Assembly: GCA_010909725.1 (NCBI GenBank)
Contig: JAACMV010000023.1
Location: 496,001-560,000 of the forward strand
Direction of reading: 5' to 3'
DNA length: 64,000 bases
From: Picochlorum sp. 'celeri'
Lineage: Eukaryota > Chlorophyta > Trebouxiophyceae
A program made the translations under genes and the position numbers. Below the pieces are notes generated by a model, which did no database searches, had not been told where the DNA came from, and saw only the letters and a list, made by a program, of their open reading frames with translations. Numbering within the stretch: position 1 is the stretch's first letter; each line of letters opens with the position of its first letter. This document shows, piece after piece, positions 1 through 64,000 of the stretch.

Positions 1-1022
1 CCCTGGCAGATCCAAAGCTTGCACCATTGGATGCTGTGTCTGAGCAGGGCAAAATATGATGGACTCTTCCCCCTTCCTCATAGCACAAATGCCTGCTTCA
101 AGCTCTTTTGGAAGAGATCCATCCCCGATATCACATGTGATGGTTGACTCTGGATGTATCACTGTAGAGGGAGATGCTATTGATTTTCCTGTAACAACCA
201 CCGTCACTGTATATGGCTCTCTGGGTGTCTCCCATCCTTCTCCATCACATAATTCTTCTTTAAATACATTGCTATTATCATCAATCTCTATCATCTTGGC
301 TTGTGATCTCCACATGATGAGTTCTATGTCTGCTTTATACGTCTCTGTGTCATCTATAAAGGATCCATTACTCTTCATGGCCTGAGCCATCGAGGACTGC
401 GACACATCACGATGCAAAAAACACATGCTGGGCTTCATAACCACCACTGATCTCTCTCCAGCAGTCATGGACAGCACAGCAATCTCAATTCCCCGCAATG
501 GCCGAGCAGAGGCCTTTTCCAACATGTACAGACATGGCTGTCCTGTCCCGCCATGTTCGAGCCTTGTCGAAAAAAGGATCGAATCGTCCTTGTCATGAGC
601 AATAGTGACATGTAAGAAGACCTATACCAAGAGCAACGTGTATGACTTAGTGTCGGTTACAGGTCCAGCACGCCATGCTACAGAGTTGGCGTCATATCAG
701 ATATCTCAAATAAAGACACCTACCAAATCTCCCTTCCGAGGCGTTTCACCTCCTTCAGCTCCTGGCTGAATTACTGCCTTCATAACCCCTCCTGAGATCA
801 ATTCATCCTCTTCTCTATACAATATGGGCAGAAGAGTGGGAACAAAGACACAGAGCCAACATGTCCACACAGACGCACATTCAGTCAACAAACATACCTT
901 GACGCAGATCCATCATCAATTCCGAGTTCTTTATAGTCTACCTCTGCTTTGATATCATTTAAATTGATTAAATCCCTCCGAATCGCCTCAAACTTGTCCT
1001 GCAGATCCTGGAGAGAACGCAT
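1..1022 (-). CDS. PAS1-like multi-domain FKBP, 3' part beyond the window
   Basis: Three exons on the minus strand: 1022-898, 814-724 and 621-1, joined in frame, giving 279 residues before the window edge. The start ATG at 1022 is followed by a short acidic/helical stretch. The second exon carries SGGVMKAVIQPGAEGGETP and runs into an FKBP-like fold. About residue 180 the sequence GEGWETPREPYTV closely matches the linker between FKBP repeats of plant PASTICCINO1 (from memory of the family). PAS1 is a multi-FKBP, TPR-containing immunophilin that acts as a scaffold at the ER in very-long-chain fatty-acid synthesis; the TPR part would lie outside the window. Many FKBP active-site aromatics are not evident in this first repeat, so isomerase activity is doubtful. 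Identity as a PAS1 relative is fairly secure; function is inferred. Confidence 0.8.
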
Positions 1023-1177
1023 GGCTTGATTGCTCCTTTGAGTTTCGGAGAACCAACAGCACAAGTATCCTCGAAACGGTACAACACGTGGTCTCGATTG
1101 GAACAAATTATCTACTTTGATTATTATTACGAGAAGGAGAAAATTTGTGTATGGACATTCAATGTCGAAGATGATTT

Positions 1178-1867
1178 TTAATTTCGAACTGACAGCAATT
1201 TGACATCCATGAGAAGAGTTCTGTTGAAATCTTGTAGTGTTGGGTTGTCAAGGACGAAATCAAGAGCTCTCTGTCCACCTAGATCATTTGGCTGTGGACC
1301 ATACCTGTATTTGTACAAACTGCTCTCTTCGCTAGAGGACAGGAAACGTTGTGATCGATCCCTTGGATACCCCAACTCTGGATGGTTTCCTACAATCTGA
1401 AGCCTCCTAACCCCCCCTACTTTCATACCAGACACAGCCTCTTCAATAGCTGGAATAGCTTCCTTGCGACCCAGCCGAAATTCATACGGTTCATCTTTCA
1501 ATGAGGAATTACCAAAGCGTTTCCCTTGATAGCCCTCAGTGTATCCAGCCCAGTGAATCACGCATGTGCTGCCTTCCTTTGGCAATTTCCCGGATCCTTC
1601 TTTAATATCATAGAATCTGAGTCCAGAAGCAGTCTCTGTGAAGTCATCCGCTGCCCAGGCTGGTTTCTCCAAGTCCAAACCAATGCTGCAAGACGCAGAG
1701 AGGAAGCATAGCAAGGCTCGACGATCTATCAGCTCTACAGAGTCGCCATTATCGAAATTTCTGATCGATCTTACAGGTTTCAGTACAGATGCACGATGGA
1801 TGGCTCTTCTCGAAACTAGTGGACTCTTTGAATTGCCGGTTTGCAAAAGCACAGTCGAGGCTTGCAT
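1178..1867 (-). CDS. Thylakoid-lumen FKBP-type peptidyl-prolyl isomerase
   Basis: Single exon, 229 residues, ATG at 1867. The N-terminus is rich in Ser/Arg like a plastid transit peptide. It is followed by a second signal with a twin arginine (DRRALLCFLSASCSIG) and an AWA cleavage site near residue 72, the pattern of Tat-imported lumen proteins. The mature part is an FKBP domain (TASGLRFYDIKEGSG to the C-terminus) with the insertion GPQPNDLGGQRALDFVLDN typical of lumenal plant FKBPs of the FKBP16/17/18 group; I cannot choose the subgroup. The role is likely folding or assembly of photosynthetic complexes. The stop codon of SufS lies only 54 bp upstream on the same strand, so the 5' leader must be very short or overlap that gene. 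Confidence 0.85.
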   Translation of the reverse strand: MQASTVLLQTGNSKSPLVSRRAIHRASVLKPVRSIRNFDNGDSVELIDRRALLCFLSASCSIGLDLEKPAWAADDFTETASGLRFYDIKEGSGKLPKEGSTCVIHWAGYTEGYQGKRFGNSSLKDEPYEFRLGRKEAIPAIEEAVSGMKVGGVRRLQIVGNHPELGYPRDRSQRFLSSSEESSLYKYRYGPQPNDLGGQRALDFVLDNPTLQDFNRTLLMDVKLLSVRN

Positions 1868-1921
1868 CTCAATTGGATATTACACGAAATATTCATATAT
1901 TATTATGATATGCACAGATGA

Positions 1922-3453
1922 TTACATGCCCATCTCTCGGAAGAATGCAATAGTTTCTTCCAAAGACTGGACAAAGCAATCTACATCTTCGAGTGTATTG
2001 TAAATGTACGGGCTTGCTCGGATCGACGCTGCGACACCGAGACTTTGATGCAATGGCTGCGTACAAAGATGGCCAGACCTGACTGCGATACCGTTCTGAT
2101 CCAGGATTGTTGATAGGTCAGTGGGATGGATGCCTTCCACATTGAAAGTTGCCAGGGCAGATCTGCCCTGATCGGCATCATACGATGGACCATACACTGT
2201 CAGACCTTTGATATTTTGTAACTGCACCACACAAAATCATGATTTAGTACCGCTATCCTAGATGCAATACCATGCATACGCACACACCTTTGAATGCAAA
2301 TACGTGCCCAGATGCTTCTCATATGCCTCTACATTGTCCATTCCAATGTTCTGCAAGAAATCGCATGCTGCCCCGAAACCAATAGCCTCTGCAATTGCTG
2401 GGGTGCCTGCTTCAAACCGAGAAGGTGGTGCGGCGAACGTGGTCTTCTCAAGTGTCACAACATCAATCATCTCACCTCCTCCCATCCATGGTGGCATGGA
2501 TTCTAATGCTTCCGTGGTTCCCCACAGGAACCCAATACCAGTTGGACCGCACATCTTGTGAGCAGACCCTACTATCCAATCCACCCCAAGCCTCTGCACG
2601 TCAATGGGAATATTTGCCACGGACTGGCATGCGTCCAAAAGAACTTTTGAACCCACTCGCTTGGCCATCTCTACAACCTTGTCCACAGGCAGATGGCACC
2701 CCAAAGCATTGCTCATATGCACCAGAGAGATCAACCTCGTCCTGGGTCCAACCAGTTCTTCTAACACATTCATGTCCAATCTCTGATTCGTATCCAATGG
2801 TACAAACTTGAGCACCACACCCCTTTTCTCAGCCAAGAGTTGCCATGGGACAATATTGCTATGATGTTCGGCCACAGACAGAATAATCTCGTCACCCTCC
2901 GACAGAGTAGAACCCCATGTATTGGCCACCAGATTAATTGCCTCCGTGGCATTCCTCGTGAAGACGATATTCTCTGGAGTTGAGGCATTGACAAAACCTG
3001 CCACCTTTTGCCTGGCACTCTCGTACTCTGTCGTCGCCCTTGCACTGAGTGCGTGGACACCACGATGCACATTGCTATTATATTCTCTATAGTACTCTGT
3101 CATGGTACTAATAACGCTCTCGGGCTTCTGTGAGGTGGCAGCGTTGTCCAGATAAACCAGGCGTTTGCCGTGAACCTCTTGGTCCAATACGGGAAACTCT
3201 TGTCTAATTTCTTTTCCTAATTCAGCAATTGAATCCACGCTAAGAGCTCTCTGCAATGGATGACGGTCGTGAGAAGGATACTTGTGTGTGTTCGAATAAT
3301 ACAGACTACTACCACTTATTTCAAAACAAAACGCACATGAACAGTTGGAGAGAACCTAGTACTATGTATGTTCACTCTAGTAGATCCTTTTACGCTGTTA
3401 AATGCCCCAATATGGCCTTTTGGGCCAGAGGACAGTGACACTCGTTGGGCCAT
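1922..3453 (-). CDS. SUFS: Plastid cysteine desulfurase SufS (NFS2 type)
   Basis: Three exons: 3453-3337 (transit peptide, MAQRVSLSSGPKGHIGAF start), 3250-2288 and 2221-1922, all phase 0, giving 459 residues. The enzyme takes sulfur from cysteine via pyridoxal phosphate to feed plastid Fe-S cluster assembly with SufE. Visible signatures are YLDNAATSQKP, AEHHSNIVPWQ, the PLP lysine in GSAHKMCGPTGIGFLWG, and the catalytic cysteine in AVRSGHLCTQPLH near the C-terminus. The mid-length active-site loop and the length match group II SufS rather than mitochondrial NFS1. The first exon is separated by an 86-nt intron with a GTGCGT donor and TTGCAG acceptor. The transit exon was found by reading upstream of the open frame, and its ATG is the first in frame. 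Confidence 0.93.
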
Positions 3454-3651
3454 GGTGTGCTGGAGTTGACCCAAATACGCTCAAGAAATGGAAATTACAA
3501 CGTTGACAAAAACAAATTCAAAAATAAAATGGACAACCAAAAGTCTGCACCGTGTATTATAGCGTAAATCAATCATTTTTTATTCTCCAGCCAACCATGC
3601 CCGAGTACCATGCCATGGTTAGTACACCAAAGATCATGGGTGCTGGACCAC

Positions 3652-4686
3652 CTACAATATCAGTTCTAGATCTTTGATGCAAATATTTGCAGTCTCTGAT
3701 CCCAGATTTTCAAAGTGGAGTCTATTCAGATCTGCTTCGCTGATATCGTCGCAGGTGAATGCACTCATATCAAAGGAAAACTTCTCCCAACCTCCCTCGG
3801 CTCTTTCAACTTTTGTTGCCCTTGGTAGCTTTGTACGGGAATCCCAGCAGCCATTTCCCTGATCATTATTGATCATGAACGCTACATCTGACATGGACCC
3901 ACTGCTTCTTGCTAAAAATTCAACCCTCTTGGCTTTTTGCATCATCTTCTCAATCTTTGGCTTGTGACTCCGAAAGTGGAATCCGCCATAGGTGAAAATA
4001 TTGGCACACAATGCTTTAGATCCATCTTTGAGATCCACTAAATTCGGATGATACGTCTTAATCGAGTTTTTTTCGTTTGAATATACGGTTTTCTGCCACC
4101 CGAGCCCAATCTTTCCCTGGACAAAGACTTTGGGACTTATTCCTTGTTGGAAATTTTCCTCCCATGTCTTCCAATCACTATCAACTAATTCCCGGAATTT
4201 CGCAACGCAAGGGACTGGCCTATAAGACAATCCAATAATACCTTTTCCTGGATCTGCCAGCCTCCCGAAAGCCTGCTCAGAAAGGTCGAGATGATCCATA
4301 TCTCCACAGCACCATTCTTCATTTCCTGAGCAAGGACATGAATCTACAACCTTGACTACAATCGACATGGACTCATTGTAGCATGCATCCTCACGAGGCA
4401 GATTTACTTGTCCACTAGAAGAGATTGCACGAATCCCCCTGCATTTTACCTCATAGCATAGGCCACAAGAGCCTCGAAAGTCAGGATGTACGTCTGGCAG
4501 GGCAGCCACAGAGTCTATTCCGAAATCCGCTTCGTAACCATCGACCCCTTCCAATTTGCCATATCCGCAAGAACCTTGTCCAGGATGGTTATACCATGTT
4601 GCCCTCCCTTTCTTCCAATCCACAGCAGCTACCACTGTAACAAACAAGAACAGCATGCATGCTGTTTCAACCACAAAGCTATTCAT
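3652..4686 (-). CDS. Expansin-like secreted protein, two domains
   Basis: 344 residues from ATG 4686. Upstream in-frame codons exist, but the first ATG is followed directly by a signal peptide (hydrophobic LFLFVTVVAA), which decides the start. Residues about 25-170 form a double-psi beta-barrel with GRATWYNHPGQGSCGYG, CGLCYEVKC, and HLDLSEQAFGRLADPGKG, which is the expansin/GH45-like HFD-type motif. The C-terminal half has a WEKFSFDMSAF segment and may be the carbohydrate-binding domain of expansins. Expansins loosen cellulose/xyloglucan contacts without hydrolysis; algal members may act on other walls or scales. The N-glycosylation motif NES and many cysteines fit secretion. It could alternatively be a GH45-related enzyme, but the first catalytic Asp of GH45 is not obvious. 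Confidence 0.8.
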   Translation of the reverse strand: MNSFVVETACMLFLFVTVVAAVDWKKGRATWYNHPGQGSCGYGKLEGVDGYEADFGIDSVAALPDVHPDFRGSCGLCYEVKCRGIRAISSSGQVNLPREDACYNESMSIVVKVVDSCPCSGNEEWCCGDMDHLDLSEQAFGRLADPGKGIIGLSYRPVPCVAKFRELVDSDWKTWEENFQQGISPKVFVQGKIGLGWQKTVYSNEKNSIKTYHPNLVDLKDGSKALCANIFTYGGFHFRSHKPKIEKMMQKAKRVEFLARSSGSMSDVAFMINNDQGNGCWDSRTKLPRATKVERAEGGWEKFSFDMSAFTCDDISEADLNRLHFENLGSETANICIKDLELIL

Positions 4687-5113
4687 CTGATTCCTGGCAA
4701 TATTCTGTGTTTTGTTTGAAATTATTGAGATCGTGAACGCCAATACCCCTGATGGAAGTACTGATGCATCAACTGATTGATTCTGACGCAAGAGGGGATG
4801 ACGCTACAGCGGTGGACTGGTCAACTTCTCCTTGGCTTGTTTTGCATGAATATGAAGCAGATGCCCATGATCCTCATGCATTTTGCTGGCAATATAGGTC
4901 GTACATCCTCATGGGGAGAGTCGAACGTCTCAATGGTCATACATGCTTGATTGGGATGGATCGAAAAGGGAAATCGGCCAAGTTGATGCATCCTAGAAAA
5001 TTCAAATGTGTCTGACAGGCGTGTCAGACGGATGTCAGACGACGAACATTACACATCAGTTGGCAAATACATTTCCACAGGACGCGCAGTAAAATAATAA
5101 ATACGTGTCAGGA
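4687..5113. promoter_or_regulatory. Upstream region of the expansin-like gene
   Basis: 427 bases between the sorting-nexin stop (5114) and the expansin ATG (4686), both minus-strand. An 87-codon plus-strand frame (4752-5015) crosses it but has no recognisable features. The region holds a perfect inverted repeat plus a third copy of its half-site at 5010-5041 (listed separately). No RNA gene seen. Confidence 0.5.
5010..5041. repeat. Inverted repeat GTCTGACA-ggcg-TGTCAGAC with third half-site
   Basis: Arms 5010-5017 and 5022-5029 are perfect complements around a 4-base spacer. The half-site TGTCAGACG recurs directly at 5033-5041, three bases after the second copy ends. This looks like a cluster of transcription-factor sites; the owner gene could be the expansin (324 bp downstream on the minus strand). 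Confidence 0.6.
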
Positions 5114-6986
5114 CTACTGCCGAATATGGCCCGAATAGTCCTGTCGAAAATCAGTGTTCACAGTATCCCAGTCCTCGGCAACTGTTTGCTCAAAGGAACC
5201 TCGAGACTTTGATAATTCTTTTGAGATCAAGCTGAAATCTTGAGCCTGTTCTTTCTTCCACCTGTCATAGTCAAATTCGTTTCTACGCGTGATTTCTTGG
5301 TATCCTCGATCTGCAGCTTGGACGGCAGCCTCAAGGGCAGCAATATCATTCTTTGAGGACTCAATCTTTTTCGCTATTGATGGGTCACTCATGGCGCTCG
5401 CATTCTGAGTTGATTCTAAATACACCAATGAATCTTTGGCCTTTCGTAAATCTTCCTGCAGATTTGTCAGGGTGAGGAATGCAGTCTCCCTTTCCTTCAA
5501 TGCATCCAGTGCTGCTGGTGCCATTGCCAGCTGCCCATGAATGGGATCGAGAGAGAGAAGCGTCATTTCTGCAGCATTTCTTTCCTGCCTGCTCATCTTC
5601 ACTGCCATCATACCTACCCTCCTAGCATCCGATGCCAAAGTTTGCGTCGTCGAGGTGAATTCAGAGTACTGGCCTGTTGGTCCACCATACTCGTCCTCAT
5701 ATTTTGCGAGTCGAATGAGCGACAACCCGACGTCACCTGTAATACTAGCGAATCGTTCCATTTCTCTGACAATTTTCTCTGATTTTCTGGACAAATCAAC
5801 CAAAGAATCTGAGTATCCTTCTATCCCTGCCTTCAGTTCCTGCACACATGTATAAAGCCTTTGTCAGTCTCCACCTGCACCAAGCAAACTCGTTACAAAA
5901 CGACATACCCTAAGTTTAGATTCCTTCTCTGGTAACTGTATTGAAGAATGCGACACTTCTTGTCGCATTTTCTCACCCATCTCCCTCAACATTCGCAGTA
6001 CATCATTAGTATTTCGAGCATTCTTAGAAACATCATTCACATTGGGAATGGAGGTCTCTGACCCCATCAGTTGGCTGGGAAGTCTAGCTACACCTTCAAT
6101 AATACTTGCTCGCAGAGGCTGTAACTGCTGCCATTCCAAACTCTCCAAAAGCCTTCCTTCAGCAGTGAGAAAGACTCGCAACTCATCCCCACGGCCAATG
6201 ACAGGATGCTCACACAACCTACTCAAATACCGTTGTAAGTCAGCCCTTCGATATTCTATAAAATCAGCCTCTGGCCGCCCGTTCGTAGCCGCATCAAGCG
6301 TTCCCTTTTCTGGCCGTGGGAAAATGAAATACCCACGCTGATTCTCACTCAAAAGATCTGCTAATGCCTATAGAAAACACAATGCCGTGCGTCATGAATA
6401 CTTCGAATAGTTCGATATCTTTGACATGAAATTGTCCACACGTACCACGAAATCGCTAAACCTGCGCCGAACTTCCACCTGCCGAAACTCAGAGGACAAC
6501 ACTGAACTTGAAAACACAGACGTTATCAAGTACTCATAGTGTGATGACGTCAAACCAGGGATATATGGATGATCCGATACGTGCTTTATCGGATCTGTAA
6601 CAGAAACTGTGATTGTTGAACGTCCCTCGGACTCTTCTCCAACATCCTGACCGTTTCCTAGAGCAGTTGTCACTTCCAAGTCTCGCTTGTCTCTTGGCCC
6701 CTTCTCCTTCGTCTTAACAGTTAACTTGCGTTTAATTGAAGCTTTATTTTCGTCTTCTTCGATTAATGGTCCTTTTTCCTCATCGATTTCAGTCAAACCC
6801 AAGGGAGTAGAGTGAGAGTCCTCCTTCGAACTAGACTTGGAAGGACGTGGCTCTTCTCCAACAGTGACCTCTTCATCCTGTATAGAAGAAGATAAATATC
6901 ACTTTCATTGATATACAATCATCGTGAGTACCAAGATAACCAACCTCTGTCGTCCCAAGGGCGCGAAGTGGATCTTCCACCACCAT
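5114..6986 (-). CDS. Sorting nexin with PX and BAR domains (SNX1/2-like)
   Basis: Four exons: 6986-6945, 6877-6446, 6367-5909 and 5839-5114, all joined in phase 0, giving 552 residues. The acidic/basic N-terminus is disordered. The PX domain begins around residue 85 (STITVSVTDPIKHV) and has the phosphoinositide-binding core VEVRRRFSDF followed after the intron by ALADLLSENQRGYFIFP. The C-terminal ~300 residues are a long helical, heptad-rich BAR region ending DTVNTDFRQDYSGHIRQ. SNX1/2-type proteins bind PI3P membranes on endosomes and form the retromer-associated coat. The 14-codon first exon ends at an unusual GTTGGT donor. Assignment to SNX1/2 rather than SNX4-like is an inference from the PX-BAR order. 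Confidence 0.85.
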
Positions 6987-7173
6987 AATGCCTTGTATTG
7001 TATTCGTTATCAACGAATACTGATAAACCAAATCCAAAAGTAACAATTTTCAATTGAATGTACCAGTCCTGGACACATTTGCTCATGTATTTGACCACAA
7101 GATCTGTTATGAGATCTGATCAGATGCTCATGAGAGCATGTAGAACAGTACCACATTCTCATTCAAAATAACC
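6987..7173. promoter_or_regulatory. Short divergent promoter with overlapping palindromes
   Basis: 187 bases separate the ATGs of the sorting nexin (minus) and the plastid membrane protein (plus). At 7114-7125 lies the perfect palindrome ATCTGATCAGAT. It overlaps ATGCTC-atga-GAGCAT (7124-7139), and AGATCT also occurs at 7100-7105. The 11-mer GATCTGATCAG (7113-7123) recurs exactly at 24111-24121 in another divergent promoter. Confidence 0.6.
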
Positions 7174-7914
7174 ATGATTGCAGCAAATAAGAACTATTCA
7201 CCCCAGTTGGGGCTGTGTCACCCCCATACGATTCGAACTAGTAGTGGAGTTGGCAGACGAGTTACACATGGATTTAGGCGAGCCTTCCACCCAGTGCGGG
7301 CGGAGGATGGTGATAGAGTACAAAATATAGCAGAAAATGGTATGAATTGATGAAAGTATGAGCACACCAAGGTGCGATGTCTCTTACGTGTTTGGCTGTG
7401 GTTTGTTGCAGATAAGCAAGAGATAAACAAGGTAGAGGAGACTGCCAAAGATGTCGATCTGGATAAGGAGGTCACCAAATTTGCCAGGAATGCGGCTACA
7501 ACGTTTGCACCCAGGGCATCGGGTGCGACAAAGAATCCAGCATACAAGGGGAGTTTGCTGTACACTGTATTTGATGTGCAGGCCTGGGTGGCCCTTGTGG
7601 TGGGAGGATTACTGTCATTCAACATTATTTTCCCATCTGATGAGCCAGATATTGCCCGTTTGATGGGAATGTGGTCTATTTGGATGTTTACAATTCCCTC
7701 TTTACGAGCACGCGAGTGCACGCAGCCCGAAAAGGATGCACTGAACCTTCTCTTTCTGGCCATTCCGCTTGCTAATGTCTTGTTGCCATTTGTGTGGAAG
7801 AATTTCGGCTTCATTTTCACGGCAGACTGCGTGTTATTAGCTGGGGTATTTGCATGGAAAGGACTATTGCCAGGTGGTTCGGCGTCTACAACACAAGACG
7901 ATGCGGCCGTCTAA
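7174..7914 (+). CDS. Plastid multi-pass membrane protein, unknown function
   Basis: Two exons, 7174-7339 and 7412-7914 (72-nt intron, GTATGA donor, TTGCAG acceptor), 222 residues. Exon 1 supplies a basic, Ser/Thr-rich N-terminus (MIAANKNYSPQLGLCHPH start) that resembles a plastid transit peptide. The mature part has about four hydrophobic helices: QAWVALVVGGLLSFNIIF, GMWSIWMFTIPSL, ALNLLFLAIPLANVLLPFVW and FIFTADCVLLAGVFAW. The motif IPSLRARECTQPEKDALN between helices 2 and 3 is probably the conserved core. The look is that of a small cyanobacteria-derived thylakoid or envelope protein, but I do not recognise the family and assign no activity. Confidence 0.75.
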
Positions 7915-8067
7915 TTTACATGTGAGATTTCTGTAGAGACGGAACGTTCGACATCAACGCGCCACCTGATGACGTGGATAGATGAAACTTGACGAGTCCT
8001 ATTCATTCACTTTCATTCATTAAGTAAAATAAATATCGACTATTTAGACATATATACGTGCTTTATA

Positions 8068-9873
8068 ATGCTGCGTTGGATAGCTGCTTCGCAGCAGCCT
8101 GCAATTGCGTTTATCGAAGGGCTTTTGAAGAATCGAAAGCCCGACTATAAACCTTCCGTCTACGGTGACAAACCGGAAGGGATACAACCAAGTAGTACTA
8201 AAGAAATAGAGGATATTTTGGTGAGACTAGATGGACAAGCCATGGAATGGCGAAAGAAGAGCAGGAAGGAGAAGGCCAAGGTCTTACGACAGTGCTGCAC
8301 AAGTTTGACAGATATGGCAGAAGAGTTAGCTTCACTGTCAACAGAGCATAAAGGTACATATGGTCAGGGTATTGGTGAGGAGTATTTGGGAGTGATCCCA
8401 ATTGCTTCCTACTTGCTAGAGGTATCTGAGTCATTGGAGTCTGATGGGTACATGAAACCATACAAGATTCGAGCGTCTCCGGATCAGACCCAGTGGATTG
8501 TGGATGTATTCCCCACAGGTATCGACACCCTTTCTTTTGGAGGATTCCAAGGGGAACTATGGATAAGCCCTGGCCATGGTGTTACGCAAGGTCACACGGT
8601 GAGCAATGCAGAGAATGATGATGTCAATGCTCCAGGGGTGGGGCTTGTGCTCGGAGCTGGGAACCAGTATCCATTAGCTATCTTGGATATTTTCCACATA
8701 TTGGTAATGCAGAGTCGCGTGGTTGTGTGTAAGATGAATCCGGTGAATGAATACATGGGGCCTTTGTTGAGACGAGCTTTGGCACCTCTCGTTGAGAATG
8801 GATATTTGGAATTTGTATACGGAGGTCCAAAGCAGGGATCGTTCTTAGTTGATAATCCATTGATAAAATCTATTCATTTGACGGGGTCCTGTAGCACATA
8901 TGATAAAATCCTGTGGAAAGGCAAGCCAAAGAATGGTGAGCCAAAGTGCCAGAAGGATGTGAGTGCAGAATTGGGATGTGTGACGCCATACATCATCGTT
9001 CCAGGGAAATGGAATGCAGAGGATATAGAATATCATGCAAACAATGTAGTCTCTGGACTTGTACACAATGCTGGTCACAATTGCTTGAAGGCAGAGGTTT
9101 TGGTGACGGATGCATCATGGCCCCAGCGAGAGGAATTTCTAGATGCTGTCAGAAGAATTTTGAGTTCAACGCCTCAGCGTTCTGCATACTACCCTGGCAG
9201 TGAGGAGAAATTTAATAGATTTGAGAAACGTTTTCCGGAGTGTGAGAGCTTGGGAAAAGATGTTGCATCTGAGGCGCCATCAGGTAAGGAATATGGGTCT
9301 CATCATCCATGGAAATTCCAAACGGGGCTGGACGAGGAAACATGCCATGTCTCTGAAGAGAACTGGTGTGGTGTTTTGCAAGAAGTTTCGTTGGATCGTC
9401 GGGGTGATTCTGTCTCCGAGTTTCTGGATGCAGCATCAGATTTTGTGAACGACAAGTGCTGGGGGACATTATCTTGCTCTGTCTTCATAGATCCCAGAAC
9501 TCAGAGGAAACATTCGAGCGAATTCAATACTTTCATAGCTAATCTTAAGTATGGATCAATATGTATCAATGTACCTGGAATGGTGGGCTTTGGGGTGACT
9601 AAACTGACCTGGGGAGCCTATGGAGATGATAACACCTGCAACCCTACCCCCAGCCATGATATTGGAAGCGGTAATTGCAAGGTCCACAACTCCTTACTTT
9701 TTGACAATGTACAAAAATCAGTGATTTATGGACCATGGCAGTTTCATCCATTCCCATACTGGCTCGTGTCGAACAGGAATACAGAGGAGATTGGCAAGAA
9801 GGCCCTTGAGTATTTTGTCCACAAGTCCTTCAAGACATTGTCAGGCGTTCTTGTGGCTGCCCTCAAAGGGTGA
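8068..9873 (+). CDS. Aldehyde dehydrogenase superfamily protein, divergent
   Basis: Single exon, 601 residues, first ATG 8068. An ALDH fold is visible: APGVGLVLGAGNQYPLAILDI in the position of the cofactor-binding region, SIHLTGSCSTYDKILW after it, then the general base Glu301 in VSAELGCVTPYII, and the nucleophile Cys339 in NAGHNCLKAEVLV. Classical ALDHs have GQ.C where this has GHNC, and the protein is ~100 residues longer than the usual 500. It belongs to a less studied subgroup (similar long ALDH-like proteins occur in bacteria, from memory). The substrate is unknown. The N-terminus is only weakly presequence-like, so location is uncertain. It converges on FabZ with a 55-bp gap. Confidence 0.8.
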   Translation: MLRWIAASQQPAIAFIEGLLKNRKPDYKPSVYGDKPEGIQPSSTKEIEDILVRLDGQAMEWRKKSRKEKAKVLRQCCTSLTDMAEELASLSTEHKGTYGQGIGEEYLGVIPIASYLLEVSESLESDGYMKPYKIRASPDQTQWIVDVFPTGIDTLSFGGFQGELWISPGHGVTQGHTVSNAENDDVNAPGVGLVLGAGNQYPLAILDIFHILVMQSRVVVCKMNPVNEYMGPLLRRALAPLVENGYLEFVYGGPKQGSFLVDNPLIKSIHLTGSCSTYDKILWKGKPKNGEPKCQKDVSAELGCVTPYIIVPGKWNAEDIEYHANNVVSGLVHNAGHNCLKAEVLVTDASWPQREEFLDAVRRILSSTPQRSAYYPGSEEKFNRFEKRFPECESLGKDVASEAPSGKEYGSHHPWKFQTGLDEETCHVSEENWCGVLQEVSLDRRGDSVSEFLDAASDFVNDKCWGTLSCSVFIDPRTQRKHSSEFNTFIANLKYGSICINVPGMVGFGVTKLTWGAYGDDNTCNPTPSHDIGSGNCKVHNSLLFDNVQKSVIYGPWQFHPFPYWLVSNRNTEEIGKKALEYFVHKSFKTLSGVLVAALKG

Positions 9874-9928
9874 AAACAGCAATGCATTTCTATTTTTTAC
9901 ATAATTAATCATAGTCAATAAGACCTAT

Positions 9929-10540
9929 TTATTTTCCCATGACAAGTGTAAGCTCTGCATCACAGACAAGGTCCTCTCCGACATAAGCCTTTGCATCCAT
10001 TTTGCAAATTCCAAACCTCTTGTTGAATTTCGTCACATCCACACGCATCATCAACACATCTCCTGGAACTACTGGCTTTCTCCAGCGAAGGTTATCAACA
10101 CCTCCGAAGAAAAAGTTGTTCTGCTGGGCCGCATCAGCTGGGTCAATCATGACAATCCCTCCCAACTGTGCCATGGCTTCCACTTGAAGGACTCCTGGCA
10201 TGATTGCTCTCTGGGGAAAATGACCTGGGAAAAAGTTATCATTGATAGTGACACACTTGTATCCAACAGCCGACTTTCCATACTCCCATTCCAGCACGCG
10301 ATCAACCAAGAGGAAAGGGTACCTGTGAGGAAGAATATCCATGATTTCCTGGATCTCTTTCAATGGCTTCATGTTTGGCCCAGTCTTCTCGACTCCGGTT
10401 TCTCCATCCCCTGATCGCACAGTAAAAGAAGCATTATGTTGTCTTACTGCGCATCTTGCACGGCGAGAAGTCACTGTGACTGCAGGCATCACTGGCCTGG
10501 AGACAGTCTGCTGTGAGAGCCCAATTGTTGCGGAAATCAT
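9929..10540 (-). CDS. FABZ: Plastid (3R)-hydroxyacyl-ACP dehydratase FabZ
   Basis: 203 residues from ATG 10540; the preceding frame extension starts at a non-ATG codon and is not used. About 60 N-terminal residues are a Ser/Arg-rich transit peptide (SRRARCAVRQH). The hot-dog domain follows with catalytic His in ILPHRYPFLLVDRV and Glu in MPGVLQVEAMAQLGG, plus FPGHFP and NLRWRKPVVPGD, all canonical for FabZ. It removes water from 3-hydroxyacyl-ACP in plastid type II fatty-acid synthesis. Length and motifs are normal. Confidence 0.95.
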   Translation of the reverse strand: MISATIGLSQQTVSRPVMPAVTVTSRRARCAVRQHNASFTVRSGDGETGVEKTGPNMKPLKEIQEIMDILPHRYPFLLVDRVLEWEYGKSAVGYKCVTINDNFFPGHFPQRAIMPGVLQVEAMAQLGGIVMIDPADAAQQNNFFFGGVDNLRWRKPVVPGDVLMMRVDVTKFNKRFGICKMDAKAYVGEDLVCDAELTLVMGK

Positions 10541-10927
10541 ATCGATGTATTTCAAGTGATTTACAATATACAATGTATGTCAATGGTGAGTAAACAATCA
10601 CAGTATTATGCGAATTGCCACAGTGGTGACATCTGCCGACTATCGATTGATGCCTCCGCCTATCGATTGATGCGCCCGTCCGGACCTATCTGGAGTACGG
10701 CCATGGCCATCGATCGACCATTGCATGTGATCGAACGATTCGAATCTGCGATAAACCCCAACACTTGCTTCTTCGGGACCAATCTGGTTTGTGCCAAAAC
10801 CATACGTCGACTTTGGGATCATTAATTGACTGAATCTTGTTGAAAATTTCAACACTCAGATCTGGTATTATCCGCATAGTTGCTCTTCAGTCGACAGTTT
10901 ACGCTACCACAGATCAAGCATTCGACT
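10541..10927. promoter_or_regulatory. Divergent promoter region, FabZ and CDPK
   Basis: 387 bases between two ATGs pointing outward. It contains the direct repeat CTATCGATTGATGC at 10640-10653 and 10660-10673 (20-bp period) and further ATCGAT cores to 10720. No reading frame with support and no RNA gene seen. Confidence 0.5.
10640..10673. repeat. Tandem 14-bp direct repeat, period 20
   Basis: CTATCGATTGATGC occurs at 10640-10653 and again at 10660-10673, separated by ctccgc. It lies 100 bp from the FabZ ATG and 255 bp from the CDPK ATG, so it is a candidate regulatory site pair. Confidence 0.6.
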
Positions 10928-12624
10928 ATGGGTTGCTCTTCGAGTAAGCCATCAGATAGCGTGGAAGAGGTATGAATTATATTAAAGATCTATGTTGATT
11001 CAATCCTGGTCTCATGATGGCTGTGATTGATGTGCAGGTCTCAGGGAAGACTGCCCCCAAATCTGTCCAGAAATACAGCAAAGATAAGAAGGAGGACAGC
11101 GTCCTTGGTCGGGGATTGAATGTGCGTGACTCTGTAACAATTTATATTTTGAATGACGAATTGCTGACCGATGCGTCGAACTTGTAGGACGTCAATACTG
11201 ATTATCGCCTCGGCAAAGTGCTCGGTCGTGGTCAGTTTGGAACAACTCGGCTCGCCGAATCTGCCAAGGATAGGAACAAGTATGCTTGTAAGTCGATTGC
11301 CAAGCGTAAGTTAAGTTGTAAGGAAGATATTGAGGATGTTCAGAGGGAGGTCCAAATTATGCATCACCTGAAAGGGCATCCCAATGTGACATATTTGAGG
11401 GGTACATACGAAGATCCTCAGAATGTGCATCTCGTGATGGACTTGTGCGGAGGTGGAGAGCTATTCGACGCCATTATCAAGCGTGGGAAATATTCCGAAA
11501 AAGATGCTGCCGACCTGATCCGTACAATTGTGTCTGTTGTGGCTCACTGCCACAGCATGGGAGTGATTCACCGTGACCTCAAGCCTGAGAATTTCTTGCT
11601 TCAGTCCAAAGATCCAAAATCACCAGTGTTGTGCACTGATTTCGGTCTGTCTGTCTTTTTCAAACCAGGAGAAAAGTTCAAAGATATTGTGGGATCAGCA
11701 TACTATGTCGCACCAGAGGTTTTGAAAAGAGACTATGGTCCTGAAGCAGACATCTGGTCATGCGGTGTCATTCTCTACATTCTGCTTTCCGGAATGCCTC
11801 CTTTCTGGGGCGAATCTGAAAATGAGATTTTCCGAAGTATTTTAAGAGGCAAGCTTGACTTCAAGACAGACCCATGGCCTTTGATCTCTGACGAAGCAAA
11901 GACGTGCGTGGCAAAGATGCTTGAGATGAATCCAAAGAAACGCGCCACTGCAGATGAAATCTTGAACGATCCATGGATGAAAGAAAATGGTGCTGCAAGT
12001 GATAAGCCTCTGGACAATGTAATCTTGTCCAGATTAAACAACTTTGCCAACATGAACAAGTTCAAGAAGGAAGCAATGAAGGTTATCGCAGCAAGCATGC
12101 CTGCTGATGAGATTTCTGGACTCAAGAATATATTTGAGAGTATTGACACTGACAAGAGTGGAACAATCACAGCCCAAGAATTGAAAGAAGCTCTGGATAA
12201 GAAGGGCACTCTTCTCAAGGAAGAGGATGTCCAATCTCTTCTCAACATGGTTGATGTTGATGCCAATGGTACCATTGATTATGAGGAGTTCTTGGCAGCT
12301 ACATTAAGCCAGCACCAGATGCAGCAAGAGGATAACCTTCGTGCTGCTTTCAAACACTTTGATACGAATGGTGATGGTATCATTTCTGAAAGCGAACTGA
12401 AAGCAGCAATCTCAGAAGGAAAGCTTGGAATCTCTGAGGAAGAAGTCAAACAAGTTCTGGCAGAGGTTGACAAGGATGGAAATGGAGAGATTGATTACAA
12501 TGAGTTCACGGAAATGCTGACAAATTTGGCCGCCCCAAGTATAACCGCAGCCAAGAAGGACACTCGTGGAGAGTTGAATGCATACAAGGCTGCACACAGC
12601 TTGTTTGGCGGAGGAGCTGTGTGA
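10928..12624 (+). CDS. Calcium-dependent protein kinase (CDPK)
   Basis: Three exons, 10928-10969, 11038-11121 and 11188-12624, all phase 0; 520 residues. The N-terminus MGCSSSKPS is an N-myristoylation plus palmitoylation motif, so the kinase is probably membrane-tethered. Kinase landmarks are GRGQFGTT, Lys77 (YACKSIA), catalytic HRDLKPENF (Asp172), DFGLS (Asp193) and [10 protein letters not shown] junction/autoinhibitory region follows (about 310-350), then four complete EF-hands with loops near 362-373, 398-409, 434-445 and 470-481 (for example [12 protein letters not shown] and [12 protein letters not shown]). All loops keep the acidic first position and Glu at twelve, so it should bind four Ca2+. 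CDPKs occur in plants, green algae and alveolates. Confidence 0.96.
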
Positions 12625-12725
12625 GCGAATAATGGTCAACCCAAACACGGGATTTGATTTGTTTCACCAACAGAAGTTGCTATTCGAATTTCAAAAACCA
12701 AGATATATTATGTAATGACTTGATT

Positions 12726-13520
12726 ATGTATGGCATGCAATACAAAGTATCTTTACCAAGCAAAAGCACGAGACTTGCACGCACTCTTCACCAATGGACA
12801 TGCCGATGCGTCAGTGCACAGGATGATGCAAATGCATGCAATAGGAGGTCAGTGATATCCCTCATATCTCTATTTCCATTGATAGGAGCAGATCTGACAG
12901 CTGCTGCAGCGCAGCCCTCATATGACGAGTACGCAGCGTCATATGACTCGCTGGATGATGGGCCTCTCGCATCTCTCCTTGGTATGGATGGACAAAGGCA
13001 GCGTCTGCTATCCAGAGCCAGGGGCGACGTATTAGAAGTAGGAGTAGGTACTGGGATCAACTTGAGGTTCTACGATGATTCTCAAGTGCATTCTCTGACT
13101 GCATTGGACATATCAGAGAAAATGCTGGAACAGGCCAAGTCCAAACGCTCCCTTCTTGGTGGCCGCGAGTCCACCTTTGTGCAAGGCAGCGTGGAGGAAT
13201 TGCCGTTTCCAGACGAAACATTCGATACAGTTATAGACACATTTAGCCTCTGTGTATACAGCGACCCAGCAAAAGCTATCGCAGAGATGAAGAGAGTGGT
13301 CAAAAAGGATGGGAATGTGTTACTGTTGGAACATGCACGTAGCAAAGTACCCATGTTGGGAGCATATCAGGATCTCACTGCAGAATCAGTTGCCACCTTG
13401 GGAAAAGGGTGCTACTGGAATCAGAACGTCGATGCTATTCTGAGAAGCAATGGATTGATAATCTCCAATCGTGAGGAGTACCTTGGGGGTTTACTTGTCA
13501 GCTACATCCTTGCCAAGTGA
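12726..13520 (+). CDS. SAM-dependent methyltransferase, probably plastid
   Basis: 264 residues from ATG 12726 (a second Met follows at 12735). The basic N-terminus plus NRRSVISLISLFPLIG and AAAAQ before residue 65 look like a bipartite transit/lumen-type signal. The catalytic part is a class I Rossmann methyltransferase: motif I VLEVGVGTGIN, acidic TALDISEKMLEQA, FVQGSVEELPFPDETFDTV, and VLLLEHARS near the post-motif position, most like the UbiE/Methyltransf_11 group. The substrate is not predictable; close relatives in plant plastids are uncharacterised. It lies 101 bp after the CDPK stop on the same strand. Confidence 0.82.
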   Translation: MYGMQYKVSLPSKSTRLARTLHQWTCRCVSAQDDANACNRRSVISLISLFPLIGADLTAAAAQPSYDEYAASYDSLDDGPLASLLGMDGQRQRLLSRARGDVLEVGVGTGINLRFYDDSQVHSLTALDISEKMLEQAKSKRSLLGGRESTFVQGSVEELPFPDETFDTVIDTFSLCVYSDPAKAIAEMKRVVKKDGNVLLLEHARSKVPMLGAYQDLTAESVATLGKGCYWNQNVDAILRSNGLIISNREEYLGGLLVSYILAK

Positions 13521-13586
13521 AGGATGATAAAACTTTGGGATTCTTGCCGACAATTTTGATAGTAGAAATTAAAAAATCTTCAAATA

Positions 13587-14654
13587 ATGTCGAATCTATT
13601 AGGAAGCAAAACACTGGTACATGCGAGGCCTTTTGCAAACACGCGTGTGGCCACAAAGACATGTGAGTGGTCCAGGCGAAGGGCCATCGACGAGTGCAGC
13701 GATACATCTAGTAGGATCCCTGAGAATTCAAATAATATTTCTATAGGCACATATGAGTGGAGAGGGCACAGCATTGCGTATTCCGAAAGTGGTTGTGCAG
13801 GCCAAAAAGCAGTATGCCTGATACACGGGTTTGGTGCTTGTGGAGGTCATTATCGAAACATTATTCCGGCATTGTCCAAGCAGTATAAAGTGTATACTTT
13901 GGATCTACTAGGGTTTGGAGGCTCATCGAAACCAAAGATTGAGTACTCCATGGATCTTTTCAAGGAACAAATAGAGCATTTTATCAGTGAACACATTCCT
14001 GATCAGGAACGATCTTTAGACTCTAGAATCCATCTCGTGGGGAATTCGATTGGATCGCTTGCATCGCTCATGGTAGCTTCTGAAAATAGCGACAAAGTCG
14101 AATCATTGATCCTGTTGAATTGCGCAGGTGGTTTGAATAATAAAGCTCTTTCGGATGATTGGAGAATCAAGCTGGCAATGCCCATCTTTCTGCTCATTGA
14201 TGCATTGCTGAAAAATGAGACCATCGGGAGATACTTATTTGATAGGATACGATCAAAGGAGAACTTGCGAAACATTCTGCAGTCTTTATACCCATCTAAT
14301 GCTCTTGTCGTTGATGATGAACTTGTGGATATCATACACGGGCCATCAAATGATGAGAATGCATTGGATGTGTTTGTGAATATCATCACAACAGATAATG
14401 CAGGACCATCCCCTGTCGCAATCATGGACAATGTCACATGTCCAATGCTTCTCTTATGGGGGACAGAAGATAATCTAACCCCTAGTGACGGCCCAATAGG
14501 CAAGTACTTTCAGAATCTCCACAGAACAAGGGAGGATACAGCCTTTGTACCTCTGGATGGCGTTGGCCATTGTCCTCATGATGAGGCCAGTGAGGAATGC
14601 CTGAAACACATGCTTCCTTGGCTTGAAAAGTACACAACAGAATGTATGCAATGA
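13587..14654 (+). CDS. Plastid alpha/beta hydrolase, pheophytinase/CLD1-like
   Basis: Single exon, 355 residues, with an Arg/Ser-rich transit-like N-terminus of about 50 residues. The complete catalytic triad is visible: Ser154 in LVGNSIGS, Asp295 in LLLWGTEDNLTP and His328 in DGVGHCPHDE; the oxyanion region is HGFGACGGHYRNIIP. The stretch LDLLGFGGSSKP and the DGPIGKYFQN following the acid are shared with the chlorophyll dephytylase/pheophytinase branch of plant hydrolases, from memory, so a role in chlorophyll or phytol-ester turnover is a reasonable inference, not proven. Converges with the FdC2-like gene (62-bp gap). Confidence 0.82.
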   Translation: MSNLLGSKTLVHARPFANTRVATKTCEWSRRRAIDECSDTSSRIPENSNNISIGTYEWRGHSIAYSESGCAGQKAVCLIHGFGACGGHYRNIIPALSKQYKVYTLDLLGFGGSSKPKIEYSMDLFKEQIEHFISEHIPDQERSLDSRIHLVGNSIGSLASLMVASENSDKVESLILLNCAGGLNNKALSDDWRIKLAMPIFLLIDALLKNETIGRYLFDRIRSKENLRNILQSLYPSNALVVDDELVDIIHGPSNDENALDVFVNIITTDNAGPSPVAIMDNVTCPMLLLWGTEDNLTPSDGPIGKYFQNLHRTREDTAFVPLDGVGHCPHDEASEECLKHMLPWLEKYTTECMQ

Positions 14655-14716
14655 ATGATGCTTACATTTGAAAAAAAAATGGAGACTAAAAACCAATAGA
14701 AAATTCGTTATTATTA

Positions 14717-15601
14717 TTATTCATCCAACAATGCCAACTCGATCGCGAAGTCATCCCTCTCAATGCTTTCTGCGTTTGGATCCGTGGCTCTCTCCTCAAA
14801 GTACTGCCCAAACTGCAAATCATACACCTCATCTTCCTCCACAGTCTCAAGCACTAAATCCGACCTTGGATATCCAATGCACATCAGAGCATATCCCATC
14901 TGCTTCAATGGGTTGCTCACCCCCAGCCCCTGAGGCTGATACATGTCACCCTCCTTGACCTTGACAGCACACGCAGTACAGCATCCCATACGACATGCAT
15001 ACGGAAGAATAAGACCCTGATCTTCGGCCTCCCATAAAATATACCTATCCTCTGGAACCTCTACGTCCACCTCTTGATCCAAAAACTTGTTGAATATCTT
15101 CACCTTGTGCCGAGGAGCATCGCTCTTCCCACGACCCTCTCCAGAAAATTGCCCAGCTTCACCCCCAAAGTGCACAGCCCTTCCTCCGATCAATCGAGAA
15201 GCTGCGTTAAACTCCTCCTTGACCCACAAATCCACTGTCCCATCAGCCTCATACTTTTGTCTCCACTCCTCCGTCGACATGGATGCAATGCTCTCCATAG
15301 GACCACTCTCTTCATCATATGATTCATCAGAGCTATCCTTTAAATCACTCCCGATCGTCAAACCAATCGGACCCAGACTCACCCCCGCAGAGTCTGCCAC
15401 ATTCTGCAACATTTGTGCTCCACCACTCTTCTTCTTCTCCTCCCTCTCCGCCATTCGTTCCTCCTTCTGAGCAGCACATGTAAATGAATAACCACTCCTG
15501 TATCTTCCCAGAAGAATGCTTCGATGGAAATGGCCTCGTGCTGGTACGCTCACGTGAGACCCATGTCCCGTTCTTGATACGACTCCTCCTTGCAAAGACA
15601 T
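14717..15601 (-). CDS. FdC2-like plastid [2Fe-2S] ferredoxin
   Basis: 294 residues from ATG 15601 (the longer frame upstream begins at a non-ATG codon). An N-terminal transit region is followed by an acidic low-complexity stretch and then a plant-type ferredoxin domain from about residue 164. Cluster ligands have canonical spacing, Cys203-x4-Cys208-x2-Cys211-x29-Cys241 (YACRMGCCTACAVKV, LMCIGYP). The C-terminus extends about 50 residues past the domain with acidic residues, as in ferredoxin C2 proteins of plants and cyanobacteria, which have been linked to photosystem and chlorophyll biogenesis. The N-terminal extension between transit peptide and domain is long. Electron partner unknown. Confidence 0.85.
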   Translation of the reverse strand: MSLQGGVVSRTGHGSHVSVPARGHFHRSILLGRYRSGYSFTCAAQKEERMAEREEKKKSGGAQMLQNVADSAGVSLGPIGLTIGSDLKDSSDESYDEESGPMESIASMSTEEWRQKYEADGTVDLWVKEEFNAASRLIGGRAVHFGGEAGQFSGEGRGKSDAPRHKVKIFNKFLDQEVDVEVPEDRYILWEAEDQGLILPYACRMGCCTACAVKVKEGDMYQPQGLGVSNPLKQMGYALMCIGYPRSDLVLETVEEDEVYDLQFGQYFEERATDPNAESIERDDFAIELALLDE

Positions 15602-16144
15602 CTTCTCGTCTACTACGTATACTAAAATATATTGATAAATGTAAAAAATCTTCTGTCCAATGGCGGTCACAAGGTGCCCTGTGAATGATGGCCACGGGCA
15701 CGTGGATGGTTATCCAGATTTCATCCGTCAATTGAGTTGGCAAGCTCAAGCGCTTGGCATTGCTAATCCTCAAGCAAGAAGGGACTGCGTAGGTGCCCAT
15801 GAAGCCTCCTCTGGATCTTTACAAGATTATGCATGTATGTCATGAATGATGGCCATCCTGTCATCTACATGGGGATGCACAGACAGCTGATGTATCCTTG
15901 CCAGGCACCCATGGGTGTAACCAATTTTTTAAAGTAGGGAATGGAAGCGCATGCATGTACCTTTGTTTCCCACATCGCATTCCCTGCATATATTTAATAA
16001 ACAGTTCCATTCGAAGGCACTGTCACACACAGAAATCGTTCATGAGTTTGCTGTGTACGTTTGGAATGGTCGTTGGACAGAAAACACAACCTTGAACCGC
16101 AGGTTCCTTCTCCACTTCCTGTTTTAAAATTTCAAGGACTGTGA
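15602..16144. promoter_or_regulatory. Divergent intergenic region, FdC2-like and TIC236-like
   Basis: 543 bases, the longest gap. Two short plus frames (15660-15845 and 15898-16095) show no recognisable protein features. A 13-mer TGAATGATGGCCA occurs at 15682-15694 and 15843-15855, and the perfect palindrome CACCCATGGGTG at 15906-15917. These are probably regulatory. Confidence 0.5.
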
Positions 16145-19100
16145 ATGAATCGACAAGAAGTGCGATGCACGTCTTTCCTTGGGAAGGGTGTGGTCCGGAA
16201 TGTTCGCCATTGTCATTCCTCTTTTGTGACGCGTCGTCTGTGTCGGATAGAGTGCGCTTCTGGGGTATCTGTAGCATCATCTCTATTGTCTGTGGATAAA
16301 GGGGTGGTGCGCCATGGTGTAGCAAGGCATGGGCTGTATGTATCCCATCGAAACGTGAGGGCGTGTGCCAAGATTGGGAACGTACATGTGACGCCTGCGA
16401 GTGTGAGCGAGTTCTTTTCTGACACTGTCCGGCCGTATATGACCAGATGTGTTAGGATGTTGGTGTATGTGTGGAAGACAAAGCTGGAGGAATGGCATAA
16501 GAAGATGTTCTTCAATGCTATAGGGTTGTTGGGAGGGTTGTTGGTTGTGCATGTTTCTTTGAATATTTGGATGGTGCCGAGGCTGAATAAAACATTGCCG
16601 AGTGTATCAAAGAATTTGAGTAAAAGCCTTGGAAGGGATGTGTCAATACATCGGATCGAGTGGATTGCACCGACTGGGCTTGCTGGCTTGAATCCTATTG
16701 GGCGGATGAAGGGTGTGTCAGTGGGTCCTGGCTCTATGGAAAAGAGCCATGCGTCGATAGACACTCTTGATGTGCATTTCAATCCTTTTAAATCTGTGTT
16801 GTATGGGAGGATAATGTTGTCGACGAAGAGTGAAGGAGCTGAATTTCATTTGAAGCAGGCAGAGAATTTCAGTTGGTTTGGGTTTCCAGATGATACGACT
16901 CCGTCTTCTCGGTTTGTTCCTCCTGCATCTGGAGGGAGCAGTGGGAGGAATTCAAGAGTGAAAAGATCTGAGACATCTGGAGTCCGTGTGAGTGCATCTG
17001 AAGCATTGTCTTCAAACTCTCTGGAAAAGAAGAGAATGGTGAGCATGGATGGCCTGTTGAGATGGCATAAGAGCAAAACACAGTCTTTAGAGCAGTCTTT
17101 GAGGCAGCATGGGGACTATACGTACGAAAACATTTTTTTATGCTCTTCTTCAGGTTCTGGACGAGGATCAGATTCCAGGAATGGTTTGTTCAGGGAGCAG
17201 AGTGAACTGGCTGGCTGTGAGGATGTTCCATCCACGAGTGGTAAATTGAATGCTAATCTCTCCTCTCTTACGATTGACCTGGATAATTTATACAGCTTGA
17301 GGTCATTGGAGAGTATATCTACACAATCAGAATCTACTGATTCAAAGAATGAAAGGCCTGCACCTCATGCACATTCCATAGACTTGGAGAAACTCTCTGC
17401 TCTCAACAGTCTCAATGTTCAACGCGATTCCACAAAGTTGGATGAAAGCGTTACGTCGGAAATGAAGTCAAAGGAATCTTTTAAAGTATATTCTAAGTTG
17501 GTCGAGGACCCAGGTACTGTGAAGAAGAAGTTGGTTGGTTCGAAAGCTTTGCAAAAGGCAAGAAATTGGACTCCTGCAGTACCGAAGCATCACATGGATG
17601 CCCAGGGTACTACAAGAGGGACGCCTTCTGCTTCTGATGGAGTCAAAAGCGTTCCTTCCGTCGTAAAATCGATTCCAAAGCGGCATATCATCACGGATGG
17701 GAAACAGCATCCGACTGGGAAGCTTAAAAAGACTGTGGCAATAGAGAAGCCTACATATACGCCTGCCCCTCCAGAGGCTTTAGCAGAGAGAAAGTACAAA
17801 AAATCAGTCTTCAAGCATTTATTGGAAGCTATCTCGAATATTGTTGTTCAAAGAATTTCTCTAGAGTCATTTGTGTGCCAACATGGGACATTGTATGGCT
17901 ATATTTATGATGAGCCTTTGCCAAGGACATTTAGAAATGTGGTGGTGGTACGACATGCTGTATTGCGGTACATGATGCGGTATATGGGACGCAAGTATAA
18001 CTCAATTTGTTTTTCATTTGCAGAAATCTCAATTCAGTGGAAATTATAATAAATTGAAAATTGATATCACAGCAGAACCTGACAAGAGATCTCTTGATGC
18101 TTATAGATGGACCATGAAAAACCCAACTGCCCCTCGACATCTTCGAGATTATATTGGATCGGATTATTATAAAAATTTTAGCAGGTTATTTGAAAAGATT
18201 GATGAAGATGAAACAGGTGGACAATTAGGCGTGCATATCGAAGCAGATAATGTAGTCAAGAATGATATGCTTGCTGGGGGTCCAATCTATCCATCCATGA
18301 AAATAGCCATTAATGGGAAAAATCTTCATGCGCCACTTATTGAAAGAATCGTAGAGCTTCCTATGGACATCAAATCAGGACGTTTGGATGGTCATTTTAT
18401 TATATCTTCGGATGACGCATCATCATGGGCATTCCCAAAGTTTCATGGAAGGGTGGCTGTTCGAAACGCCAATTTTCACTTTTGGGATTCGTCCGATGAG
18501 ATCATGAATTCCGCAATGGATTTAATATTTGAAGGAGATAGAGTATATCTTCACAAGGCCACAGGATACTTCGGTGCTGTGCCCTTGAAAGTGACAGGGG
18601 ATCTTGATATGAATCCTCTACATGGTGAGTACAGGGTTTCTGCATCTGTGCCAAGCGTAGAGATTAACGCTTTGAGGGCTACGCTAGGTGTCCGACCAAC
18701 ACCATTTCCTGTCTCTGGGGCAGTCAGTGGAACAATGCATGTGACAGGTCCTCTTGAGAAACCAGTGTTTTCAGGACATGCACACATACAACGACCAACT
18801 GAAGAGATGATAGCTCAGGCTGAGCCATCTTTAGCTCTGGAGGCGCTGCAAGCCACCGAAAATGCTGTTGGAGCATACGAAAGAATTCCTTTCCAGGAAG
18901 CAGGGGCAGTATTTTCGTTGGATACTGCCACGAACGAGATGGTCCTTCATGCTCTCCATGGAGATCTGGTTGATGGAGGACAGCTTCAAGGTGCTGGAAA
19001 GATGAATGTCGCACCTAGCGCAGAGTTGGACCCAAATGCGCTGGACATTATTGTGAGAGGAAGTGATATCAATCAGGAGGCACTTGCAAAGCGCTATTTA

Positions 19101-22100
19101 TCAGATGTTGCCCTACCCTTGGAGCTTGGCAAAGGCCTGTCATCTGGTACTGTCGCAATGAAAGGTGCACATTTGTCGCCTGTGATTAACACTCTTTTCA
19201 CTGTTTCCAATGGAGCTCAAGGATCTGTGAGATTCCAAAGGGAGAGTACATCGTTGGAGGTTTCATCGCCTCATTTTGAGGCATCAGGCTCTGTTTATCT
19301 GAATCCACCTTCATACGCGTCCATGAAAAGTGCAGTCACACAGGCCCAGGCCTCAGATTTGGCCAAGCCAAATTTTACTGGATGTTCGATGAATATCAAT
19401 ATGAAAGGATTTGATATGATTCCTTTCCTTTCGGACAATGATGCTGTTCGAAACCTGTCAAAGACTGCTGGGGAGCCTCTAAAACTCAGAGTGAATGGAC
19501 GTGTCAAGCTTGATGGGGACGTTAGGAACACAAAAGCAATCGACTATGGCGACAAAGAGGGAAAGTCTGGGTGGCAGTTTTCTGGAATGCTAGGTTTTGA
19601 GGACATTAGGTTGAATCAAATGAAGCTTTACAGGGATTTGAAGGGCTCGATTGAGCTGAATGATCAGAAACTATCAGCCCATGGCAAGGGCATGCGACCA
19701 GATGAAACATTGGATATAGAGATAGATCTACCCATCATATCTCAGAAATATGAGGCCAAGAATACTTTTGGTGATAGCTATATGAATTTGAGATACGGAA
19801 AACTGCAAGCTTCTGGTGCAGTCATGGATGATGGTGCTTCGATGGATTTCAGAATTGCGAATATTAAGTTGGATGAATTGGAGCTTGCATCGTTGCGAGG
19901 GGATCTACAAGAAATCTCTTGTGCGGTAAACTTTAAGGCACAGACAGGAAGAGGCAGAGCCAGCATCTTGGCCCCAAAGTATTCAGGGATACAGGGAGAG
20001 AGCTTGAGTGGAGGTTTCAGATGGGAGAAGGACGTTTTCAGACTAGAAAAAATTGCCCTGCAGCAAAAGCAGAGCAGATACGAGCTTCAGGGTGAATACG
20101 TCCTTCCATCCTCATTCCAGCTTCCGTCGAATGCTGCTGATTTGTTTGGCCCTGATCAATCCATAGCACAGAGTGGAGCAAATGGTAGGTGGCGACTACG
20201 AGTTGATGCGCCATATGCAGAAATTCAGGACTTGACGCCTGCCGGAAGGCTTCTACAGTCTGTGAATGATCAGTTTCCAGCAGACTATGAGAGAGCAAAA
20301 AATGGATTTATTAGGGCGTTGACTTCAGCATCTGTCAGATTGAATGATCTGAACGAGAATCTCAATGTCCTGATAAATCCTGTGAATCCCAAGTCAGGAT
20401 TTATCGCTGAACCAAAGCATGCAGACATAAATCTCCATTTCCCAGCACTCCAGACATCTCAGGGTTTCTGGAAAGGGAGTATTCAGGCTTTTGGTGGGGG
20501 AGAAGGTGCTACCAGTTGCGATTTTGATATCCGTGGGCAGAATTGGGTGTGGGGTGATGCAACTCTTGACTCATTTGTTGCCAAAGGTAGTGGTCACTCG
20601 GAGGACGGAATACAGCTTCAGGAGGTACGCGATCTCAAATTGATAAAAGTTTTTTTCCTATATTCAAGCGAGGCATTTCTTGATTTAATGCAGTTTGTTC
20701 TCAATGCTGGTGATGCGAAACTACTGATTCGTGGTAGTCTATTGAATGAAAACCAAGATGCAACACTTTTGCTAACAGATTTCCCTGTTTCCACTTTGCG
20801 ACCAGTCTTCCAAGCTATTCCTGCTTTACAGCATGCCTCACCAGCTGTTTCTGCGCATGAACCAGAGCCCATTGCATCTCCTCTGCCCCTTGGTATCATT
20901 GCAAGTACAATGAGTAAAATGTCTGACAAGGAAGTGACAGAAACTTCTCCTATAAATGGACAGCTATTCATGTCAGGATCTTTGACAGGAAGCAAAGATT
21001 CCCCTTCAGCGAATGTGACAGTGAGGGTATATGAGGCTGTTGTGGGACGAACTAGGCTTTCCAATGCTCAGGCATCGGCACAGATGACTGATGGCAGCGA
21101 TCTTAGTTTTGATGTTAATATCGTTCCTTTGGATGGTCAGAGAAGCTCTGGACAAATTGTTGCGTCAGGAAAAGTACCATTGCAACACATATTTAGGAAA
21201 GATGGGGTAGATAGCGACTCAGGAGAATTGATGGATATAAATCTGAACATTCGAGATGGTGGTATGGCTGTTGTGACTTCGATCTCTCCAAATGTCAGAT
21301 GGAGACAAGGAAGTGCTGATCTGACAGCAAATATTTCTGGTAGAATAAATAATCCGGTGATAACTGGAGAGGCTCGTCTATCTAAAGCTCTTCTCGATTG
21401 CCCAGTTCTGAAATACCCCCTCAACCTAGTTACTGCTGATATCAGATGCAAGGATGATACAGTTATGGTCAAAGGTGTTGATGCCCGAGTTGGAAGAAAA
21501 GGTAGGATCAGAGTCAGGGGCACCCTTCCCCTTAAGCATGATCATTCAATGGAAGGAATGAAAAATTCGAGAATCACTCTTGACTTGCATGGCTTGGAAT
21601 TGAAAGCAAGAAACATGTATACTGGCCAGCTGGATGCCTTGCTTACCGCCAGGGATAGTGTTGAGAGGCCTATAATTGGTGGTTCTATGCGTTTTAGCAA
21701 AGGATCGCTCCTGCTAAATCCTCAAGGTCAGGATCTGAATGCTTCGAGCCAGACTTTTGAAGATCAAGTTTCAGATATCGAGTCTCCGTTAGCTCCATCG
21801 GTGTCAAAGGTGTTCACTTTGCTGACCAAGGGTGATACTGGACTAGCTACACAATTGGAAAGTGCCGTGAAAAACGAGGTGGAGGCTATGGAGATGATTG
21901 TGGAAGAGTCTACAGGATCAAATGCAGTTCTCGATGGCTTGGCAGTCCAATTTGGCCCTGACCTTAGAGCACTTTATCCATTAGTCATGAACTTTGCGGT
22001 AAATGGAGAGCTAGTAGCATCTGGACCTGCTCATTTAGATTCCGTCACACTATCTGGATCATTGAGGCTTCCAAGTGGAGACATAAATCTCCTAGCAGCA

Positions 22101-22775
22101 CAATTTGAGCTTGATCGAGAGCATGAGAACATGATCATATTTGGAGCAAGTGGCAATCAGGCATCATCGGAATCAAATCGCCAAGAGCAAGTAGGCATTG
22201 ACCCATTGGTTGATGTATCACTAACTAGCGGTGACTTGAAAGTCTCTGTCACCGGAAAAGCGAGTGAATGGTCCGAGCATTTGACTATGCAAAGTGCTGG
22301 TAGAGGCTCAACTGGCATGGATGCTGGAGAGAAGCTGGATGCTTTGGAGGCAGCGAAACTTCTGGAATCCAAACTTAAAGCAGCTCTATTGGCTGATAAT
22401 GGGCAAATAGCCCTCAATAAATTGGCTGGAACGACTATGGCTACATTCATGCCAAAAATTGAAACACAGGGAAGTGTCGGAGACACCAAGTGGAGATTGG
22501 TCAGTGCCCCTTCTGTACCAGGACTCCTTGACCCGCGAGAAACAAGTGCATCCAATGTCTTGGATTTTTTGGCCCTTGGAGCGGAAGTTGAAGTAAGCTT
22601 TGGAAAGAAACTTCAGGCAGCCATGGTTAGGAAATTGCGTGAATCGGATGTCATGACAAAGTGGACTCTCAACTACAATCTCAACTCAAAACTACGAATG
22701 CAATTTGACGTATCATCTGCTCCACCATACCCAAAGACTTTGACATTCCAGTATTCGTCTGAGGGTGGTGAGTAA
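16145..22775 (+). CDS. TIC236: TIC236/TamB-like plastid envelope protein
   Basis: Three exons: 16145-17947, 18024-20624 and 20694-22775, all phase 0, giving about 2161 residues, almost exactly the size of land-plant TIC236. The N-terminal transit region is followed by one membrane helix at ~124-143 (IGLLGGLLVVHVSLNIWMV). A long low-complexity segment (~270-560) precedes many hundreds of residues of repetitive beta-strand sequence. The C-terminal TamB/DUF490 domain contains SGSLRLPSGDINLLAAQFEL, VSFGKKLQAAMVRKL and MQFDVSSAPPYPKTLTFQYS. TIC236 spans from the inner envelope to TOC75 and links the two translocons; bacterial TamB acts with Omp85 proteins. The 69-nt second intron (20625-20693) has no stop and is in frame, so it is easily missed; GTACGC donor and ATGCAG acceptor support it. 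Confidence 0.88.
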
Positions 22776-22802
22776 CTGTAATATATTACATAGTCTCGAT
22801 AA

Positions 22803-23993
22803 TTATTTCTGTTTTGATCTCCATGCCTCAATCCATTCTCTTGCTTCTTTTTTACGTAACGCGGCATCATCTTCACCAGCTGAAGGAGTTGAGGTGCCTT
22901 GCACAGTTGCAGCATCGGTGTTCTCAGATCCCCCTGCAACAGCTGCAGCAACAATCAAGGTGGCAATACTTCCACCAATCAAAACAATTGGTGAATTGCC
23001 TGTTGTTGGAGGAAGTTTAGATTTGTTGGCAGACGATGTAGATTTCTCCTCTTTTGCTGCCACCACAGGAGCAGTTGTCTCTCCTTTGATATCTGATTTT
23101 AGTGGTGGTGCTGCCACAATAGGAGCATCAGCAACCGGTTTTTGTTCTGCGGGAATCTTGCTAGGAATTTTCTGTTCCGCCACTGGCGATGGCTCTTTCT
23201 TCACAATTGCTGGTTTTTCCTCGGAGATTGGCTTTGATCCCACTGCCACGAATGCTCCAATCACAGCCACAAGTCCAACAAGCAACGCAGGAGCAGCACC
23301 ATTTGAAGATTCAGACTTCTCTCCCTGCTTTCCTTGCGTTTTCCTTGTTACAGTTCCCACCTTTTTTGTCCCAGAACTAGTTTTCCTCTGAGTGCCAGCT
23401 GCTGTTGCTGCTGTTGCTTTCCTTGTTGTTCCTGCGCTCAGCCTGACAGTCCCAGTTGGCACCTTCTTCTTCTGTGTCTTTGGCTTCGGAGGAGAAGATG
23501 CCTTTTTACTAGAAGACGCTCCACCTTTGGACCCTTGCTGTCCAATAGCCACCACACCGGCCAACCCAGCCAATCCCAATCCCACCTCCACTGGATTCAC
23601 AGCAGGCCCTGCTGCAGATCCCTTGCTAGGCTTCGTTGAGAAAGATGACGACGTCGATCCCTTACCAGAACCACCCTTTTTAACGCTCTTTATCGTCCCC
23701 TTCTTCTTCTTACCCCCCTCAGAGGAGCTCATTTTCTTGTACTTGCTCAGCAAGTCAGCAGTATCCAGCCCTTTGGTATTGCTCAGCAACTCGTCATAAT
23801 ATGGATCAGTGCGGGCTTCCGCGTCGAATGCCATCAACAATCCCGCACTCAGAACACTCAAAGATTTAATAATCCCGTCCCTACGCGATACAGTATCGGG
23901 ATCAACTGCCTTTACGACAACTCTGCTGCGAGTCCCATGTCCCCCTACAACACCCCTCGTCTTCGCAAACCGACAAGCCAGATCCATCGTCAT
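22803..23993 (-). CDS. Plastid protein with three hydrophobic segments in Lys/Pro-rich linkers, unknown
   Basis: 396 residues, single exon, ATG 23993. The transit-like N-terminus is followed by a twin-arginine-type signal (SRRDGIIKSLSVLSAGLLM, cleavage after about residue 60), then TDPYYDELLSNTKGLDTADLL. The rest alternates three short hydrophobic segments (about 132-151, 233-252 and 334-355, each Gly/Ala/Val-rich) with long basic linkers full of Lys, Ser, Thr, Pro and Ala (PPKPKTQKKKVPTG, KSKLPPTTGNSP). The end KKEAREWIEAWRSKQK is a conserved-looking amphipathic helix. I do not recognise the protein. The layout suggests a thylakoid or envelope protein with disordered arms. Its stop lies 27 bp from the convergent TIC236-like stop. 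The antisense plus-strand frame is compositional shadow. Confidence 0.75.
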   Translation of the reverse strand: MTMDLACRFAKTRGVVGGHGTRSRVVVKAVDPDTVSRRDGIIKSLSVLSAGLLMAFDAEARTDPYYDELLSNTKGLDTADLLSKYKKMSSSEGGKKKKGTIKSVKKGGSGKGSTSSSFSTKPSKGSAAGPAVNPVEVGLGLAGLAGVVAIGQQGSKGGASSSKKASSPPKPKTQKKKVPTGTVRLSAGTTRKATAATAAGTQRKTSSGTKKVGTVTRKTQGKQGEKSESSNGAAPALLVGLVAVIGAFVAVGSKPISEEKPAIVKKEPSPVAEQKIPSKIPAEQKPVADAPIVAAPPLKSDIKGETTAPVVAAKEEKSTSSANKSKLPPTTGNSPIVLIGGSIATLIVAAAVAGGSENTDAATVQGTSTPSAGEDDAALRKKEAREWIEAWRSKQK

Positions 23994-24374
23994 CGACTGA
24001 AATAAATCCTAGGTATAATTGAGTTGATCCACTATCTCGATGAATGCCATCACATCAGTACAACGTGCGCATTTTCATGTCGTATTCCCAGGATAACCAA
24101 AGATTGCCCTGATCTGATCAGTTCATGATGAACTGCCGGTTCATGGATCCATGTGTCCGGGCATCTCGACAATTGGGTGACACGTATTTTGGTTCCAGCT
24201 GAAGCCTCCACCCAGTCTCATCATTGACCATGAGAGATGTGTTTGGATGGGATACTGACATCGATTTCGACACCCTGCGAAGACGAGGCTACAAACCATG
24301 ACAGGTGGCGGGTGTTCCAATTGACCGTGCATTGCTATTCATAGACACGTAGCAATGGCCTCTCTGTACCATAT
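23994..24374. promoter_or_regulatory. Divergent promoter with a cluster of three palindromes
   Basis: 381 bases between outward-facing ATGs. At 24109-24153 three perfect inverted repeats follow one another: CTGATC-t-GATCAG (24109-24121), CAGTTCAT-g-ATGAACTG (24119-24135) and CATGGATCCATG (24142-24153). The first contains the 11-mer also present at 7113-7123. Confidence 0.65.
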
Positions 24375-26696
24375 ATGTCAATAATTTTTTACAGTATGTT
24401 GAATACGGTGTCATTGCGATTGGGTGGTGTGGGGAAACGACCTCAGTGGGTACCTCCCAACCACACCAAGCAGCAACGTCAGTTGTGTGCAATAGAGGCA
24501 TGCTGTGTACGTTATAGTAGAATGAGATCTTGTTTGGGTGGTTTTAATGTCACATTGTATGTGCTATCGCAGAATTCACGAGGATGTGGAAAGGAAAGGA
24601 CCTGTGGGGTCTCGACGATTGGTCAGCAGAGGAAGCAGGCTCTCGTGTGCCATGCTGTGGCACATGAGGAAGTAGAGCATTCCTTTCATGCATTGATGAC
24701 TAGTAGAGATAGGAAATACGTGATGGTGAGTGGAAAGGGGGGTGTGGGAAAGACGAGTCTGTCGGCCTCTCTAGCTCTTCAGTTTGCTCGGGCGGGGCAT
24801 ACAACGCTGCTGGTATCTACCGATCCAGCTCATTCATTGTGTGATTCCTTGGATCAAGATGTGAGTGGAGGGTCTCCTGTGCAAATTGAAGGAGTTGATT
24901 ATCCTCTATGGGCGATGGAAATTGATCCAGAGGTTGAGAGGGAAAAGTTCAAGGCATATACATCTGGGGATGGTCGTAAGGCGGTGGATTCGGTGGCTGG
25001 AGGTTTTGGACTGACCGGTCTATTTGAACAATTATCTGATATCAAATTAGGAGAGTTGTTAGATTCTCCTCCACCTGGGTTTGATGAGGCTGTGGCCATT
25101 GCCAAGGTGCAGCAGTTTGTCACAAAGGAGGAGTTTGCAAAGTTCACAAGAATTGTTTTTGATACCGCCCCTACGGGGCATACATTGCGTTTATTGACTG
25201 TGCCAGATTTTGTGGATGCTTCTTTGACGAAGATCATTGAGCTTAGACAGTCTATTTCCCATGCAAGTCAGGCTGTTAGGTCCTTGTTCAATTCTTCTGA
25301 AGAGGACAAGGTGGACAATCTTGTTCAACTCCAACAGAATATCCGCCAAGTTAAGTCATTATTTCGAGATTCTGAATCCACCGAATTCATAATTGCTACG
25401 ATTCCAACGATGCTAGCGGTGAATGAGAGTGTTCGGCTGATCCATGCTCTGCGAAAGGAAAATATTCCTTGCCATAGGATAGTTGTGAATCAAATCATCC
25501 GCGAGGGGACCGGTGATGCATATTTAAAAATGAAGCTTAAGGGGCAGGAAAGGGCTTTGGATGAAATATCCCGTGATGAACAGCTGGCATCACTGAAGCC
25601 AATCATGTCACCATACTTGGACTTGGAAGTGAGAGGGGTGCCAGCATTGTCGTACTTGGGAAGTAGAATATGGGAGAATATGCGAGATGAACTCTCATTG
25701 GGTGAGGAAAGGAAATTTTTCATGCTTGGTGGAAAAGGCGGTGTTGGTAAGACGAGTTGCTCTGCTAGTTTGGCAGTAGAGCTTGGGCAATTCGGATTTC
25801 GCACTCTGGTTGTATCCACAGATCCTGCTCATTCGTTGAGCGATTCATTCGACCAAGACTTAAAAGGAGGCGATCCCGTGGAGATTGATGGGACTAATGG
25901 AAACGTTTGGGGGCTTGAAATTGACATTGAGGCTGCAAAGGAGGACTTGCGAAGTCTTGGAAAGGGAGAAAATGGAAAGGACTTTGATGACTTTTTGGAC
26001 GGGCTCGGTTTGGGAGGCATAACAGATCAGTTAAAAAGCCTACGATTGGGTGAAATATTAGATACGCCTCCACCAGGCATTGATGAAGCAGCTGCGATTG
26101 CCAAAGTAGTGCAGCTCCTCAAGACTGAAGAATATTCCGGCTTCAACCGAATCGTATTTGATACGGCTCCGACTGGACACACGCTCCGATTACTAACACT
26201 ACCAGAATTTGTTAATACCAGCGTGGGTAAAATTCTCCGCATCCGTCAAAAGATTGTTGGATTTGCAGACTCTGTGAAAGGAATCTTCACAGGGGGTGAA
26301 AAGGTGGACAAGACAAATGAGAAAATAGAAAGGTTTCAAAAATCAATGACAGAGGCTAGAGAAATTTTCAGGAATGAGTTGACTACCCAATTCATAATCG
26401 TCACGATACCAACAATGATGGCAGTGTCTGAGAGCTCAAGACTCGCTGAAGCTCTGCGTAAAGAGGACGTGCCAGTCAAATATGTTCTGATCAATCAAGT
26501 CTTAGATGGTTCCACAACGGATGCATTCTTCAAGAACCAATACAAGGATCAGCAGCGAGCCCTCCAATTTCTCAAGTCCGATGTTGATCTTGGAAATTTG
26601 GAAATACACGAGTCGCCTGTATTTGATCTAGAGATTCGTGGAACAGCCGCACTGCAGTACTTTGGTGATGTCGTCTGGAAGGATACACAGCCCTGA
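24375..26696 (+). CDS. Two-domain GET3/ArsA-type ATPase, probably plastid
   Basis: 773 residues, single exon. The first ATG is 24375 and a second in-frame ATG at 24396 is equally likely. About 110 N-terminal residues look like an organelle-targeting region. Two homologous ATPase halves follow, each with the deviant Walker A GKGGVGKT (about residues 120 and 453), STDPAHSL switch I, a DTAPTGHTLRLL switch II, and LGELLD/LGEILD plus PPPG motifs. The Cys-x2-Cys zinc pair used by cytosolic GET3 for homodimerisation is absent, as in plastid GET3B and bacterial ArsA. The tandem arrangement would form the dimer within one chain, as in bacterial ArsA. Likely role: delivery of tail-anchored proteins to plastid membranes; arsenite pumping is less likely since no ArsB-type partner is seen. 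Confidence 0.88.
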   Translation: MSIIFYSMLNTVSLRLGGVGKRPQWVPPNHTKQQRQLCAIEACCVRYSRMRSCLGGFNVTLYVLSQNSRGCGKERTCGVSTIGQQRKQALVCHAVAHEEVEHSFHALMTSRDRKYVMVSGKGGVGKTSLSASLALQFARAGHTTLLVSTDPAHSLCDSLDQDVSGGSPVQIEGVDYPLWAMEIDPEVEREKFKAYTSGDGRKAVDSVAGGFGLTGLFEQLSDIKLGELLDSPPPGFDEAVAIAKVQQFVTKEEFAKFTRIVFDTAPTGHTLRLLTVPDFVDASLTKIIELRQSISHASQAVRSLFNSSEEDKVDNLVQLQQNIRQVKSLFRDSESTEFIIATIPTMLAVNESVRLIHALRKENIPCHRIVVNQIIREGTGDAYLKMKLKGQERALDEISRDEQLASLKPIMSPYLDLEVRGVPALSYLGSRIWENMRDELSLGEERKFFMLGGKGGVGKTSCSASLAVELGQFGFRTLVVSTDPAHSLSDSFDQDLKGGDPVEIDGTNGNVWGLEIDIEAAKEDLRSLGKGENGKDFDDFLDGLGLGGITDQLKSLRLGEILDTPPPGIDEAAAIAKVVQLLKTEEYSGFNRIVFDTAPTGHTLRLLTLPEFVNTSVGKILRIRQKIVGFADSVKGIFTGGEKVDKTNEKIERFQKSMTEAREIFRNELTTQFIIVTIPTMMAVSESSRLAEALRKEDVPVKYVLINQVLDGSTTDAFFKNQYKDQQRALQFLKSDVDLGNLEIHESPVFDLEIRGTAALQYFGDVVWKDTQP

Positions 26697-26739
26697 ATAC
26701 GAAATTATGGCACAATATACATGTTAATTGTAAAAGTTA

Positions 26740-27981
26740 TCAGTCTTTTTTCTTCGAGTCGATATGGTAAATATTTCGGGCAGGCCTCCAAGCCAAGGAA
26801 AAGCTCAAAACTATGTACGCCACAAAGAGTACCCCAAGAATTGAATTCCACGGACTTGCAATTGCAACATATACTCTTCCCACCATCTTCACCACGCTCC
26901 AAAATAATGCCAAAAGAATTGCAATTTCTACTGGGCAGACGAGGAGCAAAATTAATGCATTTCGTAGTGGCAAATACCTGAAAGGCTCTGGATCAGGAAG
27001 CTCATTGAGATCTGCAGCACAACCATGAATTCAAGGAACTGGAATTTGCACCTCACCCACTGCATAACAAACGTACCTTTCCAATCTGCACTAAAGACCT
27101 CTACCCACTCCGCATCCCATGTCGACTGAACAGCCTTCATGAATTCCTCAAAATCCTTAAAGTTCTCAGGGTAAATTACATCCGAATATCCCACAGTCAC
27201 AGTCTGTCCAAACCCGACTAACATTTTTTTCTCTGACAAAATTGCTTCTTTATTCCCACCGATGACAATCTGAACCGGAATCTTTCTATCATACGCATAG
27301 TGCAGCATGCCCCGTTTCAACGGCAAGGATTCACCATTGGTACTGCGATGCCCCTCAGGATACACACCCAATGCAGTCTGCGTACTCTTCCCCCATTCAT
27401 CATCAATCCACTTGTTGAATTTCACTTTATTTGCTATGCTCCCCCTTCTAAATATCAAAACTGCCCGAACAAACCACATGGGAATCATAAACAATGGAAA
27501 CACATATGCAACTGCCCATCGACTCATAAACAACGTCCTCCCCTCCGTCACATACTGATCCACCATGAAATCTGCCCAACTTCGATGGTTGCACTACGCA
27601 CATGCACAGAATATCGTCAAATACCAAGAACAACCCTCCAAGAGTCTTAGCAACGTACCAAATACACAACCTTATCCCTGTACAGATCCCTCTTCCCGAC
27701 CTTTAACACTTTAAATCTGTAAATACTCTTCATCCCCTTTGACCTGCAAAGCACAGGGATGGCGTAGTCTTGGTCCCACTCGACTCATTTCAAATCTTCT
27801 CTCAGACAACAACGCACCAACCGAGGACATCATTCCTCTTCCTCCAAAGATTCAACCATTCTAAACTATGAGTCAAACTGAAAATCGGGATAGACCAAGT
27901 CAGGCAAAATACAGTGAAGAGAAATGGAGGCAGACGAAACACAAGACTGTCCATGGCACTGAGCCCCGACATCCCCGCCAT
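26740..27981 (-). CDS. 1-acylglycerol-phosphate acyltransferase (LPAAT/PlsC family)
   Basis: Four exons: 27981-27822, about 27783 (or 27768)-27659, 27593-27077 and 27011-26740; 352-357 residues. Exon 1 (MAGMSGLSAMDSLVFRLPPF) encodes a membrane helix. The acyltransferase motif I is CNHRSWADF (HX4D), motif III is GVYPEGHRS and motif IV includes IPVQIVIGGNK. The C-terminus has two further helices, LNELPDPEPFRYLPL just before them, ending in a Lys-rich KKKD tail. The enzyme acylates lysophosphatidic acid or a related lysolipid; the CNHRSWAD form and C-terminal membrane helices resemble eukaryotic ER AGPATs. The exon 1-2 junction is uncertain: the only donor found is GTTGGT, and the intron would be 38 or 53 nt. 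Confidence 0.85.
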
Positions 27982-28170
27982 CGTCGCAATTCAATTCAAT
28001 TCTAATCTATGAATAAAAGTGTCCAAGCCTAACGTATATGAGGCCGTGATACGAGGACATCAAATCTTCCTTATTTTGTATGCAGACCGATCCCGCAGCA
28101 CCCACGCCTGATTCATTCATTCAACGAGGGCAATGCCCATTCATTTCATGTACAAATTTTCACCACAACC

Positions 28171-28552
28171 ATGTCGCAAGTCGATCCCCAAGCAGCCATG
28201 CAAATGGCTCAACAGGAAATGGAGTATAGAGTAGACCTATTCAACAAGTGCGTCAGCAATCTTGCCGACTTATGGACAGAGATGATGATAATACTAATAA
28301 TTTTGAATGTGCAGAATGGTATCATCGTGTTATGACAAGTGCATCGACAAAAGGTACTCTTTGCCTCTCCTCCTCTTCTTCCACACCACAACTCTATTGG
28401 CTCACTACTACTCTACTACTGTTCATTGCAGGTATAAAGATGGTGAATTAAGCGTTGGAGAGAATACATGCATAGATAGATGCTCCTCCAAATACTGGCA
28501 GGTGACTGGAATAGTTGGTCAGATGCTTGGTGCCCAGCAGGGTGGTCCTTGA
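28171..28552 (+). CDS. TIM10: Mitochondrial small Tim chaperone TIM10
   Basis: Three small exons, 28171-28247, 28315-28353 and 28432-28552, encode 78 residues. The protein begins MSQVDPQAAMQMAQQEME and has the twin CX3C signature of the small Tims (CYDKC and CIDRC, spaced by 15 residues) with the ending QVTGIVGQMLGAQQ. The first motif lies in a 39-nt exon. It chaperones hydrophobic carrier precursors across the intermembrane space in a hexamer with TIM9; the cysteines form two disulfides through the MIA pathway. Splice phases are 2 and 2 and both introns have standard ends (67 and 78 nt). The N-terminal sequence and length favour TIM10 over TIM9 or TIM13. Confidence 0.93.
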
Positions 28553-28926
28553 CACGTCTATGAAAAAGAATTCCTTCATGTAACACCAATCATTATTAGA
28601 TATTAACTAGATCTTCCAAGTTCATATGCCAGGCTTGTTGTAGCGAGACCTTGTTCGCTTGGGCAAGGTTACGTGCACGTGTTGACATGACCAGCAGCTC
28701 GTTTGAACTGATGATCAGCAGCAGTATACTGATTTTGGTTGGAAAATCTTCACTCGCTCGTGATTGAACACATCCCATTGGATAAAGCCCCCCAAGTGGG
28801 GGAATTCGCATCTTCGATGCACTGATTTAATTCTATTTCATACAGTTATTATCTGGTGGTATCATACCACCGGGTTTCTCTGATTTGATTGGAGCAGAAG
28901 AGTTTCGTGCGGTCGGCTCCTTGGCC
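28553..28926. promoter_or_regulatory. Intergenic region upstream of the Mpv17-like gene
   Basis: 374 bases between the TIM10 stop and the Mpv17-like ATG. The perfect inverted repeat CTGAT-g-ATCAG lies at 28708-28718, the same half-site as in the divergent promoters at 7.1 and 24.1 kb. Nothing else recognised. Confidence 0.45.
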
Positions 28927-29955
28927 ATGGGGAGCCACGCACATGTCATCGGACGGGGTCCCCCCGTGCCAGCGACCCTGAGTGCAAGGCAATATGTCCA
29001 ATTACATAGAAGAAATAGTTGCAGGCAGGCGAGGTATGTTTCGAAGCGCTGGAACATGCCCTCGGAGGGAACCACGACACTTGTCGCGAGGGCTAGGAAT
29101 GTGGATAGTGCAGCGGTGGATCTGGGAGAAGAGGAGAGGAGAAGCAAGGTAATAGGTAACGTAGCTGTTATGGGTGCCATTGGATGTGCTGCTGCGTTTG
29201 CTCTTCTTCGTCTAGACTCAAATCCTTGGGAAGCGTATCAGGCAGCGGTCAAAATGAATCCCATCGAGACAAAGGCATGTATCTCTGGAATTGTGTACAG
29301 TTTTGGTGATCTGATTGCACAAAATTACGAGGGAAGGGACATTTCTGACTGGGATAGAGGGAGGATAGTTCGTAGTGGGTTGTGTGGGTTGTTGGCTCAT
29401 GGTCCCTTGAGCCATTTGTATTATGTGGGCCTGGACAAAGTATTTGCCCAGCAAACCCTGATTGATGTGAACGGTTGGCTGAGTCCAATCATCAAGGTTG
29501 GTATAGACCAGACAGTGTGGAGTTTGTTCTGGAATAGTACATACTATGTTCTGCTAGGAATTTTGAAAGCCGAGTCTCCAAAGACAATTGTCTCATCTGT
29601 GCAGCAGAGTTGGTGGGATTTGCTGAGGGCAGGTTGGCGACTGTGGCCAATTGTTCACATCTGCACCTACGGCATCATCCCTGTGCAGCACCGACTCTTG
29701 TTTGTGGATGCTGTCGAGCTTGTGTGGGTGTGCATCTTGAGTACCTATGGTCAGCAGCAAAGAGAAGCACGGGGCAACAATCCAGATTCGCCATCGTGGG
29801 TTGCTTGTGCCTTACCAGGACAGGCCGGTGAGGGTGGTGATCCTGCTGAGGAGATTATTCGGGGAATGGAATCTGAGAGCCAGATTGTCTTTGATGTTTG
29901 CGGGGAAACTGTTGTCAAATCCCCCGAACAGGTGTATTCCGAGGTTGAAGCCTGA
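28927..29955 (+). CDS. Mpv17/PMP22 family membrane protein
   Basis: 342 residues from ATG 28927; the in-frame codon at 28885 is not an ATG. An N-terminal extension of about 100 residues, rich in Arg/Ser/Ala, suggests an organelle transit sequence. The family core is WEAYQAAVKMNPIETKACISG, GDLIAQ, the segment LAHGPLSHLYYVGLDK, and the C-terminal signature WRLWPIVHICTYGIIPVQHR with VELVWVCILS. Four membrane helices are expected. Family members form channels or affect metabolite balance in inner mitochondrial, peroxisomal or plastid membranes. About 60 residues follow the core and end in an acidic tail, which is longer than usual. Confidence 0.88.
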   Translation: MGSHAHVIGRGPPVPATLSARQYVQLHRRNSCRQARYVSKRWNMPSEGTTTLVARARNVDSAAVDLGEEERRSKVIGNVAVMGAIGCAAAFALLRLDSNPWEAYQAAVKMNPIETKACISGIVYSFGDLIAQNYEGRDISDWDRGRIVRSGLCGLLAHGPLSHLYYVGLDKVFAQQTLIDVNGWLSPIIKVGIDQTVWSLFWNSTYYVLLGILKAESPKTIVSSVQQSWWDLLRAGWRLWPIVHICTYGIIPVQHRLLFVDAVELVWVCILSTYGQQQREARGNNPDSPSWVACALPGQAGEGGDPAEEIIRGMESESQIVFDVCGETVVKSPEQVYSEVEA

Positions 29956-30179
29956 TCATTCGTGCATGGTGCATACATATTTTGCATGTAACAGTAATGG
30001 ACGTATCACCTCTTTTCCCGTGATGCAAAGCATTGTGCTTGAGCTCAGCATGGCGATCGATACATCATCACTCCCTTACATATATATAGTCATTCTGAGT
30101 TGATTAGTTATTAACAATTTTCCCATATATTCTCTAACGTACTGTAGATTCCAATTGCTATTGATCACGATTGCAACAG

Positions 30180-31177
30180 ATGATCTTCTCGGCGCGTCTT
30201 TTCTCTGCAAGCGTCGTGCTTGCCTTGGGTATGTTTCTCATGTGACTACTAATAATATAATTGATCCATCTGGGATGCTTGTTGACCCGATGATCGCATT
30301 ACATGGTGCAGTTGGTTGCGCTGCGGCCGACGTTGAGGTCAAGGCTTGGTTCCCTGATAGCCCTTCTTTGGAGTTTGTGGTCGGGCAGCCAATGACAGCT
30401 ATTCTTGGAGTCAGAAACAACGGACCAGAAGGGTTTAATCTGACTGCAGTGCAAGGGAACCTTGCTCTAGTCACTGATCCAAGTGGGAATGTTTTTAACT
30501 TCACCGGAGCGGTACGTGCAATCTTTTGATTGCGATCACCTTATGCATGGTCGGCATTTACGTTTTTGATGGATGCAGGCCTATCAGTATCCAGAGATGG
30601 GAGCTGGCGAGGAAGTGGTGGTTCAGTATATCATGCCTCTGCCACAGAATCTCCCACCACGTGATTTCTACCTGAGCTTGAAAGTTTTCTCCCAGGGTGA
30701 GGATATTTTGATGAAACAGGCGTTCAATGAGGTACGTGAAAGTGATGTTGAGTATGCAAGCCTGGGACGGTGGTCACCTGTATGAGTGATTGTTGCAGAC
30801 CATCAGCTTTGTTGAAGAGTCCAAGTTGATTGACTTTGAGCTTCTGGGGCTGTACGCTATTTTCATCGCCATCGTCGCAGTTATTGGTATGTGTCTTTTC
30901 CTGATCGTGACCGTGGTCAAGCGACGCCTACATATAACATGTATGCCCATGTGCCTGCAGTCTACAGCGTGTACTCGTACGCAGTTGGTCAGGGCTGGGT
31001 TAAGAAGCCAAAGGCAGCCAAGAAAACTGGTATGTTGGTATTCTTTCTATCATATTCGTGAGGGCGCTCGTCTTAACCTTGTGATATTCTTCCTCTGCAG
31101 AGGTCCGAACTTCTGACAAGTCTGAGTGGCTCAAGGGAACAATTGCAGATAAGAACAAGAGTTCCAAGCAGAATTAG
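30180..31177 (+). CDS. Translocon-associated protein alpha subunit (TRAP-alpha/SSR1)
   Basis: Six exons: 30180-30228, 30312-30511, 30579-30731, 30799-30886, 30961-31029 and 31101-31177; 211 residues. A signal peptide (MIFSARLFSASVVLALVGC) is followed by a lumenal beta-sandwich with WFPDSPSLEFVVGQPMTAIL, GVRNNGPEGFNLTAVQGNL and an NFTGA glycosylation site. A single membrane helix (LYAIFIAIVAVI) precedes a basic cytosolic tail (YAVGQGWVKKPKAAKKT). This is the TRAP-alpha layout: an ER protein that assists the Sec61 channel. TRAP-alpha usually has an acidic lumenal N-terminus, which is very short here. All six junctions have GT-AG ends and preserve frame. Confidence 0.9.
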
Positions 31178-31542
31178 ATCAATATGTTGTAAAAGTGATG
31201 TACAATTATGGCTACAAGTGATAGGTTCCCGACATGCTTCTGCGCAAGGATGACGTTGACAACGTCACTCCATTCAAGATGTGTGTCGAATGCCATGCAT
31301 GGAGATCTGCGCGCAGATCTCTACTAGAGGCCTTCACGATACCGATGGCGCCACGTGACTGCATCTTTCTCTCTTTTTGGACCTACAGGTCTAATTTCGA
31401 GGCGATGCTCCCAAATGGAAAATATTATATACTAATTATCCTGAAATATGTATGATATCTATATAGATCCTGGTCCTGAGGACTAATACCCGTCTAAAAA
31501 TGGGCAAGAGTACGTTGGTCGCATGCAATAACCCAATAGTGT
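31178..31542. promoter_or_regulatory. Intergenic region with two strong palindromes
   Basis: 365 bases between TRAP-alpha and the IFRD-like gene. It contains TGACGTT-gac-AACGTCA (31251-31267) and the perfect 20-bp palindrome centred between 31311 and 31312 (31302-31321). TGACGT is the core recognised by many bZIP factors. No gene seen. Confidence 0.6.
31302..31321. repeat. Perfect 20-bp palindrome
   Basis: GAGATCTGCGCGCAGATCTC reads identically on both strands. It is 221 bp upstream of the ATG of the IFRD-like gene. The GAGATCTG half also occurs at 7111-7118 and 37389-37396 in other promoters. Confidence 0.7.
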
Positions 31543-32878
31543 ATGGCCTCCCTCAGTGCGCATCTACTTAGCAGAGATTTACATTCTATAGAAAAGAACA
31601 GTAGATGCAATCGGAAGAGTTACAGGGATGAGGAGGAAGGTGTCCAGGATGATTTGCAGGATGAAGAGTACTCTGACTTGGTTGACGAAGCTCTTGATAT
31701 GATTTGTGATGCATCCAAATCAAAGCGTCTTGGTGGACTCGCAGCATTAGAAAGATATCTTTTGCATCATGCTGGGAATGCAGAGATCGAGAAGCACGAG
31801 AATACTTTGGAGAGTGTGCTTTTTGGCTGTTTGAGAAGGGGCAAGGTAGAGGAGCGGTGCAAAGCTGCAACTGTCCTTGGTATGCCATTGCTCTTCCTCC
31901 GTCCTGTATTTTAATGCAAGTGATGGCATTATTTGAAACGCAGGTCTGGTTGTATTTCATTATGGAATTAACGATTTCACAGAGGAGATACTTGAGAAGA
32001 TGGAACGGTATGCTGCTCGCATCTTGTCAGATGTGCAAAAAGATGACTACAGCGAATTGATCCGATCTACTGCTATTATTTATTTCGTCCTTTGCGATAA
32101 TCCTAGTGACACATTTGAATTCATGAGACTTTTATTGTCGGTAGCGGACAAAGGTATGTACCTAATAACCTCAAAGTAGATTGGTGTTACTCAATTCCTG
32201 TTTTGTTCAGGGAAAAGCGAGTCGCAGCGAGAAAGTGCGCTGCGCTGCTGGACATTTTTACTCATAGATATTGCGTCGTTCAATCTGGGAGGACCTGAAT
32301 TTGTGGAGGAGGCCCTCAAAGTTATGCACCGATATCTGTTTCATACAGAATCAGGAGTGCGGCTAGCCGCTGGGGAGGCCATTACAATGCTTTATTCTCA
32401 ATATGGACTGGCATCGTTGAATAGTTATGAATCTCTAGATATCAGTAGGCAAGACGACGAGGCAAAATCTGGACTTGAGTTGATTCTTGGAAGAATGAAG
32501 GACATTGAAAAAAATATTGGAGAAACAACGAGGAAGAGTAAGAAGGACAGGACAGAGCAGAGAGGCGAATTCAAAGAATTCTTGAAAATTATAGACGGAG
32601 AAAGTCCAAAGCAGAGTAAAATTTCTTTGCCAAATGGCCAAACCTTGATAGTTGATACTTTTTCAAGAATTGTGCAGCTGAACATGCTGCGTCTCTTTCT
32701 GGGAAGCGGATTTCAAGGCCATTTGTTGCATAACGCATTGATGCACGAGATATTTGACTTTGAACCACTGGAATTCGAAGCAGAGCGAACGAATTCAGAC
32801 GAGAAAAAGGTTCGAAATAAGGAGCGTAACGAAGAAAGAAGGCTCAGTTCTGCATTAAAAAGTTCAATGATTTTATAA
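31543..32878 (+). CDS. Interferon-related developmental regulator (IFRD) family protein
   Basis: Three exons, 31543-31879, 31944-32153 and 32211-32878; 404 residues. The N-terminal two thirds are armadillo-like helices (VDEALDMICDASKSKRLGGL; TVLGLVVFHYG; SESQRESALRCWTFLL). The C-terminal family domain shows the conserved core VDTFSRIVQLNMLRLFLGSG followed by FQGHLLHNALMHEIFDFEP, and a basic tail. IFRD proteins act as transcription co-regulators and, in yeast and animals, as ribosome-recycling or translation-associated factors (yeast Ifh1-unrelated; family name IFRD). The function in algae is not established. The stop is 41 bp from the convergent ATG2-like stop. Confidence 0.82.
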
Positions 32879-32919
32879 CGCTGCCCACGAGTTGAACATT
32901 GTTTTAAATAAATATTCTA

Positions 32920-35900
32920 TTATGCTTGATCATGAGACACTATTTGACTAGCTACTTCAAACAAGAATCTTGTCACGAGATCCTCAAATGACCTTTCCCT
33001 AGGAGAAGGAATCCAATCTGCTACTCTGTTTCGTAGTCGTCTCATGCATGAGTACCCCGGAAATTTTTCTACCGCAATCCTGTGCAATTGCACATCTCTG
33101 ACGTCCTCTAGCCAAAGTGAAACAATGGTTCGAACTGAAGCATAGATTGAAAAGAATCAGAGACATACAGAGAAAAGAGTACACTATCAACAGATTTGTA
33201 TTATCATACCTGCTGACTTCAAGTCAATAGCATTATGTACATTGGCATTCGTCATCCATAATGCCGCGCTCCATTTTGGCATGATATTCAACATTTCCGT
33301 TAGCGTGTCGTGTTGAAGATTTCGAAGGTCGAATTTGGATGGAACGAAAGTCAAGTCCAAAGGAAACCCCTTGCACTTGACTGTGCACCTCTCCTCAGCT
33401 GCTTGCAGGCTATTTCCAACATCCTCCCAGAAGATATCCTCCATCTCAAACTTCGAGGGAAGGTCCCTCATCCACAAAAGCAAAGCCTGATGAATGACTA
33501 GTTCAAGTTTGGAGGACTCCAAACACAAGTCTGCAACATTGTACACGGCTTTCAGAATGGTGAACATTCACTTTGGACACAGCGGCAAGTAGCTTACCTA
33601 ATTTCGAACCAACACTTGTGAATTCCACCTTCACTGTAGTTGGGCGGCAGGTAGTTTGACGAATACAAGCACACTTCACTTCCCTTAGCCATTGGCGAGG
33701 AGACGAGAACCAGGACTCTACACTGGACAAAGTCAGAAAGCCCCTCGATGAGGCTTGATCACACTGAAACACTACATCTCTAAGTGAGGTTTTGAGCGAA
33801 GCATCGAACTCAGCAGGATCAATATCGGCATCATGAATCCAGATAGTCAGATCCCGGACGCAGACTTCAAGAGCAACAGAGATCTCATTTTCCTTGGCAG
33901 TAATGTATGACTCAATTATCAGATTCTCCAAACCAAGAGACTCTGCCGTCAATCTGTTGGTACAAAAGATAACAACTTCACAGATCAAGACCATAACAGG
34001 GTGGATACTCAAATTCTCGATCTTATTCACGTACCGTCTCTCATTCGTTGAATATTCGAAGGGCTCTGCAAAAAGTCGTTCTTCTTTCATCTTCAACGAA
34101 GGCTTAGATCGCTCCGAATCTCTTCGACAGTTTATCAGAAGCAAGGAAATATCCTTTTCTAAAGTTAACACAGTTCGCACTACAAATACATCGATATTCA
34201 GTACCAATGACTCTACTCGACATGACATTTTCTGGTCTATGACCGCGTCAAGATCGCACACTCGAGCCACTTCCGATAACCTGCCATCCATCCTGAATCT
34301 GATGTCGATCTTTTCCGTCTTAACTTCGGTACATTCATTTCGATGAAGAAACTTCGCACATACAAAATCGAGATTAGTCTCCATCCAAACTGTGAACTGA
34401 ATCTTGAGCGATATATGAATGCGCTGAACCCCAATAATAATTTCCCTAGCACCGCTGGTATTCTTTCTGCTCTCGGTTTCTTGCAGTAATATGCTGATTA
34501 TTTCAGGTTGAGGAACCTCCACTACCGCCTTGATTTCTGCAAAGGAAGCAACTTGTCTGAATATTCTAGATAAGTCAGATTGAATAGTCTCCAAAACTTA
34601 CCTTCGGCGCTTACAACAGTCCGATGGTCTCTTCTGCAAGCTTGAACGGCGCGGTAAATGATAAGAGTATTGTGATCAGCATAGTAAGCAAAATACATAC
34701 TTGAGAGATCCATCAACTACTTTGAAAGTCCCTGACCACGTAAAACTCGATATCCGATCAGTTACTGTCAGTGTTAAATCAGGAATCCGAATATGCACAG
34801 CTCTTGAGTCTCTCCCTGAGTTCGAATGTCCCGCGAAAAGCATAGGAAAGGAATGTTTAAAGACCTCAAGGCACTCCACAGGATTCATCGATACATCTAG
34901 CGAGCTCTTAGTGCATGACGAGAGGTCAGCGATAAGCTCTTCTTGCATGATCACTTGAAGTTTGACCCCTACGAATTTCAGTGCGCAGTAAGCGCAGTTC
35001 ATAAATGATGTCACATTTTGGGATAGCGTACCGTTTGTTTTGAAGGATTCTTTTTTACCAGCAAAAGGGTCAATCAGGAATCCAGCGATTTCACCAGAGC
35101 AAAGTAGGACCGACTGTGATCGATCTTTCACAAAGAAATGCACCGGGTTGTTCAAATTGGAGCGATCTTTATTCAGATCAGCTCTCACAACTAGCGCTTT
35201 ACTCAAGGTATCTTCACCGAAATTCCCAATCGCGATCCATACTCTGCTCAGATCCAATGCTATTTCCAGAGAGATGCTAGGATCAGGTTGGCTGCCTGGA
35301 AAAGAAAAGAATTTTAGAACCTGGCTTAATATATGCTCATTTATCCAAGCATAGATGTCACTACTTTGAACATCTATGCATCGCGCGGTGCCTGTGTATT
35401 TGTGTCGAACTTTTAGGGTGGTCAGTGAGACCACTGGGTACGAGTGCTGTGATACAAGCGATCTTTGATCTGCGTGAGTGAGGCCAATGTTGATTAATAT
35501 ATCCAAGGTTATCTGTTTGATCAGTCAACATACCCTTCGCTTTTCCTGATAGGCTTTCATCAAAGATGTCAAACACTGCCAAAGATCGTTTCCTGGATAT
35601 GTTGGTGCTGCCGGGAGGGATGATTGACATATCCAGCTGTGCAATACAGCACGTAGCGATGTTTTGAATCGTCTGCAAGCAGTTTGATTATATTTAATAG
35701 TCATTGCGCAGGGATGGTTTCCATACTTGAGAATATTGTCGTACAGTTGTCTCTAAATCGATGAATATATCTCTAAGAGCAATTTGCAGCTGCTCTTCAT
35801 TTGACAGGACCAGATGTTCTTCTTGGGCTGGTAGGACAATACTGCGTCTTTGCTGTACTGTCAGGAATGCAGCTGGAATATCCAGGTGGGCATTGCAAGT

Positions 35901-37128
35901 CATTCCCTGCAAACACTTGTTCAAAAGAAATCGTTGTTTGGATGATAAATACTGCACACATGGTGAAAGTGCAATTCAAACGGACCATATCATGTGCCTC
36001 GGTTGTCGAGTCCTCCCAATAAAAGCTCTCGCTTGTAGACATGAATAATGTTGACATGAGTTCTGCCATGGAATCAATCAGATCTTCGTCACTAACTGAG
36101 CTAGCACTGTGAGACACGGCATTAGACGTGATCCTAATATCCTCCGAAAGCATGGGTAAATTTAAAGCTCTCAGGATTGAAATGTGCAAAGTACTGTTAT
36201 CATTCCCCGTCGTCTGTTCCCCATGTGTTGCCATGTTAGCAAAGATACGCGCGTATGTGTCCAAGAAAGAGGGGCAAATATATATTCTCAGCGGTCCATT
36301 TAAAGAGCAAGACACGGTCGTTTCCTCCAGGGCTTGTAGTGAGACAGATGTGGGGAACCTGATCACACCCGAGGTATCATCTAGCCCAGCTTCTACATCA
36401 CCATCTTTTGACCTCACTTGGATATTCATTCCAGAAAAATCAAACCATCTCTGTCCATCATCGACCTGCTTCAGTTGAAAATAGTCTATCTTTCCTTTCA
36501 CTTCATCACCTCCCTCTGAATGAAAGGAAACGATAACATCTCTTGCAATCATTGAAAAATTATCCATCAAATACTTCATGCACTCTGATATAGCATGGAC
36601 GCCTTTCTCGATATCCTCAGTCCGATCGTAATCCACAGAAACCTGTTCTTCGAACTTGGAATATGTGTGCACATCGTTACTGTCCCTCTTGACTTGCTTC
36701 GTCTTCATCATGACACCTTGCAAATCCAAGCAAAGATCCTCGATACAGACTTTCACCTTCTGAACGAAGACCGACTCAATATATAAGTACCTAGATCCCT
36801 GTACATACAAATGTACCTATTAATGTTGGATGTACTCGGGTAAAAAAACAGCCTTGCCAACCATTAAAACAAGCAGGACGCCATTACTCTTGTTGTCCCT
36901 GTTCTCTAAGGTGGCACCAAGAGTCAACGTCCCATAATGCCTTACCAGTTTGGAATTCAAAAAGGATGGGTCCAGCAAACAATCGCGCATTTCGACGACC
37001 CCATTCTCGATCTGCACTTCCAGCTGTTCGACATCAACCTCCGTAGCAAAGAGGTGTGCAAGGTTCTTCTTCAAGAACAGTTTGATCACCCGCCGAAACA
37101 CCCAATCGCTGATCATTGATACCACCAT
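32920..37128 (-). CDS. ATG2-like lipid-transfer autophagy protein
   Basis: Nine exons: 37128-36862, 36798-35986, 35906-35727, 35672-35534, 35469-34701, 34633-34602 (32 nt), 34536-33598, 33530-33210 and 33134-32920; about 1224 residues. The N-terminus is chorein-like: WVFRRVIKLFLKKNLAHLF, then VDVEQLEVQIENGVVEMRD and CLLDPSFLNSKL, matching ATG2 more than VPS13. The C-terminus has LDLTFVPSKFDLRNL followed by IVSLWLEDVRDVQLHR, resembling the W-x2-DV-x3-QL region of ATG2. ATG2 bridges ER and phagophore and moves lipids for autophagosome growth with ATG9 and ATG18. At ~1.2 kb residues it is shorter than the usual 1500-2000. Exon 1 ends at a GTTGGC donor. Exon joins were checked for frame. Confidence 0.72.
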
Positions 37129-37465
37129 ATTTGCTTCTGTGGACCCAAGTCCGCAACGATAGATGCTTCAGACTTTAGGAGCTCCGAGTTCCCATTTGAA
37201 AAGTCAAACGTGTCGTAGGGATCGAAAAAGACCTCGGGGTTGAAAAGCTTGTCGAGACACAGGAACGCATATTATCCTCGATATATTTTGGAATTATAAT
37301 TGATGAGACCATATAATTACCAAATGAGCCTCAATACATGCCGGTGCCAGCACAAATCCATTTGGAACCCAGCTGAAGAGATCTTGAGGAGATCTGCTGC
37401 AACCTTGATGTCAGTCGCATTTGGGAGCTGCGACTCTGTAACGAGGCACATTATTCGATTGTAAA
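37129..37465. promoter_or_regulatory. Divergent region, ATG2-like and small plastid membrane protein
   Basis: 337 bases between outward-facing ATGs. AGATCT occurs twice close together (GAGATCTTGAGGAGATCT, 37379-37396). No reading frame or RNA gene recognised. Confidence 0.45.
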
Positions 37466-37890
37466 ATGATTTCATGTATTTCTAATATTCGCACGTGCTG
37501 CGGGCCTCGCACCCTGCCAAGGCCTCTTTCTTTGGGTATCCGGCAGAGAGCCCGTAGTTTGAGGAGTGTGAAGGCCTACGATGGGTCGAAAGACAGGAAT
37601 AGCATAGATGTGAACGAAGATGAAGAGACAAAAGACTTCTGGGAGGTTTGTGAAGCATGGAGCTCGTCTTGCTACACTAATTATTGATGAACTCAAGTTG
37701 TGTATTTATACTGCAGGGGGAGCAGTGGAACTTTCTAGGTGAAATATCGAGTGTTGCTTTACCAGTACTCGTAGTTCTCGGCCTACTTGTTGGCATATTT
37801 GCTGCGCAAACATACAATCAAGATGCTGATGTGTTTTTGGAGAGTCCCAAATCAGAAGATGGCAGCGCCAAGCTCTACAGATTTGAATGA
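37466..37890 (+). CDS. Small plastid single-pass membrane protein, unknown
   Basis: Two exons, 37466-37645 and 37717-37890 (71-nt intron with a GTTTGT donor, CTGCAG acceptor), giving 117 residues. The N-terminus (CGPRTLPRPLSLGIRQRARS) resembles a plastid transit peptide. The mature part begins with an acidic stretch DEETKDFWEGEQWNFLG, then one membrane helix SVALPVLVVLGLLVGIFAA, then AQTYNQDADVFLESP and an acidic tail. Photosystem or NDH assembly subunits can look like this, but the family is not recognised. The splice supplies a continuous hydrophobic helix, which supports the model. Converges on U2AF65 with a 35-bp gap. Confidence 0.7.
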
Positions 37891-37925
37891 TTTCGTTACT
37901 TCAAGTGTCATATGTAATACATGGA

Positions 37926-39341
37926 TCAATCCCAATGCTTTGCTTCATAATCTTCCTGTGTCATGAGGGTTGCCTCAACAATCCTGCCCCCGAATTTCCT
38001 CCCATGCAATTTATTGCGAGCTGTTAAGGCTTCTTCAGGTTCTGAGAACTCTACCAATATCTTCCCGACACCAGGAGGAGGCGATGAATCGTCCTTAGGA
38101 GGTCTAGGGATGTGGAGTGCAATAACTTTGCCAAATTTGCTCATTTCGTCATTCATGTCATCCAGGATATCCTCGTATTCATCGTCATCATTCAACTCCT
38201 CCATTGTCACAGCTTGAACCAACTTGATCACTCTCGGCTTTGTGACAGTGAACATTGCTCGATGAGATCCATCACCATCAGTATCAGGTGCTTGCACTTG
38301 TTGGGGAACATTTGGTAGTTCTGCTTTACGGACGGACAGTGTTCTGTCTCCCAATTTCATTCCATTCAGGCCTGCAATCGCTGCATCTATGACAGATTTT
38401 TCTTCGTAAATAACGAATCCGTATCCTTTAGATACACCAGTATTTCTGTCTCGAATTAGTCCAAAATACTTGATTGTGCCAAATGTGCCCAGCAACTCCC
38501 TACACTCTGCCTCAGACAGATAGTACGGAAGGCCACCAACGAACAATCTGTCTGGGTCATCACTGAATGGGTTTGATTGGGGTGCAACGGCTACTTGTGC
38601 TTTTGTTTTGTCCAGAGCAATTGCTGCCAGATTCAAATTTGGATTTGGAGCAGAGGGACCCAGCTTTGCAGCTGCAACAGGATCATAATCTGCTGGCCTC
38701 CTAACTCGCACAGTTACACCTTCAAACATGACACCATCCAAAGCCATCGCGTTAGATGCCTCTTCAACTGTGCGCAATTCGGCGAAAGCGAACTTTTTTT
38801 CATAATTAATATAGACATTGATGACACAAGGACCTGGACCTGCTGTTGTCCCACCAACTGCTGCCAAAGCATTGCTACAAAAGGAAGGGGGAAATAAGAT
38901 ATACAATACACACGAGAATAAAATCACAAACTAAAGTTAAATAAGGTCTTCCTACCTGAAAAATGTCGCAATACTATCCTCTTTTGCATGTGGTGGCAAC
39001 CCACCAATGTAAATCCTCCTTGCATGTCTTGTTGCCTGCTGATTGGCAGCACCTGTCTGAGCGGCATTCGCCATACTTGCAGGCAAATTATCTGGAATCA
39101 CTTGAACTGCCCCCGGCAAATCTGATAGCGGGGGAGGAGCCCCTCCAACCGGTTCAATATCAAACCATGTAGGTCTCCTCCTCTCCTTATTCGGGTCATA
39201 TCCGGTATCAGGGGATTTCGACCTGCTACGATTCCTTTCGCGCGATCTACTTCTCCCATGTCTTTCACGGGATGATCCTCTATGCCTGTCTCTCGATCTG
39301 GAACGAGAGCGCCGACGCTCGTCCTGTCTGTCCTCTACCAT
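37926..39341 (-). CDS. U2AF2: Splicing factor U2AF large subunit (U2AF65)
   Basis: Two exons, 39341-38956 and 38874-37926; 444 residues from ATG 39341. An Arg/Ser-rich N-terminus (RRRSRSRSRDRHRGSS) and the tryptophan-containing RRPTWFDIEPVG segment, likely the ligand for the small U2AF subunit, precede three RRMs. RRM1 starts ARRIYIGGLPPHAKED and is split by the intron. RRM2 is DRLFVGGLPYYLSEAECREL with GYGFVIYEE. The C-terminal UHM-type RRM contains EELNDDDEYEDILDDMNDE. It recognises the polypyrimidine tract and recruits U2 snRNP, in keeping with the intron-rich gene set. Confidence 0.95.
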
Positions 39342-39737
39342 GATGCTACTCAAGTTTAGTTGCCAATCCAATGGCAAGAACCGTCAACCCTTGGTATTCT
39401 GAAAATTTAAAATCAATCTTGATCCTCACGGATGACACTGCACCGCCTTTTCGACAAAGATACAACAGTAGTCAAGTCAAATCCTTGTCTTGTCAGTCCG
39501 ACATGAGTTTGCTGCTCTAAACCAAGTAACGATTATTTAAGTTCTAATAAATAGTTTTATTTACCCAGTACCTGTGTCATTCACAGAACACATGAACCGC
39601 ATCAAGGTGCATGGGCTGTTCGAGCCCCCACTGCATGGAAATGAGGACCCATCTCATCCTTTTAATACTGCATGACACCTTCTGGGCTTTTAATTTCCAT
39701 AAAATAATGGGATCACAGAGTTTAGAAGACGGATCTG
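39342..39737. promoter_or_regulatory. Divergent region, U2AF65 and Era
   Basis: 396 bases between outward-facing ATGs. GGGCT-gttcg-AGCCC at 39613-39627 is a short inverted repeat. I see no gene in it. Confidence 0.4.
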
Positions 39738-40937
39738 ATGTCGATGAATGGATTGAGACAGGGAGGAAAATATGCACGACTATGGGCACCGATGCTAGAA
39801 AGTACAAAGTGGCACAGTCGTCGCTGCTTCAGGGTGGAGGGTGATATAGGTGCTCCGATAGATCAATATGTCACGAAAGTGGCTCTGGTAGGTGCTCCAA
39901 ACGCAGGGAAGTCGACTTTGCTGAATGCAATGGCAGGTCAGAAGGTGAGTCAGGTACTCTTAGTCCCTTCTGTGACGGCTTGATGACCGAATCGTATGCT
40001 GCCGTAGATTTCAGCTGTGTCGCAGAAGACAAATACCACGTTTCGCAGCAAAGTTGGGTATTTCATCGAGAGAGGCACACAGGTTGTCATGTATGATACG
40101 CCTGGTTTGGTAGAAAAGAGGTGTGGATTTATACATCACTGTATCCCATCTAGCATGACACGTCAGGGATATGTTTATACTTGTGCAGTCAATATGCCGA
40201 TCAGAAGCATGGTCAAAGAGTAGAATCTGCATGGAATATTGCGGGCTCCTGTGATGTAGCCCTACTTCTTGTAGATGCCCATAGACAACATGCTCGACCT
40301 GATCCTAGAGTGGTAACTTTGATAGAGAACTTTGCGAACAGTTTAAGCAAAGAAAAAGACAGCCTAAAGCCAAAGACTGCGTTAGTACTGACAAAAATAG
40401 ATAAAATTATCGCGGTTGATGAAGACTTTGCGCAAATGGTTCGAGATTTATTCCAGATCTCTCAAATGAATGAATTATTCTGCATCAGTGCTCTCAGGGG
40501 TATGTTGAAAGGTTGCCAAATAGCCAAAGCGCGATAACCATGTTGATTGGACTGTCCGTGCAGGCAATGGCCTTTCTAGGCTACAAATGTATCTTCAAAA
40601 CTCTTCAAAGAGGTCTCCATGGCTCATTGATACTGAGGTGTACAACAAAAATTACAGAATGGACATTGCTGAGGAAATCATTAGAGAGAAGCTTTTCCGT
40701 GCATACTACAAAGAAATACCATACTCAATTAAAATCATCATGCAAGAAATTCGGCATGACGAGGCCACTGTGACCGTTAGGGCCCTGCTTTCTGTTGCTT
40801 CGCCAAGTATGAAAACTATCATCATTGGAACCAAGGGCTCTGCCATAAGATCTGTTGAAAAAGCTGCACAATGTGATTTAGAAAAGATCTACAAGTTGAA
40901 TGTTCGAGTCATTTTGAGTGTATCAATTCGTTCGTAA
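39738..40937 (+). CDS. ERA: Era-type GTPase, organellar small-subunit rRNA assembly
   Basis: Four exons: 39738-39944, 40008-40120, 40189-40499 and 40564-40937; 334 residues. G1 is VALVGAPNAGKSTLLNA and G3 is MYDTPGLVEKR. G4 is LVLTKIDKI. The KISAVSQKTNTTF switch region is typical of Era. After EEIIREKLFRAYYKEIPYSI the C-terminal KH domain contains IIIGTKGSAIRSVEKAAQ. Era binds the 3' end of small-subunit rRNA and a helicase-like assembly factor. The Arg/Lys-rich first 40 residues suggest import into mitochondria or plastids; which one is not decidable. The first intron lies directly after the P-loop region. Confidence 0.92.
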
Positions 40938-41385
40938 GCATGTGAGTAGGGATGATGAAATGTTTCCTGACAAGTGGCAAGTTATCTTGAACATCAATGT
41001 TCCGATTGAAACCAAGCTCTAGACCAGAGCTGCTCGTGTTGGCATCAACACACGAAAGTGAAAGCAAATTCGTTCAACATTGGCTGTATTCTACTATATT
41101 GGTATCGTGGTGCCAATGCATCCATCAACTATCTCCTGCAGTCATGTCTGGTGCCGAGAACATGTAGGCGATACCACGCTGCAGTACCAAATGCTATCTC
41201 GATATCGACCATGAGTCACGCATTACGCTACGCCTTAAGGCGAAAGCTTTCGGATCCTGTGAGTGATTTGGCCAATATTCGGATTCAACCCTTTTCTTGA
41301 GGTATCTACATAGACTACAAAGTCAAAAAGAATAAAAATTGCTCTGATACAGTGACAGGAATACATATTTGCCATACTGACTGCG
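40938..41385. promoter_or_regulatory. Intergenic region upstream of the secreted protein
   Basis: 448 bases. Two perfect short inverted repeats, GAACAT-ca-ATGTTC (40989-41002) and AGCTCT-agacc-AGAGCT (41015-41031), lie just after the Era stop and may shape the 3' end of that transcript. Short open frames are unsupported. Confidence 0.4.
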
Positions 41386-42502
41386 ATGTTCACCGTCCCG
41401 CACTGCAAGGTAAAGTTGACTACTGTGCCCGCTACAAGCGCCCTGAATGATGACAATTCGGCTTATAAGATGATGCATTCTGTTTTTTACGTAGATTAAG
41501 ATCTTTATTCTTGCGCTCCTACTCCTTGGCGTTGGAGCCCAGAAGACCTATGACCCCAACGAAACTTCCGAAGATGAAAGACAGTACATCATCGAGACGC
41601 TGGCTGGAGAAGCTCTAAAACAATATGCCAAGGAATCTGGGTGTGAGCTCGAGTTGTCAAATAATTTGTATCAAACATACAATATGGCACCATTTGTTGA
41701 ACTCTTGTACAAAAACGGAAGTGAATCAGATGAAGGTGTCTATTATGATGTCTGGAACTCTGACCTGGTGCAAGATCAGATCAATACGATTCAGGAAGGT
41801 GCCTTGGATCTCAGCGGGGACGAACCTGATGCTCCGAACTTCAATAAGCGAGTATTGATGGATATGAATATAATGTGCTACAAAACTCAAGAGGATTTGG
41901 GTCAAACTCCGTTGTACAAGTCATATCCATTCGTCTCTGATCCCAACATCACAGTGAAATTCAAGTACTTCGCATCTGTACGTGTCGCCAAGACAGACAA
42001 AAGTGGTTCCAACTATGAATTCGATAACCCAAACTTTGTTTATCGATGGAATACATTTGTATACTATCCCATGACAACTATTTACACGTTGTCCCGCTTT
42101 GATGCTAACAACAGGTTGGAAATTTATGTGATGCAAGCTTTCGGAAACAAGGTTAATAACCAGTATGCACCTGATCAGTTGGTTCTGAATCCTGTGACAG
42201 AGGCAGCAGCGACCAACCCATTGACGCCGTCGATAATCACACCAGATGGAGTCACATTTGGATTCATCAGATTGAGTCAATACCTGATTGTTCCATCTAA
42301 TGGTGCCGCGCAGATTGTCACTGACAATCTTTACAATGCATACATGTTGATTCCTCGATCTGCTGCTCCGTGGCTTTACGAACAGTATGAGAATGGCGTC
42401 AAGACGAATGCACCTTCTTCTTCTTCTTCAAACATGTTCATGGCAACAACTGCTGTCGTTGCATGCCTTGGAATCTGGTTGAATGCAGCCCTGCTCAACT
42501 GA
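41386..42502 (+). CDS. Secreted or GPI-anchored surface protein, unknown family
   Basis: Two exons, 41386-41409 (eight codons) and 41495-42502; 343 residues. The signal peptide is created by the splice: MFTVPHC joined to KIKIFILALLLLGVGAQK. The body is hydrophilic with an acidic start (YDPNETSEDERQY), conserved-looking VYYDVWNSDLVQDQI, and a Tyr/Phe/Asn-rich beta-type region. The C-terminus has a Ser run followed by NMFMATTAVVACLGIWLNAALL, as in a GPI-anchor attachment signal or a tail anchor. No enzyme motif was recognised. The next gene also encodes a secreted protein with a hydrophobic C-terminus. Confidence 0.7.
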
Positions 42503-42813
42503 CGAATTTGTCTGTGTTTATCCACCATACTTGAGAGGAATACTGCGGTAATCGCATCTGTCTGTTTTCTTGTTGTAATCAATACGCTGAACTTGTATCA
42601 ATCCCTCTCGTACTGAAAACCATGTCCTTTACGGTGTGGTGTGGTGTGGTGTGGTAGCTACAGGTGTGATGCCTAGGCCTGGGCGCCAGCGCTCGCCACG
42701 GCCGGCCGTGGGCTAATTGGGAAATAAATAAATCATCTGTGACATGGAGGAGGGATCTACAACTTGGATTTTCCTTGTCTATGCAAAGTTGTTTTACATA
42801 TCATTGAGCAAAG
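42503..42813. promoter_or_regulatory. Intergenic region with GC-rich palindrome and TG-rich repeat
   Basis: 311 bases. A tandem array of the 5-bp unit GTGTG (four units) runs over 42633-42655. A GC-rich island follows (CCTAGG, GGCGCC) and holds the perfect 16-bp palindrome CCACGGCCGGCCGTGG at 42696-42711. The composition stands out in an AT-leaning region. No gene seen. Confidence 0.6.
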
Positions 42814-43679
42814 ATGAAATCTTTTTCTGTTATTTGTCTCGGACTGGCTCTGAGTAGCCTAGGGTTGGGACAGAAGGCTGAAGTACCATCAGCCGGAAAC
42901 GTCTTGGACCTCTTGCAAGACCCAAAGCTCCAACCTTTCATTCAAATCGTAAGTGGTTGTTTCGAAGACATTTAAATAGATTTCTGGCATAGCTGAATCC
43001 GTATCTGGCGTCTCTTAACACGCGGATGGTTGGAACACCAGAGGTCCATGTGGTGCTTGGCGCTATCCTGCGGCTAAGAGCGAGCATTCGTTGGGGTTTC
43101 CTGTAAAGGCGCCGACTAATTGTGAATTACATAAGACATCGTGACCTTACTAGGGCTTTGGTTGCCTGTGTAGGTACTCAACAATGCCACAGTATGCCTG
43201 TCTGATCCATTCATTCTTGGAGGGGATTTTGATCTTGGCGATTGTCCAGGAATTGAGACATTGCTAGAAGCAGTCGATGAAAAAATATCAAACCCATCAA
43301 TTTCTTGTAGCAAAACATGCGTAGATCTGTTCTCAAAAGTACGTTGATGTTAATCCCTCTCGCACCTCGATTCAAACACCAAAATACTTCAAAAAACTTA
43401 AACAATACATGCAGCTCGAACCAGATTGCTCCATGGCATTGCGTACTGCATTCAGTGAGGCCTCAGGAGATACTGGGAAATTCGCATCACAGTTTTTTAG
43501 CAAGTGTGACGAGGTGGAGAATTCTGTTACAACAACCTCAAGAGGTTCACAATATCTTACTCGGGAGGTACGTCAATCACGTATTTGATAAGAATTATGT
43601 ATATTTTTCCTACATTACAAGAGAAATGGGTGTACAGGTATTCGTCGTAGTATTGTCAGTCGTTGCATTCATGTTGTGA
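42814..43679 (+). CDS. Small secreted cysteine-containing protein with hydrophobic tail
   Basis: Four exons: 42814-42948, 43174-43338, 43415-43567 and 43638-43679; 164 residues, all phase 0. A signal peptide (MKSFSVICLGLALSSLGLG) is followed by a ~125-residue domain with about six cysteines (CLSDPF, LGDCPG, SCSKTCVDLF, EPDCSM and SKCDEVE), likely disulfide-linked. The last 13 codons, in a 42-nt exon, encode VFVVVLSVVAFML, suitable as a GPI signal. The first intron is 225 nt, about three times the local norm. The CDS overlaps the convergent CCZ1 CDS by 11 bp. No family recognised; it lies next to another secreted protein. Confidence 0.7.
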
Positions 43680-45004
43680 AGCGCATGTGAATTCCTTTGC
43701 TGCCTGTAAATTGATCTACTAGCCCCCGCCTAGAGAGGCCCTTTATCGTGACGGACACAGACTTTCTTGATCCATCATATACAAGCACTCCCCATGTATC
43801 ACTGGTTCTGTCACAGACGCAAATGCATCCACCATCATCTGCGAGATGTGTGCCATGATCAAGCAGAGTCGTTGCAACTGCTCTTGTGTGATGACTACTC
43901 GAACTGACCTTTTCTCGAGGTGAGCAAATATATCTCTTCCTGATATCTTCCTGTGTACAGTATCTCGAACCGGGTATGTGATTAGAAATCCTTGCAGACC
44001 CACCCCAAGTTTGTATTGCATCTATAGCATCTTCAACAATTCTGCCAATTTGACCAACAGATACTGAGCCAGGTTCGTGGCCAGTTGGTGTAGCGAACAC
44101 AAGGAATGAATCTTGTCCTATGATGAAAATATGGCTCTTGTTCCTTGTGTCTACTACATGTAGCCGCGTAGTTGACTTGTTCCCTGCCCAAGCCCCCATC
44201 ATCTTTGGTGCAGGATGCTGCCAAAAGAATCCATATATTCCACTAATGACAAAGCTCCCCAGCAAAGCCGTGGTTTCATCATCAAAGGAACTAAACAAGC
44301 ACGTATTGTCTCTGAAAATCACGACATCGGCATGGTTTTCAAATTTGGTTGCAATTAATCCAGACAGCCCTGGGGGAAGATCTGTCCAACTCACTCCGTG
44401 GGTCAGACAGAATGGGTTTCTGAGCTGCTTTCTCAACCACGACCCCTTCTGACACAGATTTTCACCAAAATAATTAAGTATCTTGTTTATCAGACTATGC
44501 AAGGTCTACAGGACGACAAAACGTGTTGAGATTGCATCAGAAGAAGTGTATGCATAGCAAAGATGTCTCCTGACATACCTGTGGAGGGCAGTCTGGGAGC
44601 AGGAGTTGAAGAACATCATCAAAATTCCTTATTAACCCTGACAAATTTCCCTCAGTAACATGGTGCCCTAGATCAAGCTTTTTCACAAAGATTGCCAAGA
44701 ACAACTTGGGAAAAGATAGCTCCCCCACAACCCAGTATCCGTCTTCAAACTCTGCAGTCTCAACTTCACCAGGGGCCTACAAGAGCACTTCTTGATTCGA
44801 TTAAAATGCCAGAGTATATCAGTATTGAGTTAAATAACGCACCGAATCAAATATAGATAAGAACTGGAGCAAACCTTGTAAAAGACCTATAGACCTAACT
44901 TGATACTCAACTTCAGTAGTCACAGGGTACCACGCAACTATCTTCTCCGCCTCTTCGCCTTCTTTTCTGCCTTTATTGTCATCAAATATTCCTAATTGGA
45001 ACAT
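43669..45004 (-). CDS. CCZ1: CCZ1-like subunit of the Mon1-Ccz1 Rab7 exchange factor
   Basis: Three exons, 45004-44843, 44776-44579 and 44505-43669, phase 0; 398 residues. The N-terminal longin domain has LGIFDDNKGRKEGEEAEKIV and AWYPVTTEVEYQVRSIGLLQ, a close match in pattern to CCZ1 (from memory of the family). It continues with YWVVGELSFPKLFLAIFVKK. The middle and C-terminal longin domains are weaker. CCZ1 with MON1 activates Rab7 on late endosomes and autophagosomes. The stop lies within the last exon of the neighbouring secreted protein (11-bp overlap, 43669-43679). Exon 1 ends at a GTGCGT donor. Confidence 0.8.
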
Positions 45005-45325
45005 ATCTTGCAGAATCCAGCTTCAAACAACGGCTTGCTTGTGTGCCTTCTAGTGTTCAAGTTCCGAAGAGAATCAAGGTTGTGTTCCCTTTCACGCACA
45101 TGGATTCAATAATACACATTTTGAGCGACATTCCAATCTGTCGAAATACTATTTGAAATGACTAATCAGTCTACGAGGACTCGTGCTTTAAACCTGGCCC
45201 ACGAATTTGAGACCCATCCGAGTCGTGAAATTTGAAAATGTGTCATCTCGAATTGCCACCTCCCCAAGTACGATCACATCTGGTACCAACCAAATCATAT
45301 TATTTACATCTATTTACTCTTCAAC
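45005..45325. promoter_or_regulatory. Divergent region, CCZ1 and SAE1
   Basis: 321 bases between outward-facing ATGs. ACGAG-ga-CTCGT at 45173-45184 is a short inverted repeat. Nothing else supported. Confidence 0.4.
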
Positions 45326-46561
45326 ATGGAGGAAACAAAGATGGAAGGGTTGACAGCAGAAGAAGCAGCAGTGTATGATAGGCAGTTACGAGTTTGGGGT
45401 GTGGAGGCTCAACAAAGGTATGATGGCGCAGCACATATGTCAACAACCATTAAATGATAGATCTTGGCTCAGAAGTATGTATACAATCACAGGCTAAGGA
45501 GTGCAAAGGTGCTAGTTCTTGGTTGCTCTGGGGCAGCTATGGAGGTATGTCTAGTGTTGGGTGTATCTTTCGTTTGCAGCAATAATCGATTCTGCTTCCT
45601 TTCAGGTGATTAAAAATCTAGCTTTAGCTGGTGTTGGAAGCATTGTATTGGTTGATGAACGTACAATAGGGCAGGTGAATCAAGGAAATTTTCTCATCTC
45701 CTCTGAAATGGATGAAAACAGACTGCTCAGTGAGGCATCTGCATGCTCGCTGAGGGAAATGAATCCGCTCGTGAAGATAGATCATAGCGACAAAAGTCTC
45801 ACAGATTTTCTAGAAAACGAGCAGGTGGAGAATTTTGGGATTGTATTAGCATTTGATCTATCTTCGAGTGATGTAGACAAGGTTGATTCTCTTTGCTCGG
45901 CTAAAAGCATTCCTTTCGCATGTTGCATTTGCAGGGGAGTTTCTGGGTGGATCTTTTCGAATCCTCAGAATCATGAATACGTTGTAGAGGTGAGGAATCT
46001 TTTCCAATTATTTGTATGGAATGAGAGTTCTAATACGAATCTTGATTACTTGCAGGAGTCTAAAGAGAACAAGAATGGCGAAATCGTCAAGCACCTGAAA
46101 CAGAAGCGAGTCACGGGGATCAAATTTCTGGAAATGCTTGAACAAATACAGTCTGCAGCTCCGAGAAGAAAGAGTCCAATGTTGGACACACTCAAAAGTG
46201 CGTCATGAGAAGAAACCTTCTGTATTACTCTTGTTCAAAGACCTGTTATTGCACACCGGCTAACATTGTTTCCTAATTTGTAGTTTGCATGAAGTATGAG
46301 CTGAAAGTTGGGCGGAAAGTATCGTCAGATGATTGGGAAGCTCTGCACACAGACTTGAAAGCGCTTGCTTCTTCAGAGCAAAATGAACTGGCCCTTCAAT
46401 CGTACATCCAGGAGGACTTTGGCATCGCTCCTGTTCTGGCTGTTCTTGGCGGTATTCTCTCCAACGATGTCATCAAGGTCATTTCAAAGAAAGGAGACCC
46501 ATCCATTGATAGATTATTTGTGTACAGCATCTTGGATGATGCCGGATGGACTGGTTTTTAA
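45326..46561 (+). CDS. SAE1: SUMO-activating enzyme subunit 1 (SAE1/AOS1)
   Basis: Five exons: 45326-45417, 45493-45544, 45606-45989, 46056-46197 and 46284-46561; 315 residues. It begins with the family motif YDRQLRVWGVEAQQRLRSAKV, then a nucleotide-binding VLGCSGAAMEVIKNLALAGVG with VDERTIGQVNQGNF. It is the non-catalytic half of the E1 that activates SUMO together with SAE2: it has no catalytic cysteine, and the C-terminal part ends SIDRLFVYSILDDAGW. The GSGAAMEV-type glycine loop and overall length fit AOS1 rather than the NEDD8 subunit APPBP1 (~530 residues). The 66-nt intron between exons 3 and 4 is in frame and stop-free. Confidence 0.9.
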
Positions 46562-46952
46562 AGCCCTGTAATGCAATGATGTTCTTGTACGGTCATACAA
46601 CCCGTGGGATGGTCACAAGAAACCTGGAGGAGGATCTCCGTAAACAACCACATTCACACATATCGCAGGAGATCCGTCACTCACATATTCAAATAGTCAT
46701 TTACCAAGTGGATTGAATCACATCCACGCACCGCATCTGTATTCAGAGATACAGCGAGGTGAGTTCCCTCGGGCAACACTTTGAGGCAAGTCTCTCCTGC
46801 GATATCAGCGTACGGTTGCACAACAAACATAGTATATTTATTGAAATAACTTCACGAGATATCATCTTCTTGGCGAATCCACTAATGAGGAGTGATGCGC
46901 TGCAGAGTCACCCACTGGCGTAAACAGGAAACGAAACAGACGGGCTTCCAGG
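46562..46952. promoter_or_regulatory. Intergenic region, SAE1 to QCR8
   Basis: 391 bases. GGATCTCC (46632-46639) and GGAGATCC (46668-46675) form an inverted repeat with a 28-base spacer. No RNA gene or coding frame recognised. Confidence 0.4.
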
Positions 46953-47243
46953 ATGGGCAAGGTTCCTGTGCGACTGAAGGAAGTAGTATATACTCTCTCA
47001 CCTTTTGAGCAGAGCGTCATGTCAGGGTTGTGGAAAGATATGCCTCACAAGACTGCCCACTACATGTCAAAGGTGAGTCTTGTGTACCCTCGTTCTCTGC
47101 AATGTTGACAATTCTGATGGCATCCTTGTGTTCCTGTATTGTAGGCTAGAGAAATTGGACTCTGGTTTGTCTTGCCTCTCTCTGGTGTCTATTGGTTCTG
47201 TGATGATTTCAAAGAGAAGGAGAAGCAAGAGCATCGTTTCTGA
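46953..47243 (+). CDS. QCR8: Cytochrome bc1 complex subunit QCR8/UQCRQ
   Basis: Two exons, 46953-47072 and 47145-47243, encoding 72 residues; too small to be obvious without splicing. The protein begins MGKVPVRLKEVVYTLSPFEQ, continues SGLWKDMPHKTAHYMSK, has one membrane helix (GLWFVLPLSGVYWF) and ends KEKEKQEHRF. This matches plant QCR8 (same start, SPF, GLWKD and the terminal E-HRF pattern). It is a small inner-membrane subunit of respiratory complex III. The stop is 27 bp from the convergent small gene's stop. Confidence 0.93.
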
Positions 47244-47270
47244 GTATGCTTACATGGGTAATTCAGCGAG

Positions 47271-47589
47271 CTATTTTCTTGGCATTAGCACAACAAATAT
47301 GTAACAAAAGAATAAAAAATTCACCACCGTTAGAAATTCTAGAAAGTAATTGCCTGGGAAAAAGTCAAAGGGCTTTAGAACTGTTTCCAGCAACTCCAAG
47401 CTGCCATTTCTCACCTGCATCACCGATATCCCGATGCCAAGAATCAGTCACGCGATGAACAAGGCAAGAAACGATACAGATATTCCAATAACCTACTTGT
47501 GTCGGAAGATCGTCAGGTATTTCAAATCCCGGCAGTAATCCACTACCAGCAAACTGACTACTCAGAGCAAAACTTCGACCGGTTGCCAT
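47271..47589 (-). CDS. Small membrane protein, unknown
   Basis: Two exons, 47589-47497 and 47414-47271, 78 residues, joined phase 0 with GTAGGT donor and ATGCAG acceptor. The protein reads MATGRSFALSSQFAGSGLLP at the start, then ELLETVLKPFDFFPG and a C-terminal hydrophobic helix LTVVNFLFFCYIFVVLM with a basic end PRK. The joined frame stays open through a good hydrophobic helix, which supports a real gene, but no family is recognised. It is convergent with QCR8 and divergent from CDC27. Confidence 0.5.
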
Positions 47590-47954
47590 CCTCCCATCTC
47601 TGACAAATAAAGTCGGTCTAGAGTGCTACAAACAGGTATATCACTGGTAAGAGTGATTGATCAGTCTATTGTGTAAGATTTTGCAAACGTACCAGTAGAC
47701 TACCCGTCTGACCACATGTCAAGCTACTCTGAAATCTCTTGGGACAGAGCATTGCTCAATTACATATATATGGGTAAAAATGCCAATTTAAGTTAAAAAT
47801 TTGATCCGATGATGGGTTCATTGGCATCTTCATCCTTCACCACTTCATTCAGATCTGTCCAGATGGGCACCCATGCCATAGCATGGCCATCAAACTTTGA
47901 AACCTGGTCTTCCTACCATTCAAGGCTCAGTAATAATTATGGTGAATACTAACA
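47590..47954. promoter_or_regulatory. Divergent region upstream of CDC27
   Basis: 365 bases. The inverted repeat CCATGC-cata-GCATGG lies at 47871-47886, 68 bp before the CDC27 ATG, preceded by ATGGG-ca-CCCAT (47863-47874). No RNA gene seen. Confidence 0.45.
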
Positions 47955-50046
47955 ATGTCACCCGAGACAAATAAAGCTGCGAATGAGCATCTTATGGAGA
48001 GTCATTTGATTGCTTCCGTTCAAGAGTACCTGGACCTTCACTTGACCAGAAATGCCATCTTCTTGGCTGAAAGACTGGTAGCACAGTTTCCCAGTGAGAA
48101 TAATCTGCATCTTCTGGCGACGTGCTACCATCGCTCCGGACAGACGTACAGGGCATACCATCTGTTACGAGGTTGGTTGTACAGTTGTTCTGCGGAATGA
48201 CCTGAGGCATCGGAAACAGGAATTTTTAAAATCTACTATTTGTTATTGCAGGTCTGAATGATACTCCTTGTCGATACTTGTTCGCTGTGTGCTGTGTGGA
48301 CTTGGGAAAGTTTACAGAGGCAGAGGAGGTTTTGTCGCCCTCAGAGTCATCAGGCGAGGCACCGTATGGCGCCCCTGGACTGTTTTTATTGGGTAAGTTG
48401 TATCAGTTGACTAATAGGCATAAGACAGCGCACACCCACTTCCAGCAAGCGCTGTCGTTAGACCCACTCATGTGGTGTGCATTTGAGGGACTCTGTGCTC
48501 TTGGAGTAGAGGAAGATACTGCCAATTATTTGCAAATGGAAGCACCTGCAGGACAGAATGAGCAGAAGAAAAGTGAGACAATCCAAGAAGCATCGCCCGT
48601 GGGCCATAATGGGAACAGTCAAACAGTTACTCCAATCTCAGCACCCATTGGTGTGTCTGATCAAGGGAGCTTTGAGACGCCAGACGTGGTGCCACGAGCA
48701 ATGCAGCCTCCGCCGATGAAGAAGGGTGGAAAGGATTCCTCATTTGTACCTTTGGTATCTCCGAGATTACTGGAGGATAATCAGCTTCTCCACAGTGGAA
48801 AATTCTTAGATGAGGGCACCTTACGGAAGGTATGTTCTTTTGCAAAGGCTAGTCTTCTTTTTCTCAGATTTATGATGATATAATTCTTGCGTAGATATCA
48901 AGTAAGTTATTCGCCGATCCAGCAACAGCTTTAAAGATTGCGCGAGCTCATTCTGAACCTCCCAGTGAAGACAGAACTCAAAATGTGCAGTCAGAGATTC
49001 CCTCTACAGTCCATGGGACCCAAAAGTCGCCAGAAGGACAGGCAGCTTGTGTATCACTTTTGCAGATGTTAGGAGAAGGTTATCGACTCCTCTCTCTGTA
49101 TAAATGTGGTGAAGCGATTGAGGCATTCTCAAGGGTGCCTTTACAGCATTACTCGACTGGGTGGGTATTGCAATGTGTTGGACAGGCATATTTTGAAATG
49201 GTGGACTATACTTCGTCGGAAAAAGTATTTCAACAGCTTCGCTCTGTAGATCCATGCAGACTAGAAGGTCTTGAAGTGTACAGTACAGTACTTTGGCACA
49301 TGAAGAAAGAGATTGACTTGTGCAATTTGGCACAGGAAGCAATTTCTCTGGATAGACATTCTCCCATTGCTTGGTGTATCATGGGAAATTGTTTTTCTTT
49401 GCAAAAAGAGCACGAAACTGCTCTCCGGTTTTTCCAGCGAGCCTTGCAACTGGATCCGACATTCCCGTACGCATATACATTGTGTGGACACGAGTATTTT
49501 GCAAATGAAGACTTTGAGAAGGGTTTGACATGCTATAGACATGCTCTTCGTCTTAATCCAAGACACTACAACGCTTGGTTTGGATCTGGCCATATTTATT
49601 TCAGGCAGGAGAAGTACGGGATGGCAGAGTATCATTTCAGGAGAGCATGTTACATCAATAAGCGGTCTTCTGTTTTGAAATGCTACCTTGGTATGGCACT
49701 TCATAAGGTGAATAGGACATCGGAAGCCAAAGTGGCTCTGAAACGTGCAGTTGAATCGGATCCAAAGAATCCATTAGCTAGGTTTGAGTATGCTTCAGTT
49801 CTGCTCTCCTTGGGAAATTTAGAAGAATCAGTCACAGAGCTGACCCTCTTGCACGAAGTGGTTCCAAAAGAGGCTAGCGTGCTGTTCCAAAAAGGAAAAG
49901 TACTGAAGCGCTTGGGTCGACAGGACGAGGCATTGAAATGCTTTTCAGATGCTCTGGATTTGCAGCCTCCTTCAATTGATGTCAATCTGATAAAAGCTGC
50001 GATTGATAGAATTTCCATTGCAGATGACGGTGATGATGAGATCTAA
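47955..50046 (+). CDS. CDC27: Anaphase-promoting complex subunit CDC27/APC3
   Basis: Three exons: 47955-48171, 48252-48829 and 48895-50046; 648 residues. The N-terminal TPRs open with LTRNAIFLAERLVAQFPSEN and LLATCYHRSGQTYRAYHLL, the canonical APC3 start. A Pro/Ser-rich linker (~190-260) follows, then at least seven TPRs (for example LQCVGQAYFEMVDYTSSEKV, AWCIMGNCFSLQKEHETALR, KCYLGMALHKVNRTSEAKVA). The protein is a TPR scaffold of the APC/C that binds activators with IR tails. The linker is shorter than in land plants. Exon 1 ends at an unusual GTTGGT donor. The stop is 53 bp from the convergent DCN1-like stop. Confidence 0.92.
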
Positions 50047-50099
50047 ATTCATTCAAAGATAATTTGACTAGAAAAATATTTATTTGTTATGGATAGACA

Positions 50100-50852
50100 C
50101 TAGTTTCCTATCTTTCCTTGTTCCTTAACTAATGCTACGAATTCATCTATCAAGTAAGGCCAAGCACCAGTTGGATCATACTGCGAAAATGCATCGTCCA
50201 TGACATCAATGAAATCTAATAATTGCGTCCATGTATCCTTAGAAATGGCCTTTTTATGATGCTCTTGCAGGAACTCGCACCAGAGATCAATATATTTCCA
50301 TTTCTCTTTGGTGATAAGGAGAGGCCAGACTGACAGAGCCACATCCAATTGCAAGCATTTCTGGTTGTTCTCTCTACTAAACATGAAAGCGTACTCGTAA
50401 ATTTCTTTAAATTTCTTTCTATCGTTCAGTTCCTTCCTTAAAGATGGGATCGCTGCTTTCAGCGACGTGATTGAATCCACCCCAATATCCTCCAATCCTC
50501 CCTCAAACTCTTCCTCTGTGAATTCACCCATTGTCTGGGCATCCATATGCCAGCATATCACTATCATGACTACATCTTCTGGCGCGATCCCAATATCTTC
50601 GCAAAACCGGATTATTCCCTCGGCTAGAACCTTCTTTGCCGTCTTATCCTCATACTCCAAATACAAGTCGTGTAGAGCCTTATTCCTCCCTCTGCCCATG
50701 CTCCCACCTCTGCCTGATAGATACATATTGACAGCATGCTCCAAATCCCAATAACATGAATTCAAGTATGTGACTGCCTCCTTGGCATTCGAGTTCGTCA
50801 CGCGAACAAATGAGCTCACCTTTGCCTTTTGCTCTTTCGACATGCTCCCCAT
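50100..50852 (-). CDS. DCN1-like cullin neddylation E3
   Basis: 250 residues, single exon, ATG 50852. Residues 8-45 form a UBA-like domain (SFVRVTNSNAKEAVTYLNSC). The cullin-binding (PONY) domain follows with FCEDIGIAPEDVVMIVICWH, MGEFTEEEFEGGLEDIGVDS, the acidic/aromatic DVALSVWPLL and the terminal DFIDVMDDAFSQYDPTGAWP. DCN1 proteins promote NEDD8 transfer from UBC12 to cullins. The upstream COX17 stop is only 12 bp before this ATG on the same strand. Confidence 0.92.
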   Translation of the reverse strand: MGSMSKEQKAKVSSFVRVTNSNAKEAVTYLNSCYWDLEHAVNMYLSGRGGSMGRGRNKALHDLYLEYEDKTAKKVLAEGIIRFCEDIGIAPEDVVMIVICWHMDAQTMGEFTEEEFEGGLEDIGVDSITSLKAAIPSLRKELNDRKKFKEIYEYAFMFSRENNQKCLQLDVALSVWPLLITKEKWKYIDLWCEFLQEHHKKAISKDTWTQLLDFIDVMDDAFSQYDPTGAWPYLIDEFVALVKEQGKIGN

Positions 50853-50864
50853 TGTTCAATTCGT

Positions 50865-51199
50865 CTATTCAATCTGCATGAACATCAAAGGAGGGTCGCA
50901 CATTGTATCAACAACCTGATTCAAATCCTAATATTCGCCTACCTTGAACCCTTCAGCCCTAAGACACGCTTTGTGAGCTTCGATCAGTTTCTGACACTCT
51001 TCTGAATCGGGGCCGTGGAGAGCAATGCACTCGTCTCTCACTTTCTGCAGTATCATAACATCCCATGTAATTAATAGATGACCACAAATTCAAAAGGGAA
51101 AGGCGTCCAATGACAAACCTTTGTCTCTGGGCAGGCGCAGCAAATCTTCTTGGTAGGTTTCTTTTCCTGCGTCAGATCCGTTGCGCCACTCTTATTCAT
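50865..51199 (-). CDS. COX17: Mitochondrial copper chaperone COX17
   Basis: Three exons, 51199-51119, 51044-50943 and 50873-50865; 63 residues. The protein carries the copper site KKICCACPETK and the twin CX9C motif CIALHGPDSEEC and CQKLIEAHKAC, ending LRAEGFKIE. It loads copper into cytochrome oxidase through SCO1/COX11 in the intermembrane space. The last intron (69 nt, GTAGGC donor, ATGCAG acceptor) would leave only nine coding bases and a stop 12 bp before the DCN1 ATG. If retained, the protein would end VGEY with a stop near 50929. Both ends are compatible with known COX17 tails. Confidence 0.9.
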
Positions 51200-51456
51200 T
51201 CTGAGGATAGAGTACTCTTGAATGTATTAATTTGGAACATTGCTGGCCACAGTATGACTCCTTCAGGAAATTGTTCATCAGGATGGTGATGAGACACAGA
51301 CCTGATCGAGCAGGACCCATCAGTCAAGGAAATGCATCACAGTGTTACTATTGCATCATCGGGCAGATGAGACTACATTGTATAAATAATTGGCTTATTA
51401 GCCATACATAGGAGGCATTAACGTTGAAAGGCCTTGGGTTGTGTGCCAGAGGAAGG

Positions 51457-53540
51457 ATGGACAAGTTCACTTTCCAAGTTTCGACGAAGAAGAATCCCTA
51501 CCAGGTGGGTCACGAGGGCTATAGTTTTGTTACAAAACATCTGAAATCATCTATAACTGGCTTGGATTCCGTTTGTGATGCAGAAACAAAAGGAGAGGGA
51601 AGAGAAGAGGAGAAAGGTATGTCTATGTGATATCATGGTTTGAAGACCGTGTCATGTTGGTCACTGGATGCTGCATGTATTTCAGAGAGATGAAGAAGAG
51701 ACTGAGAAAGTTTTGCAAGATTTTGAAAAGGACTTTGGTGGCGTGACACATGCATCTTCTGGTAAAGGTGGGGGACAGGTTCGGAAGGTCAGAAGAAAGC
51801 AGAGTGTCTTTGGATCTGATCAAGAAGATGAGTCAGAGGAAGACTGCAGACACGCAGAGCAGAAAGTGCATATTAATCCAGAGGTATGTAGATCTTTTGT
51901 GCCGTTGTTCGCGAGGATTTATCGAAGTATGTGATTGCTTTTTTTCTTCTTGAAGGAGCCCTTGAAAGCTCATCACATGGTATCAAAGGGTGGCAAAGTA
52001 AGGAAGATGGATATACTTTTGGAAAATTTGAAAAGGTATCGTATTTATCTGTGAAGTAGTTGTAATGTTCATGGTGGTATGAGGAGCAATTTGCCCATGT
52101 TGCAGGGAGCAAGCAGAGAGAGAAATGAAGAAAGATTGTGGAGATGTAGGCATCAAGGAGAGCAGAAAAGAAGTCGAGTCAGAAGAGTCGACAAACTTGG
52201 TTCTGAAACATTTGGCACCTGATATTGATGAGAGCACTCTTATGCACGAGTTTGGTCGATTTGGTCCTATTGCTAGTGTCAAAATTATGTGGCCACGCGA
52301 TGAGGAGCAGAGGCGAAGGGGTTGGAACACTGGATTCGTAGCATTTATGGTGCGCCAAGATGCCGTGAAAGCTTTGAAAGAGATGGATGGAATCATGTTT
52401 CACAATCATAGGCTGGGACTGGCATGGGGAGAAAATGTCCCAATACCAGCCGTCCCACTCTGGCCTCCTTCCTCTACTGCGGTGAACCCAGAATCGACAA
52501 GGAAAAGATCGATCGATGGGCCACCAATTAAGGAGAAGATCAATGGTAAAGGTCCGGAAGTGATCATTGAAGTTCCAAAAGACGAAAGGACAAGGTTCAT
52601 AATTGACGCCTTGGCTCTTTATGTGGTCAAGGATGGATTTGACTTTGAGCAGGCAATACTACAAAATGAAAAAGATAACGAACTATATAACTTTGTCTGG
52701 GATAAAAAATGTTCAGATCATCTGTATTATCGATGGAGACTCTGGAGTCTGTCAAATGGAGACTCATTAAGCTCATGGAAAGTAGATCCATTCCTAATGT
52801 TCAAAAATAGTTCATTGTGGGTACCCCCTGCTACCAGCCTTATCAAATCTCTAAAAACTAGTAATTCTACACTAGTTTCCAAGACTGAGCATGGGCTTCA
52901 ACCGCTTGGGACATTTGGGAGTGAACGCCTTAATGAATTACTTTCCAGCTTGACCTCTGAGAGAAAGTTGGTTGCGGATGCAATGCTCTTTATAATCTCT
53001 AACTCAGAGAGCTCTGTGGAAATATCCAGAATTCTGATGGAATTCTTCCTATCAAAAGACAGTAACGTGCAGAAGAAATTAGACGTGTTGTACCTTATAT
53101 CTGATGTGCTTTATAATGCATCAGCACCTGTACAAAATGCCTCGCAGTACAGGCCAATTCTCCAAGATGTGCTTCCAGACATGTTCGAGAGTCTGCAAGA
53201 GTGTTATTTAAATGCACCCAGTAGAATGACGCAAGAACATATTCGAAAACGAGTGCTTCGCGTGTTGAGGGCCTGGAATGGCTGGTACATATTTCAGGAA
53301 GAATATTTGCAAGGTCTGCAAGCAACATTTTTGAGAGGCCGGATAGATCCTTCTGGTGCAGTCAAAGTTATGGATGATCTTCCAAGCGATAGCGCTGTGC
53401 TAGAATACAAGAGAAAATTAGAGAAAATGAATATTGCGGAGATAGAGAACGAATGCAAGAAGAGAGGTGTCAGCAGGAAAGGCACTCACAGTGACATGAC
53501 CACTAGATTACTCACAGTCCAAACGTACATCAATCATTAG
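51457..53540 (+). CDS. U2 snRNP-associated SURP/RRM protein (U2SURP/SR140)
   Basis: Five exons: 51457-51504, 51584-51616, 51686-51883, 51956-52035 and 52106-53540; 597 residues. It opens with MDKFTFQVSTKKNPYQ and a Lys/Glu-rich helical region. RRM: TNLVLKHLAPDIDESTLMHE with RGWNTGFVAFMVRQDAVKAL. SURP module: FDFEQAILQNEKDNELYNFV and DHLYYRWRLWSL. A CID follows at about 370-510, and a SAP-like helix IAEIENECKKRGVSRKGTH ends the protein. This RRM-SURP-CID order is the SR140 architecture. The long RS tail typical of animals is missing. The stop is 9 bp from the convergent fusion gene's stop. Confidence 0.9.
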
Positions 53541-53549
53541 ATCTTATCG

Positions 53550-55917
53550 TTACATTGAAAAGTTTGTGCACCGCTCTATGCCATTAGATATTAGCGTGAC
53601 GAGTTCAGGGACTATCTCATCCACAGGTTTTGGTCCAGCAAACACTGTTGTTCCAGCTACAAGCGCATTTGCTCCCGCCTGCGCGACTAATGGAGCATTT
53701 TCAAGGTTGATACCGCCATCCACTTCAATGTTTATCTTACTATTACATCTGCGTAATGCTTCTACCTTGGGGAGTACGCTTGGCATGAATTTCTGCCCAC
53801 CAAAACCTGGCTTGACACTGAGAAGCAGAACGGTATCAAGTATGTTCTCATGAACCAAAGGGAAGATCATTTCTGCATCTGTTTCTGGAGCAAGTGCAAT
53901 GCCGACTTGCATTCCAGTTGATTTGACCTTGGAGATCAGCTGTCGCGCTTTCTGCAGATCATAATCCACTCCTAGGGTCTCAAAATGGAATGTAAATTGA
54001 CTTGCACCTGCCTTGTGCATATCTGCAGGATATTTAAAAAGTGCTTCAATTTCCATAAGCACGCAACAAGGACAATGAAAAAATTTTCATACCATCTACA
54101 TAATTTTGCGGATTCAGAACACACAAGTGGCAATCCAGAAATGCATCTGTATGCTTTCTCAGAGACTTGACAACTGGTGGCCCTATTGTCAAGTTTGGAA
54201 CAAAATTTCCATCAAAAATATCCACATGAATCCATTCAGATCCTGCACGATAGACGGCTGCAACTTCTTGGGCTAAATTTGCAAAATCTGCCGAGAGAAT
54301 GGAAGGTGATATGATTGGGCGGAGCCCTTTCACAGAAGCTGCCATTTTCCTCTTCCTTGATGCCACAGTTTGTCGGGAATTTGCCAAGCTGTGATACAGA
54401 GTCTTATATTGCTTCAAATAGGAGTCATATACTGCTTTCATATCTGGGTTAGGCTTTACCACCCTTTCTACGTGGACCATGGCTTTCACTGCAGATGATA
54501 CATCCTCGAATAAATTTGCTCCAACTGCAGCTAAGATGGCAGAGCCAAGGCACGGGGCATCAGATACCTTTGTGAGCACGAAAGGAATCTGGGATACATC
54601 GGCATGACACTGAAGCCACAGCTCCGACTTAGTTGGACCTCCAGCCACTACAATCGATTCTGGGCTGTAAGATCCTTTCCTCATGGCTTCAAGGACACAT
54701 TCCGTTCCATAGCAGACTGCCTCAATCAAAGAACGATATAGATGAGCACGTGTGTGGGCGAGGCTCAATCCAGTGATAGCCCCTCTCGATAAAGGATCAG
54801 TGAAAGGAGTTCTATTACCCTGAAAATGATCCAAACTGAGTACCCCGTCACATCCAGGTGCAACTCCCTCAGCCTCCCTGTTCAACACTTCATAATCTTC
54901 AGAGAGAAGCCTTTTCAACCATGCAAGGATGCTTCCCGTGGAGGTCTGACCACCTTCAACAATGTTCACGCCATCAATCACAGCATTTCTGTACGTTCCC
55001 CATACACCTGGTGATTCAAACATCCTGTCTGTACAGCCCAGGTGCAAATGACTGGACCCAGTGAGTAATGCCATCTGGCCTGGTTTAATGACCCCGAGAC
55101 CAATCATGCCAACAAAAGCATCTGCCCCACCTTGTGCAACAGGCATCCCTTGAACCAGTCCTAGTTCTGACGATGCCTTCTCGCTCAAACCACCGACAAT
55201 ATCACCAAGCTTGAGAACATCTTTGGGCCACTTTTGCATCAAATCAAAAATGCCCAACGACTGCAGCAGAGATTCTGGCCACCCTCTCTCTGCATCATAG
55301 TGCCAGCGGATGGTCATATTGTTGATTGAGCCGCACATTCTTCCAGTAAGATAGTGGTTCACATAATCCTGATACTCAACAATATACGCAGCCTGTTCAT
55401 ACACAGCAGGCTCATTCTCTTTCAACCATAGAGCTTTTGGAACCATCCATTCCGCCGAAACAGGCCCCATACCCCCATTATTAACCCGTAATGCGGGATC
55501 ATCCAGCTGTGATATACGATCAGCCTGTTCTGCGCTTCTCATGTCCATCCACAGTATCGCAGGCCTAAGAGCTACCCCAGCCTCATCCAGAGCAACAACT
55601 GTACAGCATGTTGTATCGACACACATGCAGGCTATATCAGAGGTATTAACTCTAGACGTCTCAATAACACCCCGGACAGCCTTCTTCAGGCTCTGCAACA
55701 TCACATGCAAGGAAAAGTATCAGCAAAACTCTTGACTCCACTGTTTCTCAGGACGCACCTCTATCCAATCAGATGGCGTTTGCTCCGCCCATGAAGGCTG
55801 AGGATACGTAGTATCATATGGGGCAGAATATACAGCCAATTGGCTCCCTTGTAGATCAAATAGGGAGGCTCGAAGGCTCTCAGTGCCTCCATCAATGCCA
55901 AGAACGTATTTACCCAT
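53550..55917 (-). CDS. Fused D-ribulokinase (FGGY) and ribulose-5-phosphate 3-epimerase
   Basis: Three exons: 55917-55759, 55692-54093 and 54022-53550; 743 residues. The FGGY kinase half (1 to about 495) opens VLGIDGGTESLRASLFDLQG and has ILWMDMRS, GGADAFVGMIGLGVIKPGQM, DHFQGNRTPFTDPLSRG and VVAGGPTKSELWLQCHADVS; the FQGNRTP motif is typical of D-ribulokinases. After a short Ser/Arg/Lys linker comes a complete 240-residue epimerase from Met503: ISPSILSADFANLAQEV, HVDIFDGNFVPNLTIGP, LDCHLCVLNP, SVKPGFGGQKFMP, NIEVDGGINLENA and ALVAGTTVFAGP. All metal ligands and catalytic acids appear intact. No transit peptide precedes the kinase, so the enzyme is likely cytosolic. Together the halves would turn D-ribulose into D-xylulose 5-phosphate. 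The fused frame is uninterrupted within exon 2. Confidence 0.9.
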
Positions 55918-56168
55918 GTCGTATCACAATTGCACAGCGCGCTAGACCACAATTTCGAAACTATTTAAATGATAGTCTACAATCGAGATGGATGTCACCC
56001 CATAATAGGCTTTTGGCCCCATCTTCCAATCTTTCATCTTCCGTAAAAAAGGCGAGCAAAGAATCGATGCTTGATATCAACTGCATGAATCACATCAACA
56101 GCTGATATGGCAGATGCTTTCTATATCAATTTTGTGTTACATCCATTCCTGATCCGCAGAAGAGACGG

Positions 56169-56888
56169 ATGAAGAACTGTATGCTTTCGAGTGTTTCGTC
56201 CACACAACTCCGTGGTTATCCCACGAGATGTGTCGCGCAGAAAGGCCATCGAATTAAGAGAAGTGTTATTGTTAGATGTGCCCAAAACGATGCGACTACA
56301 GATAGAAGGAGCATCATGCTTGCAGCAGGTGCCTTGAGTCTTACAACAGGAAGTCAGAAGCGAGCTTTTGCTGGGGATTCTCCTGATTTGACAATCACAG
56401 ATAAGGTATACTTTGATATGACAGTAGATGGATCAGATGTGGGAAGGATTGTGTTGGGGCTTTATGGAAATACAGTCCCTAAAACTGTGAAAAACTTTGT
56501 TGAACTCAGCACAGGGAGTCCAGGATATGGTTACAAAGGGTGTTCGTTCCACAGGGTGATAAAATCCTTTGTCTTGCAAGGCGGCGACTTTACTGCGGGT
56601 AACGGGACAGGGGGAAGGTCAATATATGGGAGGACATTCCCAGATGAGAATTTTGAAATACCTCATTTCACTGGCTGTCTATCCATGGCAAATGCTGGGA
56701 AAAATACCAATGGCTCACAATTTTTCATCACTCTTGACGAGACGAGTTGGTTGAATGGAAAGCATGTTGTGTTTGGAAAGGTTGTTGATGGCATGGATGT
56801 TGTGCGAACAATTGAAAACGTTCCCACCTCTCCTAGAGGGAATCAACCCCTCAGACCAGTTATTATTAAAGATTGTGGCGTTTTATAA
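56169..56888 (+). CDS. Thylakoid-lumen cyclophilin
   Basis: 239 residues, ATG 56169, single exon. Transit peptide rich in Ser/Arg, then a twin-arginine lumen signal ([14 protein letters not shown] at 45-58, AFAG cleavage region ~69). The cyclophilin domain has the active site [32 protein letters not shown] and [13 protein letters not shown], so isomerase activity is expected. Similar to the plant CYP20-2 type from memory, which assists thylakoid complexes. Divergent from the fusion gene with a 251-bp promoter. Confidence 0.92.
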
Positions 56889-57203
56889 GTCCTGTGTGGA
56901 TCACATATGAAGACATTATCAACTATTGCGGCGTCTGATGCTGTGTAATCAACAATTCTAGCGTGATACTTGCCGATTCCGAGATGACGTATCTGATTGC
57001 AATCTGCGACATCTGGGCGAGACGAGAGCCACACACAATACGAGTCACGAAAACACCTACTATCAGTTTGTTTTTAAATTTGACACATATTCGTTAATTA
57101 TATTTCATTTGAGGAGGATATTTCATAGAAGAAAGAGGATTCTGAGGTCAGCGCACGTTGCTGTCAATTCATCACATCTCTTCACGTTCCAAAGTGAATT
57201 GCT
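56889..57203. promoter_or_regulatory. Intergenic region, cyclophilin to zinc-finger protein
   Basis: 315 bases with AT-rich stretches. One TGACGT core near 56983. No gene or RNA recognised. Confidence 0.4.
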
Positions 57204-57722
57204 ATGTTCAGCCTTGGACATACACGCAGCGATTTTTATGTTGTGATTACAAAAAATAGCTATGGTTCAAGGCCGGTGCGGCCGAGTAGGGTTCTCTGTG
57301 GAAGGAGGCGTGCTACTTGTCTCGGGAGGTCAGTTCCACGCCTTGGAGGGCTGAACCCAGCGAAAAGAGGACTTACATGTACTTGCTATAGTGTATTAGA
57401 TGTCTCTGATTCCGCGACGTCGTCGATAATGCTGGCTGGTCAGATTGCTTCTGCCCTTGCCTGGACTGCGGTTGCATGGATTGGATACCAACTCGTGTTA
57501 CAGAGCGGCAATGGAGAACCTGGAGCTCGAGAATGCGAAACATGTGGAGGTACTGGCGTTGTAGATTGTTTCTGTACACGATGGAGTGATGGGGACAGTC
57601 GTGGGTGTGGAACATGTGGGGGTAGTTTAAAGATGGCCTGCAGCAGCTGTGGTGGTGGCGGTACTGCTGTGCCAATCCTGGGCAAGGTGTACATTAAGGA
57701 CGAAAAAGACTATAGGCTCTAA
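57204..57722 (+). CDS. Plastid membrane protein with DnaJ-type cysteine-rich zinc domain
   Basis: 172 residues, single exon, ATG 57204. A basic transit region is followed by one membrane helix around 76-100 (MLAGQIASALAWTAVAWIGY). Then comes a compact zinc domain with eight cysteines: Cys111-x2-Cys114, Cys122-x-Cys124, Cys135-x2-Cys138 and Cys146-x2-Cys149 with CGGTG and SSCGGGG repeats. Small plastid proteins with this zinc domain (BSD2, LQY1, PSA2) act as assembly factors or thiol-disulfide carriers of photosynthetic complexes. This one has the membrane anchor N-terminal to the domain and one CxC pair instead of CxxC. A precise orthologue is not assigned. Confidence 0.82.
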   Translation: MFSLGHTRSDFYVVITKNSYGSRPVRPSRVLCGRRRATCLGRSVPRLGGLNPAKRGLTCTCYSVLDVSDSATSSIMLAGQIASALAWTAVAWIGYQLVLQSGNGEPGARECETCGGTGVVDCFCTRWSDGDSRGCGTCGGSLKMACSSCGGGGTAVPILGKVYIKDEKDYRL

Positions 57723-57855
57723 ATTGTTATTTATTTATTGTATATTATCATGCATATATGAGTAGATTGTAATGCACACGAGTTGGACATTTGAAAATTC
57801 TTCTGAGAACCATTTTAAACAAACAAAAAAAAAAAACAGAGACCATTATTGTTGT

Positions 57856-58529
57856 TTATGATCCAGGCATTGGGATGGATTGAGGGTGCTTACTCGGCGA
57901 TAGTACGTAGTTCAATCCATAGAGTAATGGATTTTCAATTGGAGGATCTCGGAGCTGGACATTGTCTACTGTATGCTCATAGATTTTCCCCTTCTTGTCC
58001 AGTTTGTATGTAGAAATCCCATCTATTCGGCCTTCTGCTTCCCACCATACTCGAGGATATCCATTTACTTGCCACCTCATCTTAATTATGTACTCTTCTG
58101 GCTGCCATATTCTCAAAATATCGACATGCATGTGCTTGAAAAAAAGCTGTCCATGGAATCTCAAGGACCAAAATATAATCTTGTAATTCTTAATGCCCCT
58201 AAACTCCAATCTAGAATCCTTGAATACGATATCCTCGCGATAAATACTATCTGCAAAACAAGTATACGGTCAACTACCATTAGGAGACACTGCCTTCTTC
58301 TAACCTCACCAACCAACGTACAGTCAAACTCTTTTCGAAACAGTTGAGGAATATCTTCCCTCAAAGTTCGTATAGCATCGCCCATATTTGCATAATAATC
58401 CTCTTCCTTGTCCTCCTGGGGATCAGGCGACGTATGTTTCGCAGAAAATTCGGCACTCTTCGTTTCTGTGGCTTCCAAGAAGGGCACGGTCGAGAGAGTC
58501 GCCCCTCGACATGTATCTAACACAGCCAT
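57856..58529 (-). CDS. DUF2358-type plastid protein, 5' end unresolved
   Basis: The last exon 58250-57856 and the exon ending at 58310 join (phase 1, GTGAGG donor) into a DUF2358-like domain: AIRTLREDIPQLFRKEF, DSIYREDIVFKDSRLEFRG, NYKIIFWSLRFHGQLFF and GISTYKLDKKGKIYEHTVDN. The family is NTF2-like, nuclear-encoded and usually plastid-located, of unknown role. The first exon may begin at the ATG at 58529 (204 residues) or further upstream, for example after an intron with the ATG at 58742; the frame stays open to 58838. Confidence applies to the domain; the start is provisional. Confidence 0.72.
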
Positions 58530-59179
58530 GCCTGGAACAAAGATTTCACATCTTTGTATTCCATCTAATCTATAGGAAGAGTCCCTTCCAATATGCTGCG
58601 TCTGGTCTCGTCGACCACGGAAGACAGCATCGCCAGTCCTTGTCTGAGGCACCCACGGATGCAGGGATGCCTGTTCACATTGTACTCTTCCTCTAATATA
58701 TTGCGAATTTTTATGCAGAAGAGTTCCACCTACCCTCCTCATCGGAAAGATGGGCACGGAGAATTCAGCAGACCCGAGCAACAGTTCAACGCTCTCTTCA
58801 ATTGTCGACTCCAACACAAATTCAATTGAGAAGAACAATAATTACATTAAACTGTACCACTCGGGCACTTTCTTGTGACTATAAGCTCGTGTCGACAGAT
58901 TTGTGGATGATACCTGACTCCACACAGGACTAGATGCATCTTGTCCAGCTGGCACACTCGTGACACGCATAGTACACGTTTCACATTCATTGTTAAGGAG
59001 GTAGAAAGATTCTCAGGCTCTGAAGCTACCCTATCCATGAAGGAGTGCCATGCATGAGCAGAAGGTTGATATCATATGTTCATGCAGTTCAGTAGTACCA
59101 CGCCATCACCCTAATGCTGCGACTTTATATCACACACGCTTGATAAAAACACGTAAAATTTATATATGATAGTAATTTT

Positions 59180-60124
59180 ATGAAGATGGAGGGAATTGAA
59201 AGGAAGAAAGCGTCAGCTTTCTTGCTAGCTACAAATGAGTTGATGGCTGAGAATTTTCAACGCGACATGGATAGGTTGCGCAAAGAACTACGTCAAGTAA
59301 AGTTTGAGAATCATATGTTGAGGATAAAATGCGGTGATATTGCTGAAATTCTCACAGCAGAGGACAGTCTGTACCAAAAGGATGGAGACGTTTCTGCCTT
59401 TAAAAGAAGCATTGCGTCTTGGGGAGAGGTTAGTGCCTTTCTACCTGAGAGACAAGTCAGATTTTTCAAAAAAATCTTCCTGTTTGCCATTCAGTCTGAA
59501 ATAGTACGAGAGCGCGATGCAGGGGAGGTTGTTTTCGATATCATGTCTCCTATATCTGCCCTGAAAGCCATGGTGAATGAATACTTGTCTCGTCAAGTGT
59601 GCATTTCTCAGACAGAGTTGAATGATTTTCTAAATTTGATATGCTCTATCATCTGCCTGCGAGAATACAATATTAGACATGACGATATGCAAGGGATTGT
59701 GGAGATTTTCAAAAATGTGATTCTTCTGACATGCAACAACTGTCCAGCAGCTGACAGTTTCTTGGGAGTCCTCATGGGGAACTGCGTCTCTGGAATTTTC
59801 ACTACCTACGTTGCATGTCAGATGTGTGAAGAAGTATCAGATAGTTTGGTGGGCCAGTCACTCGGAAAAGCAGCTGCCATGGATAGCACACCCAAGTTAC
59901 TTTATTGTTTGGTTCGCATATGTCAGGCATGCCTGTCAAATTTATCAGAGTGGTGCCGACAAACGGATCCCAAAGAGGTGATGATCGAAGATATTGCGAA
60001 TAATGTCTCGAAAATATCTGGGCATTGTGATGTTCTAAGTGCTATGTATCCAGAGGCAGCAATTGAGGGCAAGCGGTGCTCTTGCATTCTGGTTGCCTGC
60101 CTTCAGGCAATGCAACAATACTGA
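59180..60124 (+). CDS. Helical protein with N-terminal coiled coil, unknown
   Basis: 314 residues, single exon, ATG 59180. Residues 5-55 are charged and heptad-like (ENFQRDMDRLRKELRQVKF). The rest is predicted to be a string of hydrophobic helices with many cysteines (about fifteen), for example LNLICSIICLREYNIRH and LLTCNNCPAADSFLG. No catalytic motif or transmembrane helix is clear. I do not recognise the family; a scaffolding or meiotic/cytoskeletal protein is possible but not shown. The stop is 43 bp from the convergent eIF2-gamma stop. Confidence 0.6.
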   Translation: MKMEGIERKKASAFLLATNELMAENFQRDMDRLRKELRQVKFENHMLRIKCGDIAEILTAEDSLYQKDGDVSAFKRSIASWGEVSAFLPERQVRFFKKIFLFAIQSEIVRERDAGEVVFDIMSPISALKAMVNEYLSRQVCISQTELNDFLNLICSIICLREYNIRHDDMQGIVEIFKNVILLTCNNCPAADSFLGVLMGNCVSGIFTTYVACQMCEEVSDSLVGQSLGKAAAMDSTPKLLYCLVRICQACLSNLSEWCRQTDPKEVMIEDIANNVSKISGHCDVLSAMYPEAAIEGKRCSCILVACLQAMQQY

Positions 60125-60167
60125 GACTCGTGGGTATGTCTTTTTACAAAATATCATTATTATGTCT

Positions 60168-61935
60168 TTATTTCAAATCCAATGTAAGTCCTTTCTGGAT
60201 TTGACCCCATCCAATCAGTCTCCAGTGCTTTTCCACCCTTCTGCTCAAGGCAATCTTTTCACCCTCTTTAGTGCACACTGGTGATGTTAATTGAAGCTTT
60301 GCCAAATCATGTTTGACAGCCAAAACCCTTGCTCCAGTACACATAGATCCAATATTCAACATTAAAATCTCATTCTTGCTCAATTTGCTGACCTTTCCTT
60401 GCTTCTGCTCTCCCTGAGTTCGAACTCCCAACAAGCGCCTCAACAAAAAGAAGTTGATCTCTAGTTCCGTGAAAACATCTGGTAATGCGCCCACCTCTCC
60501 TAAAACTTGTCCAACAAGACGATCTGCTCTAGTTAATGTTGGATCGACGGCAGTTCCTACACCGATCAGGCCACCAGGGACAGCATATTGGAGAGAGTTT
60601 TGCTCTGCAAACAAGGAAACAATTCTGGAAAAGATTGGAATACACTTGATTGCACCTGATGAGTCCTTTGTGACAATACCAGGTCTAATCTCGATTTCTT
60701 GCCCGTTTCTCAATACACCCTGTAACGCACGAGGTAAAGAGTTTAAAAATTGGCTCAAACAGTGCATTCTTTGAACAGAATTTTGCAGTGTGGATTGAGC
60801 TGCAAATTCAGATGATAATCCTTTCGCTCACCAAAAGGCACCGCATTCAATCTACCTTAGCGTGACGAGAGGCTCCTTCATACCATTCTCAGGAGCCTCT
60901 GCTTTTTGCTAGGCATACAGGCAAAACAGAAAATTTGAGGACGCACCTGGAGAATACTGCCACCTGCAACCCCACCTTTCAGATCATCAACCTCTGAACC
61001 CGGTTTGTTAACGTCAAATGATCTAATGACAATCATTTGTGGAGGAGAGGTGAAATCTCTAACTGGAACTGGAATTTTCTTCACTATATATTCACACACA
61101 GCATCGATATTATACTTGAGCTGTGCTGAGATTGGAACTATTGGGGCAGACTCAGCGATAGTTCCTTGAATAAACCTCGAGATTGACTCGTGTTGATTTA
61201 AAGCTACTGCTTCGGTCACCAAATCGACTTTATTTTGAAGAATGATGATGTGCTCAAGTCTCATAATTTCAACAGCAGCTAAATGTTCAGACGTTTGAGG
61301 CTGTGGACAGGGTTCATTTGCCGCAATCAGAAGCAAAGCGCCATCCATTACAGCTGCTCCATTCAACATTGTTGCCATGAGAATATCATGCCCTGGGCAA
61401 TCAACAAAAGAGACGTGTCGCAGAAGCTCCATCTCTGCTTCCTCAAACCCAGGAACTTCACACTTGGGAGAGTCTTCTTTGGAACTTCCATACGCACGGT
61501 ACTTGGATGGCCTAGGACATTTTGGATCTTTGCATGCATAAATTTTAGCATTTGCATACCCAAGCTTAATCGTAATATTACGCTCTAACTCGTTCTTGAA
61601 ACGAACAGTTTGGACGCCAGAGATGGCCTTTACCACAGTCGACTTACCATGAGCCACATGCCCAATAGTACCTATAGAAAGGACAATCGCAATCAGTTTA
61701 TTAAATCCATCATCTCAGAGCCTTGAATCACGCATGATCTCTCGTACCGATATTTATAGTCGCCTGACGTGAAATGACTTCTGGGGAGAGCGGTGTCAAC
61801 TTTGACACGTCCAGAGTGAGCAAATCCTACAGCAAATAGTGATTGTTGGAGAAAATCGACTTCGCAATACGGATATATGCGCATGCCAAGGTGTACCTGC
61901 TCCATCAGGCCCGACTCGTTCTTGCTGGCCGCCAT
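60168..61935 (-). CDS. EIF2G: Translation initiation factor eIF2 gamma subunit
   Basis: Four exons: 61935-61897, 61826-61748, 61671-60947 and 60719-60168; 464 residues. It begins [20 protein letters not shown] and has the GTP-binding motifs [36 protein letters not shown] and LQNKVDLV, with [12 protein letters not shown] and [19 protein letters not shown]. The C-terminal domains include [19 protein letters not shown] and the final [18 protein letters not shown]. It carries initiator Met-tRNA to the ribosome. The third intron (60720-60946, 227 nt) is much longer than its neighbours and contains a perfect 10-bp stem (listed separately). Confidence 0.96.
60868..60900 (-). other. Intronic hairpin in eIF2-gamma, 10-bp perfect stem
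   Basis: Arms AGAGGCTCCT (60868-60877) and AGGAGCCTCT (60891-60900) are exact reverse complements around a 13-base loop. It lies in the unusually long third intron of eIF2-gamma. It could be part of an intronic ncRNA or a splicing-control element; no snoRNA boxes were recognised. Confidence 0.55.
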
Positions 61936-62076
61936 GGTTGTACTCGTCAACTCTTTCAAAACAGATAATCGTATATTTTATAGTTATATTTCTTACAACG
62001 CGGCAGTCAGGAAGAGAGATGGCATGTATTGCGACGCAATACCATCAGAGGGAGGCGGCGACCCATGAATGCTCAC

Positions 62077-64000
62077 TCAGCCATGTTGGAGTTGTCCAAA
62101 GACAGCTTCAGGAACGTTTGTTTGCAGTTGCACGTTATCTTCCTCCTCTTCATCTCCTAAGTCAATACCTTCAGGGTTTTCTGTCTCTGGCTCCTGCTCG
62201 TCCTGCTTGCCTTGTTGAATAACACCAGCACTCACAAACCCTGGAACACGGGTTGAAGGTGCTTGTTGTTCCTCCAAGCCTGCCATGTCAGCCCCAGGTT
62301 CCTCCGCTGCTGGAGCAATGGAGTCTACGGCAACAGATGCTGCATCAATGATCGAGGTATTGAAATGTTGTTGACTGAACGAGGCAGCAACGGATCTCCT
62401 GATGCGGAGCATCTCTCTGAAGGTCTCTTCATTGCCATATCTCACTTCAAAGTCATTCCATTTGCTCCAGAAGAATTTGAACTTCTGCGGATCAGCTATT
62501 GATGAGCCATGAACCATAATAGCTCTTGCTCTGTCAATCTCACCCAGTTTTCTTTCTAAATCAGAGTATTGAATGACGAGCTTCAATGTATCATCATCTG
62601 AGACGGGGTGATCTATTGATTCAATCGCACTCTCATAAATTTCCCTTACTTTTCCGATTCCAAAGAACTCAGACGCCTTTGCAATATATATCTCATAAAC
62701 TTGATATCTATCTCCCTTCTGTACGTGCTTCACTGCATTCTCATACACATTCATTGCATTTCTTGCAAGACCGTATTCCTCTTCAAAGGCAGCATACTTG
62801 AGGAAGAATGGACGAGCAAAGGCTGACGGAGCTGAATCACACGCTTCACGGAAAAGCTCTCTTGTTCTTTCAATTTTCGTGCCTTTATAACGAGATGTGA
62901 AATCGTTGAGATAGGCACTCCAAATATCTTTAAGGTGAGGGTATTTGAACAACATGATTCCTCTCTCATATGCTTTGAATGCATCCTCAAAGTAATTATG
63001 TTCCTTGAGGTATGAAGCGTAGTTCAATATCATTTGAGCAGTGATGACTTTCAGGTCCATTGCCGTAGAATACGCTTTTCTTATCGACTCAGGGGTGCCC
63101 AAGCTTTCCTCAAGATCAAGGCGTAGTGACCAGAGCCTAGATGATCTATACAGCCTCTCTTGGACCTTCATTTTGATCTCTTCATCTCTACTTCTCTTTT
63201 TACGTGGAGCTTCTGTACCTTGCCTTGCTAAATTTAGTGCGATGCTGTAATTTTCATGCCGCAACTCCATTTCGATACGTTCTGTCCATATAGTGGCCAA
63301 ATTGTCCAGATACAGGTATGGATACTCTGTGGCCTTATCATACACCACCCTAGCATTTGTTATATCTCCATGTTTCTCATATACTTTTGCGAATGCTATC
63401 CATAAACTGTGCGGATTCCCTGTTGCTAGCTTTGGGTCTACAGTCTTGACAGCATCTGTGTACACTCTAATCTGTTTAGCAGCATCCTGAGCAAAAAGCT
63501 TTGCTCTTTTGTGCCACTCATTCACGTTGTGTGGATTTTGTCTCAAAACAACACTGTTGAGCAATTCAGGTCTCCTCTCTATCAAATTCTCCAACCTGGC
63601 AAGGCGAAGGTCTAAGTCATCTCCAGTGTCATTCAATATGAATTTATTTGGATCAGTCTCCTGCTGCTTCTCCTCCTCCTCCTCTCCAAGTTGCTCCATT
63701 TTTGCTGTAATTAGCGCTTCCTCAAACTGAGTCAGAGCATCGTAAATGAGGCAAAAATCTCTCACTGTCAGGACAGAATGTAAGCCTTCAATGTAGATAT
63801 CTCTTGCTTTTTCAAAAAATCCTTTTCGGATATAGAAATCAGCGAGAGATGTCCACAATTTACCGATGTCATCCTTATACTTTCTTATCGCTCCTCGAAC
63901 AATATCTTCTACCCGCAAACCCTTCATCTCTTCTGGATGATTCGTGATGATTTCACATAAATCCATCCAAAGATCATGTTTGCTCTTCCCTTGCAAACTT
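62077..64000 (-). CDS. SYF1: Splicing factor SYF1/XAB2 (HAT-repeat protein), 5' part beyond the window
   Basis: At least 640 residues in one open frame running off the right edge. Tandem half-a-TPR (HAT) repeats carry the conserved W, Y and P pattern throughout (for example LWIAFAKVYEKHGDITNARV, LYLDNLATIWTERIEMELRH, IWSAYLNDFTSRYKGTKIER, YEIYIAKASEFFGIGKVREI). The C-terminal acidic tail (DLGDEEEEDN) is preceded by FWSKWNDFEVRYGNEETFRE. SYF1/XAB2 is a scaffold of the NineTeen-complex part of the spliceosome. The start codon is outside the window. The ATG of eIF2-gamma lies 141 bp away on the same strand. Confidence 0.93.
   Translation of the reverse strand, partial: SLQGKSKHDLWMDLCEIITNHPEEMKGLRVEDIVRGAIRKYKDDIGKLWTSLADFYIRKGFFEKARDIYIEGLHSVLTVRDFCLIYDALTQFEEALITAKMEQLGEEEEEKQQETDPNKFILNDTGDDLDLRLARLENLIERRPELLNSVVLRQNPHNVNEWHKRAKLFAQDAAKQIRVYTDAVKTVDPKLATGNPHSLWIAFAKVYEKHGDITNARVVYDKATEYPYLYLDNLATIWTERIEMELRHENYSIALNLARQGTEAPRKKRSRDEEIKMKVQERLYRSSRLWSLRLDLEESLGTPESIRKAYSTAMDLKVITAQMILNYASYLKEHNYFEDAFKAYERGIMLFKYPHLKDIWSAYLNDFTSRYKGTKIERTRELFREACDSAPSAFARPFFLKYAAFEEEYGLARNAMNVYENAVKHVQKGDRYQVYEIYIAKASEFFGIGKVREIYESAIESIDHPVSDDDTLKLVIQYSDLERKLGEIDRARAIMVHGSSIADPQKFKFFWSKWNDFEVRYGNEETFREMLRIRRSVAASFSQQHFNTSIIDAASVAVDSIAPAAEEPGADMAGLEEQQAPSTRVPGFVSAGVIQQGKQDEQEPETENPEGIDLGDEEEEDNVQLQTNVPEAVFGQLQHG

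What the first reader, a model, noticed from the sequence alone, without database searches (positions are those of the whole stretch)
53550..55917. Single gene fusing D-ribulokinase to ribulose-5-phosphate 3-epimerase
Both halves look complete. The kinase carries a FQGNRTP-type D-ribulokinase signature and the epimerase all family motifs. The join lies inside one exon, with no stop and a linker of about 15 residues, so it is not a frame accident. The two activities are consecutive (ribulose to ribulose 5-phosphate to xylulose 5-phosphate). The epimerase half starts with a Met like a stand-alone enzyme, hinting at a young fusion or an internal start. I do not recall this fusion being described.
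Basis: partly seen in the sequence, partly recalled or inferred. Interest (0 to 1): 0.78.

Follow-up and report, generated by a model that had tools for sequence, protein, structure and literature searches.

The report
Algal ribulokinase–epimerase fusion enzyme
One gene of this green alga really does join a sugar kinase to an epimerase, but the fusion is old and widespread in algae rather than new, and its epimerase half has a rebuilt active site that leaves its exact reaction an open question.

Summary
Window 55917-53550 (minus strand, three exons) encodes one 743-residue protein: an FGGY pentulose kinase, a short linker, then a ribulose-phosphate 3-epimerase (RPE) domain. The join lies inside exon 2; a second allele is intact.

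"Young fusion" is wrong. Of 313 proteins scanned, 105 carry both halves, always kinase first, in green algae, Tribonema, Scytosiphon and diatoms. In a tree of 58 kinases the 38 algal rows form one group against 20 bacterial ones, support 100/98, suggesting one kinase acquisition and one fusion. Eight full-text searches aimed at it listed no description.

Two further points. (1) RPE has three cushion methionines said to favour epimerisation. At most one remains in 102 of 102 scorable fusions; the first two are kept in 160 of 161 scorable RPEs without the kinase (six fusion-type ones set aside). Catalytic His/Asp stay. (2) In the window clade's sister lineage the halves occur as separate proteins, probably a secondary split.

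Best explanation: a cytosolic enzyme making xylulose 5-phosphate from D-ribulose. The substrate is unproven; a changed epimerase reaction is a serious rival.

The parts
53550..55917 (-). whole gene: FGGY pentulose kinase fused to RPE-family epimerase, 743 aa, three exons
   Evidence: exon model; Pfam; second allele
55759..55917 (-). exon 1 (start of kinase, MGKYVLGIDGGTES; no N-terminal extension, so probably cytosolic)
55693..55758 (-). intron 1, 66 nt, GT-AG
54093..55692 (-). exon 2: most of the kinase, the linker and the first part of the epimerase; the join lies inside it
54520..55908 (-). FGGY_N + FGGY_C region, residues 4-444 (interrupted by intron 1)
   Evidence: residue-to-base arithmetic as
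54313..54384 (-). linker, about residues 490-513, with the non-conserved Met503 (codon 54345-54343)
53640..54312 (-). Ribul_P_3_epim domain, residues 514-714 (interrupted by intron 2)
   Evidence: residue-to-base arithmetic as
54023..54092 (-). intron 2, 70 nt, GT-AG, inside the epimerase domain
53550..54022 (-). exon 3: rest of epimerase, stop TAA
54214..54216 (-). Phe546, in place of the first cushion Met (HVDIFDG)
54121..54123 (-). Cys577, in place of the second cushion Met (HLCV)
53820..53822 (-). Leu654, in place of the third cushion Met (LLLSVKPGFGGQ)

Best explanation
Shown from sequence: an old algal gene family in which a bacterial-type pentulose kinase and an RPE of eukaryotic cytosolic type are one polypeptide, kinase first. 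Inferred: the kinase phosphorylates D-ribulose at C5 with ATP, and the attached epimerase converts the D-ribulose 5-phosphate to D-xylulose 5-phosphate, so that free ribulose (from ribitol or other polyols, or from dephosphorylated pentose phosphates) enters the cytosolic pentose phosphate pool. In the window's alga it would also be the only cytosolic RPE. The linker is very variable in length (3 to 133 residues by the profiles used), which argues against a fixed channel between the sites; the benefit would be co-expression and proximity.
For: Both domains complete. Kinase positions C82, C83, E134, D244, H268 resemble ribulokinases 3qdk and 3gg4, not xylulokinase 2itm (mapping by eye). Of 97 fusion rows 76 read CCEDH, 18 lack a letter at one or more of these positions and agree elsewhere, 2 read NCEDH and 1 SCEDH. 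Epimerase residues H542, D544, H575, D688 are present in 101 of 102 scorable fusions, the other having a gap. The window protein passes two NCBIfam RPE models (215.6 against 212.6; 218.1 against 165), and 7 of 8 other fusions pass the second of these. The two steps are consecutive (general knowledge). The own genome has one other RPE (C14/C18), which groups with the plastid Chlamydomonas RPE, and no canonical cytosolic RPE was found in a six-frame search. Algal kinases form one group, 100/98. Transcriptome (mmetsp) entries P0032, P0048 and P0066 carry both domains.
Against: No substrate is shown. No FGGY model listed passes its cut-off in the window or in eight other fusions. Bacterial relatives are not beside an RPE gene (none in 80 loci), and some sit beside fucose-mutarotase-like (9 of 80) and fuculose-phosphate-aldolase-like (7 of 80) genes, which would fit a C1-phosphate pathway instead. 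The methionine cushion is lost in every scorable fusion. In eight of eight other fusions the score is below the TIGR01163 RPE cut-off (156-208 against 212.6), while two of two canonical cytosolic-type RPEs pass (240.2, 238.1).
Confidence: 0.52

Rival explanations
1. The epimerase half has changed its job: with the methionine cushion gone it epimerises or isomerises a different ketose phosphate, made by the kinase half from its own sugar.
For: At most one of three cushion Met in 102 of 102 scorable fusions, against the first two kept in 160 of 161 scorable RPEs without the kinase. The cushion is said to prevent isomerisation and favour epimerisation (PMC9978339, passages seen). Different algal groups show different replacements (FCL, MSL, FAM, VAL, CAM). 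Scores below the TIGR01163 RPE cut-off in 8 of 8 other fusions. Parachlorella and Tetradesmus have the fusion and also a canonical cytosolic-type RPE.
Against: Acid/base Asp and metal-ligand positions are kept. The window protein passes both RPE models and 7 of 8 other fusions pass the looser RPE subfamily model NF004076. The window's genome showed no other cytosolic-type RPE. I saw no mutant data on these Met.
Confidence: 0.28
2. The kinase acts on another ketose (L-ribulose, D-xylulose or a tetrulose), and the epimerase half acts as an ordinary RPE on passing ribulose 5-phosphate.
For: Pattern C-C-E-D-H lies between 3qdk L-ribulokinase (A-C-E-D-H) and 3gg4 (C-S-E-D-H) (by eye). Best-scoring curated kinase model is ribulokinase PRK04123, below cut-off. 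The own genome has another FGGY kinase on C15/C27 that resembles plant/cyanobacterial XK1/SePSK sugar kinases (recalled, by eye, not tested).
Against: A fusion of unlinked steps is less likely to be kept so widely.
Confidence: 0.13
3. Gene-model artefact: two genes or two transcripts.
For: Met at the join in the window and 3 of 7 near relatives.
Against: No stop and no TGTAA/AATAAA at the join, both alleles alike, 105 proteins with both halves, three transcriptome entries with both.
Confidence: 0.02

Closest known systems
Cytosolic ribulose-phosphate 3-epimerase of plants (for example rice-type 1h1y, Henckelia P0206)
   Same: Closest named stand-alone relatives of the C-terminal half, about 45-52% identity; same catalytic His/Asp
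   Different: Stand-alone; keeps the methionine cushion, which the fusion lacks
Uncharacterised bacterial FGGY kinases (Pelagibius, Kiloniellaceae, Denitrobaculum; also Gemmatimonadetes and deltaproteobacterial MAGs)
   Same: Closest named stand-alone relatives of the kinase half, 56-57% identity; 21 of 27 rows with the same C-C-E-D-H positions
   Different: Not fused; no RPE gene nearby in 80 loci
AraB L-ribulokinase (3qdk) and the FGGY pentulose kinase 3gg4/3l0q
   Same: Same fold family and similar specificity positions
   Different: Window kinase below the listed curated cut-offs; C82 as in 3gg4, C83 as in 3qdk
Other RPE fusions seen (RNase III-RPE, DUF5672-RPE and others)
   Same: RPE domain in a longer protein
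   Different: Other partners; no sign that they are related as fusions

Membership tests
FGGY carbohydrate kinase family | FGGY_N and FGGY_C domains above Pfam cut-offs | tested here: met
   133.3 and 128.8 bits against 28.8 and 27
D-ribulokinase (EC 2.7.1.47) | phosphorylates D-ribulose | not testable with these tools
   needs assay
FGGY pentulose kinase TIGR01315 (to which ribitol/D-ribulose kinases belong; recalled) | curated model cut-off | tested here: not met
   270.5 bits against 408.7
L-ribulokinase AraB | curated model cut-offs (NF003154, TIGR01234) | tested here: not met
   304 against 428; 243.2 against 583.25
Xylulokinase XylB | curated model cut-off (TIGR01312) | tested here: not met
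   290.1 against 380.25
Ribulokinases in general | specificity positions of ribulokinase type | tested here: inconclusive
   C82 C83 E134 D244 H268 resemble 3qdk and 3gg4, not 2itm. The five positions are named for GlpK in PMC3245297; carrying them over to the window was done by eye, and the RbtK logo itself was not seen
Ribulose-phosphate 3-epimerase | PF00834 and curated RPE models | tested here: met
   window 220.3 against 21.1; 215.6 against 212.6 and 218.1 against 165. Of 8 other fusions, 0 pass TIGR01163 and 7 pass NF004076
Ribulose-phosphate 3-epimerase | catalytic Asp pair and metal-ligand His | tested here: met
   H542, D544, H575, D688
Ribulose-phosphate 3-epimerase | three conserved cushion Met | tested here: not met
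   F546, C577, L654 in the window; role of the Met from passages of PMC9978339
Ribulose-phosphate 3-epimerase | activity on ribulose 5-phosphate | not testable with these tools
   needs assay

The most novel reading that the evidence does not exclude
The fusion is an undescribed two-step algal enzyme in which the epimerase half, freed of the methionine cushion, carries out a reaction other than ribulose 5-phosphate 3-epimerisation on the product of the kinase half. It would be a hidden sugar-salvage step shared by green algae, brown algae and diatoms, and split back into two genes in one lineage.
Probability: 0.27. Interest if true: 0.75.

Novelty: new variant of a known kind. Interest (0 to 1): 0.5.

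Why it matters
A conserved bifunctional enzyme across much of algal diversity, listed in databases as "glycerol kinase", "carbohydrate kinase" or "hypothetical", would fill a gap in algal pentose metabolism. Its fused epimerase is also a natural experiment on the methionine cushion of the RPE active site: acid/base residues kept, cushion replaced in several different ways.

Tried and rejected
Young fusion: rejected by breadth. Internal start at Met503: not conserved. In one search the second query was a wrong ORF, so only the window epimerase counts there; one search repeats the search with a profile on ORFs of at least 120 aa. Viral carriage of the kinase: one viral-contig scan with P0063, no relative. 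Two independent fusions: not favoured, but the RPE tree alone cannot exclude it: fusion-type RPEs are one group at only 83/56 or 79, and the alternative with the Trebouxiophyte half beside canonical RPEs is not rejected (p-AU 0.378). Bacterial neighbourhoods as a guide to substrate: mixed, no clear answer. tRNA and Rfam scans of the window: nothing.

Full report
OBSERVATION. On the minus strand, ATG at 55917, exons 55917-55759, 55692-54093 and 54022-53550, TAA, two GT-AG introns of 66 and 70 nt, 743 residues. Pfam finds FGGY_N (4-251), FGGY_C (262-444) and Ribul_P_3_epim (514-714). The join is inside exon 2, with no stop. The genome (27.4 Mb, 30 contigs) holds a second copy on C3; the other families searched also came in pairs of contigs, so it is probably a two-haplotype assembly. 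The second copy differs by 5 bases in 2461, gives one residue change and has the same introns. No TGTAA or AATAAA lies near the join; one TGTAAC at 53554 overlaps the stop codon.

HOW COMMON. A database search with the whole protein, one with epimerase words among long proteins and one with the epimerase alone, each listing its best 120, gave 312 proteins. With the window, 105 of 313 carry both halves, all kinase first; some of these are fragments or gene calls that miss exons (for example P0128, P0129, P0194-P0196). Named owners include Nannochloris, Chlorella, Micractinium, Parachlorella, Tetradesmus, Raphidocelis, Monoraphidium, Chlamydomonas, Volvox, Pleodorina, Dunaliella, Haematococcus, a pedinophyte, Cymbomonas, Tribonema, Scytosiphon and Nitzschia (their placing in algal classes is general knowledge). 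Automatic JGI names such as "ribulokinase/ribulose-phosphate 3-epimerase" show that annotation pipelines see it; others say hypothetical protein, carbohydrate kinase or glycerol kinase. Three mmetsp transcriptome entries (P0032, P0048, P0066) carry both halves.

ORIGIN. In a careful tree of 58 kinases (58 of the 138 rows; seven long-branched bacterial rows were among those left out), the 38 algal rows, four of them kinase-only, are one side of a branch against 20 bacterial ones, support 100/98. Two of the 20 (P0091, P0094) are unnamed and were counted as bacterial from the tree. In that larger quick tree all 27 bacterial rows and 8 unnamed kinases also stand together (98). The best named stand-alone relatives are bacterial kinases at 56-57% identity, mostly Alphaproteobacteria but also Gemmatimonadetes and deltaproteobacterial MAGs. 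Transfer from a bacterium to an algal ancestor, and spread to stramenopiles, are inferences; the trees are unrooted. The epimerase half is of eukaryotic cytosolic type: its nearest named stand-alone relatives are plant cytosolic RPEs at about 45-52%, and the window genome's other RPE, on C14/C18, groups with the plastid Chlamydomonas RPE. Fusion-type epimerases form one group with weak support (79; 83/56, 60 rows chosen from 125), and an alternative is not rejected (p-AU 0.378). A single fusion therefore rests mainly on the kinase tree, the constant order and the shared loss of one residue described next.

ACTIVE SITES. The kinase carries C82, C83, E134, D244 and H268 at the positions that decide specificity, which I carried over by eye from the five GlpK positions named in PMC3245297 (second part of its Results read) and the PDB alignments. 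They resemble ribulokinases 3qdk (A-C-E-D-H) and 3gg4 (C-S-E-D-H), not xylulokinase 2itm. In one search, 76 of 97 fusion rows read CCEDH; 18 lack a letter at one or more positions (15, 2 and 1) and agree elsewhere; 2 read NCEDH and 1 SCEDH. The 14 unnamed kinase-only rows (algal and bacterial-type together) all read CCEDH, and 27 bacterial rows read CCEDH (21), SCEDH (4) and NCEDH (2). No FGGY model listed reaches its cut-off in the window, eight other fusions or two bacterial relatives. So D-ribulose is an inference from the fused partner and these positions.

The epimerase keeps catalytic and metal positions H542, D544, H575, D688. But the review PMC9978339 (passages seen) describes three conserved methionines as a proton-free sulfur cushion that prevents isomerisation and favours epimerisation. 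In the window these are F546, C577 and L654. In one search, 102 fusions could be scored: FCL 52, MSL 27, FAM 11, CAM 3, VAL 3, FAL 2, and FCM, TAL, YAM, FGM one each; 3 more had gaps (two FC-, one -SL). None keeps more than one Met, and the second is lost in all. RPE proteins without the kinase (stand-alone or joined to other domains): 160 of 161 scorable ones keep the first two Met; the exception, P0265 (FCL), is a 217-residue piece that looks fusion-derived; 8 more had gaps (-MM 3, --L 3, -CL 2). Before this count I set six kinase-less proteins aside as fusion-type (P0193, P0197-P0200 from the tree, P0203 by eye); all six read FCM, and with them the count would be 160 of 167. Most kinase-less proteins are plant sequences found with the window as query, so they are not an even sample. 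Eight of eight other fusions tested fall under the TIGR01163 RPE cut-off, but seven of the eight pass the looser RPE subfamily model NF004076 (P0037 fails); two of two canonical RPEs pass both, and so does the window. This is the most notable new point: either the cushion is not needed, or this half does something else.

SPLIT LINEAGE. Kinase-only proteins P0053, P0055, P0058, P0063 and P0073 form the group nearest to the window's clade (P0073 only in 32), and epimerase-only proteins P0193 and P0197-P0200 form a group inside or beside the same clade. In these epimerase-only proteins a Met followed by a small residue (MSA, MAE, MGE) stands before the domain, and in two of them (P0199, P0200) further residues without likeness come before it, as expected of real starts. 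A secondary split is likely. But these are machine gene calls, and one such call (P0001) reads straight through intron 2 (sequence printed), so a junction intron could mimic a split. I could not fetch the contigs. A further kinase-only protein, P0056, lies elsewhere among the fusions.

WHERE IN THE CELL. One search lists fusions whose start is held. The named green-algal ones and Tribonema begin 0-6 residues before the kinase, except P0048 (13), so cytosol is likely; unnamed P0018, P0043 and P0046 have 34, 18 and 33. Sixteen diatom-type ones (P0095 and P0098 named Nitzschia in the listing; the rest placed by tree) have 12-70 extra residues, most with a hydrophobic signal-like stretch by eye. 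No targeting predictor was available.

CONTEXT. The six-frame searches of the own genome showed no other cytosolic-type RPE. Besides the fusion there are FGGY_C matches on C20/C5 (glycerol kinase-like by eye), C15/C27 (XK1/SePSK-like by eye, recalled) and a weak one on C10/C16 below cut-off. In bacteria no RPE gene lies near the kinase in 80 loci. The clearest recurrent neighbour is a dihydrolipoyl acyltransferase (E2) cluster in 48 of 80 loci, whose member in L016 passes the acetoin dehydrogenase E2 model; L016 also has E1-like genes. Clusters with a fucose-mutarotase-like (9 loci), a DhaK-like (8) and a class II aldolase-like member (7) recur in fewer; the tested members score below their curated cut-offs. 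These do not point clearly to D-ribulose.

LITERATURE. Eight were aimed at the fusion or its kinase; two searches found no paper, the others listed none on this fusion, judged from titles and starts of abstracts, with listings capped (25 of 3,052; 20 of 31). Searches were for background. Passages or sections were seen of PMC3245297, PMC9978339 and PMC2688927 (the last concerns Leishmania). Subscription papers are mostly not held, so "undescribed" holds only for this library.

VERDICT. Real, ordinary in its parts, old rather than young, apparently undescribed in the open literature searched, and with a family-wide active-site change that makes its second step worth testing.

Noticed in passing
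P0053, P0055, P0058, P0063, P0073 and P0193, P0197-P0200: Beside the window's clade the kinase and the epimerase occur as separate proteins, probably a secondary split of the fusion.
   Followed up: partly
diatom-type fusions, for example P0076-P0089, P0095, P0104, P0118, P0192: Most have an N-terminal hydrophobic signal-like stretch (by eye), and most of their linkers share a HAIA(S/A/R)(L/I)RGG motif; why a kinase would enter the secretory route is unexplained.
   Followed up: no
window 52083-53550: A convergent plus-strand gene with RRM, Surp and CID domains has its stop at 53540, only 9 bases from the stop of the fusion gene, so the two 3' ends probably overlap.
   Followed up: no
window 56148-56888, plus strand: Divergent neighbour: cyclophilin-type peptidyl-prolyl isomerase, with an N-terminal extension that could be a plastid targeting peptide (by eye).
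   Followed up: no
P0136, P0142-P0144, P0156, P0157 and others: A separate, repeated fusion of RNase III and dsRNA-binding domains to an RPE domain among database proteins (listing; P0136 and P0157 checked).
   Followed up: partly
bacterial loci L016, L052-L054 and others: The bacterial kinase often lies near an acetoin-dehydrogenase-like E2 gene (cluster in 48 of 80 loci) in a pathway I could not name.
   Followed up: partly
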